This document shows positions 1-64,000 of a DNA stretch of 64,000 nt, piece by piece. The stretch lies in the NCBI GenBank assembly GCA_028386065.3, contig JAKUCV010002511.1, positions 39,024 through 103,023 on the forward strand. Reading direction: 5' to 3'. Made by a program: the position numbers and the translations under genes. The notes under the pieces were generated by a model. The model was not told where the DNA came from and ran no database searches. It was given only the letters and a program-made list of their open reading frames with translations. Numbering within the stretch: position 1 is the first letter of the stretch; the number at the start of each line of letters is the position of its first letter. The stretch comes from Turnera subulata. Its lineage: Eukaryota > Streptophyta > Magnoliopsida > Malpighiales > Passifloraceae.

Positions 1-1
1 G

Positions 2-667
2 GTGACTGAAGAAATTATCAGAGATGTACTGAAGCCAAAGAAAGGAACCATCAAACACTACAACACCTAGTCAGGAACTAAAGTGAACATTAAAGGAGCA
101 CCCTCATACAGTCAACAAACAAGATTGGTGTATGGTTCCAAACAGAAAGGTACATATCAACAAACTACCCCTCTTGCTAGAGCTGTATTGTATATGCTCA
201 CCCGAGTGATCTTGCTCCGTCTATGGCATTTCAATGAGATCTCTAATAATGATCTATGGCTTGTTGCCTGCCTTATGGAGAAGAGTCCAGTTTGCTTGGA
301 GTATCAAGTTCTTCATCACATGGCTCTCTATAGATCCAGAAGTCATGGATGGTTGTTTATCATGATTGCAAAGAGATTTGGTGTGAAATCATCAAAGAAT
401 GCTAAACTTCAGCTTGTCGGACTCCTTGACCGCAAAACCTTGTCCAACCTGAGCATTAAAATTGGCACAAATGGGCAGTATGAAGTGATTCGTGCTGGGG
501 AAAGTGCTAAGGAAACCATGATTGATGATCTAGAAACATGGCCGAGTCTTTTGGAGACTCACATGAATGATATCCGTGATGATCTCGCTGATCTTAAAGA
601 GGAAATGATGGCACAATTCCAGCTGGTTCTCTTCCGGTTTCCTCAAGTATCCTCTCATGATGACTGA
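2..667 (+). pseudogene. env-like / extra 3' ORF remnant of the Sirevirus-like element
   Basis: An open frame runs from the window edge, has a TAG stop at 68-70, and continues to TGA at 665-667 (about 194 residues after the stop). The stretch after the stop has no ATG near its start, so this is the 3' part of a longer ORF. No catalytic motif is visible. The C-terminal third is rich in D, E, L and M in a heptad-like pattern (around DIRDDLADLKEEMMAQF) and could form a coiled coil, as is common in Sirevirus env-like proteins. Its place just before the multiple PPTs supports that assignment. A protein unrelated to env cannot be excluded. Confidence 0.45.
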
Positions 668-1484
668 AGCCTTTCTCAATCTGATGCCTTTAGAATTCAT
701 GCATTGCATTCATCTTGGTTCTCCTACTTGGTTCTGCTTCTTGGTCCTATTTCTATGGTTCTTATTTTGGTTGTTCTCGAATATTTCTCTATATTTTTGG
801 ATGTTATGGTTGCATACTTGAATATTGCTCTTTTGGGATATTATGTTTCAATCTACATGATATTTGCTCTATTTCTATGCTTTATACTCCCTTTCTGCTG
901 GTGTCAAAAGGGGGAGAAATTTGTACTGTGTTGATTGACTTATGCAGGAACATTGATTCTGGTTTTTGTGAGAAACCAAAACATCGGGGAAAAATGTAAT
1001 TGTGTTGTGCATACAATTATGCAGGCACTGTTGAAAGCATTAATTCATGCTGCTATTGAGATATGATTGCTATTAAAACCATATGTTTTATCCAATTCAG
1101 TTCTATGCAGGAAGTGTGGAATTAAAAATCTAGTTTTTACCAAAACCACACTTGAACTTATGATTTGGTTTTTGTCACAAACCAAAATTTTCAATAATGA
1201 ATGCTGCGTGACTTTGTATCTGTTATTATGCATTCAACTACTCTTTTGTGCAGAAAGTCAAAAATAAAGGGGGAGATATATGATTGGCTGTTGGATGCCC
1301 ATGTACGTATACACAAGGAATACTTCATATGTTTTTCAAAACTCATCCTTGCTGAATTACAAAACTGTTTTCTAAAGGGGGAGCAACAAAACAGGGGGAG
1401 TTCGAGAAAACTAGGAGAATATCTTTTGAACCATTGTTATGAGAAAAATCAACACAAATTTGTCATCATAAAAAAGAGGGAGAT
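668..1484 (+). other. Non-coding 3' region with five polypurine tracts
   Basis: AAAAGGGGGAGAAAT lies at 907-921, AAAGGGGGAGAT at 1266-1277, AAAGGGGGAG at 1374-1383, ACAGGGGGAG at 1391-1400, and the terminal A-rich tract ending GAGGGAGAT at 1470-1484, directly before the LTR. The last is the probable plus-strand priming site. The short open frames here carry no recognisable protein. Confidence 0.6.
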
Positions 1485-2530
1485 TGTTGACCAAAAATTA
1501 AGGTTAATCACCTCTTAATGCTAAACTATGATTAACCATGTTGCTTATCTAGTTTTGATGACTAACAAATTACAAGTGTGTTGCTAGCTTTGCTTGTGTT
1601 GTCGCTTACAGGAAAAATTATGGTTTTTGCGGATACCATATCTTGGACACATGACATATGGTTTTTATTGATACCATATCTGCAAAGCTGTCACTATCAA
1701 CTTTTTGAGCAAGTTGCGTGTGGTCCTGCAAGCATTTAAATCCCACTTCCAGTCGTTTGAACTGATGAACAAGTAAGAGGGAAGACATTATGGAAGTGTA
1801 GAATATGTTCCCACCTAACTCCTACTCAACTTCAGAAGGTGGTCCAAACTTTCCAGATTTGGTAATACTTTGCAACCAAGGAGTTGACATGCATATCGGC
1901 ACCAAACTGAAGCTTTAATGAACCGAAGTTAACTGGAGTACAAGGAGCTGTTGCAGGAGCGTATCCCCCACACTCAGATCCTATAAAGATGGACGTTTAC
2001 ACCTTTGGAAGATCATCCCAGCTTGTACACAAAATCTGAGTGTATACTTGAGCTAAAAGAATTGGTATCTAATCTAGTTTTTTTGCTTACTGTGCGAAAT
2101 TGTTTCTAAGGGGCGATTTGTAAGCAAGGCTTGGTTTAGTTTTGCTGGGTAATCAAGTCTAGGATTAGATTTGAGGGTAGGTTTGAGCTTAACCTGTGAA
2201 AAGCTTGTAAGGTTAGAGTTTAGCCTGTGAAAAACTTGTAAAGGATAGAGCTTAGCCTAAAAAAGCTTGTGTTTGTAAAGGTTATGGTTGATCATACAAA
2301 AATCCAAGTATAGTGAGTGTTTGAAATCCTAAAGGAAGGAAATTTTAGGTAGTGGAGGTACCTGGTTAGGGGGAACCACTCTAAAACACCTGTGTCAATT
2401 TCTCTCTGCCTTCCTTACTCGATTTCTTACTCTAAGCACTCATTGCTTCGCAGAGATTTGGTTTCTAAAAGACCAGATCTCACCGTCCGAAAATGTTTAA
2501 AGCCTAATTCACCCCTCCCCTTGGATCTAC
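1485..2530 (+). repeat. 3' LTR of the Sirevirus-like element
   Basis: It begins TGTTGACC immediately after the purine tract. It is about 1 kb long, in the usual Sirevirus LTR range. Near its end is a C-rich stretch (AATTCACCCCTCCCC, 2506-2520) of the kind seen at Sirevirus LTR ends. Two inverted TATGGT/ACCATA repeats lie at about 1620-1680. The second LTR is outside the window, so the end is set by similarity to the next element and is uncertain by about 20 bp. Confidence 0.55.
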
Positions 2531-2935
2531 ACCACGTCCAGACCCCCTGAACACTATAAATAGGACCCCCCATTCACCCTCATTCACACAGAATTTCTCT
2601 GTTTCCCCTCTATACACACATAAGCTTAGGTGCTTGGAATAATTCTCTAATTCCTAGCTTAGGAACCTTTTTAAGGGTTGAAATTCTGGAGAAATTTCGA
2701 GAGAGGAGTAGCAAGAAGGCAGTAGCGAGAGGAGAGCAAGAGAGGAAGATGAAGGAGCCGGATCAAAGCAAATCGGTGTAGGAAAGCTTCAAACCTGAGT
2801 AGAGGATTCCTTTGCAGGCAGTCCTGGAAGAATCTCCATATTTGGAGCTATAGACGTCGGTTTGCTGCGTTCTTAGAGTCCTTGGAAATTTGAGAAGTAG
2901 CTCTACAATTTTTCTGTTGACATCAGACACCATTT
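2531..2935 (+). repeat. 5' LTR of G0, first piece
   Basis: From about 2531 the sequence matches the other Tat-like LTRs here around the TATA box: it resembles 57955-58018, and more distantly 33590-33730. It stops at 2935, where the Athila-like element begins, and resumes at 30656. The upstream part of this LTR is missing from the window, either left of the Sirevirus-like element or deleted. Confidence 0.55.
2555..2563 (+). promoter_or_regulatory. TATA box of the G0 LTR
   Basis: TATAAATAG in a conserved block (CACTATAAATAGGA). The same box occurs in each Tat-like LTR of the window: 33599-33607, 38200-38208, 40153-40161, 57998-58006, and 56085-56093 on the minus strand. It is the probable LTR core promoter. 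Confidence 0.65.
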
Positions 2936-4317
2936 TGATATGTGTGCATATCTTATACTAATTTAGAGCATAAAATACTCCTTTGGCCAAGCATTTAGTT
3001 AAGATCATGCATGTTATTTATAGTTTTAGCTTGTTTTCCACTAATTTTGCTTCCACCTATTAATTTATGCTTTTAGGTACCTTTTGTTGCAAAATGGATT
3101 GATTTTCGAAGAATTAAAGTACTCTGAAGAATTATGGAGAGTTTGGAGCTAATTCATGAAGATTTATTGATGATGAGTTTTCAACGGCGTCACACCGTTG
3201 AAAACTGCGGACCAGAATTTGGAGCATTGTAATCCATGCGACAAAAGGATTACTTGTTGGCCAGTTAATGATGTGGCACCGACCTGCTGCCTCTCCTAAA
3301 GAAATAAAAAGACTCTTTGCTGCGCCAAAAAAAGAGGAGAACTCCTAGGATATTAATTCCTACTTTTCAGTTACCTTAGCTAGATTGTAGGAATTAAAGG
3401 CTAGGGTTTCAGAATTGTAAAAAGACACATCGGTTGCAGCAAAAAGCATCTCTTTTTCTTTGGTTTTTATCACTGTCGATAGCAGCAGCAAGGAGGAGAA
3501 GAAGCTCTCTTATTTTATTTTCTTTCTTCCAAGTTTCGATTTACAGTATGAACAAATCCTCCATTGTTGTTTTCTTTCTAGCTATGAGCTAATCCTCTTT
3601 TCTAGGTCAAGAGGGATGTAGCTACTTGATTTCTTTTATGGTTTAATTACTCCTCAAGCAACTTTTCTTATTTGTGTTCTTGATTGATTTGTGTGTGCTT
3701 TATTCAAGATTAGAGACTTTCCATCTTTAGTTCTTGCCTTAAGATTTAAATCAAGTACCGACAGGAGAAGTTTAAATCTGGAAAAACACAAATCAACGTT
3801 AATCTAGAGACTAAAAGGTAATAGATTATTGTGGAATTAGTAACAACACAAAACATCATTGCTCTTAGGAATAGGTTTGATCCACGACAGTGGTAAGATT
3901 GACCTCTGAGACGAAATTATGCCTCCAAAAGTCGATAAAATCACTATAGGTTGTTACCCATCAAGAAAACGAAAAGAAACTTGTAGGTTTTTAGCGAACA
4001 GTGTCACCCCGTTCGCGGACACGAAACAGAGTCACCCTGTTAGTAGAATTTGGAGGATAATTAGGGCATAAAAGGATAGAGTAGTGAATCCCGATTGATC
4101 TAGGCTTTCTATCATTTGATCTCTTCGTTTTATTTACAGCTTATCTCTATTTATTTTATTATTCATCATAATCTCAAATCACAATCTCGAAATTGTTACT
4201 TCTTTTACTGTTTTCAGCCTAACGGAGTGAGTCTGTTGGTTAATTATTTTGCCTAGTCCCTGTGGATACGACCTTGTGTGCTACTTCGATCTGTGCGCCT
4301 GCAGATTTTACACATCA
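2936..4317 (+). repeat. 5' LTR of G1
   Basis: It starts TGATATGTG and ends ACACATCA, and matches 29274-30655 at equal length. By eye there are about 7 differences in the first 86 bp, so this is an old insertion. It contains a perfect 11-bp inverted repeat (3177-3187 with 3195-3205) and four copies of the 17-bp dyad motif described in the findings (3183, 3997, 4025, 4221). Confidence 0.9.
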
Positions 4318-4323
4318 AGTTTT

Positions 4324-4342
4324 TGGCGCTGTTGCCGGGGAC
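4324..4342 (+). other. Primer-binding site of G1 (tRNA-Asp type)
   Basis: TGGCGCTGTTGCCGGGGAC lies 6 bp after the 5' LTR. It matches the complement of the 3' end of plant tRNA-Asp (TGGCGCCGTTGCCGGGGA) apart from one C to T change. This PBS is usual for Athila and related plant Ty3 elements. Confidence 0.8.
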
Positions 4343-4432
4343 TAGCGTCGAATAATTAATTAATGATTTATTTGATTAGGCTTTTGTTTGTGTTTTACCC
4401 TCTCTTTTTCCAAATTTCAGGTTTCAGGTTAT

Positions 4433-5268
4433 ATGAGCTCAGGAACTCGCAGCAAGAACCCTAAACTCATCTCTGCTACTGATCCCGAATCTCTTCTACG
4501 ATCTCAATTGCAAAATCTGGAAACGGCAGCAGACAGTGTCATACCGTCAGACAGTTCTGCGACTGTAAAAGTAGAAAAGGAAAAAGAAGAACTCATACTT
4601 ATTCCTATTCCAATGGCTGACAACAAAGATGAGCTGAATAATGTGCCCATGAATGAGATGCTAGCTCGAGGGATTGAGAACCGAAGCTATCCCATTATCC
4701 ATCTGGAGATCACGGCAGCTCAATATGAGCTGAAACCGAGTCTTATTCAGCTTGTAGAAAATCAAACCTTTGGAGGCTCACCATCGGAGGACCCGTACCA
4801 ACACATGCATACTTTCCTCCAATATTTTGACACTGTTAAGATCTGGGATTACAGTGATGATGCCAAGCGACTTTGCCTATTTCCATACTCATTAAGGGAT
4901 AAGGCTCAAAAGTGGTTATCTAGCCTCCCTGCCAATAGCATTACCTCTTGGTCTGAGATGGAGACTGCGTTATTGAGGAAGTATTTTCCAACGAGCAAGC
5001 AGACTAAACTTCGATTGGAGATACAAGGATTCCATCAAAGGGCTGACGAGTCTCTCAAGGAAGCTTGGGATAGGTGTCAAGATCTGATTGCAAGGTGCCC
5101 GAATCACTTTGTTCGACCATTGGTCTTGTTGCAAACTTTTTATGATACAGCTACACCTGCGGGGCATTCTACTTTGAACTCTATTACAGGGGGGAATTTC
5201 TTGGCTGTACCTTATACTGAAGCCTGCCAATTAATGGATAATTTGGCTGATGAAACTACCAACCAGAG
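4433..5268 (+). pseudogene. gag: Athila-type gag, N-terminal part, interrupted at 5268
   Basis: Capsid/nucleocapsid protein of the G1 virus-like particle. I take the start as ATG at 4433 (MSSGTRS...), preceded by a pyrimidine-rich TTTCAG that resembles a splice acceptor. The core has the retrotransposon gag pattern of Athila: a conserved block around FGGSPSEDPYQHMHTFLQ, then SLRDKAQKWLSSLP and the SWSEMETALLRKYFP stretch. The frame is open for about 278 codons, up to the Tekay-like insertion at 5269. Downstream residues up to the stop at 5525 belong to the inserted LTR. The gag resumes at 22492. Confidence 0.8.
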
Positions 5269-6055
5269 TGTGAGGCCCTGTGTACAGTGGGAGCCTCAGA
5301 AAATAATTTACTTGATGGGAAGAGCTTGGTCTGGACTGAGTGTGTGTGTGGTAGGGGCGCAATTGTGTTGTTGGTGTGCAATTGGCACGTTTTGGTGCCA
5401 CTGGCAAGCCAAGAGCAACACCCTTTTGCCTAAAAAGGGCGCAACCAATCAGGAGCCTGGTAAATGTAAGGTGGAGTTACTAAAGGTAATGGTTAATGAA
5501 GGTAAGAAGTTAGAGCTGGCTGGTTAAAAGGCCTAAGCAGAAGGTGGCAAGGAAGCATGGGTGTTGCCACCAAGCTGCTGGACTAAGCAGGAGGTGGCCA
5601 AGAGAGCATAAGGTGCTGCCACAAAACCTGCTGGGTAGGCAGGAGGGTAAGTAGGAGGTGTCACCACCAAAGTTGTTGAGCTTGCAAGTGGCTACTTAGT
5701 CACCTGCTTGCCCATGCAACAAAAGGGTAGCAAGCACCTCAAGCCCCTCATTCTGCTGCCCAAATTCGTGGTGACTAGGAGGGTTTAGAGAAATTTGAGG
5801 GCTGAAGAGACTAAAAAGGACAGGAGCAAGAAAGGTGAGCCAAGGCAGAACCATGAGGGTTTGGTGCGGAATTGGCTTTCCATGGCCACAATTGGCTTGC
5901 TCAGTACAAGTAATTGGCACCATGGCAGCCTATTGACCTTGCAGGTGCACAATGATCCTAAGGGAAACCAATTGGCCCGAGCAAGGGATTCTAGTGGCTA
6001 AGGGGGGACTATTGGCACACTATATGTGTGTTAGTGCACCAAAGGGTGCCTAGTT
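5269..6055 (+). repeat. 5' LTR of G2, first piece
   Basis: It matches 20509-21296 of the 3' LTR. By eye there are about 12 differences in the first 150 bp. It breaks at the TAGTT duplication (6051-6055), where Copia-A begins, and the LTR resumes at 14427. Short open frames here are LTR sequence, not genes. Confidence 0.9.
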
Positions 6056-7531
6056 TGTTAGTGTAATATACCCAAAAGCCAATCAATGGATGTTTATTTG
6101 TAATCATGTATACACATTAAGGTTATTCCAATAAATATCGTTTATGAGATAAACGCTTGCACATATTTATAACCCTAGAATATTTATATATTCTTAAATG
6201 TCCCTAGTTGATTATTATTATGGATGGGTTGTAGTAATAAATTAAGACTAGCGTATGTTGAGAATTATATGTGATACGAATTCTACATACGGGTACAAGT
6301 TAGAGAACTTGTGGACTGAACCGACCCACATAAGAACGCTACATGGAACGTTATATGATTGTCATTAGCGGTTCTTATATGTATTGTCCTTAGACCTGTG
6401 ATCATCAAGGTTCCCAACATATGAGTCGTATACTTTGATATTACTCTTTGCTATTTCGTAAATGAGTAGACTTAGTGTAATCATTGGGTATATGATAAAT
6501 GTGTAGTGGGTTTTGTATGATCCAGAGGGGATTTGTCCAACCCATATAATGGGTATATTATCGGATGGTTTCTTGATAGAGTTGAACTGTAAATGCACGG
6601 TCGTGCTCGGATTATGATATGGTGATATCATTAGTATCCGTTTTACACAGTTAGCTCGAAGATCAAGAAACCGAGAATAAATATATGCGAGATTGACATA
6701 TTCCATGTCTCGTGTTTAATCTTGATAATGGGACGAAGGGGCGATGACATGTTTCCGAGGCATATTGAATCAGTACTGATCTTGTCGTTCGGGTAGCAAT
6801 GATGGGTTGCTAGACGCCGCTCTTTGCTTATAATTGCAAATGCGTTTACAATTATTGCCGGACGTTACAAGTGCCTACAGGGTCACACACTTAGAATCGT
6901 TGATTCGAGCAGGTGGTTGAACTGTGGTAGGACCAGGGTCGTTTTGGGCTGGTTTGATACAATAATTATCAGAATTATTGAGCCAAACCTGATTGCTTAT
7001 GATGTGTAATCCCATTACTGCTTAGTGGTAGACAAGATAATGGGTATCTTAATCATGATGGGCCATTATGTTGGCCATTTCCCTAAGCACTAATTGAGTG
7101 GCATAATTAGATTATGCTTTGGGTTTTTCTGGCTGATTGCATTATGGTTTTTGAGAGCCTTGAGAGTGTGTTTTCAGACCTGTAAGAACACACACAAACA
7201 CTCACCCATTCTTTAAGAAAGAAAGTAACACCACATAGCTCCCGGAAATCCGTTGCTAGCACCACGGTTCGGGAGTGCTTGGGTTGGAGATCGTGAGACG
7301 TTTTCCGGCTGTGATCGACGGTTCGTGTGGATACCGTAGAGGAGCAGGATATCCTTTCGGCTCTAGCTGATTCAGTTCATCAGTTGGGTGAAAGACCTCA
7401 ACCGTTTCAGGTATGTTCGTTTTTGTTATTCGGTTTAGCTACCCTTCACTTAGATCCTCCATGTGTATCCGGTTTTTCCGCTGCGTATGTTATTGCTTTT
7501 GATTGTCAATTACCATGCCCGAATACTTACA
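6056..7531 (+). repeat. 5' LTR of Copia-A
   Basis: It matches 12909-14421. It is about 37 bp shorter, mainly because the GGTTGGACC-type minisatellite is reduced (6913-6940 here, 13767-13830 in the 3' LTR). It ends ACTTACA at the PBS. The reverse-strand open frame at 6365-6706 recurs in every LTR of this family and reflects LTR similarity, not a gene. Confidence 0.88.
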
Positions 7532-7532
7532 G

Positions 7533-7546
7533 TGGTAGCGGAGCCT
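7533..7546 (+). other. Probable primer-binding site of Copia-A
   Basis: TGGTAGCGGAGCCT follows the LTR end by one base. It resembles the initiator-tRNA-Met complement TGGTATCAGAGCC at 10 of 13 positions. The same sequence follows the LTR of Copia-B (44147), so it is family-specific rather than decayed. Confidence 0.55.
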
Positions 7547-7831
7547 CTTGTGAAGTTCTAAACCGAATTATGTGTTCATATGCTATATGTGATATAGTAT
7601 GAACATGCTAGTATATGTGATATGCTGAATTCATTTGTATATGTGATGTGCTAAATAAGTTATTGAACATGTTGATGTTATGTTTTTGTCAAAAGTGTTT
7701 TGACAAAAAGAACTTGATTGGTATGTGATATCAATCAAGGTGTTATTGGCAGTAAGTCGAAGAGTTCGACTCAGAAAAATCGATTGTCGGTTTGTGTGTG
7801 GAACGATTGTCATTCTAGCACATCACGGCCA

Positions 7832-8369
7832 GAACATCGATGTTCATCAGATGAACATCGATGTCATCATGGGTTTAGCCTTGGCCGAGCCTACTGAACA
7901 TCGATGTTATGTGACAAAACATCGATGTTCTATAAAGGTTGGCCTTGGCAGATTCCCATGAACATCGATGTCCAAGCGTTCTGCCGAATTGATTTGAGAT
8001 TCCAGAATTCTTAAACATTGATGTTTAAGTCGAAACATCGATGTTCTTGAGTTCTAGAACCTCAAACATTGATGTTTAAATGTTATACATCGATGTTTAA
8101 AACTACTGCCAAGTTTTTGGACGTTTGGAACCTTCCAACATCGATGTTCAAGAACCTAACATCGATGTTCTTGAGCTCTGCCAATTAGTCTGGAACTCCA
8201 GAGCCTCAGAACATCGATATTCAGATCAAGACATCGATGTTCTTGAGTTCCAGAGGCCATTAGACATCGATGTTCAAGCTAGGACATCGATGTTCATGAG
8301 CAATGCCAAGTGGTTGGCGAGAATCAGATTCTCACAACATCGATATTCACTATTAGACATCGATGTTCA
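7832..8369 (+). repeat. Array of paired 12-bp palindromes in the Copia-A leader
   Basis: About 17 copies of AACATCGATGTT or one-to-two-base variants (AACATTGATGTT, GACATCGATGTT, AACATCGATATT) lie in 538 bp. Most form pairs about 20 bp apart, and pairs recur about every 60-75 bp with similar spacers (TTCTTGAGTTCC...). Each copy is a perfect or near-perfect dyad around the ATCGAT core. The array lies between PBS and gag. Copia-B has the same arrangement at 44448-44943. Short open frames here encode repeats such as NIDV or EHRCS and are shadows. Confidence 0.9.
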
Positions 8370-8939
8370 CTTGTAATTTTGGTTTCCAAATTTACAAACA
8401 TCAATATATGATTCATCAAGAACATGCATGTAATGTATTGGAATAATATGTTGATGAAAATATTAAGTTCTTCTTGTGTTGCCTTCCATGATAAGCACTC
8501 ATCATTGCTTAGATCAACACTTGGTAGGTTTTGCCAAAGCAAGGTGCGAATGTTTATCCTAGGAAGGTGCGACGCGATAATTGTAATATCGGAACTGCTT
8601 ATTATGGTGTTGAACTTAACTAGGTCATCTTAATAGGATTAAGGACTTAGAGGCAAGGAGTTGAGCTAAGTCTATGAGATAGACAAGAACAAGTGTTGTT
8701 CACTCAACTATCCAAGAGTTACATGAGATGTAATTGACAAGAGTTGTCTACCTAAATAACTAAATGAAGTAAGCGATCAACCAAAGCTGACTTATCTAGT
8801 AGTGAAATATGGATCTTGGCCTACTTATATGATTGTCTTGATTTATATAGTAGGAGCATCATTTAATAGAATTCCTTGTTAAATGATTTTGTATGCATGA
8901 CTCTTATTTGTGTGAGTTGATCATTGTTGTAGAATTTCC
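8370..8939 (+). other. Rest of the Copia-A leader, no gene seen
   Basis: About 570 bp of AT-rich sequence shared with Copia-B (44945-45586) between the palindrome array and gag. I see no ORF or strong structure in it. The 7547-7831 stretch before the array is likewise plain leader sequence. Confidence 0.6.
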
Positions 8940-11900
8940 ATGGCACAAAACACTAGCACAATGTCACTGTGATATGTCCTTGAGAAGGAAAATTTGAATG
9001 GGAATAACTTCCTAAAATGGTATCGCAACTAGAGGATAGTCCTCAAACAAGAAAAGAAGTTGCATGTCCTCGAAGGGCCTGTTCTGAATGAACCGACGCC
9101 TAGTGCTCCAAGGGCAGAAAGGGATGCTTACAAGAAGCACCTTGATGATGCATTAGATGCAGCATGCCTTATGCTTGTTAACATGGACTCTGAGCTTCAG
9201 AAGCAACATAAGAACTTAGGTGCATTCGATATGATCGAACATCTGAAAATGCTTTTTGAAGAGCAAGCTAGGCATGAGAGGTATGAGACCTTTAAGGCAT
9301 TGTTCCAATGCGAGATGGCTGAGTCATCATCGGTGAGACCTCATGTGCTCAAAATGATTGGATACATTGAGAGCCTTGAGGGTCTAGGTTTTTCTTTGCA
9401 AAAGGAGTTGGCTGTTGATCTAGTCCTCCAATCGTTGCCGGATAGTTACAACCAATTTGTCATGAATTTCAATATGAATCATCTTGACAAATCTTTGTCT
9501 ACGTTGCTTAACATGTTAGGAACAGTTGAGCGACAAATGAAGGCAAACAAATCCAACAACAATTTGATGGTTGGAAAAGGCAAAGGAAAGGGTAAAGCCA
9601 AGATTTACAAGAAGAAGAAATGTGCCAAAAAGTTTGGTGCATGTGCATCTTCTTGTTCCCATGTGCTGAAACCCAAAGGTGGTATTGCAAAAGAAGGACA
9701 ATGTTTCCATTTCAACAAACCTGGCCATTGGAAACGTAACTGCCCTGTTTACCTTGAAGAGGTGAAGAAGCACAGGAGAAGTAAGACTTCCACTTCAGGT
9801 TTCTTCATTATAGAAGCTAATATCTCTATCTCTGCATCATGGGTATTAGATACCGGATGTGGTTCTCACATTTGTGTAAATGTGCAGGAACTGAGAAAGA
9901 GTAGGAGATTGGAAAAGGGTGAGATAGACCTGCGCGTGGGAAATGGAGCAAGAGTTGCTGCATTAGCCGTAGGAACTTACTATCTTACTTTACCGATTGG
10001 TTTTGTTTTAAAACTGAAAAATTGTTATTATGTACCTACCATAAGCAGGAATTTGATTTCTGTGTCTTGTCTTGATAAGAAAGGTTTTTCATTTGTAATA
10101 AAGGACAATTGTTGTTCTATTTATTTCAATGATGTTTATTACGGTGGTGCGTATTTAAGCAATGGTTTGTATGTTCTTAACCTAAAAACCGTAATCTATA
10201 ACGTTGATACGAAGAAGGTTAGAATGAACGATTCTAATGAAACCTGTCTTTGGAATTGTCGATTGGGCCATATAAACGAGACTCGTATATCTAAACTCTA
10301 TAAAGATGGACTTTTAGACTCATTTGATTTTGAATCATTTGAGACATGTGAGTCATGTTTGTTAGGCAAGATGACGAAGGCTCCTTTTACCGGTAAAGGT
10401 GAAAGAGCTTCGGACTTGTTAGGTCTTATACATAGTGATGTATGTGGACCGATGTCGACACAAGCTAGAGGTAGATTCCAATACTTCATTTTACATTTAC
10501 TGACGATTTCAGTAGGTATGGCTATGTGTATCTAATGAGACACAAGTCAGAGTCCTTTGAAAAGTTCAAAGAATTCAAGAATGAAGTACAGAATCAACTC
10601 GGCAAGAGCATTAAAATGCTTTGATCAGATCGAGGAGGTGAATACTTAGGCCGAGAATTTCTTGATCATCTAAAGGAGTGTGGTATAGTATCACAACTCA
10701 CTCCACCGGGTACGCCTCAATGGAACGGTGTATCCGAAAGGAGGAATAGAACCTTGTTAGACATGGTTCGTTCGATGATGAGTCAAGCTGACCTTCCTTC
10801 TTCATTTTGGGGACATGCATTATTGAGTGCTGCATTTAGACTTAACCGTGTTCCATCTAAATCCGTCGAAAAGACACCATATGAGATATGGACTGGGAGG
10901 CATCCCAATTTGCCTTTTATTAGAATTTGGGGTTGTGAGGCTTACGTGAGACGTGAAGCATCAAATAAACTCGGCCCTAAATCCGACAAATGCCTCTTTG
11001 TAGGATACCCTAAGGAAACTAAAGGGTATTATTTCTACAATCCCACCGAGCACAAAGTGTTTGTTGCTCGGACTGCTATTTTTCTAGAAAGAGAATTTAT
11101 TTCTAGAAGAATCAGTGGGAGGAAAATAGAACTCGAAGAAGTTCGAGATATTGAGGCAGAGATGGAACAAGGACAGGAACTACAAGATGTTGTGGATGAG
11201 AATCCTGTGCCTGTAACACATAGACCGCGTAGGTGGGATAGGATTCGGCATGAGCCTGAGGGATATGGATTTCTTATGACTCATACTGGAGACGTGATGC
11301 TCATAGAAGAGGATGAGCCCACTTCCTATCAGCAGGCTATTACGGGTCCGGACTCTAAGAAGTGGCTGGAAGCCATGAATTCGGAAATGGAATCCATGTA
11401 TCAAAACATGGTATGGACCTTGGTTGATCCACCTGAAGGGGTAAAACCCATAGGGTGCAAGTGGGTCTTTAAGAAAAAGACCGACATGGATGGTAATGTG
11501 ATTACCTATAAAGAGCGATTGGTGGCGAAAGGTTTCAAGCAAGTTCATGGTATTGACTATGATGAAACTTTCTCACCAGTTGCCATGATTAAATCCATCC
11601 GGATTCTATTGGCTATAGCGGCATACTATGATTATGAGATATGGCAAATGGATGTCAAAATCGCTTTCCTTAACGGAAATCTTTTAGAGGATGTGTACAT
11701 GACACAACCTGAAGGTTTTGTCGATCCAGAGAATGCCAATATGGTATGCAAGTTGCAAAGATCCATTTATGGATTAAAGCAAGCTTCTAGGAGGTGGAAT
11801 CTTCGTTTTAATTAAGTGATCAAAGAGTTTGGTTTCATTAAGAACGAAGATGAACCATATGTTTACAAGAAGATTAGTGGGAGCATTATTGTTTTCTTGT

Positions 11901-12837
11901 TGTTGTATGTTGACGACATCCTACTTATTGGGAATGACATTCCAACACTACAGTCTGTAAAGGCTTGGTTAGGGAAGAATTTCTCAATGAAGGACTTAGG
12001 AGATGCAGCCTATGTGTTAGGCATAAAGATCTATAGAGATAGATCCAAAAGGCTTCTCGGGCTAAGTCAAAGTACATATATTGACAAGGTGCTAAAGAGG
12101 TTTAGCATGCAAGACTCCAAGAAAGGATTCTTGCCCTTGTCACATGGCATATCTCTCTCAAAGAATCAGTGTCCTAGTACGACTAAGGAGAGAGACGGAT
12201 GAGTAAGATTCCTTATGCTTCTGCAATAGGATCTATCATGTATGCCATGCTATGTACTCGACCGGATGTCGCTTATGCTTTGAGTGTCACAAGCAGATAC
12301 CAAGCTGATCCCGGTGAGAGTCACTGGATAGCAATTAAAAATATCCTTAAGTACTTGAGAAGGACTAAGGATGCATTCCTGGTTTACGGAAGCGTGGATG
12401 AGCTTGTTGTAAAGGGTTACACAGATGCTAGCTTCCAAACCGATAGGGATGATTTTAGATCGCAATCAGGTTAAGTGTTTTGTCTTGGAGGTGGTGCTGT
12501 ATGCTGGAAGAGTTCAAAGCAAGAGACAGTTGCCGATTCTACAACTGAGGCTGAGTACATTGCTGCCTCAGATGCAGCGAAAGAGGCTGTTTGGTTCAAG
12601 AAGTTCGTAACTGAACTTGGGGTAGTTCCGAGTATTGAGAGTCCGATTGAGCTCTATTGTGATAACAATGGGACAATCGCACAGGCTCAGGAACCTAGAT
12701 ACCACCAAAGATCCAAACATATTCTCCGACGCTATCATCTTATTAGAGATATCATAGATAGAGGCAATGTCAGACTGTGCAGAGTTCCATATAAGAACAA
12801 AGTAGCAAATCCGTTGACTAAGCCGCTCACACAGTAG
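8940..12837 (+). pseudogene. gag-pol: Copia-A gag-pol polyprotein, degenerate
   Basis: Start taken at ATG 8940, before 11 readable codons and a TGA at 8970. Order of domains: gag (to about 9680); zinc knuckle CFHFNKPGHWKRNC with its second Cys lost; protease with LDTG (Asp-Thr-Gly at 9849-9857); GAG-pre-integrase block (LWNCRLGH, first His changed to Asn); integrase; RT with YVDD at 11906-11917; RNase H to 12837. Lesions: TGA 8970, TAG 9030, a frameshift near 10490 (two extra bases compared with Copia-B), TGA 10622, TAA 11813, a frameshift near 12195, TAA 12472. The longest open piece is 9060-10535. The protein would build and integrate virus-like particles, but this copy cannot make it. Confidence 0.9.
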
Positions 12838-12896
12838 AAGCATGATGGTCATGTTGCGTCAATTGGTATTAGAAACATGTATAATTGGCTTTAGTG

Positions 12897-12908
12897 CAAG
12901 TGGGAGAT
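12897..12908 (+). other. Polypurine tract of Copia-A
   Basis: The sequence GCAAGTGGGAGAT lies directly before the TGTTAGTG start of the 3' LTR, as expected for plus-strand priming. Confidence 0.7.
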
Positions 12909-14421
12909 TGTTAGTGTAATATGCCAAAAAGCCAATCAATGGATGTTTATTTGTAATCATGTATACACATTAAGGTTATTCCAATAAATATCGTTTATGA
13001 GATAAACGCTTGCACTTATTTATAACCCTAGAATATTTATATATTCTTAAATGTCCCTAGTCGAATATTATTATGGATGGGTTGTAATAATAAATTAAGA
13101 CTAGCGTATGTTGAGAATTATATGTGATATGAATTCTACATACGGGTACAAGTTAGAGAACTTGTGGACTGGACCGACCCACATAAGAACGCTACATGGA
13201 ACGTTATATGATTGTCATTAGCGGTTCTTATATGTATTGTCCATAGACCTGTGATCATCAAGGTTCCCAACATATGAGTCGTATACTTTGATATTACTCT
13301 TGGCTATTTCGTAAATGAGTAGACTTAGTGTAATCATTGGGTATATGATAAATGTGTAGTGGGTTTTGTATGATCCAGAGGGGATTTGTCCAACCCATAT
13401 AACGGGTATATTATCGGATGGTTTCTTGATAGAGTTGAACTGTAAATGCACGGCCGCGCTCGAATTATGATATGGTGATATCATTAGTATCCGTTTTACA
13501 CAGTTAGCTCGAGGATCAAGAAACCGAGATTAAATATATTCGAGAATGACATATTCCATGTCTCGTGTTTAATCTTGATAATGGGACGAAGGGACGATGA
13601 CATGTTTCCGAGGCATATTAAATCAGTACTGATCTTGTCGTTCGGGTAGCAATGATGTGTTGCTAGACGCCGCTCTTTGCTTATAATTGTAAATGAGTTT
13701 ACAATTATTGCCGGACGTTACAAGTGCCTACAGGGTCACACACTTAGAATCGTTGATTCGAGCAGGTGGTTGAACCGTAGTTGGACTATGGTTCGACCAG
13801 GTGTGGTTGGACCGTGGTTGGACTAGGATCGTTTTGGGCTGGTTTGATACAATAATTGTCAGAATTATTGAGCCAAACCTGATTGCTTGTGATGTGTAAT
13901 CCCATTAGTGCTTAGTGGTAGACAAGATAATGGGTATCTTAATCATGATGGGCCATTATGCTGGCCATTTCCCTAAGCACTAATTGAGTGGCATAATTAG
14001 ATTATGCTTTGGGTTTTTTTGGCTGATTGCATTCTGGTTTTTGAGAGCCTTGAGAGTGTGTTTTCAGACCTGTAAGAACACACACAAACACTCACCCATT
14101 CTTTGAGAAGGAAAGTAACACCACATAGCTCCCGGAAATTCGTAGCTAGCACCACGGTTCGTGAGTGCTTGGGTTGGAGATCGTGAGACGTTTTCCGGCT
14201 GTGATTGACGGTTCGTGTGGATACCGTAGAGGAGCAGGATATGCTTCTGGCTCTAGCTGATTCAGTTCATCAATTGGGTGAAAGACCTCAACCGTTTTAG
14301 GTATGTTCGTTTTTGTTATTCGGTTTAGCTACCCTTCACTTGGATCCTCCATGTGTATCTGGTTTTTCCGCTGCATATGTTATTGCTTTTGATTGTCAAT
14401 TAGCATGCCCAGAGACTTACA
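12909..14421 (+). repeat. 3' LTR of Copia-A
   Basis: TGTTAGTGTAAT to CTTACA, 1513 bp, followed by the TAGTT duplication. It carries the longer GGTTGGACC-type minisatellite at 13767-13830. Confidence 0.9.
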
Positions 14422-14426
14422 TAGTT

Positions 14427-15616
14427 GGCCTAGTTGGCCAATTGGTGCGCCAAGTGCACAAGATGTGTGCTGCATGTGTTTACTTGTTATCCATGATTAT
14501 TGTGCTTGTGACTGATGTGTAGCTGCTTGTATGGCAGGGAATAACAAGGAGCCTCAATAGGAGGAAAGTCCTAGGGAGGCATAATTTCTCTAAGTAAGTT
14601 AGGGATTTATGTTTGGTATGCTTATGAGTGCATTCTATGTTGGGCGGAAAGCCCATGGCTGCCTTGTTGTACACTGATGGTGCATGATTGTTTGCAGTGT
14701 TGTGCTTGTGGAATTATTGGCTTATGTAGGCTTGATCTGTTGCCCACGAATTGGGGCTGTGCACTGCATTTGCATACATATGCATCACGAAATCATTGGC
14801 CAATTGATTGTATGGTAGTGCAAGCTAGGCTTGTACGTACCAATGGGTTAATGGGCACTTCTTGTGCGCCAGTTTACAGGTTGGATAGCCTTGCAGAGGG
14901 CAATGTCCGCTAGGTTCAAAAGGCAGGTACAAAAAATAACTACTAAGGGCTGTGTAGTTGGGCAGCAAGCCATGTGCACTTCCCATGACTCGAAATGCCT
15001 CGTAATGGGGGCTGTTGGTTAAGAATCAGTACAAACATTGTTGTCCGATTGTATGGTCGCCATAGGCCATTGTTTCCCCTACCAATGGGGTGTTGGAAGT
15101 AGGGAAGCTATGGTTTTTACCTGATGATGCTCATGTCCAGAATTGCATGCATTATGAGCTTTTCATGCATGATTTCCTATCTTACTGAGTTGTAGACTCA
15201 CCCCTTTCCCTTAACTTTACTTCCAGGTTTGGGAGAGAGGAGTAAGCCAGTGTGGGAGGACCCGGACAGGAGGGATCTTTAGAGTTGGGTATTTAGCAAA
15301 CTTTGGTTAGGCCCTACTTTTGTATACACATAAGTCAAACTAGTGTAGGCTTGTTGGTAGTGCCCTTGTAGCATGGTTTTGTAACATAAGTTGTTTATGT
15401 TGTGTGCAACTTGTTAACATTGACAGATGCCCTCCATGTATGATAGTTGCACAAATAAAGTTATAATCGATGTTTGTACACCACTATGTTGCTTAAAATT
15501 AATTACTCGGCCAAAGTCTTAAACTTCTGCCATATAGTAGAAAGGCCTGAGGGTGCCTAAATGGCACGCTTAACTGCTCTAGGCACCTGGCCGGTTGCGC
15601 TAGTGGGGGTGTGACA
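14427..15616 (+). repeat. 5' LTR of G2, second piece
   Basis: Continues the LTR after Copia-A and matches about 21297-22486. It ends GTGTGACA at 15616. The two pieces sum to about 1977 bp, against 1978 bp for the 3' LTR. Confidence 0.9.
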
Positions 15617-15618
15617 GC

Positions 15619-15637
15619 TTGGTAGAGGAGCATGGTT
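15619..15637 (+). other. Primer-binding site of G2
   Basis: CTTGGTAGAGGAGCATGGTT follows the LTR by two bases. It resembles the initiator-tRNA-Met complement (TGGTATCAGAGC) with a few changes, as is common in chromoviruses. The following 190 bp is leader with no gene. Confidence 0.55.
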
Positions 15638-15830
15638 ACAAAATTGTGCAAGGGCATACGGTTTAGATGCTATTGGACTAACACCCATCAAGCTAAGAAC
15701 GAGGGTTGGTGAGTGCTGATTTCTACGTGTGTTTTGCTTGTTTGCTGTGTGCACAGCTAAACTAGGGAAGAGGCATCTTGAGAAGGATGTTGTTGATGAG
15801 GACATCGTGCATGATGAGTAATTTGTCCGT

Positions 15831-16976
15831 GTGGCTCGACGGAAGGTGGATAAGGGAAAAGCTCCAGGTGTCCCCGAGGATGCGGTTGTGGGTGAGAGTG
15901 AGTACTCTGATCCAGCCCAAAGGGATGACACCACTGTTGAGGCTTTGAAAGCTGAGTTGCAAGGTGTAAATCGAGTTTTTGAGACTATTTCTGGTTGGAT
16001 AGCTGAAAAGGAAAAGCAAGGTAGAAATGTTCAGGCGGTACAGACGGTTTAGGAATTGGAGGTACCATTGGTACCTTTGTGAAGCTTGATCCGCCTACGT
16101 TTTCTGCTGGGGAGAATAAGGATCCACAACGGTTTCTTGACTCAGTATAGAAACGTTGTGAAGCCATGGGTTATACAGACCGTAGGGCTGTGAACTTGGC
16201 TGCTTTTCGACCGGAAGGAGATGAAGTAAATAATTGGTATGAATCCAAGAAGAGTGAGAGGACTCCAGGAGCACCACAATGTTGTTGGGATGAGTTTTGT
16301 ACTATGTTCCTTGATAGGTTCCTACCGCGTAGTGTGAGGGAGGAATGAGCCTATGAGTTTGAGTCCTTGAGGCAGGGGGATATGTCTGTTGGAGAGTATG
16401 ATTCCATGTTTGTGAAACCGTCCAAATATGCTCCTCATTTGGTTCTTGATGAGCAAAGAAAGATTAGACGTTTTATCCATGGTTTGCAGGACTATTTGTA
16501 CAATTCCCTAGCTGCTCTTGAATTTCCTTCCTACGCTACTGTGGTTGATAAGGCTAGGGGACTTGAGTCCCGAGCTAAGGAAGTTAGGGCTAAAGCTGAG
16601 ACTAAGCAGCGAGCTAAGCAAGGTAGACCAATGGCAACAACGCACCTTCAGTGGCACTGGTCAGACCTGTGGTCGAGTACAGATGGGATATTGGGGTAAT
16701 CTGCTCAGGGCACAAAAGAAGAACAATTCCGGAAAGGGCACATCTGGTGGGGATGCTAGTTCGGCACCAAGGCCAAAATTTGGAAGAGGCAGTGGCTCCC
16801 AAGTGATGCAGGCTGTACCTCCTAGTGTGTGTTATACTTGCCATCAGCATGGGCATTTTGCCCGTAAATGTCCATTGAGTCCGCAGCCTTCTGTAGGCAG
16901 TGTGGTGTCTCCACCATCGAGGCAAATTCGAGCAGATAGTCAGACTATGTCCCGTGGCAGGGGTAACATGGGATGA
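15831..16976 (+). pseudogene. gag: G2 (Tekay-like) gag, degenerate
   Basis: The readable frame starts at GTG 15831, after a TAA a few codons upstream, and the original ATG is not identifiable. A retrotransposon-gag domain spans about 16080-16600 (FSAGENKDPQRFL, FLDRFLP, then the GDMSVGEYDSMF block). The C-terminal zinc knuckle CYTCHQHGHFARKC (16830-16871) is intact (CX2CX4HX4C). Stops include one at about 16050, one at about 16148 and one at 16346, and the frame changes near 16600-16690. Gag forms the particle and binds RNA; this copy cannot be translated through. Confidence 0.82.
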
Positions 16977-17039
16977 GGTGGAGGTGGTAGAGGATCGAGG
17001 CAAGCACAATCGAGTCAGGGGTAGGCCCGTGTTTTCTGC

Positions 17040-20000
17040 CTGACCCAAGAGGATGCTAAGGCGTCGAACACCGTTGTAACAGGTATACTAAAATTTTGCT
17101 CTTGCCCAGCACTTACTTTAATTGATACTGGTTGCACATATTCATTTGTTAATTTGCATTTTGCCAAGTATTTCTCCAAAGTTCCGTCTAAGTTAGATAC
17201 CGTGATGGTTGTATATACCCCTGTTGATGAGCGAGTATGTGTGGAGAATGTGTATCGGGATTGTGATGTGTGCATTGCTGGGCGTAACTTGCTGGCAGAT
17301 TTGATGTTGTTACCTATGGCTGAATTTGATGTTATTTTGGGGATGGATTGGTTGTCAAGGTATGGAGCACAGGTATATTGTGCAAATAAGCGGGTTAAGT
17401 TTAAACCACTTGGTGAAACAGAATTTGTTTTCCAAGGGAAATTTGTGAAATCCTTGCCCGAATTCATTTCTGCTGCGAAGGCAACCAATTTAGCATTATC
17501 AGTTGAGTGTTTGTATTTGGCCTCGGTGCACAGTGTAAGTGAGCCGAGTAAGTCTGTTGAACAAGTCCCTATTGTCAATGAATTTCCTGATGTGTTCTCG
17601 GATGACTTAGTCGGACTGCCACCTGATCGGGAAACAAAATTTGGTATTGAATTAATACCCGGGGCAGAACCTGTGTCCATAACACCGTATCGAATGGCAC
17701 CAGCAGAATTACCGGAGTTGAAAAAACAGTTACAGGACTTGTTGGATAAAGGGTTCGTTAGACCCAGTGTGTCTCTGTGGGGTGCACCAGTGTTGTTTGT
17801 AAAGAAAAAGGATGGTTCAGTGAGGCTTTGTATTGATTATCGGCAATTGAATAGGCTGACCGTGCGGAATAAGTACCCTTTGCCCCGCATAGATGATTTA
17901 TTTGACCAGTTACAGGGTGCTAAGTTCTTCTCAAAAATCGATTTACGGTCAGGTTACCATCAACTGATGATCAAGGTTGAGCATGTGTCAAAGACAGCAT
18001 TTAGATTCCGGTATGGCCACTATGAATTTTTGGTTATGCCGTTTGGGTTAACTAATGCTCCGACAGCTTTTATGGACTTAATGAATCGAGACTTCAAGCA
18101 ATTTTTGGATAAAATATGATAGTTTTTATTGATGACATACTGGTGTATTCCAAAAGTAAGGGGGAACATGAGATGCATTTGCGAATGGTGTTACAGACTT
18201 TGCGGAAGGAGAAGTTGTATGCGAAGTTTTCCAAATGCGAATTTTGGCTAGAAAGTGTATCGTTTTTAGGGCATGTCATTTCTCAGGGAGGAATTGGGGT
18301 AGACCCACAGAAGGTGGAGGCCATTGTGAATTGGCCAAGACCAACTAATGTAACTGAGGTGCGAAGTTTTCTAGGATTAGCTTGGTATCACCGATGATTC
18401 GTAAACGGTTTTTCCAGCATTGCTGCCCCACTAACTAAGCTTACACAAAAGAAGGTGCAATTTATGTGGACGGATGAGTGTGAAAGGAGCTTTCAGGAGC
18501 TGAAATGTAGATTGACAACCGCACCAATTCTTGCATTGCCTGTGGAAAATGGGACATTTACCGTGTATCATGATGCTTCAAGGGTTGGTCTGGGTTGTGT
18601 GTTGATGCAGGATGGGAAGGTGATTGCGTATGCATCCTGAAAACTTAAGAAAAATGAGGAGAACTACCCGGTACATGACCTTGAGATGGCAGCAGTGATT
18701 TTTGCGTTAAAGATCTGGCGCCATTATCTTTATGGGGAGCCATGTGAAATCTACAGAGACCACAAAAGTTTGAAGTATATCTTTAAACAGCGGGATTTGA
18801 ATCTTAGACAACGTAGATGGGTTGAGTTACTCAAGGATTATGATTGTGTGATCAAATATCACCCAGGAAAGGCCAATGTAGTGGCTAATGCATTGAGTCG
18901 AAAATCAATGGTTAGTCTTGCACATTTGAGTATGACCAGAAGATCTGCTGTAGGAGATTAGCATAGGTTGCTTGATGAAGGATTGCAATTTGAAGTTTCT
19001 GAAATGGGTGCACTTTTGGCACACTATCAAGTGCAACCCACTTTGATTGGAGAAATTGCTAAAGCTCAGGAGGAGGATGAGGAAACAAAAGCTTGGAAAG
19101 AAAAAGCCAGCAAAGGTGAATTAGTGGAGTTTGTAGTGTCTAAGGATGGTATTCTGAAGTTTGGTACCCGAGTTTATGTTTCGAAGATTGGTAATCTCTG
19201 CAGTAAGCTCATGGATGAGGCAAATCAGTCTCGTTATACTATGCACCCAGGTTCTACTAAGATGTACCGTGATCTTAAACAACAATACTGGTGGAACAAT
19301 ATGAAGAGAGATATAGTTGAGTATGTTGCTAAGTGTTTAACGTGTCAACAGGTTAAGGGGGAGCATAAAAAAGTACCTGGTTTGTTGCAGCCTTTGCCTG
19401 TTCCAGAATGGAAGTGGGAGAGGGTTGCTATAGACTTTGTTAGTGGATTGCCGAAAACCGCTGGCGGGTTTGATTCTATTTAGGTTGTTGTGGATAGATT
19501 AACCAAATCTGCACACTTCTTATCAGTGAAAACAACCTACAATTTCACTAAGTTGGCCCAAGTTATTTATTGATGAGATCGTGAGATTGCATGGTGTACC
19601 TGTGTCTATTGTGTCGGATCGAGGTCCCCAATTCACATCCAGGTTTGGGCAGAATTTCCTGGAAGCAATGGGCACAAAGCTTGATCTAAGTACGACATTT
19701 CATCCATAAACTAATGGCTAGAGTGAACGAGTAATCCAAATTTTAGAAGACATGCTGAGGGCTAGTGTTCAAAGTTATGGAGATAGTTGGAACAAGTACT
19801 TATCACTTGTGGAGTTTGCTTATAATAACAGTTATCAGTCCAGCATTGGCATGGCACCATACGAAGCATTGTATGGTCGAAGATGTCGTACACTCGTCTG
19901 TTGGGATGAAGTGGGTGTGAAAAAATTGTTAGGCCCAGAGATATTGGAATTGACTGGGGAAAAAGTGAAGATTGCACGAGACAATCTTGCTGCGGCACAA

Positions 20001-20513
20001 AGTAGGCAGAAATCTTATGCGGATAATCGGAGACGGGACTTGGAGTTTTCTGTTGAAGATATGGTCTTCTTGAAGGTCTCACCGTCTAAGGGTGTGATGC
20101 GTTTTGGTAGAAAGGGAAAACTGAGTCCCCGATTTTTGGGACCCTTTAAGGTACTGGAGAGGATTGGCTCAGTAGCATATCAGCTTGTGTTGCCACCGAA
20201 CATGTCTTAAATCCATCCAGTATTTCATGTGTCGATGCTACGTAAGTATGTATCAGACCCTTCACATATATTGGCACCACAAGAAGTACAGTTGGGGGAA
20301 GAGCTGACCTACAAGGCTCAACCTGTGAAGATTGTAGACACCCAAGTACGCAGGAAGCGAAATAAGGAGGTGACCTTAGTTAAAGTTGAATGGGAAGATC
20401 CCGCAGGAAGAGAGGTTACTTGGGAATTCGAGAAGGAGATGTTAGACAAATATCCGCATTTATTCTCAGGTAAAATTCGCGGACGAATTTCTTGTAAGGG
20501 GGAGGTGATGTGA
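17040..20513 (+). pseudogene. pol: G2 (Tekay-like) pol with chromodomain, degenerate
   Basis: Order seen: protease with LIDTG (Asp-Thr-Gly 17124-17132) and [11 protein letters not shown] from about 17580, including [20 protein letters not shown] and FIDD (Asp pair 18131-18136); RNase H (FTVYHDAS) to about 18900; integrase HHCC zinc finger (HPGSTKMYRDLK... CLTCQQVKG) near 19240-19350 and core to about 20000; a chromodomain-like tail near 20330-20480 (EVTLVKVEWEDP... TWEFEKEM). Frame changes occur near 18116 and near 19560. Stops include 18395, 18638, 18959, 19481, two in the integrase HP-TNG-SER segment near 19708-19725, and 20208. The chromodomain is what directs chromovirus integration to heterochromatin. 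Confidence 0.88.
20496..20508 (+). other. Polypurine tract of G2
   Basis: AAGGGGGAGGTGA lies directly before the TGTGAGGCCC start of the 3' LTR. Confidence 0.75.
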
Positions 20514-22486
20514 GGCCCTCTGTACAATAGGCGCCTCGGAAAATAATTTACTTGATGGGAAGAGCTTGGTCTGGACTGAGTGTGTGTGTGGTAGGGGCGC
20601 AATTATGTTGTTCGTGTGCAATTGGCACATTTTGGTGCCACTGGCATGCCAAGGGCTGCACCCTTTTGCCTAAAAAGGGCATAGCCAATCAGGAGCCTGG
20701 TAAATGTAAGGTGGAGTTACTGAAGGTAATGGTTAATGAAAGTAAGAAGTTAGAGCTGGCTGGTAAATAGGCCTAAGCAAGAGGTCGCAAGGAAGCATGG
20801 GTGCTGCCACCAAGCTGCTGGCCTAAGCAGGAGGTGGCCAAGAGAGCATAAGGTGCTGCCACCAAACCTGCTGGGTAGGCAGGAGGGTAAGCAGGAGGTG
20901 TCACCACCAAAGTTGCTGAGCTTGCAAGTGGCTGCTTAGTCACCTGCTTGCCCATGCAATAAAAGGGTAGCAAGCACCTCAAGCCCCTCATTCTACTGCC
21001 CAAATTTGTGGTGACCAGGAGGGTTTAGAGAATTTTGAGGACTGAAGAGACTAAGAAGGACAGGAGCAAGAAAGGTGAGCTAAGGCAGAACCATGAGGGT
21101 TTGGTGCGGAATTGGCTTTCCATGGCCACAAATGGCTTGCTCAGTACAAGTAATTGGCACCATGGCAGCCTATTGACCTTGCAGGTGCACAATTGATCCT
21201 AAGGGAAACCAATTGGCCCGTGCAAGGGATTCTAGTGGTTAAGGGGTGACTATTGGCACACTATATGTGTGTTAGTGCACCAAAGGGTGCCTAGTTAGCC
21301 TAGTTGGCCAATTGGTGCGCCAAGTGCACAAAATGTGTGCTGCATGTGTTTACTTGTTATCTATGATTATTGTGCTTGTGACTGATGTGTAGCTGCTTGT
21401 ATGGCAGGGGATAACAAGGAGCCTCAAAAGGAGGAAAGGCCTAGGGAGGCATAATTTCTCTAAGCATGTTAGAGATTTATGTTTGGTATGCTTATGAGTG
21501 CATTCTATGTTGGGCGGAAAGCCCATAGCTGCCTTATTGTACACTGATGGTGCATGATTGTTTGCTGTGTTGTACTTGTGGAATTATTGGCTTGTGTAGG
21601 CTTGATCTGTTGCCCACGAATTGGGGCTGTGCACTGCATTTGCATACATATGCATCATGGAATCATTGGCCAATTGATTGTACGGTAGTGCAAGCTGGGC
21701 TTGTACATACCAATGGGTTAATGGGCACTTCTTGTGTGCCAGTTTACAGGTTAGAGAGCCTTGCAGAGGGCAATGTCCGCTAGGTTCAAAAGGTAGGTAC
21801 ATACAAAAGGTACTAGGGGCTGTGTAGTTGGGCAGCAAGTCATGTGCACTTCCCATGACTCGGAATGCCTCGTATTGGGGGCTGTTGGCTAAAAATTTGT
21901 ACAAACATTGCTGTCCGACTGTATGGTCGCCATAGAGCATTGTTTCCCCTGCCAACAGGGTGTTGGAAGCAGGGAAGCTATGGTTTTTACCCGATGATGC
22001 TCATGTCCAGCATTGCATGCATTATGAGCATTTCATGCATGATTTCCTATCTTACTGAGTTGTAGACTCACCCCTTTCCCTTAACTTTACTTCCAGGTTT
22101 AGGAGAGAGGAGTAAGCCAGTGTGGGAGGACCCGGACAGGAGGGATCCTTAGAGATGGGTATTTAGCAAACTTTGGCTAGGCCCTACTTTTGTATACATA
22201 TAAGCCAAACTAGTGTAGGCTTGTTGGTAGTGCCCTTGTAGCATGGTTTTGTAACATAAGTTGTTTATGTTGTGTGCAACTTGTTAACATTGACGGATGC
22301 CCTCCATGTATGCTAGTTGCGAAAATAAAGTTATAATCTATGTTTGCACACCACTGTGTTGCTTAAAATTAATTAATCGGCCAAAGTCTTAAGCTTCTGC
22401 CATATCGTAGAAAGGACTGAGGGTGCCTAAGTGGCACGCTTAGCTGCTCTAGGCACGTGGCCGGTTGTGCTAGTGGGGGCGTGACA
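20509..22486 (+). repeat. 3' LTR of G2, complete
   Basis: 1978 bp from TGTGAGGCCC to GTGACA, followed by the CAGAG duplication at 22487-22491. It serves as the unbroken reference for the split 5' LTR. Confidence 0.92.
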
Positions 22487-22491
22487 CAGAG

Positions 22492-23250
22492 TCCACCAGG
22501 TTTCCTATAGCTTGATTCTGTTTAGAAAATCGAAGCAGGAATGGCAGCCATACAGTACCAAATTAAGAAAATGGGTAGCAAATTTGATAAGCTGATGGTT
22601 AGCTCTGTTTCAGAATCTGTCAAGAGATGTGTAGCTTGCAATGGTGCCCATACTTTCCAAGAATGCCCGCAGTTGATGACCGAAGAGGCACATTACATCA
22701 ATCGGCAGTCGAGTACGTACCAGCAAGGAGGGAACTAGTATTATCAGCAAAATTAATCATGGGCAGCAAGGCTACCAAATGAACCAACAGCAAAATCCTC
22801 CTCAGGATATGATGAGCATGCTTAAGGCTATTATGGATTCTCAAAATAAATTAACAAAAGATGTGCAACAAATCAAGGCCCACACAAAAATCCTTGATAA
22901 CCAAATAGCCCAGCATGCCTAACAGCTTAAGAACACTCAAGGGCAGCTACCAGGTCAACCGGAAGAAAATCCCAAGGGACAGTGCAAAGCCGTTACCCTG
23001 CGCAGTGGCATAGAACTGCAATAGAGTGACCCCGTTCACCAACCTGCAGTAGAAAAGGATGAAGAAGCAAGTTCGGAAGCTGCTAAACCTCAACCACAGA
23101 CCTCTAAAGGGAAGGAAAAGGTGGAAGAAAAGATTGAAGTGCAGCCATATATGCCTCCTCTTCCATACCCCAAAGTTTACAAGAACACAAAGCTTGATGC
23201 TAAATTTCGGAAGTTTGTAGAGATGTTGAAAAAAGTGTGCATCAATGTAC
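22492..23250 (+). pseudogene. gag: Athila-type gag of G1, C-terminal part with zinc finger
   Basis: Continues the gag broken at 5268. A zinc-finger-like CVACNGAHTFQEC lies at 22628-22666 (CX2CX3HX4C, one residue short of the usual spacing). Next comes a Q- and N-rich stretch, then a K- and E-rich stretch with VEEKIEVQPYMPPLPYP near 23120-23175, a motif region I associate with the Athila gag-protease junction. Stops occur at 22737, 22921, 23022 and 23260, among others. Confidence 0.72.
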
Positions 23251-23261
23251 CTTTTACGTAG

Positions 23262-23951
23262 GTGATTAGTGAGATGCCGAGCTATGCCAAGTTTTTGAAG
23301 GATCTTGTGTCAAAGAGGAGAGCCATTGAGGATGCTGAAACGGTTCCCATGACCGAAAAATGCAATGCACTCATCTTGCAGAAATTTTCAGCAAAGAGGA
23401 AGGACCCAGGGAGTTTTTCAATTCCTTGCATTGTTGATACTCTGAAAATTGACAAAGCTTTGCATTATTTAGGGGCAAGTTTCAGCTTAATTCCTCTGTC
23501 CCTTGCTGAAAGAATGCCAATTGGAGATTTAAAACCCACTAGGATGACCCTATAACTTTCTGACCGAAGCATCAAACATCCTATAGGGATCTTGGAAGAT
23601 GTCTCAGTTCGGGTTGAAAACTTGGAAATTCCTACAGATTTTGTGGTGATGGAGATGGAGGCTGATTCGGATACTCCCATCATATTGGGGAGACCTTTCC
23701 TTGCAACCGCAGGAGCTATGATTGATTGTGCGCAAGGGAAGCTGACCCTCAAGGTTGGCAATGATTTAGTGGAGTTCAACATTCAAGAGGCTGTTAGAAA
23801 CGAATTCAGTGCAAACATGTGCTATAAAGTTGATGCATTAACGGACATGATAGCAAGAGAAATTGACCAAGGAGGCCCACTCTGTGACCCAATTAATGCA
23901 CTATTGACTTCCCTTATTGATGGTGCAGAACATATGGAACAAAAAGCTTAA
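23262..23951 (+). pseudogene. Athila-type protease region of G1
   Basis: An aspartic-protease-like region: the block KDPGSFSIPC, then YLGASFSLIPLSL (from 23466), and further on DTPIILGRPFLATAGAMIDC near 23670-23730. In the Athila family the first motif is normally D-L-G-A with the catalytic Asp. Here that codon is TAT (Tyr, 23466-23468), so the enzyme would be inactive. A TAA at 23553 splits the frame. The reading ends at 23951, just before the solo LTR, and no RT follows. Confidence 0.75.
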
Positions 23952-23958
23952 GAATATA

Positions 23959-26900
23959 TGAAACGCTCGTATCCCAAATTGTCCAATTTAATTAATTAAA
24001 ATATGTGAAAAGACCAAATTGCCCTTTCTACCCGGGATACGATACGAACATCATAATCATTGTACAATTTACAACAATTTATATAATTAAACGAGTATGC
24101 AGCGGAAGACAAATAAATAAGCAAAATATGTATGTAATGCACCCTATGGATCTGACTCGTCGAGAGGAAAGCACCGCCACCTGCTGGTATGCACTTCTGA
24201 TCCATAATCAGATAACTTGTGTAAAAACGTGAGGGGGTGAGACCAACCACTGTCTCACCGCAAACAAATAAACCAGTGTATACAAATACAAATCAACTAC
24301 AAGTACACCGGCATCAGGCAACAGCAACCATAATGAACAAACAAATCACAATGAACAATACAAGTCATCATCAGACTTCAGACCAATACTTATCTTTAAT
24401 CACTTTGTTATCATTGTACATTATTATTATTAGGGTTGAATGTTTTATTAGGATTTAGTATTTTATTAGGGCCCTCTACTGTGTGCGTCGAGCTCGGTCC
24501 CGTCTCATGAGACAACCAGGGCATAAGCCCAATATAATCAGGGCAATGCCCAATACAATCAGAGAGAGAGAGAGATAGTCAGAGAGAAAGAGGGAGGTAG
24601 AAAGGGGGAGATAGAAAGATGGAGGTAGAACCGGTCATCACAGACCCATATGCTAAACCACATATACCATGCTATCCCGCATACAATCCCGAGGGGTATC
24701 ACTTCCCGCTCGAACCAACCGGTCAACAGCCCCACGGTAGAATTACTATAGTTCATTATTCTCAATTATGCTTAAAGAGTTGTGCCATACGTTATGATCA
24801 AACAGTGTTGTGTGGATTTAATATCTTATTCTCAAGTCCGGCCCTCTAGCCCACAGTCCACCACACAAACCACAAATCTATAACTCATGTGTCTTAACAT
24901 AACAAAACAAGTCATGCTCGATAGGCACAATATATCACATCAGACAACAGGTTACATAATCAGGCACACCACATCATAGGTATCATCAACATAATACACT
25001 TTGCAAATAACAACATCAGCACGTCAGGCATACACGCATACAGTATTCAGTGCCAAACAAATATTACCACTTTGCATATCATGTTAATTAACCAAGTATT
25101 GTAGGCAGTAATGCATACAAGGGTTTATATGTCCTCACCTGGCCATAATATTTGCCTCGAAACTGAAGCCCATTCTGCCTCAACAATCCTATATTTATAA
25201 CAAATACAACACATAAGGTTCACATCGAATATGATGAATGCATATGCCAATGCCGTGACTATAACGACATATTATCTTTAGTCTAAAAGCCCGAGACTAA
25301 AAGTTCGCTTAAGTTCAATTATTTGTCTCGATTAACGGTTCACAGGGCCTAAAGCCCACATCAATCAAAGTCATTGGGCCTAAAGCCCATTTTAAATTAA
25401 TTACTCTTTATTGGGCCTATAGCCCGTATCTATAGTAGTCCTTGGGTAAATCTTTAACATGGCATAACTTGGGTCTAGGCCCGGCCCATTCACTTAATTA
25501 CATTAATCGAGCTCCCGAGCCCGACCTTTCCGGCCTAAAGAAATTATGTGCGTCGGATATATATATACCGGCCACGCGTTTCTCAACGTGCCACACTTTC
25601 ACTAATTCCATTTCATATTGATACATCGATTAATGCCGTACATGATATGACATGATCGGAAAGTAAATTATACACATCATCCGAGGATTACCATGTAAGG
25701 CCAATTAAAATTATCGTCTCGCCCGAACAGTGAACCGCTCGCTGGATTCCGGTCAACTTCGCCGGAGAATACACCAAAGTCGAGAAAACACACCACAATC
25801 GTTCTGCTACTGCCCAGAAACATCCAAAAACAATATTCACTCAACAATCCAGCTCACATAATAGAATTCAACGAACAGAAAGGGAAATTGGCCTCGGATT
25901 CTTACCGGAAATCGGAATCTGTCCTGTCCGGATCTAAAACCCAGGAACCCGAATCCAACCCTGAGTCTCGGATCCACCACTGGAAGCCCCTCACTGCCAA
26001 CGACCAGAAACCCGAGCCCACCAACTACACTGCCCGATGCCAACCACTCCACCAACAACACAAACACACAACACACAGCCAACCCGAGCCACGCCTGCCG
26101 CCCGACGACACAGCAGCTACCAAGGTGATCCGCCCCCTCACAACAAAACACAGAACCCATACCGAATTAAGCCACAGAATCCAAAAAGCGCAAGGGGTAA
26201 GAGGAAGAGGAAAAGAATCCGGCAGCTTACCCGTGCTCAGCGACGGCACCGCGCCGTTCCTCGAGATCTGCACATACAGAGGCTCTCACCCGAAGGTCCT
26301 CCCCTTCCGAACTGCAGCGGCAGCAACAATCTCATCCTGACGGCGGCACCCAGCTATGCTTGACCGCCGACCTCGTCTTCTCCATCAAAAGTCGAGACGG
26401 CCCGCCGCGACCCCAAGCCGTAACACACGAGAAAGATGATCCCGAGCCCTTCCTCATCGTCCCTCATATCGAGTCTCCTTTAGGCCGTGACTGAGATGTG
26501 AGGGTAGAGGAAGGAACGGCGGCGACGATGACGACTCCCTATCCCAACCAGACCTCGCACCAGACGCCACAACCAGCAACGACGACAGCTGGGTCAAGGG
26601 GAGAAGAAAAGAGATGGTGGCGGCGGGTTTGAAGAAGAGGGAAAGAGAAGAGAGGAACGGCTGCGGCTGTGCTCGGTAGAGAAAAGGGAAAAATCAAAAA
26701 GAGAGAGAGAGAGAAAGAGAAGGCTTTATATCCGAACCCTAGGGTTAGGGTTCCCGTTAGAAACAAAACGGTGCCGCTTAGAGCAAATATGACGTCGTTT
26801 TGTCCATCTCCTCCACCTCCAGTCAACGCACGAGTCAAAACGCATAACATCTGTGTTTTATGTTTTAACCTCCCCAAAGTGACGTAGTTTTGAGTAAAAC

Positions 26901-27135
26901 TTCTCCAAACCTTGTGTTTAAAACACAAATAACATTGAAACTTCTCCAAATTAATCCCGAATAAAGATTAATTCCACATAAAAGATAATGTCGCATAGGA
27001 AATAATATATATATATATAATATTTTTTTTTAGCCATAAATGTTCGAAAATTCCTCGAGGGTAAAATTGGAAATAAAATTCCAAAAATTCCGAAAATCCT
27101 ATAAAAATTAAATACCGAAAAATCGGGGCGTTACA
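23959..27135 (-). repeat. Putative 3.2-kb solo LTR, minus orientation, TSD ATATA
   Basis: The insert is bounded by ATATA at 23954-23958 and 27136-27140 and has TG...CA ends. Read on the minus strand it starts TGTAACGCCCCG and ends GAGCGTTTCA, with nearly inverted tips. No gag-pol and no internal LTR pair is visible, so a solo LTR left by recombination is most likely; a non-autonomous element is possible. On the minus strand a TATA box (26721-26728) precedes a CT-rich leader, a GC-rich block (about 25900-26650) and a long AT-rich tail. Open frames in the GC-rich block on both strands have no recognisable protein. Confidence 0.7.
26721..26728 (-). promoter_or_regulatory. TATA box of the minus-strand solo LTR, with upstream telobox
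   Basis: TATAAAGC on the minus strand, followed by a CTCTCT-rich leader (26660-26720). A telobox-like AACCCTAGGGTTAGGG lies just upstream in the promoter sense (about 26733-26749). This suggests a working plant-type promoter at some time. Confidence 0.45.
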
Positions 27136-27140
27136 ATATA

Positions 27141-27480
27141 CTTGCTTGATCGAAGGGGACATACCAGAAACTATCCAACAAGTTTATAAGCTCGAGACTC
27201 TGTCACAGAGTGACCCTGTTAATGACCATAATCTGAAACAAAGATTCCAACTAGTGGTCTAAAACCTTCCTCATGGAGTATTTGAGTCAATTGATGGCGA
27301 GCCTGAACCATTCAGGGTCAGTGGACGGTTATTTAAGCCGTATGACCCAGGGGATACAGTAGACAACAAAGTGACCCTGTTACTCCGAAACCCTCCTATT
27401 ACTTAAATGGAAGGGAGTCCCGCTAAGACGACGTTAAAGAAGCGCTGCTCAGGAGGCTACCTGAGATTTTAGGAGGTAAT
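27141..27480 (+). pseudogene. Possible integrase C-terminal remnant of G1
   Basis: Downstream of the solo LTR the G1 frame reads LPHGVFESIDGEPEPFRVSG with RLFKPYDPGD after it (about 27265-27350), which resembles the last part of a Ty3 integrase (a GTFKVNGQRLKPY-type tail). Stops at 27258 and near 27402 break it. It lies only about 90 residues after the protease region once the solo LTR is removed, so RT, RNase H and the integrase core are absent. The identification rests on a short motif. Confidence 0.4.
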
Positions 27481-29273
27481 ATTTCAATTTATGCAATTTT
27501 TTTATTTTTCTTTTGTTTTTTTATTTTGCAGAAAAAAAACAAAAAAAAAAAGAGGAAGAGGAAGGACATGACACCAGCAGAAATTCTAGAGAAGCATTTC
27601 ATTTCCTTCATATTTTATTCTCTGTTATTTTTGTTGTGCCATATTTGGTGTTTCTTTGCACATTCCCGTTCAACAGTGTCACTCTGTTCGCATTTTAGTG
27701 TTCAGTATTGTGGTCCTTAGCCCACGCATTCCCGCCCTTTTCTATTACACATGCTAAATTCTAGGTTTGGGGGTATCCTTTCTTCTCATGTTATCTTACT
27801 CTTTCCTGTTTTTATAGTTTATGTGTGTTTTAGTTGTTGTTGCTTTGTTCTCCCTTTTTTGTGTTGTTTTTGGTTTAGTGAGGACTATTTCATTTAGGTT
27901 TGGGGGTGCAAATTTGCAATTTGTGGCATTGTTTACTTTATGCATGAACGTATGTTGCATGGGTCAAAGGATTTTATAGTTTTATTATATATGTCTGTTT
28001 ATTTCGGCATGTAAGGTGCAACTCTGTTCAGTTCTGCTTGCGTTAGTTTAGCTTTGGAAAGACTATTCTTTTATTTATTTTTGAACTTACACTGAATCAG
28101 GTCCTTAAGTATACACTAAATGCCACATGATAATTATGATTCTTAATCACATTTAGCCAATGTGATGTCCTTAGGATCTGGACAGTTTTGAAATTCTAAA
28201 AAACTTCAAATGAAACAATTGTCCTAGAACATTTCTGACACTTACATTGAGGCAAAATTTATAGCACAAACTTGATCAGAGACATGATTTAGGCCATCCT
28301 TGATTTTCACCTACACTTAAGCCTTAGCCTACCCTTGATCAACATACCCTTTGCCAGCCTTTTGAGCCTACTTTAGAAGGTCATTCATTCTTTTTGTTAC
28401 CCACAACAACCACCTCACACCTTTGCAGCCATTTACAAGACCATCATGTGCCTGATCAGCACAACCTTTCTTTGAAATTAACCCTACCCTTCTGTCAACA
28501 TTATTGATTCTAAACACTTGCATAGCAGTTCACTAAGAGCATTAAACCAAAAATTTCAAGTCCCACGGCCTGGCCCTGTTTAAAAAGAATTTTGTACAAG
28601 GAACACTAGCTCATATAACCTGCTCACTCCACACATCGAAAAAAAAGGAAAAAAATAAAATGAAAAAAAGGAAAGAGAAAGACAGAAAAACTAGAAATTC
28701 GAAAAACAAAAAAAAAATTGTGTGTGCATTTGAGTTGAGCAAGGCAGACTATTCAGAGAACATTATTGCCAGCGAACAGGGTCAGTCTGTTGAAACATCA
28801 AGTTGCTCTAATTTTGCAAGGTTCGGATTCAGTGATTTGACAGACTTTTGAACACTCTTTCTCCTTCACTCAAGACACAAACCTAACCCCGTTTCAACCC
28901 TTATTAAGCCCTATTGATCTCTGATTATTGATTTGTGCCCATTAGTGGAGATGTGAGTTTTGAGTTGCCAATGGGATATTGTTTCTAATTATTCGATTTC
29001 TAAGCATATCTTTTGAAGGACTGATTGGACTAAATGTTTGTGAAGGAATTTGAATCTTGATTGTGTAATTTGGTGATCTTTAGAATTGAGATTTTTATGA
29101 GCAAAATTTTCAAAGGGTAGACTTTTCTGAGGCTAAGTTACAGGTTGAATTTGACAGGGTCACGCCATGCAGGTTTGAATAGACAACATCCTTGTGCATA
29201 TTCTATCTTTTTCCTTGAGTTTTCATGTTTAGTTTTGCTTGAGGACAAGCAAAAGTTCAGGTTTGGGGGAATT
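27481..29273 (+). other. 3' non-coding region of G1 with three AGGTTTGGGGG tracts
   Basis: About 1.8 kb without a recognisable gene. AGGTTTGGGGG occurs at 27763-27773, 27896-27906 and 29259-29269. The last lies next to the 3' LTR and is the PPT. The region also holds A-rich low-complexity runs (27530-27560, 28640-28720) and three copies of the 17-bp dyad motif (27672, 28775, 29153). An Athila env-like ORF would be expected here but is not visible. Confidence 0.7.
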
Positions 29274-30655
29274 TGATATATGTGCATATCATATACTAAT
29301 TTGGAACATAAAGTACTCCTTTGGCCAGGCATTTAGTTAAGATCATGCATGCTATTTATAGTTTTAGCTTGTTTTCCACTAGTTTTGCTTCCACCTATTA
29401 ATTTATGCTTTTAGGTACCTTTTGTTGCAAAATGGATTGATTTTTCGAAGAATTGAAGTACTCTGAAGAATTCTGGAGAGTTTGGAGCTAATTCGTGAAG
29501 TTTTATTGACGATGAGTTTTCGATGGCGTCACACCGTTGAAACCTGCGGACCAGAATCTGGAGCATTATAATCCACGCGACAAAAGGATTACTTGTTGGC
29601 CAATTAATGATGTGGCACCGACCTGCTGCCTCTCCTAAGGAAATAAAAAGACTCTTTGCTACGCCAAAAAAAGAGGAGAACTCCTAGGATATTAATTCCT
29701 ACTTTTTAGTTACCTTAGCTAGATTGTAGGAATTAAAGGCTAGGGTTTCAGAATAATAAAAAGACACATCGGTTGCAGCAAAAAGCATCTCTTTTTCTTT
29801 GGTTTTTATCACTGTCGACAGCAGCAACAAGGAGGAGAAGAAGCTCTCTTATTTTATTTTCTTTCTTCCAAGTTTCGGTTTGTAGTATGAACAAATCCTC
29901 CATTGTTGTTTTCTTTCTAGCTATGAACTAATCCTCTTTTCTAGGTCAAGAGGGATGTAGCCACTTGATTTCTTTTATGGTTTAATTACTCCTCAAGCAA
30001 TTTTTCTTATTCGTGTTCTTGAATGATTTGTGTGTGCTTTATTCAAGATTAAGAGACTGGTCATCTTTAGTTCTTGCCTTAGGATTTAAATCAAGTACCG
30101 ACAGGAGAAGTTTAAATCTGGAAAAACACAAATCAACCTTAATCTAGAGATTAAAAGGTAATAGATTATTGTGGAATTAGTAACAACACAAAACATCATT
30201 GCTCTTAGGATTAGGTTTGATCCACAACAGTGGTAAGATTGACCTCCGAGACGAAATTGTACCTCCAAAAGTCGATAATTTCACTATAGGTTGTTACCCA
30301 TCAAGAAAACGAATAGAAACTTGTAGGTTTTTAGCGAACAGTGTCACCCCGTTCGCGGATACGGAATAGAGTCATCCTGTTAGTAGAATCTGGAGGATAA
30401 TTAGGGCATAAAAGGATAGAGTAGTGAACCCCGATTGATCTAGGCTTTCTATCATCTGATCTGTTTGTTTTATTTACAGCTTTTCTCTGTTTATTTTATT
30501 ATTCATCATAATCTCAAATCACAATCTCGAAATCATTACTTCTTTAACTGTTTTCAGCCTAACGGAGTGAGTCTGTTGGTTAATTATTTTGCCTAGTCCC
30601 TGTGGACGACCTTGTGTGCTACTTCGATCTGTGCGCTTACAGATTTTACACATCA
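29274..30655 (+). repeat. 3' LTR of G1
   Basis: TGATATATG to ACACATCA, 1382 bp, matching the 5' LTR. It carries the dyad motif at the four equivalent places (29522, 30337, 30365, 30561). Confidence 0.92.
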
Positions 30656-31235
30656 CAGTTCGGCCTCCTTCCATGTCGAATTGCCCGTTGAATTTCTGCC
30701 AAAATTCTGTTAAGGAGTGGTAAGCAAGTAGGAGCAAGAGGAGGGCTTCAAAAGGTAACTCGTTCTAATTCTCTTGATTGATGGCTGCTGTGACGTGATG
30801 ATGCTGATGATGTGATTGTTATGTGATGCATGTTAAGAACTATGTGAGCTGTGAACCCATGATAGGGTTTACGTAGGCAGTTTCTAGTGGTTTGAAACGC
30901 AAGCTCAATCTTTATTGATTTTCTGTTTTGTCTTTTGGTTTTGTTTGTTTTTGTTGTTTGTGTTGTTGTGCATATGGCATATATCAATATTTAATTACAT
31001 ATGATCTTACCCCAACATGGATGAGTGCCTAACACTTTTCCATCCGTGACGAACCCCCGAGTCCACATCTTTGGTTCGCTAAACTGGTTGCCTTAAGGAG
31101 TCATTGGTTGCCTAAGGAAAATTTTTCCTGAATTTTGCCTTATAATAAAATTTTGGTGGCGACTCCAAGGATGTGGGTGACGGCTAAGAAGAAGGTGGTG
31201 AGTAAGCCCAATGAATTTTGAGTCGGGTACTCACA
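30656..31235 (+). repeat. 5' LTR of G0, second piece
   Basis: Continues the LTR cut at 2935. It has the conserved Tat-like block ACGAACCCCCGA and the end GGGTCGGG/GAGTCGGGTACTCACA seen in the other Tat-like LTRs (34344, 40898), and is followed by the PBS. Confidence 0.75.
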
Positions 31236-31255
31236 GTTGGCGACTCCGCTGGGGA
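31236..31255 (+). other. Primer-binding site of G0
   Basis: GTTGGCGACTCCGCTGGGGA directly follows the LTR. It is the PBS type I associate with Ogre/Tat elements (reported as tRNA-Arg-like); I could not verify the tRNA. A second copy of its core, GGTGGCGACTCC, lies inside the LTR at 31155-31166. Confidence 0.65.
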
Positions 31256-31770
31256 AATAGAGGGTTTAAGAGATTATGTGCAATCATTGACTAGTATATG
31301 CCTTTTGTTTGTCATGTATGTGCCCTACATTCAATTATGATGTTGTGAAGCTTCTACCTTAAAAGGGTGAGAGGTTTCTGGTCCGGTACATACCGCCCTA
31401 CGGGGTTATCAGCTAGAGAGAACTCATTTCTCGCTGTTTAGCAATGATAGGGGTTAATAGGCCAACGACCTTACACGACGTCCTATGTCACATGTGAGTA
31501 GGCCAAGCTATCTCTTAGCGGCAGTTTTTTGGCCCCCAACCAGCTGCATACCTGAGCGTCTCATGCATAAGAAGTCAATGTGTGGTACCTAGATATGTGT
31601 GTTTGTCATGGATTTGAATATATATGGATGGAGTGCTATTTAATTCAATGAGACGAATAGAAAAAAGAGGAAGTGTGTAGGTGGTGAGAAAACGAACTCG
31701 TGAGCACCCGGAACCCTTACACCTACTTTTTGCATACTAGGACAACATAACCGAGAATGGGGCTGAAGAT
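31256..31770 (+). other. Leader of G0, no gene seen
   Basis: About 515 bp between PBS and gag, shared in outline with G3 (34365-34854), including the block ACCAGCTGCATACC before gag. No ORF is supported. Confidence 0.6.
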
Positions 31771-32845
31771 ATGACTATGGTTAGAGAAACCCATGCCATG
31801 CTTTCGGATCCGAGAATGATGCGGTTACTCGAGATGTTGGAAAAGCAAAACATGCCAGCTATTGAAAGCGAGGGTGCAAAGGTCTCAAAGGCAGGCGCTG
31901 GAAAGAATGAGGTTGTGAATATTGATGTCGACTTAGTCGTACAAGAGGCCAAGGATGAGAAAGAAAGACTCCGAATATTGGAAGAAACGGTAAAGAGCAC
32001 CAAATTGAAAGAAGACGAATGGAGTCCAGCCCAGCAGTCATGATTCCCTGGCGCCTGTTTACCTGAGAAGTTCAAAATGCCCGATATTGAAAAGTTTAAT
32101 GGGACGGGATGCCCAAAGATCCATCTGAAGATTTATGTAAGGACCCTGAAGCCAATGGGAGTAAGTGATGAGGTAATGGCCCAACTATTCGAAAGAACCT
32201 TTTCGGGTGCTGTGTTATAATTTTTCGTGTCATTGGATGAGACAGAAATAACCAAGTGGGAAGACATGGGTGCCGCATTTATGAAGAAGTACGCCTATAA
32301 AACTGAGGTAGATGTGACCAAAAGGGACTTAGAAATGACTAGGCAAGAGGCTCAGGAAACTTTCTCGACTTTTATCAATAGATGGCGCAACAAAGCATCG
32401 CTAATGGTGAATCGCCCCCTACCCGAAGAGTAAGTACAGATGGTGATCAAGAACCTCCAACCAGCATACTACGATTGTATGATTGGCATTTACTAAGCCG
32501 ACTTTAAAGCCCTCATCGAGGTTGGGAGGCAGTTGGAAGATGCAATTGCTTCAGGGAAGGTCAAGGCGGCGGTAGATGCTCTTATACTCGGATGCAATTT
32601 CAGCTTAGCACAAGGGAAGAAGACTGCAGAAGTGAATTACGTGTCTACTCAGACTCCTCTGCAGCTAGAGATGGCACAAAAAAAATTTACCCCTCTCCCG
32701 ATATCATTGGGAAAGCTATTCAAAATGTGCTTGAAGTAGAATCTGTTGCGACCACTGGAACCCTAGGCCTGATTTGCCTGTGACGGGAGATCCGAATCTA
32801 TGTTGTGAATTCCACCAGAAGGCTGACCACACCACTGATAGCTAC
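31771..32845 (+). pseudogene. gag: Tat-like gag of G0, first part
   Basis: Reads as a Tat-type gag similar to that of G3: KFKMPDIEKFNGTGCPK, a gag core around YKTEVDVTKRDLEMTRQEAQ and FINRWRNKASLM, then the LPISLGKLFKM block. The first usable ATG is 31771; an upstream ATG equivalent to that of G3 seems mutated. Stops at 32039, 32217, 32431, 32493 and 32737, and a frame change before 32783. G3 inserted after codon material at 32845, and the gag resumes at 40904. Two equally broken gags of one family suggest long inactivity. Confidence 0.72.
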
Positions 32846-34344
32846 TGTGAAAACCCAAATTTGACCTACGAATATTTTGCTAAAAATTAGATTCCAAACA
32901 CGCTTAACTTGAGGTTAATGAGATGATTTGATTTTAAGCAGGGCATGATAAGAATTTAATTGAAGAACATTTCATTTCATTGCTTGGGCTCTTTTAAGTT
33001 GTTTTAAATCCAATTACATGATGATTCATTTTTGGGTTAGGAATGGGTTTAAGGGTCCAAGTAAATGGATTCTCCAGAGTTTACCCAACAAATTAACACA
33101 TTTCTTGCAGGTTAATTTTAGCTCTGATTTTCTACGAAAATCAGAGCTAAATCATCATTTATGTAGAAATGTTGTTTTTGGCATGATTTAGTATAGAATA
33201 GGCATTAAGGTATAATTGATCTGTTATGGAAAGATTTAAAAGGAGTGATAATCTAGTAACAGAGTGATTATAGGTTGATTAGGGGTTAATTACACGGTAG
33301 GATCAAATCAGGGCTGAATTAGGGGGAGTGGGGGTCTGAAAATGGAAAGAACGGGTGACACGTGGGGCAACCGGCGGGCATCTCACGATGACCTCCAGGT
33401 GCTGGCGGGCATCCACTCAAGACCGCCAGCACTGGTGGTCAAGCAGTGGATGACCGCCAGTGGCGGCGGTCATGTCCTCCCATATTCGCCCAATTCTCCG
33501 ATTTTGTTTCGAATTTCGATCCTACGCGGTTTTGGACCAGATTTTCGGGCATAATCTTTACCGTTAAGCAGGTCCATGCTCTAGACTTCCCAGAGCACTA
33601 TAAATAGGACTCCCCACACACATTTAAAGGGATCACAAACTTTTCTCACATATACACCTATAAGCCTTGAGTGCTTGGAGAAACTCTGCTTCTCCAAGCC
33701 TAAAAATACATTCTTTAGGCAAAAATCCTGGAGGAATTTCGTGGGAAGCATTAGCAATAGTCCAGCAAGGAGGAGTCGAGAAAAAGATCAACGATAGAGC
33801 TTAGAAACGGCAAGAAGTTGGGCGTGGAACTGAACCCATTGCAAGGAGCTAGAGGGGGGCTACAAGAGGTAACACTAAACCTTCTTTTTGATTGATTCTT
33901 TGCTGATTATATATTGATGCTTTTGATGATGTAAGTGGCCGATTTGTACCATGTTTAGAACTACGTGGCTTTTACCCCGGTCAATCAGGTACGTAGGTAA
34001 TCTTGGTCTTACAGCGGGATGCAGACCAATTCTTCTTCTTCTCCCCATCTCTTTATCTTCCGTACATGCACACTTGCACAAGGCACACTTGTATTTAATA
34101 ATTGCATATAGTGTCGACCCAACACGGATGGGTGCCTAACGCCTTCCCATCTTTGACGAACCCCCGATCCCATAACTTTGGTTCGCCATGACCATGTAGC
34201 CTAAAGGAGTCATATTAAGGTTTTTCCCAAGTTTTGTCCTTAATAATACCTGGGTGGCGACTCTAATATTATGGGATTGGCCCGAGGAAGAAGGTGAAAG
34301 GATTAGGTGAATAGGTCCAAGTGATTTTGGGTCGGGTATTCACA
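32846..34344 (+). repeat. 5' LTR of G3
   Basis: TGTGAAAACCC to GGGTATTCACA, 1499 bp. Contains a perfect 15-bp hairpin (33117-33131 with 33137-33151, 5-nt loop), a TATA box (33599-33607), and a PBS-like GGTGGCGACTCT at 34253-34264. The 70-codon open frame at 33342-33554 recurs in the 3' LTR (39895-40107) and lies in U3; I do not regard it as a gene. Confidence 0.88.
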
Positions 34345-34364
34345 GTTGGCGACTCTACTGTGGA
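34345..34364 (+). other. Primer-binding site of G3
   Basis: GTTGGCGACTCTACTGTGGA directly follows the LTR. It has three differences from the G0 PBS (31236-31255). Confidence 0.65.
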
Positions 34365-34854
34365 AGTTGTGGGCTCAAGAGACTTTGTGCAATTGTTGAA
34401 ATCTTGTGTGCCTTTTACTTGTCATCATTAGTGTCTTGCATTCATGACAATTGATGTGAAGCCTTTACCTTAAGAGGGCGAGGGAATCCAAATCTGCTAC
34501 ATGCTTTCCTTAAGCGATAGTGGTTTGAGTGAACCCGTTTCTCGATGCTTAGCAATGATGGGGATTAATTGGCCTAGGACCTCACGCGATATCCTTTATC
34601 ACATGTGAGTAGGTCAGCCTATTCCCTAGCGACAATCTTTTGACCCCCAACCAGCTGCATACCGTGAGCATCTCATGCATTATGAATCAATAAGTGGTAT
34701 GTGCTTTTGAGTGATTAATTGTTGTAAATTCAAGTAAGTGTAAATAGTTTTGTCCCTTGTTCTCGCATACCCCAAAACCCAATGAGGTAGTATATACCGG
34801 GAAGTCTATGGGACACCGGGCTTCTAATTCCAATGCTTCAAATGCTAGGGCAAG

Positions 34855-36057
34855 ATGAGTGAGGACAACGGTGCTAAAGTGGCTGAGGAATCTATGGACC
34901 TGTTGAAAGATCCGGTGGTTAGGGATGCGCTGTTGGCATTACAAAAGGGGAAGATAGTGTCCCCTGGGAGTGATGGGGGACAAGTGTCGAAGTCAGGCGA
35001 TGAGAGCAAGGTGGTGGTCATCCAAGATGAAGACTCATCGACATAAGAATCCAAAGGGGATAAGGAAAGGCTTAAGAGAGTGGAAGAGTTATTGAAGGCC
35101 ATGAAGAGAAAAGAAGATGATTGGAATTTAGACCGTTTGTCCCTGTTCCCTGGTGCCCGGCTACCTAAAAAGTTCAAGATGCCTGATATTGAAAAGTTCA
35201 ACGGAATAGGATGCCCTAAAACCGACATGAAGATCAATGTGAGGATGTTGCAGCCTATGGGAATAGGACCAGAGCTGATGGTTCAACTATTCCAAAGGAC
35301 TTTATCGGGAGCGGCCTTGAAATGGTTCATGACCTTGGATGAATGCAAGGTGAGCAAGTAGGATGATGTCTGTAAGGTGTTTATAAATCAATACAGTTAC
35401 AATACCGAAGTAGATGTAACCAAGAGGGATCTGGAGACAACTAAGCAGGAGGCCCAGGAGACCTTTTCTGCCTATATCTCGAGATGGCGCAGTAAAGCAT
35501 CATTGATGCTAAGTAGGCCCACTGAAGAGGACCAAGTGCAAATGGTGATCAAGAATCTTCAACCAGCTTATTATAATCGCATGGTTGGAAACTATTACGT
35601 AAACTTCAAGGCCCTTATTGGAGCTGGGATACAATTGGAAGACGCTATCAGCTTTGGGGAAATCAAGGTCTCTAATCGGATCAAGGGAAAAGGTGTCACG
35701 TCCAGAAGGAACTTTAATGTGTCTCAAGGGAAAAGATCTGCTGAGGTGAACCATGTTGCCATCCAAACACCACTACAGATCGGATCAAAGCCCATGAACT
35801 TTACTCCTCTCCCTATGTCCTTGGGAAAGATGCTCAAGAAGTGTATGGAGAAAGGTTTACTGCAACCGTTGGACCCAAGGTCCGATTCGCCCCTTAAGGG
35901 AGACCCTAATAAGTTCTGTGAATTCCATCAAATGGTTGGACATATTACCGATCATCGCTCTCGGCTCCGCCATGAGATCCAGGATATGATAGAGAGGAAT
36001 GAAATAATTCTGCCTAAGAGGCCAACCACTAAGCTGAATCCATTACCCCCTGCATGA
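34855..36057 (+). pseudogene. gag: Tat-like gag of G3, one frame with two stops
   Basis: ATG at 34855 (MSEDNGAKV...). A single frame runs to 36057 with only TAA 35044 and TAG 35359 inside, so it is the best preserved Ty3 gag of the window (about 400 codons). Core features: KKFKMPDIEKFNGIGCPK, the SGAALKWF block, YNTEVDVTKRDLE, then LPMSLGKMLKKCMEKGLLQ and a C-terminal FCEFHQMVGH segment in place of a classical zinc knuckle. TAG 35359 looks like a TGG to TAG change, since a Trp is expected there. Gag builds the particle and could be mobilised by proteins from another element. Confidence 0.8.
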
Positions 36058-36060
36058 GGA

Positions 36061-37437
36061 GATTGATGTGATAGAAGTAGAACCCATGCTTGAGTACGAA
36101 TGCTTAGTGCTTGACCTCAGTGAGTATGTGGATTCAGATGAGGAAGTTGATGTCATCACCAGATTTGGGAGGATAGCAAGGAGAGCTCCTCTCCGTTTAG
36201 ACGAACCTGAAGAAGCAACGGATCCTGAAGAAGATGTGATAGTTAAACAACTGTAGAAGACTCAAGCAAACATCTCGGTCTGGGGTCTGCTGATGGCTTC
36301 ACGCCCACATCGAGAGAAGGTCCTTCAAACCTTAACAAGGCCCATGTTCCTATTGACACTACACCAAAAACATTGGCCAACATGATAGCCTCTATGGAAA
36401 CCGATAATCAAATATCTTTTTCTGATAAGGATTTGCGCCCGGACAGGGAGTTCATGTTGAAGCATTGTACATCACCATCCAGGTCAAAGACAACTAAGTA
36501 CCATTGGTTTTGATAGACAGCGGATCGGCTTTGAATGTATGCCCTCTGAAAACTACAAGCTCATTGGGATATGGGGCCACAGATTTCTTGCCATCTCGAA
36601 CAATGGTCAGGGCATATGATAAAGCTCGAAGGGAAGTCTTAGGGATGATAAAGTTACAAAGTAACCATCGGACCTGCTCCTTTTGTGATAGAATTCCAAG
36701 TGCTGGACATCACGTCCAGCTTTAACTTACTTTTTAGGAGACCTTGGTTGCATCAAGCTCGAGCTGTGGCATCCACTTTACATCAAATGCTGCGGTTTCC
36801 TTACCAAGGAGGGGTAGTCAGAGTCAAAAGGGAAACCACCGAGAAGAATATCAAGCCAGTATTTGGAAGTGAAGGAGACGAGGAAGTATCTCTGTCGGGT
36901 TTTGTCTTTGAGTCCGTCGGCGCTATAATGACAGACAAGCTTGCTTGTGAGCAACCTTATTATGACCCTTTTGGTAATATGGCGATCATAGAGATCATGG
37001 AAAAGATGAGTTATTTTACAATCATGGGGTTAGGGAAGAAACAGCAAGGGATGTTAGAAGTTCCTCGGGTTCATACCGTTAAACCACCCTTTGGTTTGGG
37101 ATATGTACCAACCGAGACAGAGATCGAGAGACAGAAGGAAAAAGACCAAGCACGGGCATTGGCTCGAAAGAAGAAGCAAGAATGGGACTTTGTCATGTCT
37201 CCCTATTTCAAGACATTGAATGGTTACTTTATGAAGGAGGGAGAAGACTTTCCTTTTTGTAGGTTCCCGGAACCATGGGTGTGCACCATCACGAAGAATA
37301 GGAAACCAGGATTTGAGCTGTTCTTCGACTGTTATCCGGAGGAGGAAGAAGAGGTAGGAGTAAAGGAAGAAGCTGAGAATGAAGAGGACGAAGACTTTGG
37401 CTGTAGAACACTTTTTGAAGAAATAGAGGTTGCTTAA
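36061..37437 (+). pseudogene. Retropepsin-like region of G3
   Basis: Downstream of gag in shifted frames: an acidic stretch (36068-36256), then a protease active-site block with LIDSGSALNV (Asp-Ser-Gly 36516-36524) and FQVLDITSSFNLLFRRPWL (36690-36750, a degraded form of a LLGRPWL-type motif). A longer open stretch to 37437 ends in a D- and E-rich tail. The Asp-Ser-Gly itself is intact. Frames change near 36060, 36260 and 36690. No RT follows; the next sequence from 37447 is LTR. Confidence 0.7.
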
Positions 37438-37446
37438 AAGACCCCT

Positions 37447-39002
37447 TGTGAACACCCAAATTTGACCCACGAATATTTTACTAAAACTAAATTCCAAAAA
37501 ATGTCTAACTTGAGGTTAGTGAGACGATCTGATTTTGAGTTAAGATATAATAAGAATTTAATTTAGTAGGATTAATGTATTTTGATAATCTAAACCTTTA
37601 TGCATCTAAACCTTGGGATTAATAAGATGATTTAATCTTAGGGTAAAACATATAATAAGGTTTATTCATATTAAAATACATTTCATTGAACTACTTGGGC
37701 CCTTTTAGTTGTATTTAACCCAATTATATTGAGTTGATGTATTTTTGGGTTAGGAATGGGTTTAAGGATCCAAGTAAATAGAATCTCCAGAGTTTACCCA
37801 GCCCATTAACACATTTCTTGCAGAAATGTAAATCATCACTTATGTAGAAATGTTGTTTTTGGTAATATTTAGTATGAAATAGGCATTAAGGTGTAATCAA
37901 TTCATTATGGAATGATTTAGGGGGAGTAATGATCAAGTAATTGAGTAATCCTGGGTCAATTAGGGGTTAATTACGCGGTAGGATCAAATCAGGGCTAAAT
38001 TAGGGGGATTGGAGGCCGAAAAAGGAAAGAACAGATGACACGCGGGGTGACCGACGGTCATCTCGCGACGACCCCCAGGTGCTAATTCGGGATTTTCGCC
38101 GATTTTGTTCCTAATTCAATCCTACGCGGTTTTGGACTAGATTTTGGGGCATATTCTTCACCATTAAGTAGGTCCATGCCCCATGGATTTCCAGAACACT
38201 ATAAATAGGACCCCTCACATACATTTCAGAGGATCACACACTTTTCTCACATACACAACTATAAGCCTTGAGTGCTTGGAAAAACTCTACTTCTCCAAGC
38301 TTAGAAACACATTCTTTAGGCAGAAACTCTAGAGGGCTTTTGTGGGAGACATTAGCAGTGGTTCAGCAAGGAGAGGTCAAGAAGAGGATCCACCATAGAG
38401 CATAGAAGCGGCAAGAAGGTGGGCGTAGAACTCAACCCATTGCAAGGAGCTAGAGGAGGGCTACAAGAGGTAACACTAAACCCTCTCTTTTGATTGATCT
38501 TTTTGATGCTGATGCTTTTAATATTGTAAGTGGCCAATTTGTGCCATGTTTAGAACTACGTGGCTTTAAAACCATTCCTAACCCAAAAATGAATCATCAT
38601 AATAATGTAAGTGGCCGATTTGCAATTATGACATGCAAGTGTGCCTAGTGCAAGTGTGCGAGTGTGGAAAGTAAAGAGAAGGGGAGAAGAAGAAGATTTG
38701 GCTTGCATCCCGTTGTAAGCCAAATCTTCTTCTTCTCCCCTTCTCTTTACTTTCCACACCCGCATACTTGCACCAGGCACACTTCCATTTCATAATTGCA
38801 CACTGCCTCGACCCAACATGGATGGGTGCCTAACACCTTCCCATCTATGACGAACCCTCGATCCCATAACTTTGGTTCGCTATGACCATGTAGCCTAAAG
38901 GAGTCATATCAAGGTTTTCCAAGTTTTGTCCTTAATAAAACTTGGGTAGCGACTCCAAGATTATGGGATTGACCCGAAGAAGAAGGTGAAAGGATTAGGT
39001 GA
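37447..39002 (+). repeat. Internal, 3'-truncated Tat-like LTR copy within G3
   Basis: It begins TGTGAACACCC like a Tat LTR start and runs through TATA box 38200-38208 and the later LTR blocks to GATTAGGTGA. It then breaks about 46 bp before the expected LTR end and continues as 3' region sequence. No TSD is evident. It is rearranged internally (38570-38800). It may be the relic of an unequal recombination or template switch rather than a clean insertion. Confidence 0.7.
38622..38799. repeat. 83-bp inverted repeat (foldback) in the internal LTR copy
   Basis: Arms 38622-38704 and 38717-38799 are reverse complements with about five mismatches, around a 12-bp loop GCATCCCGTTGT. The right arm is the normal LTR sequence (compare 40572-40660). 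The left arm is an inverted copy of it that replaces normal sequence. Just before, 38570-38600 is an inverted piece of another LTR part (compare about 33020-33045). Confidence 0.9.
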
Positions 39003-39396
39003 TTCCCAAGTCGAAACCCAGCTGACAAGGATGGGAGTATTCCTTGTCGATAACCCGATGGATGAGATGATTCTATCACCTCGGGATGAGATGATTCCCG
39101 AGACTTGGGATGAGTCGAAACCTAGCTGACAAGGATGGGAGTATTTCTTGTCGACAACCCGATAGATGAGATGATTCTATCACCTCAGGATGAGAAGATT
39201 CCCGAGACCTAGGATGAGATGATTCCCAAAATCTGAGGGCCCGTCCCTCAAAACTTCAGGATGAGATGATTCCTGCAGAGGAGCATAGGATGCTCCAAAA
39301 CTTGACACACACCAGACATTCATCATTCAAATTTGGTGGTTCCTATCTTACGTTGTTTCTTCCTTGGTTCCCAAGCACTCATCAACGAGGGGCATC
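39003..39396 (+). repeat. 3' region of G3 with GATGAGATGATTC repeats and PPT
   Basis: Contains at least six GATGAGATGATTC-like units in two larger copies (CTGACAAGGATGGGAGTATT at 39024-39043 and again near 39128-39147). It ends CAACGAGGGGCATC before the LTR, the probable PPT. G0 has the same kind of region at 56952-57209. Confidence 0.75.
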
Positions 39397-40898
39397 TGTG
39401 AACACCTAAATTTGACCCCCGAATGTTTAGCTAAAAATTAGATTCCAAACATGCTTAACTTGAGGTTAATGAGATGATTTGATTTTAAGTCAGGGCATGA
39501 TAAGAATTTAATTAAGGAACATTTCATTTCATTGCTTGGGCTCTTTTAAGTTGTTTTTAATCCAATTATATGATGATTCATTTTTTGGGTTAGGAATGGG
39601 TTTAAGGGTCCAAGTAAATGGAATCTCCAGAATTTACCCAGCCCATTAACACATTTCTTGCAGGTTAAATTTAGCTCTGATTTTCGTAGAAAATCAGATT
39701 TAAATCATCATTTATGTAAAAATGTTGTTTTTGGCATGATTTAGTATGGAATAGGCATTACGGTGTAATTAATTTGTTATGAAATGATTTAGGGGGAGTG
39801 ATAATCAAGTAACAGAGAGATTCTAGGTTGATTAGGAGTTAATTACGCGGTAGGATCAAATCAGAGCTGAATTAGAGGGAGTGAGGGTCCGAAAATGGAA
39901 AGAACAGGTGACACGCGGGGCAACCGGCGGGCATCTCGCGACGACCGCCAGGTGCTGGCAGGCATCCACTCAAGACCACCGGCACTGGCGCTCAAGCAGT
40001 GGATGACCGCCGGCGGCGGCGATCATGTCCTCCCAGATTCGCCCAAATCTCCGATTTTGTTTCTAATTTCGATCCTACGCGGTTTTGGACCAGATTTTCG
40101 TTCATAATCTTCACCATTAAGCAGGTCCATGCCCGTAGACTTCCCAGAGCACTATAAATAGGAACCCTCACACACATTTCAAGGGATCACAAACTTTTCT
40201 CACATATACACCTATAAGCCTTGAGTGCTTGGAGAAACTCTACTTCTCCAAGCCTAGAAATACAATCTTTAGATAGAAACCCTGGAGGAATTTCGTGGGA
40301 AGCATTAGCAATAGTACTGCAAGGAGGAGTCGAGAAGAGGAACAACTATAGAGCTTAGAAACGACAAGAAGGTGGGCGTAGAACTCAACCCATTGCAAGG
40401 AGCTAGAATAGGGCTACAAGAGGTAACACTAAACCTTCTTTTTGATTGATTCTTTGCTGATTATATGCTGATGCTTTTGATGATGTAAGTGGCCAATTTG
40501 TGCTATGTTAAGAACTACGTGACTTTGACCCCGGTCACTCGGGTACGTAGGTAATCTCGGTCTTACAACGGGATGCAAGCCAAATCTTCTTTTTGTCCCC
40601 TTCTCTTTATCTTCCACACATGCATACTTGCACCAGACATACTTGCATTTTGTAATTGCACATAGTCTCGACCCAACACGGATGGGTGCCTAACTCCTTC
40701 CAATCTGTGACGAACCTCCGATCCCATAACTTTGGTTCGCCATGACCATGTAGCCTAAAGGAGTCATATTAAGGTTTTTTCCAAGTTTTGTCCTTAATAA
40801 AACTTGGGTGGCGACTCCAGTGTTATGTGATTGACCCGAGGAAGAAGGTGAAAGGATTAGGTGAATAGGCCCAAGTGGTTTTGGGTCGGATATTCACA
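39397..40898 (+). repeat. 3' LTR of G3
   Basis: TGTGAACACC to GGATATTCACA, 1502 bp, followed by the GCTAC duplication. TATA box at 40153-40161. PBS-like GGTGGCGACTCC core near 40807. Confidence 0.88.
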
Positions 40899-40903
40899 GC
40901 TAC

Positions 40904-42365
40904 ACGCGACTCTGTTACGAGATCCAAGACCTAGTAGAAAGAAATGAGAATATCTTGCCTCAAAAGCCCAATTCCCAAACCAAGCCACTGCCCCTACACG
41001 GAGAAATTGATGCCGTATTAGCCGAGTTTCGGTAAGAACAAAACTGCTTGGTCCTCGACCTTGGTGAATACATAGATTCAAATGAGGAGGTGGATGTCAT
41101 CATGAGATCTGGGTGAGTAGCCAAGTGGGTCCCCCTTCGACTAGATGAACCTGAAGAAGCAGCAACGACAGAACCCGAGAAAAATGCAGTTATCAAACAA
41201 TTGAAGAAGACGCAGGCAAACGTGTCGATCTGGGGGGTTGTTGATGTCTTCCCGACCACAACGTGATATATTCATGCAAGTTCTTGGTAAGGCTCATGTT
41301 CCCATCGATACCGCACCTGAGGAGCTGGCAAACATGATAGCCACCTTGGGTATGGATAACCTGATTTCCGTCTCTGACAAGGATTTAAGCCTGGATAAAG
41401 GAGCACATGTTGAGGCGCTTTATATCACGTTTCATGCAAAAGGGAGTCAAATTCCTCTGGTTTTGAGAGACAACGGGTCGGCTTTGAATGTATACCCATT
41501 GAAGGTGTCAGCCCTGCTAGGATTCGACACCGGGGATTTCTTGCCTTCTCAAACAATGGTAAGAGCATATGACAATTGTAAAAGAGAGGTGTTGGGGATA
41601 ATCAAACTTGAAGTTACTATAAGGCCCGCTCCCTTTGCAGTAGAGTTTCAAGTGCTTGATATAGCATCCAATTTCAACTTGCTCCTAGGAAGACCTTGGT
41701 TACATCAGGCTCGGGCAGTAGCTTCTACCTTGCACCAAATGGTCTGATTCCCATATAAAGGAGGTATGGTTATAGTCAGAGGGGATACATCCAAAAATAG
41801 CGTCAAGCTAGTGTTCGAAATCGAAGGGGGAAAGGAAGTAACTTTGTCCGCTTTCGTCTTTGAATCTGTAGGCATGATAACCTTGGCGCCGGGGAAGAAT
41901 GTCACCTTGCCTCCCTACTATAATTCTTATGGTAATCCGACAGTAATAGGAATCATGAGGAGAATGAAGTATTTTCCGGCCCTAGGATTAGGGAGAAGAC
42001 AACAAGGAGTCGTGGAGATCCCTCACCCTCCAAAAGTGATGCCACCATTTGGTTTAGGCTATACACCATCATCATTGGAACTAGAAGAGCAAAGAGAGAA
42101 GGATCGAGCAAGGACTTTGGCAAGGAAGAATAAAAAAGAACAGGAAATAACCATGGCACTGTACTTCAAGACACTGAATGATTATTTCATAAAAGAAGAG
42201 AGGATTTTCCCTTTTGTGGATTCCCTGAACCATGGGTTTGTCCCATCACAAAGGTCCGTTAGCCAGGATTCGAGTTGTTCTTTGATTGCTGTCTAGAGAT
42301 GGATGAAGAAAAGAACCATACAAGAGAAGAGGAGGATGATTTTGGTTGTGTGTGTTTATTTGGAG
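40904..42365 (+). pseudogene. G0 gag end and retropepsin region
   Basis: Resumes the gag frame after the G3 insertion (CYEIQDLVERNENILPQ, matching the G3 gag end). Then comes the acidic linker and the longest open stretch, 41238-41747. This holds the protease block with DNGSALNV (Asp-Asn-Gly 41469-41477; Ser of the usual DSG is changed) and LLLGRPWLHQ near 41685-41715. A TGA at 41745 and a further open stretch 41766-42296 follow, ending in an acidic tail. No RT begins before Copia-B. Stops in the linker at about 41034 and 41114. Confidence 0.72.
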
Positions 42366-42590
42366 ATGGGGAGATTTGATTGTGATCAACAAGGGATTAG
42401 GGGTTGATAAGCATCAGAGTTTAAATAAGGACGATATGTCCACATATGTCTGCATTTGAGTCGAGTCTGTAGCTTGCGGGTTCGGTCATCATTTTAATTT
42501 ATGAATAAAGGAGGCACTCTTTCCTTATATTGATGTTTGTTTGGGTATCTTTTTGCATAGGCAATACATGTGAATAGAATATGGTGAATG
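42366..42590 (+). other. G0 spacer after protease, no gene seen
   Basis: About 225 bp without an ORF. It ends in GAATG (42586-42590), which is duplicated at 51072-51076 after Copia-B. Confidence 0.6.
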
Positions 42591-44145
42591 TGTTAGTGTA
42601 ATATGCCCAAAAGCCAATCAATGGATGTTTATTTGTAATCATGTATACACATAAAGGTTATTCCAATAAATATTGTTTATGAGATAAACGCTTGCACATA
42701 TTTATAACCCTAGAATATTTATATATTCTTAAATGTCCCTAGTCGATTATTATTATGGATGGGTTGTAATAATAAATTAAGACTAGCGTATGTTGGGAAT
42801 TATATGTGATATGAATTCTACATACGGGTACAAGTTAGAGAACTTGTGGACTGGACCAACCCACATAAGAACGCTACATGGAACGTTATATGATTGTCAT
42901 TAGCGGTTCTTATATGTATTGTCCTTAGACCTGTGGTCATCAAGGTTCCCAACATATGAGTCATATACTTTGATATTACTCTTGGCTATTTCGTAAATGA
43001 GTAGGCTTAGTGTAATCATTGGGTATATCATAAATGTGTAGTGGGTTTTGTATGATCCAGAGGGGATTCGTCCAACCCATATAACGGGTATATTATCGGT
43101 TGGTTTCTTGATAGAGTTGAACTGTAAATGCACGGCCGTGCTCGGATTATGATATGGTGATATCATTAGTATCCGTTTTACACAGTTAGCTCGAGGATCA
43201 AGAAACTGAGATTAAAAACATATGCGAGATTGACATATTCCATGTCTCGTGTTTAATCTTGATAATGGGACGAAGGGACGATGACATGTTTACGAGGCAT
43301 ATTGAATCAGTATTCATCTTGTCGTTCGAGTAGCAATGATGTGTTGCTAGACGCCACTCTTTGCTTATAATTGTAAATGAGTTTACAATTATTGCCATAG
43401 TTACAAGTGCCTACAGGGTCACACACTTAGAATCGTTGATTCGAGCAGGTGGTTGAACCGTGGTTGGACCATGGTTCGACCAAGTGTGGTTAGACCATAG
43501 TTGGACCGTGGTTGGACCGTGGTTGGATCAGGGTCGTTTTATGCTGGTTTGGTTCACTAATTATCTGATTTATTGAACCATAATTAGTGCCATGTGATGT
43601 GTAATCCCACCAAGAGTTAGCGGAGACATAATTAGCTAAAAGCTAATCATGTTGGCCAAAGGTGTTGGCCATTTTGTCCCTTGCTTTTGTGAGTGGGATT
43701 AGACTATGCATAATCTGATTATGCCTTGAAAATTCATCACTTTGAGTCTGAAATTTTTCAGAGCATGGAGCCTTGAGAGTGTCTTGAGAGTTCTTGTGAG
43801 TTTTAGACTATACATACCTTCTTTGAGAAAGAAGAAAATACCACAAACTCTAGCTTCTGAAACCTGCTGCTAGCACATCAGTTCGGGGGTGCTCGGGTTG
43901 GTTATTGTGTGACGGTTTCTGACTAGTCATCAGCGGTTCGTGTGGATACCGTAGAGAGGCAGGATTTCTGTCCAGCTCTTGCTGATTCGTCCCTACAGTT
44001 GGGTGAAAGACCTCAACTGATTCAGGTACGTGAAAATTGTTATTCGGTTTAGCTACCCTTCACTTGGATCCTCCATGTGTATCCGATTTTTCCGCTGCGT
44101 ATGTTATTGCATTTGATTGTCAATTTGCATGCCCGGATACTTACA
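42591..44145 (+). repeat. 5' LTR of Copia-B
   Basis: 1555 bp. It carries the longest form of the GGTTGGACC-type minisatellite (43450-43530). It is followed by the same PBS-like TGGTAGCGGAGCC as Copia-A. Confidence 0.9.
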
Positions 44146-44447
44146 GTGGTAGCGGAGCCTCTTGTGAAGTTCTAATCCGAATTATGTGTTCATATGTTAT
44201 ATGTGATATAGTATGAACATACTAGTATATGTGATATGCTGAATTCATTTTGTATATGTGATGTGCTAAATGAGTTATTGAACATGTTAATGTTGAGTTT
44301 TTGTCAAAACTGTTTTGACAACAAGAACTTGATTGGTATGTGATATTAATCAAGGTGTAATTGGCAGTAAGTCGAAGAGTTCGACTCGAAAAAATCGATT
44401 GTCGGTTTGTGTATAGAACGATTGTCGTTCTAGTGTAGCAGGGCTAG

Positions 44448-44943
44448 AACATCGATGTTCATCAGATCCACATCGATGTTCACATGAAGTTTTGCCTTGG
44501 CTGAACCTTCAACACATCGATGTTGTATGACAAACATCGATGTTCTCTTGCAGAACTCTCAAAAAACATCGATGTTAAGAGTTAAACATCGATGTTATTT
44601 GAGCTCGGCCGAATTGGTTTGAAGTTCCAGAACTCATATAACATCGATGTTCAAGGTTCCAACATCGATGTTCTTGAGTTTCAGAAGTTCAAACATCGAT
44701 GTTTCAGGTCAACATCGATGTTAAAATGCTACTGCCAAAATCATGAACTTTCAGAATTCTCAAAACATCGATGTTTAAGAGTTGAACATCGATGTTCTTG
44801 AGCTACTGCCAAATAGTCTGGAGTTCAAGTTACTCAGAACATCGATGTTGAAAAGTTGAACATCGATGTTCTTGAGCCTCGGCCAAATAGTTTGGAGAAT
44901 CAGATTCTCAAAACATCGATGTTCAAGTTTAAACATCGATGTT
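44448..44943 (+). repeat. Array of paired 12-bp palindromes in the Copia-B leader
   Basis: Sixteen copies of an ACATCGATGTT core lie in 496 bp, most of them the full AACATCGATGTT. They form eight pairs, with spacers such as TCTTGAG and CTGCCAA between pairs. The array is cleaner than in Copia-A, whose copies have more single changes. Confidence 0.92.
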
Positions 44944-45077
44944 CACATGTAATTTTGGTTTCCAAATTTACAAACATCAATATATGATTCATCAAGAACA
45001 TGCATGTAATGTATTGGAATAATATGTTGATGAAAATATTAAGTTCTTCTTGTGTTGCCTTCCATGATAAGCACTCA

Positions 45078-45222
45078 TCATTGCTTAGATCAACACTTGG
45101 TAGGTTTTGCCAAAGCAAGGTGCCAATGTTTATCCTAGCAAGGTGCGACNTCATTGCTTAGATCAACACTTGGTAGGTTTTGCCAAAGCAAGGTGCCAAT
45201 GTTTATCCTAGCAAGGTGCGAC
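45078..45222 (+). other. Exact 72-bp duplication around a single N (probable assembly join)
   Basis: 45078-45149 and 45151-45222 are identical, separated only by N at 45150. Copia-A has one copy at the equivalent place. This is the pattern of two contig ends joined without removing their overlap. Confidence 0.85.
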
Positions 45223-45586
45223 GCGATAATTGTAATATCGGAACTTCTTATTATGGTATTGAACTTAACTAGGTCATCCTAATAGGATTAAGGACTTAGA
45301 GGCAAGGAGTTGAGCTAAGTCTATGAGATAGACAAGAACAAGGGTTGTTCACTCAACTATCCAAGAGTTACATGAGATGTAATTGACAAGAGTTTTCTAC
45401 CTAAATAACTATGAAGTAAGCGATCAGCCAAAGCTGACTTATCTAGTAGTAAAATATGGATCTTGGCCTACTTATATGATTGTCTTGATTTATATAGTAG
45501 GATCATCATCTAATAGAATTCCTTGTTAAATGATTCTGTATGCATGACTCTTATTTGTGTGAGTTGATCATTGTTGTAGAATTTCC

Positions 45587-48500
45587 TTGGCACAAAACAC
45601 TAGAACAATGTCACTGCGATCTGTCCTTGAGAAGGAAAAGTTCAATGGGAATAACTTCCTAAAATGGTATCGCAACTTGAGGATAGTCCTCAAACAAGAA
45701 AAGAAGTTGTATGTCCTTGAAGGGCAAGTTCCAAATGAACCGGCACCTAATGCTTCTAGGGCGGAAAGAGATGCTTACAAGAAGCATGTTGATGATACAT
45801 TGGATGTTGCATGCCTTATGCTTGTTAACATGGACTTTGAGCTTCAGAAGCAACATGAGACCTTGGTTGCATTCGATATGATCGAACATCTGAAAATGCT
45901 TTTTGAAGAGCAAGCAAGGCATGAGAGGTATGAGACCTCTATGGCATTGTTCCAATGCAAGATGGCTGAGTCATCACCAGTGAGACCTCATGTGCTCAAA
46001 ATGATTGGATACATTGAGAGCTTTGAGGGTCTAGGGTTTCCTTTGCAAAAGGAGTTGGCTGTTGATCTAGTCCTGCAATCGTTGCCGGATAGTTACAGCC
46101 AATTTGTCATGAATTTCAATATGAATCATCTTGACAAATCCTTATCTGAGTTGCTTAACATGTTTGGAACAGTTGAGCAACAAATGAAGGCAAACAAATC
46201 CAACAACATTTTGATGGTTGGAAAAGTCAAAGGAAAGGGTAAAGTCAAGTTTTACAAGAAGAAGAAATGTGCCAAAAAGTTTGGTGCATGTGCATCTTCT
46301 TGTTCCCATGTGCTAAAACCCAAAGGTGGTATTGCAAAGGAAGGACAATGTTTCCATAGCAACAAACCTGGCTATTAGAAACGGAACTGTCCTGTTTACC
46401 TTGAAGAGGTGAAGAAACAGAAGGGAAGTAAGACTTCCACTTCAGGCATTTTTGTTATAGAGGCTAATATCTCTATCTCTGCATCATGGGTATTAGATAC
46501 CTGATGTGGTTCTCACATTTGTGTAAATGTGATGGAACTGAGAAAAAGTAGAAGATTAGCAAAGGGAGAGATAGACCTGCGCGTTGGAAATGGAGTAAGA
46601 GTTGCTGCATTAGCCGTAGGGACTTACCATCAATCTTTACCGAGTGGTTTGGTTTTGGAACTTGATGATTGCTATTACGTACCTACTATAATAGGAATTT
46701 GATTTCTGTCTCTTGTCTGGACAAGAAAAGTTTTTCATTTGTAATAAAGAACAATTGTTTATTATAATGGTGCATATTTAAGCAATGGTTTGTATGTTCT
46801 AAACCTTGTAACCGCAATCTATAACGTTAATACGAAGAAGGTTAGAATGAATGATTCTAATGAAACCTATCTTTGGCATTGTCGATTGGGCCACATAAAC
46901 GAGACTCGCATGTCTAAACTCCATAAAGATGGGCTTTTAGACTCATTTGATTTTGAATCATTTGAGACATGTGAGTCATGTTTGTTAGGCAAGATGAGGA
47001 AGGATCCTTTTACCGGTAAAGGTGAAAGAGCTTCGGACTTGTTAGGTCTTATACATAGTGATGTATGTGGACCGATGTCGACACAAGCTAGAGGTGGATT
47101 CCAATACTTCATTACATTTACTGACGATTTCAGTAGGTATGGCTATGTGTTTATAATGAGACACAAGTCAGAATCCTTTGAAAAGTTCAAAGAATTCAAG
47201 AATGAAGTACAGAATCAACTCAGCAAGAGCATTAAAATGCTTCGATCAGATCGAGGAGGAGAATACTTAGGCCGAGAATTTCTTGATCATCTAAAGAAGT
47301 GTGGTATAGTATCACAGCTCGCTCCACCGGGTACGTCTTAGTGGAATGGTGTATCCGAAAGGAGGAATAGAACCTTGTTAGACGTGGTTCGTTCGATGAT
47401 GAGTCAAGCTGACCTTTCTTCTTCATTTTGGGGACATGCATTATTGAGTGCTGTATTTACACTTAACCGTGTTCCATCTAAATCCGTCGAAAAGACACCA
47501 TATGAGATATGGACTGGGAGGCATCCCAATTTGTCTCTTATGTGAGACGTGAAGCATCAGATAAACTCGGACCTAAATCCGACAAGTGCCTCTTTGTAGG
47601 ATACCCTTATTTCTACAATCCCACCGAGCACAAAGTGTTTGTTGCTCGGACTTCTATTTTTCTAGAAAGAGAATTTATTTCTAGAAGAATCAGCGGAAGG
47701 AAAATAGAACTCGAAGAAGTTCGAGATATTGAGGCTGAGATGGAACAAGGACATGAACCACAAGATGTTGTGGATGAGAATCCTGTGCCTGTAGCACATA
47801 GACCGCGTAGGTCGGATAGGGTTCGGCATGAGCCTGAGAGATATGGATTTCTTATGACTCATACTGGAGACGTGATGCTGATAGAAGAGGATGAGCCCAC
47901 TTCCTATCAGCAGGCTATTACAGGTCCGAACTCTAAGAAGTGGCTGGAAGCCATGAATTCGGAAATGGAATCCATATATCAAAACAAGGTATGGACCTTG
48001 GTTGATCCACCTGAAGGGGTAAAACCCATAGGGTGCAAGTGGGTCTTTAAGAAAAAGACCGACATGGATGGTAGACATGCATTATTGAGTGCTCCATTTA
48101 CACTTAACCGTGTTCCATCTAAATCCGTTGAAAAGACATTCCGATTCAACTTAAGGGCGATTGGTGGCGAAAGGTTTCAAGCAAGTTCATGGTATTGACT
48201 ATGATGAAACTTTCTCACCAGTTGCTGTGGTTAAATTCATCCAGATTCTTTTGTCTATAGCGACATACTATGATTATGAGATATGGCAAATGGATGTCAA
48301 AACCGCTTTCCTTAACGGAAATCTTTTAGAGGATGTGTACATGACACAACCTTAAGGTTTTGTCGATCCAGAGAATGCCAATATGGTATGCAAGTTGCAG
48401 AGATCTATTTATGGATTGAAGCAAGCTTCTAGGAGTTGGAATCTTCATTTTAATGAAGTGATCAAAGAGTTTGGTTTCATTAAGAACGAAGATGAACCAT

Positions 48501-49524
48501 GTGTTTACAAGAAGTTTAGTGGGAGCATTATTGTTTTCTTGTTGTTGTATGTTGACGACATCCTACTCATTGGGAATGACATTCCGACACTACAGTCTGT
48601 AAAGGCTTGGTTAGGGAAGAATTGGTTAGGAGAAGCAGCCTATGTGTTAGGCATAAAGATCTATAGAGATAGATCCAAAAGGCTTCTCGGGCTAAGTCAG
48701 AGTACAATATTGACAAGGTACTAAAGAGGTTTAGCATGCAAGATTCCAAAAAAGGATTCTTGCCCTTGTCACATGGCGTAGCTCTCTCAAAGAATCAATG
48801 TCCTAGTACGACTAAAGAGAGAGAGCGGATGAGTAAGATTCCTTGTGCTTCTGCAATAGGATCTATCTTGTGTGCCATTCTATGTACTCGACCGGATGTC
48901 GCTTATGCTTTGAGTGTCATAAGCAGAAATCAAGCTGATCGCGGTGAGAGTCACTGGACAGCGGTTAAGAACGTCCTTAAGTACTTGAGAAGGACTAAGG
49001 ATGCATTCCTGGTTTACAGAAGCGTGGATGAGCTTTTTGTAAAGGGCTACACATATGCTAGCTTCCAAACCGATAGGGATGATTTTAGATCGCAGTCAGG
49101 TTATGTGTTTTGTCTTGGAGGTGGTGCTGTATGCTGGAAGAGTTCAAAGCAAGAGAAAGTTGCCGATTCTACAACCGAGGCTGAGCACATTGCTGCCTCA
49201 GATGCGGCGAAAGAGGCTGTTTGGATCAAGAAGTTCGTAACTGAACTTGGGGTAGTTCCGAGCATTGAGAGTCCAATTGAGCTCTATTGTGATAACAATG
49301 GGACAATTGCACAGGCTCAGGAACCTAGATACCACCAGAGATCCAAACATATTCTCCGACGCTATCATTTTATTAGAGAGATCATAGATAGAGGCGATGT
49401 CAGACTATGCAGAGTTCCATCTGAGAACAATGTAGCAGATCCGTTGACTAAGCCGATCACACAGCAGAAGCATGATGGTCACGCTGCGTCCATTGGTATT
49501 AGATACATGTATGATTGGCTTTAG
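45587..49524 (+). pseudogene. gag-pol: Copia-B gag-pol polyprotein, degenerate
   Basis: The start ATG used in Copia-A is TTG here (45587), so initiation is doubtful; the next ATG is 45608. Domains: gag to about 46360 with the zinc knuckle broken (CFHSNKPGY then TAG 46376); protease with TGA in place of the active-site Gly codon (46502-46504); a deletion and frame change near 46690-46760; GAG-pre-integrase (LWHCRLGH) and integrase 46790-47341 with TAG 47339; a deletion near 47530; RT with a 65-bp foreign piece at 48074-48138; YVDD 48548-48559; a deletion and frame change near 48625-48720; RNase H to 49524. It cannot make a full polyprotein. Confidence 0.9.
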
Positions 49525-49538
49525 TGCAAGTGGGATAT

Positions 49539-51071
49539 TGTTAGTGTAATATGCCCAAAAGCCAATCAATGGATGTTTATTTGTAATCATGTATACACAT
49601 TAAGGTTATTCTAATAAATATTGTTTATGAGAAAAACCCTTGCACATATTTATAACCCTAGAATATTTATATATTCTTAAATGTCCCTAGTCGATTATTA
49701 TTATGGATGGGTTGTAATAATAAATTAAGACTAGTGTATGTTGGGAATTATATGTGATATGAATTCTACATACGGGTACAAGTTAGAGAACTTGGGGTCT
49801 GGACCGGCCCACATAAGAACGCTACATGGAACGTTATATGATTGTCATTAGCGGTTCTTATATGTATTGTTCTTAGACCTGTGGTCATCAAGGTTCCCAA
49901 CATATGAGTCGTATACTTTGATATTACTCTTGACTATTTCGTAAATGAGTAGACTTAGTGTAATCATTGGGTATATGATAATTGTGTAGTGGGTTTTGTA
50001 TGATCCAGAGGGGATTCGTCCAACCCATATAACGGGTATATTATCGGTTGGTTTCTTGATAGAGTTGAACTGTAAATGCACGGTCGTGCTCGGATTATGA
50101 TATGGTGATATCATTAGTATCCGTTTTGCACAGTTAGCTCGAGGATCAAGAAACCCGAGAATAAACATATGCGAGATTGACATATTCTATGTCTCGTGTT
50201 TAGTCTTGATAATGGGACGAAGGGACGATGACATGTTTACGAGGCATATTGAATCAGTACTGATCTTGTCGTTCGGGTAGCAATGATGTGTTGCTAGACG
50301 TCGCTCTTTGCTTATAATTGTAAATGAGTTTACAATTATTACCGGACGTTACAAGTGCCTACAGGATCACACAATTAGAATCGTTGATTCGAGCAGGTGG
50401 TTGAACCGTGGTTGGACCATGGTTCGACCAAGTGTGGTTGGACCGTGGTTGGATCAGGGTCGTTTTGGGCTGGTTTGGTTCACTAAATGTCTGATTTATT
50501 GAACCATAATTAGTACCAAGTGATGTGTAATCCCACCAAGAGTTAGTGGAGACGTAATTAGCTAAAAGCTAATCATGTTGGCCAAAGGTGTTGGCCACTT
50601 TGTCCCTTGCTTTTGTGAGTGGGATTAGACTAAGCATAATATGATTATGCCTTGAAAATTCATCACTTTAAGTCTGAAAATTTTCAGAGCATTGAGCCTT
50701 GAGAGTGTCTTGAGAGTTCTTGTGAGTTTTAGACTATACACACCTTCTTTGAGAAAGAAGAAAATACCACAAACTCTAGCTTCCGAAACCTGCTGCTAGC
50801 ACATCAGTTTAGGGGTGCTCGGGTTGGTTATCGTGTGACGGTTTCTGACTAGTCATTGACGGTTCGTGTGGATACCATAGAGGGGCGGGATTTTTGTCCG
50901 GCTCTTGCTGATTCGTCCCTACAGTTGGGTGAAAGACCTCAACCGATTCAGGTACGTAAAAATTGTTATTCGGTTTAGCTACCCTTCACTTGGTTCCTCC
51001 ATGTGTATCCGGTTTTTCCGCTGTGTACGTTATTGCATTTGATTATCAATTTTCATGCCCGGATACTTACA
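49539..51071 (+). repeat. 3' LTR of Copia-B
   Basis: 1533 bp from TGTTAGTG to CTTACA, preceded by the PPT GCAAGTGGGATAT (49526-49538). The minisatellite at 50399-50460 is shorter than in its 5' LTR. Confidence 0.9.
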
Positions 51072-51076
51072 GAATG

Positions 51077-51609
51077 AACTCCCAAAGTAATCCGAGGGCT
51101 GACATTAATAAAGGTTTTGGTTCCCAGAATTCCAACAAAGAATCCAAGATACCAAGCTACTGTAAAAGAACTACGTAGACCTTATTTCATGCACTCAAAA
51201 AGAAAAGGAAAAAAAAAAGAGAAAAAAAAGAAAAAGGAAAAAAACAGAAGAAAAAAAAGAGGAAAAAAGAAAGCAGAGAAAAAAATAAGGAAAAAAATAG
51301 AAGAAAAAAAAAGGAGAAAAGAAAGCAGAGAAAAGGAGCCATGAATATGTAAGAAACCCAAACTAGGGTCCGGTACTTGGATGACGACATAGATAAAAGG
51401 GGATTTGTTCACTCATTTGTTTGCATGGAATATAGATGCAGGAGGTCATACCTAGGTAAATGTCAATCTTTCCTATGCCTCTTATGCCCAATATTTGTAT
51501 CTTCATCCCCCACAGGTTTACGTGACTCAGGAGCAGAAGCCTCTAAATAAATCTCCCTCAGTAGGATAAGAGATGTCTCAGACTCAAAAGTGCTATTTTC
51601 CAACCATTC
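51077..51609 (+). repeat. G0 spacer with an A/G-only tract
   Basis: 51197-51338 is almost pure A and G (about 140 bp) apart from a few C or T. It makes Lys/Glu-rich shadow frames on one strand and Phe/Leu-rich ones on the other. The rest shows no gene. The tract could form an unusual DNA structure, but no function is evident. Confidence 0.6.
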
Positions 51610-52724
51610 CTAATACAATGGGGAGGGTCTTGTATCAAAGTACTGGCTAACCTGATCATTTCGAGGTAGACTCCAACTTCTTATAATGAATCTCATGGTA
51701 CGGATATCCATGAGTCCAATAATAGGTGGTTGAATAGGCAGGGGTATAACTTGAGTATGACCGAATTGTCGCAAGATTCTGGTAGGACGATAATAGGTGA
51801 ACTTCTCAATACCAGGAAGCAGTACAAAGTCCCGGGTGATGGTGTGTAAGAATACTCCTTGCAAGTATATGATCCATTCCCGGACAGATGGGAAAGAGAA
51901 AAGGACTCGGCACTTCTTAAAGTTTCTTGAAGAATAGCGCATGTCCCCTGGTGACTCAATCAGCCGAAGATGCTTGTACAACCACATCTATAGTGGAATG
52001 GAATTAGAACAGAGGATAAAATGGGAAAAGAAGAAAAGATATGGAAGGGAAGAAGAGGATGAAGGAATAGCTGAAGAAGTAGAGGAGAATCGATCAGTGG
52101 GCTATCAGGATTGTTCACGAGATTTTCGAGACAATTCTGAGTTTTCCTAAGGATTACTGGAGTAAGGCTATTCCCATTGAACAACCGAGCCACTAATGTG
52201 CCGGCATTCAGAGAACATAGGCCAGAGGGTCCCACCAATAATAATTCGCTTACCATGGCAAGGGCAAGCAAGGGGTTGCGTTTCTCCTTACTCTACCCCA
52301 GGTTAGGCTCTAAGGGATGGTCTTGAAAAGGGTTGATGGGGAGATATTGCTCCATTAATTTGCTAAAAGGCCATCAGAGTTCATAAGAAGGTCAATTTGT
52401 CTGTCGGTTGGAGAAAGAAACCAGCCCACTTCCTTTTTGACATGATCAATAGAAGAAACCATTGCAGGGGTAACTGTGGCTTTACCATTCAAAAAGGTAT
52501 TGAATTCATCAACAATTGGACAAAGCTCGAGTTTACCTAAAACCAAAGCGGAATGCCGATGGTCTTGAACCCAGAAGAGAGCAAGCCCGGATTAGATTCT
52601 CATTCACATTCACAAAGCACAGAGAAAACAGCATATGCAACCCCTAAAGCTTGAAATCAAGATGGCAAGCCTAGGGGATGCTTGACATCCATTCGACCAA
52701 CTTAGCACCAAAATTCTCACTCAT
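51610..52724 (-). pseudogene. Antisense ORF in the 3' part of G0 (plant-mobile-domain/DUF7745-like)
   Basis: On the minus strand an ATG at 52724-52722 opens MSENFGAKLVEWMSS. Successive frames then read a conserved-looking protein: a segment with VLGKLELCPIVDEFNTFL (about 52545-52490) and a C-terminal segment YYRPTRILRQFGHTQVIPLP (about 51795-51735) ending at 51610. I associate the RQFG-Q-IP pattern with plant mobile domain/DUF7745-type proteins, by recognition only. Stops near 52600, in the 52480-52500 region and at 52270, and frame changes near 52000 and 52300, break it. Known: Tat-lineage elements often carry an antisense ORF before the 3' LTR. Function unknown. Confidence 0.55.
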
Positions 52725-52788
52725 CTTGGTCCTAAATGTGTTTTCATGCAATATGAAAGTGTTGTGGGGGTCTCTGGGTGCCCATGGT

Positions 52789-52800
52789 TCTATTTATTTG
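52789..52800 (-). promoter_or_regulatory. Possible TATA box for the antisense ORF
   Basis: CAAATAAATAGA on the minus strand lies about 65-75 bp upstream of the antisense ATG (52724). The position fits a plant core promoter, but the match is only moderate. Confidence 0.3.
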
Positions 52801-52968
52801 GGTTTATAGTCGGTTAAAAGTCCAAAACTATCTTTGATTTGATCCAATCCTTAAAAGGGACGAATTTAGGAGCTATGACCGCCAATAGCCGACGGACGTG
52901 TCATGAAGACCGCCAGCTGACGATGGTCAAGGGGGTACTGTTTATAAAAAATAAGAAGGGGGAGGGGC

Positions 52969-52992
52969 GGGGGGGGGGGGGGGGGGGGGGGG
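52969..52992 (+). repeat. Run of 24 G
   Basis: An uninterrupted G run, preceded by GGGGGAGGGGC. It lies in a purine-rich segment (52940-53045). Its length may be unreliable in sequencing. It is a candidate for G-quadruplex formation. Confidence 0.85.
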
Positions 52993-53156
52993 AATGGGGA
53001 AAGAGAGAAAAGGAAGAGAAAAAAAAAAGAAAATGAGAGAAAATAAGGACCCCTTCCCCGAAGCATTTCATTAAAATTGAAAGGCATTCCCTGAACATTA
53101 TTTGAAGTTGTGATGAACTCATATATGTAGGGCCTGCCAGATTCAAAATTTTGAAA

Positions 53157-54770
53157 GGGGCATGCAACCCCGTTGTTTTGACTTTATTTCCCGGGCATGT
53201 TATCCCACTATTCTGAATGAGTTTTCCAGGGCATGACACCCTGCTATGAGATTTGTTTAAATTTTTCGAGGTCATACTACCCCTTAATATGATTTGTTTT
53301 TGTTGGCATGCTACCCCATTTGTACGTGTTTTGGTTTCCTATTGATCTCTCCGAGGCATGCTGCCCCATTCATTTGATTTGATTTTCGGGACATGCTACC
53401 CATGATATGATTGACCCTTTTCAGGGCATGCTACCATGACTGTTTGGTTTGTTCTTTTTCGGGGCATGCTACCCAATTTGTTATTCGATTTTCTAGGGCA
53501 TGCTACCCCACATTTTGAGTTGAATTTTTCGGGGCATACTACCCCATGTTTTGAGTCAAGTATTTCGGGGCATGCTACCCCATCCAATTTTTCAGGGCAC
53601 GCTACCCCACGTTTTAAGATTGAGTTTCTCGGGTAGCATTTTTTTGATTTTCGGGGCATGCTACCTCATGATTTGATTGATATTTTCTGGGGCATGCTAC
53701 CCCAATTGTTCGGTTTTTTCTCTGGGACATGCTATCCCATTTGTGAGTCAATTTTTCAGAGCATGCTACCCCTTAATTTGTTTTGAGTCTTGAATTAATT
53801 TCCCATGGCATGCTACCCTATTGGTTTGAAACATTTTCCCGTGCCATGCTACCCCGTTAAGTGACATGTTTTATTTCCCGGGCATGCTACTCCATTATGT
53901 GTTTCGTTTCCCAGGACATGCTACCCCTCGTATGTGTTTTGTTTTCCCGGAGTATACTACCCCATTTGTGCATGTTTGCTTTTTCGGGGCATGCTACCCC
54001 ATTTGTTTGGAGCGTTTTCCCGGGGCATGCTACCTTATTTGTGAGTCAATTTCCCGGGGCATGCTACCTTTCGATTTGTTTTGAGTTTTGAATTAGTTTA
54101 AGACATTTTCCCGGGGCATGCTACCCCGTTATGTTATGTGTTTTGTTTCCCGGGATATACTACCCCGTTATATGATGTGTTCTATTTCCTTGGCAAGCTA
54201 CCCCATTACTTGCTGTATTTGTTTCCCGGGACAAGCTACCCCGTTACATGATGTGTTTGTTTCTTGGGGCATGCTACCCCGATATGTGATATGTTTTCGG
54301 GGCATGTTACCCCGGTCGTTTTGTGATTTCCCGGGGCATGTTACCCTTTTGTATATGTTCTGCTCTATTGGGGCATGCTACCCCTTGATATGTTTCAATT
54401 TCCGGGGCATGTTACCCCCATTTCTTCAAACAACGATTTTCGGGGCATGCTACCCCATGCAATGGTTTTCCCGGGGCATGCTACCCCATGTGACTTACCT
54501 GGGGCATGCGACCCCGTTTTGAATCAATTTCTGGGCATGCTACCCTATTCATTCAAGAATGATTTCCGGGGCATACTACCCCATGTATTAATTTTCCCGG
54601 GGCATGCTACCCCATGTGTCGATGAGACTCATTTGGGGTGTGCTACCCCGTTCTAGATCAATCCATGGGACATGCTACCCCGTTCTAAATCAAATTCCCA
54701 GGGCATGAAACCCCATTGCTAGAGATGACTATCTTTGGGGCATGCTTCCCCAAAGGGCATGTAATGCCCT
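53157..54770 (+). repeat. 1.6-kb array of about 46 GGGGCATGCTACCCC-like units in G0
   Basis: A 15-bp motif GGGGCATGCTACCCC or close variants (CATACTAC, CATGTTAC, CAAGCTAC) recurs every 27-50 bp, mean about 35 bp. The spacers vary in sequence and length (T-rich, e.g. TTTGTTTTGAGT). The motif is nearly dyad-symmetric (GGGG...CCCC). Short frames on both strands encode repeats such as FPGHATP, RGMLP and VACPEK and are shadows. Known: the 3' untranslated region of Tat elements is prone to carry tandem repeats that can seed satellites. Confidence 0.92.
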
Positions 54771-55116
54771 GAAATTTGTTGACGGTTGATAAGAAGGTAT
54801 GTGATGCCATGGGAGGGATGAGAGGATTCCCACAACCAAGTCAAACACGAAGTTCCCCAGGAAGGACGATAAAATCCCTAGAAAGTAGGTAACCCCGAAA
54901 TCACCCTGGTGGGAGGAGACATATCCCTAGTTGACTGAGAGGAAATGATTGACAACCTAAACACTGAGTTCCCCAGGGAGGACGACAAAATCCCTAGAAA
55001 GTAGGTAAACCTGAAATCACCCCTATGGGAGGAGACATATTCCTAGTTGACCGAGAGGATTCTTTGTTAGCGACCCAGTAGACGAGATAATTTTACCAAA
55101 TCAAACACTGAGTACC
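54771..55116 (+). repeat. 116-bp direct repeat in the G0 3' region
   Basis: AGTTCCCCAGGGAGGACG-like units start at 54851 and 54967, with a period of about 116 bp. A third related start (GAGTACC|CCAGGGAGGATG) is split by the minus-strand solo LTR and continues at 56952. No gene is seen. Confidence 0.75.
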
Positions 55117-56946
55117 TGTGAATACCCGACCCAAAATCACTTGGGCCTATTCACCTATTCCTTTTCACCTTCTTCCTCGGGTCAATCCCATGTCATTGGA
55201 GTTGCTACCCAAATTTTATTAAGGACAAAATTTTGGAAAAACCTTCAAATGACTCCTTTAGGCTACTTGGTCATGGCGAACCAAAGACATGAGATCGGGG
55301 GTTCATCACGGATGGGAAGGGGTTAGGCACCGATCCGTGTTGGGTCGTAACCTTGTGCAATTGGAGAATACGAGTATGCCTTGTGCAAGTGTGCAAGTGT
55401 AGAAACAAATCACATGAAAACAACAAAATTTAATTGAAGGAGAAGGAGAAGAAGGTACAAAACAAAAAGGAAAAATAAAAATATTTGGGCTTCAGTCTCC
55501 ACCACTAGAGACCACCTACGTACCCCGACAACCAGGTTCAAAGGCCATGTAGTTCTTAACATGGCTTCAAAGAAATCATATAATCACCAAAAGCATCATC
55601 AAATAACCAGCAAGTAGCAATCAATAAAGTGCGCAATCGAAAAGAGTTAGAACACTTGTCTCGGTTGTTGGACAGAATCCATAGGTCATCTTCTTCTGGA
55701 TTTTGGACAGTGAAAATGGCCGATTCAGCTTCTGGTCCCAACATCAAAGTTGTAGATCTCCCTCTTAGCTTTCTAGAGAGTCCAAGATCACCGCAATCCG
55801 ATGTCTAAAACTCGAGATATGAATTATTTTCTGAGACTTCACGCATCAGGTCCCTCTACTCAGATTGTTCACCTTCTTGGCTCCTAGATTGCTTTTGATT
55901 GCTTCCTTCCCTTATTCTCTTCATGTTCGCTTCTTTCTTGATGCTTTACCAAGAAATTTCTCCAGAGTTTCTGCCTATAGAAATATTTCTAGGCATGGAG
56001 AAATATAGCTTCTCCAAGAAAATAAAGCTTAAGGAGAGGGGGGTGTAATGAATGATTGATCCTTTGAAATGTGAGTGAGGGGTCCTATTTATAGTGTTTT
56101 CGGAAGCCTAGGGGCATGGACCTACTTAATGGTGAAGATTATGCCCGAAAATCTGGTCCAAAACCGCGTAGGATCGAAAAAGAAACAAAATCGGAGATTT
56201 TGGGTGTCACTGGGAAGGGATGACCGCCAGTGCCAGCGGTCATCTACTGCATGACCGCCAGTGCTGCCGGTCATGTGTGGATGTACGCCGGCACCCAGCG
56301 GTCGTCGCAAGAGGACCGCCGGTCACCTCGCGTGTCACCCGTTCTTTCCTTTTTCGAGCCCAAATCCCCCTAATTCATCTCTGATTTGATCTTACCACGT
56401 AATCAACCCAGAATCACTCAATTACTTGATTATCACTCCCCTAAATCATTCCATAACTGATTAATTAGACATTAACGCCCATTTTATACTAAATCATACC
56501 AAAAACAACATTTCCACATAAACAATGTTTTAGTTCTGATTTTCCACAAAAATCAGAGCTAAAATTAGCCTGCAAGAAATGTGTTAATGGGCTGGATAAA
56601 CTCTGGAGAATTCATTAACCTGGACCCTAAAATCCATTTCTAACCCAAAAATAAATCATCTCAATATAATTGGGTTAAAAACAACTAAAAGAGCCCAAGC
56701 AATGAAATGAAATGTATTTTAATGTAAATAAACCTTATTATATCTTTTACCCTTAGATTAAATCATCTCATTAGTCCTAAGGTTTAAATGCATAACGGTT
56801 TAGATTATCAAAATACATCATTTCTACTAAGTTAAATTCTTATCATACTTTAACTCAAAATCAAATCATCTCATTGACCTTGAGCTTAAGCATGCTTGGA
56901 ATCTAATTTTAGTAAAATGCTCATGGGTCAAATTTGGGTGTTCACA
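55117..56946 (-). repeat. Tat-like solo LTR, minus orientation
   Basis: TGTGAATACCCGACCC at the left end and GGGTGTTCACA at the right end are the reverse complement of a Tat-like LTR. Flanks GTACC (55112-55116) and GTATC (56947-56951) are a probable TSD with one mismatch, and removal restores the repeat unit. At 1830 bp it is about 330 bp longer than the G3 LTRs, so it represents a variant. It has a TATA box on the minus strand (56085-56093) and the family hairpin near 56530-56567. No internal coding part is left. Confidence 0.8.
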
Positions 56947-56951
56947 GTATC

Positions 56952-57209
56952 CCAGGGAGGATGATAATATCCCTAATTAGCCAAGATGAGAGGATTCTTT
57001 GTTGATGACCCGGTAGATGAGATGATTCTACCAACACAAACCGAGTTCCCTAAGGAGGACGATAAATCCTTAGAAACCCGAGATGAGATGATTCCCGACC
57101 TATGACACATATGTGAGCATTAGCATCAGCACCTACTCCATCAAATTTGGATATTCTTCTTTTCATTGGTTTGTTTTCAGTTCCTAAAGATTCGCCAACG
57201 AGGGGCATC
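56952..57209 (+). repeat. End of the G0 3' region with PPT
   Basis: Continues the G0 repeats (GATGAGATGATTC units near 57013-57025 and 57082-57094), then ends GCCAACGAGGGGCATC before an LTR start. This is the same PPT type as G3 (39382-39396). Confidence 0.7.
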
Positions 57210-58018
57210 TGTGAACACCCCAAATTTGACCCACTAATATTTCATTTTTATTGAATTATAAATATATTTTTGTCTATGGATTAATGAGATGATTTGATCC
57301 TAGGATGAAATGTGTTATAATTTAATATGGTGAATTATTAATATTTTTTTATTTTGGATTTTTTCGTATTTGACTTGGAATTATTGGGATGATTTAATTC
57401 TGAGTTTAATATGTTTAAGGTCTGAATTTTAAAAAAATATGGGTGTTTTATTTTTTAGGCTTTTTTATTATTTGTTTTTTATTTTTGGACCCTTTTGAGA
57501 TGATTTTGGGTTTAAAATAAATAAAGAGTTTGGACTGGTAGAACATGGACCCTCGAGCAATTTTAACACATCAAAAACACTGAACTTAGAGGCCTTTTAG
57601 TCTCAATTTTTGTCCAGAATTCAGATTAAATTATTTCCTTGATGGTTTTTGACATTTATGGTATTTAGAGTGGAGTGGGGAGAAAGTAAGGAAAAATAGG
57701 AAAATGGTAGGGATATACTACAAGTTAGGAGGTTTTTTAGAGCTTAAAACAGGTAAAATACTAATTAGGAAGGGCGTAAGAATCAAGTTGAACTGGAGCA
57801 ATGAGGATCAAAACCGAAAAGGAAAGAACAAAAATGGAAACAAGTGTCGGCGGACATGCGGCGCTTGCCAAACATCGCTCCCAGTTTCGGTAGTTTTCCA
57901 GATTTTTCTTGTTTTCTAGATTCTGGGTATCTACCGTTGGATCTAGGCATTCAATCCTGACCCTTAGATCAACACCACATTCAGAACCCCTAAACATTAT
58001 AAATAGAACCCCCCCATT
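57210..58018 (+). repeat. Probable 3' LTR of G0, first part
   Basis: It begins TGTGAACACCCCAAATTTGACCC and runs to just after the TATA box (57998-58006), where Copia-C is inserted. Around the TATA box it resembles the 5' LTR piece of G0 (2531-2591). The overlap is too short to prove they are a pair. The rest lies right of the window. Confidence 0.6.
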
Positions 58019-59561
58019 TGTAAGTAACTAGGCATGCAAACTTGACAATCAAATGCAGTGGAAAAACCCAGAAACCATGGAGCATCCAAGTGAAAGTAAC
58101 TAAACCGAATAACAATTTTTGCGTACCTGAATCGGTTGAGTTCTTTCACTCAACTGTTGTGCCGAATCAGCTAGAGCCGGAAAGAAATCCCACTCCTCTA
58201 CGGTATCCACACGAACCGTCGATCTCTGGTCGAAAAACATCTCAAGATCTCCAACCCGAGCACTCCTGAACCGTTGTGCTAGCTACGGATTTCCGAGAGC
58301 TATGTGGTGTTTCTTTCTTTCTCAAAGAATGGGTGTGTAATCTGAATTGTGTGTGAATGTTGTGTGTGTTGATAATCAGATCATCAAGCCCTATTTATAC
58401 ACACAATTAATGCATAGATTAATGAGACAATGGCCAACATTATCATGCATTAACCACCATGATTATACTTTAAGTCTAATCATGTCTCCACTATGTCTTA
58501 TTGCTCCACTAAGCATTAATGGATGCTCCACTAAGCATTAATGGGATTACACATCATATGGCATTAATTTCGGTTCAATAATTCTGATAATTAGTGAACC
58601 AAATCAGCCCAAAACGACCCGGTCCAACCATGGTCCAACCAAGGTTCAACCATGGTCCACTCACTTGGTCGAACCACGGTCCAACCATGGTTCAACCACC
58701 TGCTCGAATCAATAGTTCTAAGTGTGTGACCCTGTAGGCACTTGTATCGTTTTCCAATAATTGTAAAATCTCATTTTAAAATTATAAACAATGAGCGGTG
58801 TCTAGCAACACATCATTGCTACCCAAACGACAAGATCAGTACTGATTCAATATGCCTCGGAAGCATGTCACCATCCTTTAGTCACATTATCAAGATTAAA
58901 CACGAGACATGGAATAAGTCAATCTCGTATATGTTTAATCTAAGTTTCTTGATCCCCGAGTTAACTGTGTAAAACGGATACTAATGATATCACCATATCA
59001 CATAATCCGAGCTTGGCCATGCATTTACTGCTCAACTCTATCAAGAGGCCCAACTGATAATAAACCCGTTATATGGGTTGGACGAATTCCATCTTGATCA
59101 TACAAAACCCACTACACACTTATCATATACCCAATGATTACACTAAGGTCTACTCAGTTACGAATAGCCAAGAGTAATATCAAAGTATATGACTAACATG
59201 TTGGGAACCTTGATGATCTCAGGTCAAAGGACAATACATATAAGAACCACTAATGACAATCATATAACGTTCCATGTAGTGTTCTTATGTTGGGTCAGTC
59301 CAGACCACAAGTTCTCTAACTTGTACCCGTATGTAGAATTCATATCTCATATAATTCTCAACATACGCTAGTCTTAATTTATTATTACAACCCATCCATA
59401 ATAATAATCGACTAGGGACATTTAAGAATATAAAATATTCTAGGGTTATAAATATGTGCAAGCGTTTATCACATAAACATATTTATTGGAATAACCTTAA
59501 TGTATATACATGACTATATACAATCATCCAATGATTGGCTTTTGGGCATATTACACTAACA
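58019..59561 (-). repeat. 3' LTR of Copia-C
   Basis: Plus-strand ends TGTAAGTAACT and CACTAACA, 1543 bp, the reverse complement of the Copia-A/B LTR type. The PPT is at 59562-59574 on the minus strand (GCAAGTGGGAGAT). The minisatellite lies at 58619-58700. Confidence 0.88.
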
Positions 59562-59599
59562 ATCTCCCACTTGCACTAAAGCCAATCATCCATGTATCT

Positions 59600-62500
59600 A
59601 ATACCAATGGATGTAGCATGACCATCATGCTTCTGCTATGTGAGAGGCTTTGTCAATGGATCTGCTACAGAGTTCTCAGAAGGAACTTTGCACAGCCTCA
59701 GTTGTAGAGTCGGTAATTGTTTCTTGCTTGGAACTCTTCCAGCAAACAGCACCACCTCCAAGACAAAACACATAACCTGACTGCGATCTAAAATCATCCC
59801 TGTCTGTTTGGAAGCTAGCATCTGTGTAACCCTTTACAACAAGCTCATCAACGCTTCCATAGACAAGGAATGCATCCTTAGTCCTTCTCAAGTACTTAAG
59901 GATGTTCTTAACCGCTGTCCAGTGACTCTCACCGGGATCAGATTGATATCTGCTTGTGACACTCAAAGCATATGCGACTTCCGGTCGAGTACATAGCATG
60001 GCATACATGATAGATCCTATTGCAGATGCATAAGGGATCTTACTCATCCGCTCTCTCTCCTTAGATGTACTAGGACATTGATTCTTTGAGAGAGATATGC
60101 CATGTGACATGGGCAAGAAACCTTTCTTGGAATCTTGCATGCTAAACCTCTTTAGCACTTTGTCAATATATGTACTTTGACTTAGCCTAAGAAGCCTTTT
60201 GGATCTATCTCTATAGATATTTATACCTAGCACGCAGGCAGCTTCTCCTAAGTCCTTCATTGAGAAATTCTTTCCTAACCAAGTCTTTACAGACTGCAGT
60301 GTTGGAATATCACTCCCAATGAGCAGAATGTCGTCAACATACAATAACAAGAAAACGATAATGCTCCTACTAACCTTCTTGTAAACACATGGTTCATCTT
60401 CATTTTTAATGGAACCAAACTCTTTGATCACTTCATTAAAACGAAGATTCTAACTCCAAGAAGCTTGCTTCAGTCCATAAATGGATCTTTGCAACTTGCA
60501 TACCATATTAGAATTCTCTAGATCGACAAAACCTTCAGGTTGTGTCATGTACACATCCTTAAAAGATTTCCAATAAGGAAAGCGGTTTTGACATCCATTT
60601 GCTATATCTCATAATCATGGTATGCTGCTATAGCCAATAGAATCCGGATGGATTTAACCATGGCAACTGCCAAGAAAGTTTCATCATAGTCAATACCATG
60701 AACTTGCTTGAAACCTTTCGCAACCAGTCTCTCTTTAAAGGTAATCACATTACCATCCATGTTGGTCTTTTTCTTAAAGACCCATTTGCACCCTATGGGT
60801 TTTACCCCTTCAGGTGGATCAACCAAGGTCCATACCTTGTTTTCATACATGGATTGCATCTCCAAATTCATGGCTTCTAGCCACTTCTTAGAGTCTAGAC
60901 CCGTAATAGCTTGCTGATAGGAAGTGGGCTCATTCTCATCAATGAGCATCACGTCTCCAGTATGAGTCATAAGAAATTCATATCTCTCAGGCTCATACCG
61001 AGTCCTATCAGACCTACGCAGTCCGTGTGTTATAGGTACAGGATTCTCACCCACAACAACTTGTGGTTCTTGTCCTTGCTCCATCTCAGCCTCAATACCT
61101 CGAACTTCTTCGAGTTCAATTTTCCTCCCACTGATCTCTCTAGAAATAAATTCTCTTTCTAGAAAAATAGCAGTACGAGCAACAAACACTTTGTGCTCTG
61201 TGGGATTATAGAAATAATATCCTTTAGTTTCCTTAGGATATCCAACAAAAAGGCACTTGTCATATTTAGGGCCGAGTTTGTCTAATGCTTGACGTCTCAC
61301 GTAAGCCTCACAACCCCAAATCCTCATAAAAGACAAATGGGACGCTTCCCAGTCCATATCTCATATGGTGTCTTCTCAACCGATTTAGATGGAACACGGT
61401 TAAGTGTAAATGCAGCACTCAATAATGCATGTCCCCAAAATGAAGAAGGAAGGTCAGCTTGACTCATCATAGAACGAACCATGTCTCTATTCATCCTTTC
61501 AGATACACCATTCCATTGAGGCGTACCTGGTGGAGTAAGTTGTGATACAATACCACATTGCTTTAGATGATCAAGAAAATCTCGGTCTAAGTATTCACCT
61601 CCTCCATCAGATCGAAGCATTTTAATACTCTTGCCGAGTTGATTCTGTACTTCAGTCTTGAATTCTTTGAACTTTTCAAAGGATTCTGACTTGTGCTTCA
61701 TTAGATACACATAGCCATATCTACAGTAATCATCAGTATATGTAATGAAGTGTTGAAATCCACCTCTAGCCTGTGTTGACATAGGTCCGCATACATCATA
61801 ATGTATAAGACCTAACAAGTCCGAAGCTCTTTCACCTTTACCAGCAAAAAGAGCCTTCGTCATTTTGCCTAATAAACATGACTCACATGTCTTATATGAT
61901 TCAAAATCAAATGAGTCTAAAAGTCCATCTTTATGGAGTTTAGAAATACGAGTCTCGTTTATATGGCCCAATCGACAATGCCAGAGATAGGTTTCATTAG
62001 AATCATTTAGTCTAACCTTCTTCGTATTAATGTTATAGATTGGTGTTTCTAGGTTTAGAACGTACAAACCATTGCTCAAATATGCACCACCATAATAAAT
62101 ATCATTGAAATAAATAGAACAACAATTGTTCTTTATTACAAATGAAAAACCTTTCTTGTCCAGACAAGAAACAGAAATCAAATTCCTGCTTATGGTAGAA
62201 ACATAATAACAATCGTCAAGTTCTAAAACGAAACCACTCGGTAAGGGTAGATGGTAAGTCCCTACGGCTAATGCAGTAACTCTTGCTCCATTTCCAACGC
62301 GCAGGTCTATCTCTCCCTTTGCTAATCTTCTACTCTTTCTCAGTTCCTGCATATTTACACAAATGTCAGAACCACATCAGGTATCTAATACCCATGATGC
62401 AGAGATAGAGATATTAGCCTCTATAACAAAAATACCTGAAGCGGAAGTCTTACTTCCCTTCTGTTTCTTCACCTCTTCAAGCTAAATAGGGCAGTTACGC

Positions 62501-63090
62501 TTCCAATGGCCAGGTTTGTTGCAATGGAAATATTGTCCTTCCTTTGTAATACCACCTTTGGGTTTCAGTACATGGGAACAAGAAGATGCACATGCATCAA
62601 TATGCTGTTGGATTTATTTGCCTTCATCTGTTGCTCTACTGTTCCTAACATGTTAAGCAACTCAGACAAGGATTTGTCAAGATGATTCATAATGAAATTG
62701 ATGACAAATTGGTTGTAACTATCCGGCAACGATTGCAGGACTAGATCAACAGCCAACTCCTTTTGCAAAGGAAAACCTATACCCTCAAGGCTCTCAATGT
62801 ATCCAATCATTTTGAGCGCATGAGGTCTCACCGGTGATGACTCAGCCATCTTGCATTGGAACAATGCCTTAGAGGTCTCATACCTCTCGTGCCTTGCTTG
62901 CTCTTCAAAAAGCATTTTCAGATATTCGATCATATCGAACGCATCCAAGTTCTCATGTTGCTTCTAAAGCTCAGAGTCCATGATAACAAGCATAAGGCAT
63001 GCAACATCTAATGCATCATCAACATGCTTCTTGTAAGCATCTCTTTCCGCCCTAGGAGCAGTAGGCGCCGGTTCATTAGGAACAGGCCCT
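59600..63090 (-). pseudogene. gag-pol: Copia-C gag-pol polyprotein, degenerate
   Basis: From right to left: gag lacking its first codons (63090 down to 62565), with a stop near 62965 and a deletion of the Lys-rich linker near 62590; zinc knuckle with its first Cys lost (YFHCNKPGHWKRNC, near 62500-62540); protease with the same TGA as Copia-B in place of the active-site Gly (near 62380); a good integrase stretch 61324-62352 with the Asp, Asp and Glu motif regions readable (SDVCGP appears as YDVCGP); RT with YVDD at 60330-60341; RNase H cut by a deletion at about 59690. Stops and frame changes also occur near 60435, 60600 and 61330. Confidence 0.88.
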
Positions 63091-63091
63091 T

Positions 63092-64000
63092 TGTAAGTTT
63101 CCCTAGGCTATATGACATTCATATAGAAGCAAAAGGATGCAGCGGAAGACAAGGGAAACAACTAAGAACACATGTGAAGCTAGAAAACCGTATAACAATT
63201 TTCGTACCTTGTTCGGTTGAGGTCTTTCACCCAACTGCTGGAACGAATCATCTAGACCAAGACGAAGGCTGGAACGAATCAGTTAGAGCAAGAAGAAGAC
63301 CTGCTCCTCTACGGTATCCACACGAACCGTGACGGTTTGGAATCGTCCCACGAAACAAACTCGAGCTCCCCGGGCTGATGTGCTAGCAACAAAAATCGGG
63401 GCTGTGTGTGGTGTCTTTGGCTCTTCCTTTCTTTCACAAAGAAGAAGAGATGGTGGTGTATGTGTGTGGACTGAAAAACAAGCACAAGGCAGGAGAGGGG
63501 AGCAGCAAAAAACGTCCAGCAACAGCCAAACAAGGAGATGAATGATCTGATCATTCAAAACCAAGTGGAGACATAAGATAGTGCAAGTAATGGCCTACCA
63601 CCTTTGGCCCATCACCCACTAAACCATATCTTAGACAAGATAATGCTGCTCCCATCATTCTTTCCAGCACAACACACACAACATTCCACTCATGCCTGAT
63701 CAATAATTATTGATCCAAAACCGACCCTGGTTCAACCATGGTCCAACCACGGTTCAACCACGGTCCAACCATACCCGGTCCAACCATGGTCCAACCACTG
63801 TTCGACCATCTGCTCGAATCATCGGTTCTATGTGTGTGACCCTGTAGGCACTTGTAACGTCCGGCAATGATTGTAAAATCTCATTTTACAATCATAAACA
63901 AAGAGCGGCGTCTAGCAACACATCATTGCTACCCGAACGACAAGATCAGAACTGATTCACTATGCCTCGGAATATGTCACCGTCCTATCGTCCCATTATC
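63092..64000 (-). repeat. Partial LTR of a diverged copia relative, minus orientation
   Basis: It begins TGTAAGTTTCCC and contains the family blocks TCTACGGTATCCACACGAAC (63305-63324), a GGTCCAACC-type minisatellite (63725-63815) and the segment near 63840-63990 matching 58730-58880. It differs much more from the Copia-C LTR than the two LTRs of Copia-A or Copia-B differ from each other. It therefore probably belongs to a separate element inserted in the Copia-C gag. It runs off the window edge. Confidence 0.75.

Follow-up and report, generated by a model that had tools for sequence, protein, structure and literature searches.

Seventeen near-identical copies of a 12-bp palindrome, AACATCGATGTT, lie in the leader of an LTR retrotransposon of Turnera subulata, and the question raised by this locus is whether they act as DNA, as RNA or not at all. 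The window, i.e., the whole 64,000-nt stretch that was analysed (GCA_028386065.3, contig JAKUCV010002511.1, positions 39,024 to 103,023 of the forward strand), contains two LTR retrotransposons, both members of the same copia family, Copia-A. Element A, flanked on both sides by the duplication TAGTT and read on the plus strand, begins with a 5' LTR (6056–7531) that is devoid of any palindrome with up to two mismatches and ends with a 3' LTR (12909–14421) that is 94.3% identical to it. Between the LTRs lie a PBS, TGGTAGCGGAGCC, named by its position (7533–7545) and presumably of the tRNA-iMet type, and the gag start codon (ATG, 8940–8942). Pfam domains of copia gag, beta-barrel, pre-integrase, SH3-like and RT were identified in this element, the named proteins among the ten best matches to its gag were from Trifolium and Hibiscus (58–63% identity), and no extra ORF was noted among ORFs of at least 60 aa between 8900 and 12900. 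Element B, flanked by the duplication GAATG, has its 5' LTR at 42591–44145 (plus strand) and its 3' LTR at 49539–51071, with 94.1% identity between the two. Other repeats were also noted in the window. Two 73-bp units, 100% identical, occur at 45078–45222, and the single N between them at 45150 may be an assembly join. Tandem repeats of 33–38 bp around the inverted-repeat motif CGGGGCATGCTACCCC at 53455–54515 are possibly a further repeated-motif array of a different element, and 11-bp tandem repeats of GTGGTTGGACC or its complement occur at 43449–43527 and 50397–50453, both inside element B LTRs, and at 58621–58698 and 63724–63809.

The array of element A (7833–8367, plus strand) consists of eight pairs and one unpaired copy at 7961, with six exact copies of AACATCGATGTT and 11 that carry one mismatch. 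Thus, about 17 palindromes located between PBS and gag, as claimed in a reading of the sequence alone, were indeed found. The spacing given in the same reading was correct for members of a pair, which are 20–21 bp apart in all eight pairs, while the starts of neighbouring pairs were 51–73 bp apart, a wider range than the 60–75 bp proposed. The leader of element B holds a comparable array of 16 palindromes with no or one mismatch, also between PBS and gag (44448–44943, plus strand). Over the whole window, 38 matches to AACATCGATGTT with up to two mismatches were counted compared with 3.4 expected, a number reached in none of 100 shuffles, and 33 of the 38 were inside these two arrays.

The occurrence of the array in other family members was determined from the junction TTACAGTGGTAGCGGAGCC, which has 1,260 exact occurrences in the genome (629 and 631). 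The survey comprised 66 of the first 69 junction places, up to C339:137326 (30 loci plus 16 plus 20), with an array scored when at least three sites were present; C194:263 was excluded as too near a contig end, L045 and L050 each counted once despite a second junction, and L001–L004, which are overlapping copies of one place (the same as L038), were left out of all site counts. Loci L038, L075–L084, L086 and L087 carry no family label. An array followed the PBS in 58 of the 66 PBS-anchored members elsewhere in the genome (983 sites, 640 of them exact, with a median of 18 and a range of 3–26 per element). Counted from the start of the junction pattern, the array began at 276–340 nt in 42 of the 58, at 446–491 nt in 14 and at 559–562 nt in two. 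Among arrayless members, the leader was largely N in L006 and L034, and homology ended at the PBS in L007, about 150 bases farther on in L010 and after about 100 bases in L028. Three members with both flanks intact (L030, L032 and L070) also lacked the array and had at most two single sites each. In L032 and L070 its place was taken by a different repeat, whose AATTTTGTA/TACAAAATT arms are inverted and which, in L032, has a 65-bp period; L030 carried neither type of repeat. The replacing repeat was considered as an imitation of the 21-bp spacing and rejected, its inverted-repeat gaps being 26 and 38–39.

Strong constraint on the letters of the palindrome was evident from 1,048 sites (66 loci, the window, L037 and L038, with L035 and L036 left out). 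One base accounted for 98–99% of sites at each of positions 2–5 and 8–11 and for 95–97% at the CpG centre, while the outer bases were unequally kept (A1 84%, T12 92%), the flanking columns held little information and the spacers were diverged. The central CpG was kept in 91.6% of sites compared with 76% on average over 15 CpG columns in the alignment of LTR end and leader. Sites with three mismatches numbered 21 as opposed to 7.5 for control palindromes, and those with four numbered 26 as opposed to 36; with so few half-decayed sites, the contrast between 12-mer and spacer is not an artefact of the search threshold. The LTR pairs of both window elements have diverged by about 6%, from which about 3% change per copy is expected since insertion, and since the inner non-CpG positions differ by only 1–2%, the ancestral sites would have been nearly perfect. 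These findings bear on the possibility that the array is a functionless tandem repeat that happened to spread. Arrays do expand and contract, and array copies do replace one another, as such a repeat would, but near-invariant 12-mers beside diverged spacers, with few half-decayed sites between, and their recurrence upstream of an ORF in several families (see below) run counter to it; this explanation is largely refuted by the contrast of 12-mer and spacer and is regarded as highly improbable.

Compensatory change, proposed earlier as a check on pairing between copies, gave a divided answer. Within the 12-mer no compensated change was found at dyads 2–5 and one at the centre, which indicates that at dyads 2–5 the letters are kept and not symmetry alone. 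At the outermost dyad 25 G1/C12 doubles were present, and their association was rejected as compensation since a pooled odds ratio of 4.3 fell to 0.93 within arrays. Wobble asymmetry was set aside as a test of RNA selection because most changes probably arose after insertion. Covariation was, on the other hand, seen in the 3-nt arms of the 9-nt spacers that separate the members of Copia-A pairs.

Distances between sites fell into a few classes. Thus, 990 of 1,021 gaps were in the classes 18–22 (539 gaps), 30–34 (123), 41–47 (124) and 50–56 (204). When 455 unique far spacers were collapsed at 65% identity, 51 clusters resulted, for which a period of 10.5 bp gave an R of 0.62 and a phase of 0.35 bp (R peak 0.63 at 10.75), which is suggestive of spacing near whole helical turns, although the associated p of 3e-9 is too small since gap lengths are inherited. 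Genome-wide, 2,185 spacers of 10–18 nt were counted, and the 50 places listed comprised 16 of 10 nt, one of 11 nt, 33 of 18 nt (many of them one spacer repeated) and none of 12–17 nt. Spacers of 19–21 nt numbered 2,294 and those of 22–29 nt 1,654; among 50 listed places of the last class, 43 held another site inside, some at an 18-bp gap, and the other seven were of 23, 25 and, in five cases, 28 nt. The 18-bp gap was thus present in some families.

The palindrome is not confined to Copia-A. Exact AACATCGATGTT occurs 76,101 times in the 518.7-Mb genome as opposed to 63 times for the reversed control, and exact pairs with an 8–9-nt spacer 29,517 times as opposed to 15. On contig C8, arrays were found in U5 next to the PBS in two further families, neither of which gave a blastn match to element A outside the arrays. 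One is represented by a short copia element (L035) with a second copy on the other strand. The two LTR arrays of L035 (1653–1758 and 6367–6546) were seen to hold four sites in the 5' LTR and six in the 3' LTR, indicating that copy number was altered inside a single insertion or while it was being made. The second is a small element (L036) with arrays in both of its near-identical direct repeats and a DEK_C ORF in place of pol. This ORF (240 aa, acidic; G000:C8:36901–46900, 7138–7857, minus strand; DEK_C E 2.4e-10) is perhaps a captured piece of a host gene. An element on C61 carried 18 sites in U3, with about 100 bp between the last of them and a TATA box (TATAAAT) downstream, 16 sites before a 290-aa ORF and four more farther upstream, and all 34 sites of the U3 and pre-ORF arrays were exact. 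The ORF scored 39.5 bits against Pfam Transposase_32, below the 45-bit cut-off, and "env-like" as applied to it denotes place only. Four GGGGGA tracts lie in the final 140 bases before the LTR and a polyC signal, TTCACCCCCC, near the LTR end; with multiple PPTs, a polyC signal and a TATA box after the motifs, the C61 element, of which one LTR and no pol were read, appears Sirevirus-like. Far spacers were also partly shared. CTGCCAA was present in 114 of 363 unique far spacers of the Copia-A set compared with 1.2 in shuffles, in eight of 67 where the array was not tied to a Copia-A PBS compared with 0.1, and in none of 11 on C8, where two had TGCCGAA; these counts favour a common origin or a second site.

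In line with the claim that adjacent copies can form hairpins, folding predicted hairpins for the window array with a z of −14.6. Moreover, 22 of 23 arrays were more stable than the same arrays with shuffled spacers (mean z −2.7), and the arms of 9-nt spacers in a Copia-A-dominated set were complementary beyond shuffles (z 5.0, 5.1 and 6.8). Fully complementary 3-nt arms, of nine arm types, were present in 29 of 116 unique 9-nt spacers compared with 9.2 after shuffling (maximum 19 in 2,000 shuffles), and, within arrays, a G1 in the first copy tended to accompany a C12 in the second one (odds ratio 2.9, chi-square 5.2). These results are what would be expected if adjacent copies formed 12–15-bp stems that acted in translation, splicing, export or small-RNA production, and such a role would also accord with the other inverted repeat found at the same place in L032 and L070 and, as cited in the available part of PMC10760457, with the small RNAs attracted by palindrome clusters of maize Sireviruses. 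The reverse inner pairing, C12 with the next G1, was observed in no case as opposed to 7.1 expected, however, no excess of G.U was found in the 9-nt spacer arms, and 8-nt spacers paired at the outermost base only. Complementary 3-nt arms were also absent from all 68 nine-nt spacers of arrays not anchored on the Copia-A PBS (z −3.4, −0.2 and 1.1; loci plus 28 nine-nt spacers from genome-wide pairs, 8-nt and C12 (Copia-A) spacers being excluded), even though the 20–21 spacing was kept in these arrays. Spacer-arm pairing therefore seems to be particular to Copia-A and not common to all arrays, and it may reflect either selection on the RNA or self-templated repair by which near-palindromes were corrected in the course of reverse transcription. 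An RNA hairpin element is considered an unlikely explanation of the array as a whole.

A retroviral dimerisation initiation site is one self-complementary palindrome held in a hairpin loop of the leader. The palindromes of the array are likewise self-complementary and located in the leader, between PBS and gag, and the sequence-only reading had suggested accordingly that the array could be a dimerisation or packaging signal of a new kind. Palindromes would then pair between two genomic RNAs or be bound by Gag. The covarying Copia-A spacer arms would be compatible with this role, and so would a possible leader intron from CAG|GTATGT to TTGTAG| (7411–8932, plus strand), which would contain PBS and array and, if real, would confine the array to unspliced genomic RNA. 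Of 68 loci, 60 had a donor-like site ahead of the PBS, commonly by 105–119 nt, and the 25 in which a gag start was found had acceptor-like TTGTAG before gag, the query itself containing TTGTAG; since the element A leader has 53 ATGs, gag seems unlikely to be reached by direct scanning. A consensus splice donor, CAG|GTAAGT, was also noted between two palindromes in one spacer type (G000 C61:3351, C112:40672, C147:6699 and C170:144829). In contrast with the retroviral site, the array holds many 12-mers and none is flanked by a stem. Flanks of single sites were complementary at the first base only (z 5.8; −2.4 and −0.1 beyond), on which ground a kissing-loop site was rejected, and the predicted cofold dimer gain was no better than that of shuffles (−10.8 as opposed to −10.1 kcal/mol; 16 arrays, first eight sites of each). 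Furthermore, the letters are fixed although any palindrome would do, and the U3 array of the C61 element lies outside the 5' leader of genomic RNA. A signal for dimerisation or packaging is, on these grounds, quite improbable.

The other suggestion of the sequence-only reading, a cluster of sites for a dimeric DNA-binding protein, drew support from the fixed letters, the dyad symmetry, the spacing near whole turns and the recurrence of the array upstream of an ORF in several families, U3 included. The array is probably, to judge from its sequence, a cis-regulatory DNA module with many copies of one 12-bp site, of the Sirevirus repeated-motif (RM) kind. Each dyad would bind a symmetric, probably homodimeric, sequence-specific protein, and sites near 2, 3, 4 and 5 helical turns apart would set bound proteins on the same face of the DNA. 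Most likely the module would enhance or activate the element, perhaps from a position inside the possible leader intron. The array itself is shared by several LTR-retrotransposon families of this genome at U3, U5 or leader positions. Inherited gap lengths, 18-bp gaps and unequal outer bases are points against such a DNA site, and the RNA stability added by the spacers and the complementary spacer arms of Copia-A also count against it since a DNA site needs neither. The arms are left over by this explanation, as is the distance of 1.6 kb from the single TATA-like match in the element A LTR (6185) to the array downstream, which, as regards promoter nearness, counts against the explanation. A TATA-like stretch at 8843, before gag, may be a candidate for an alternative promoter.

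The same DNA-binding step, with a different purpose, would occur if a protein encoded by the element or the host bound the array and removed DNA methylation in the manner of VANC. Multiplication of a short motif in non-coding DNA, the rapid change in copy number (3–26 per element and four versus six in the LTRs of one C8 element), the wholesale replacement of the array in L032 and L070 and the retention of the central CpG would all fit such an anti-silencing target, but no extra ORF was seen in Copia-A (8900–12900), and this purpose seems improbable. More broadly, as regards DNA sites for a dimeric protein, it is tentatively proposed as a real possibility that a helically phased AACATCGATGTT cassette is selfish and has been spread by recombination among unrelated LTR lineages (U3 and linker of the Sirevirus-like element, leader of Copia-A and U5 of two families), such that one dimeric host protein or anti-silencing factor would govern thousands of elements that differ in ancestry. 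If one protein binds, different retrotransposon lineages would have a single switch in common and the host one handle on many elements, and AACATCGATGTT, with its 76,101 copies nearly letter-perfect beside diverged spacers, is a ready-made bait. No report of AACATCGATGTT or of its sharing between families was found in the available parts of the open-licence literature, and matches listed there for the 10-mer ACATCGATGT concerned unrelated subjects.

Parts of this arrangement resemble known systems, as far as the available portions of the cited papers describe them. Drosophila copia has an enhancer in its untranslated leader (Wilson 1998, as cited in PMC2829016), where chromatin proteins are also found (PMC2443393); it is likened to Copia-A by position only, a regulatory region, putative in the latter, lying in the leader behind the PBS. 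In the gypsy insulator of Drosophila, one protein has 12 binding sites within the 5' untranslated region (PMC2374998), an arrangement in an LTR element like that proposed for the array, although the gypsy sites are non-palindromic and bound by a zinc-finger protein whereas the present ones are palindromic and known from sequence. VANC acts on its motif in Arabidopsis VANDAL elements, removing DNA methylation, and its targets, like the array, are a short motif multiplied in tandem in non-coding DNA and varying between relatives; VANDALs, however, are DNA transposons that encode the binder, and the motif YAGTATTAY, unlike AACATCGATGTT, is non-palindromic (PMC5735166).

The closest precedent is, by analogy, the Sirevirus RM. 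As described in the available part of PMC2829016, RMs are 8–32 copies of a short dyad-symmetric motif with diverged flanks in non-coding DNA of copia elements, found either in LTR sequence preceding the TATA box or ahead of the env-like gene and absent from classic elements, and the binding partner of palindromic repeats in plant copia elements was left open. Copia-A itself lacked all Sirevirus marks tested. Thus, AGGGGGA tracts were absent from 12000–12908 and 48600–49538, no polyC signal was found in the last 150 bases of either 5' LTR (longest C run 3), and the junction in both window elements was CA/GTGG and not CA/ATTGG. Compared with RMs so described, the Copia-A array also differs in its position behind the PBS with no sites in the LTRs, as do the C8 arrays in their location in U5, and AACATCGATGTT is without the CGG-CCG core typical of RMs, tobacco Tnd-1 excepted; pairing at 20–21 bp and helical spacing are likewise not among the RM features described there. 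At least eight near-identical dyad-symmetric copies are nevertheless present, as in RMs (17 and 16 in the window; median 18, n=58), and the ATCGAT core of AACATCGATGTT recurs in the motif ACAATCGATTGT, which Tnd-1 carries eight times (PMC2829016). The C61 element reproduces the RM layout in that same account, with one array in U3 before the TATA box and another before an ORF that lies ahead of multiple G5A tracts.
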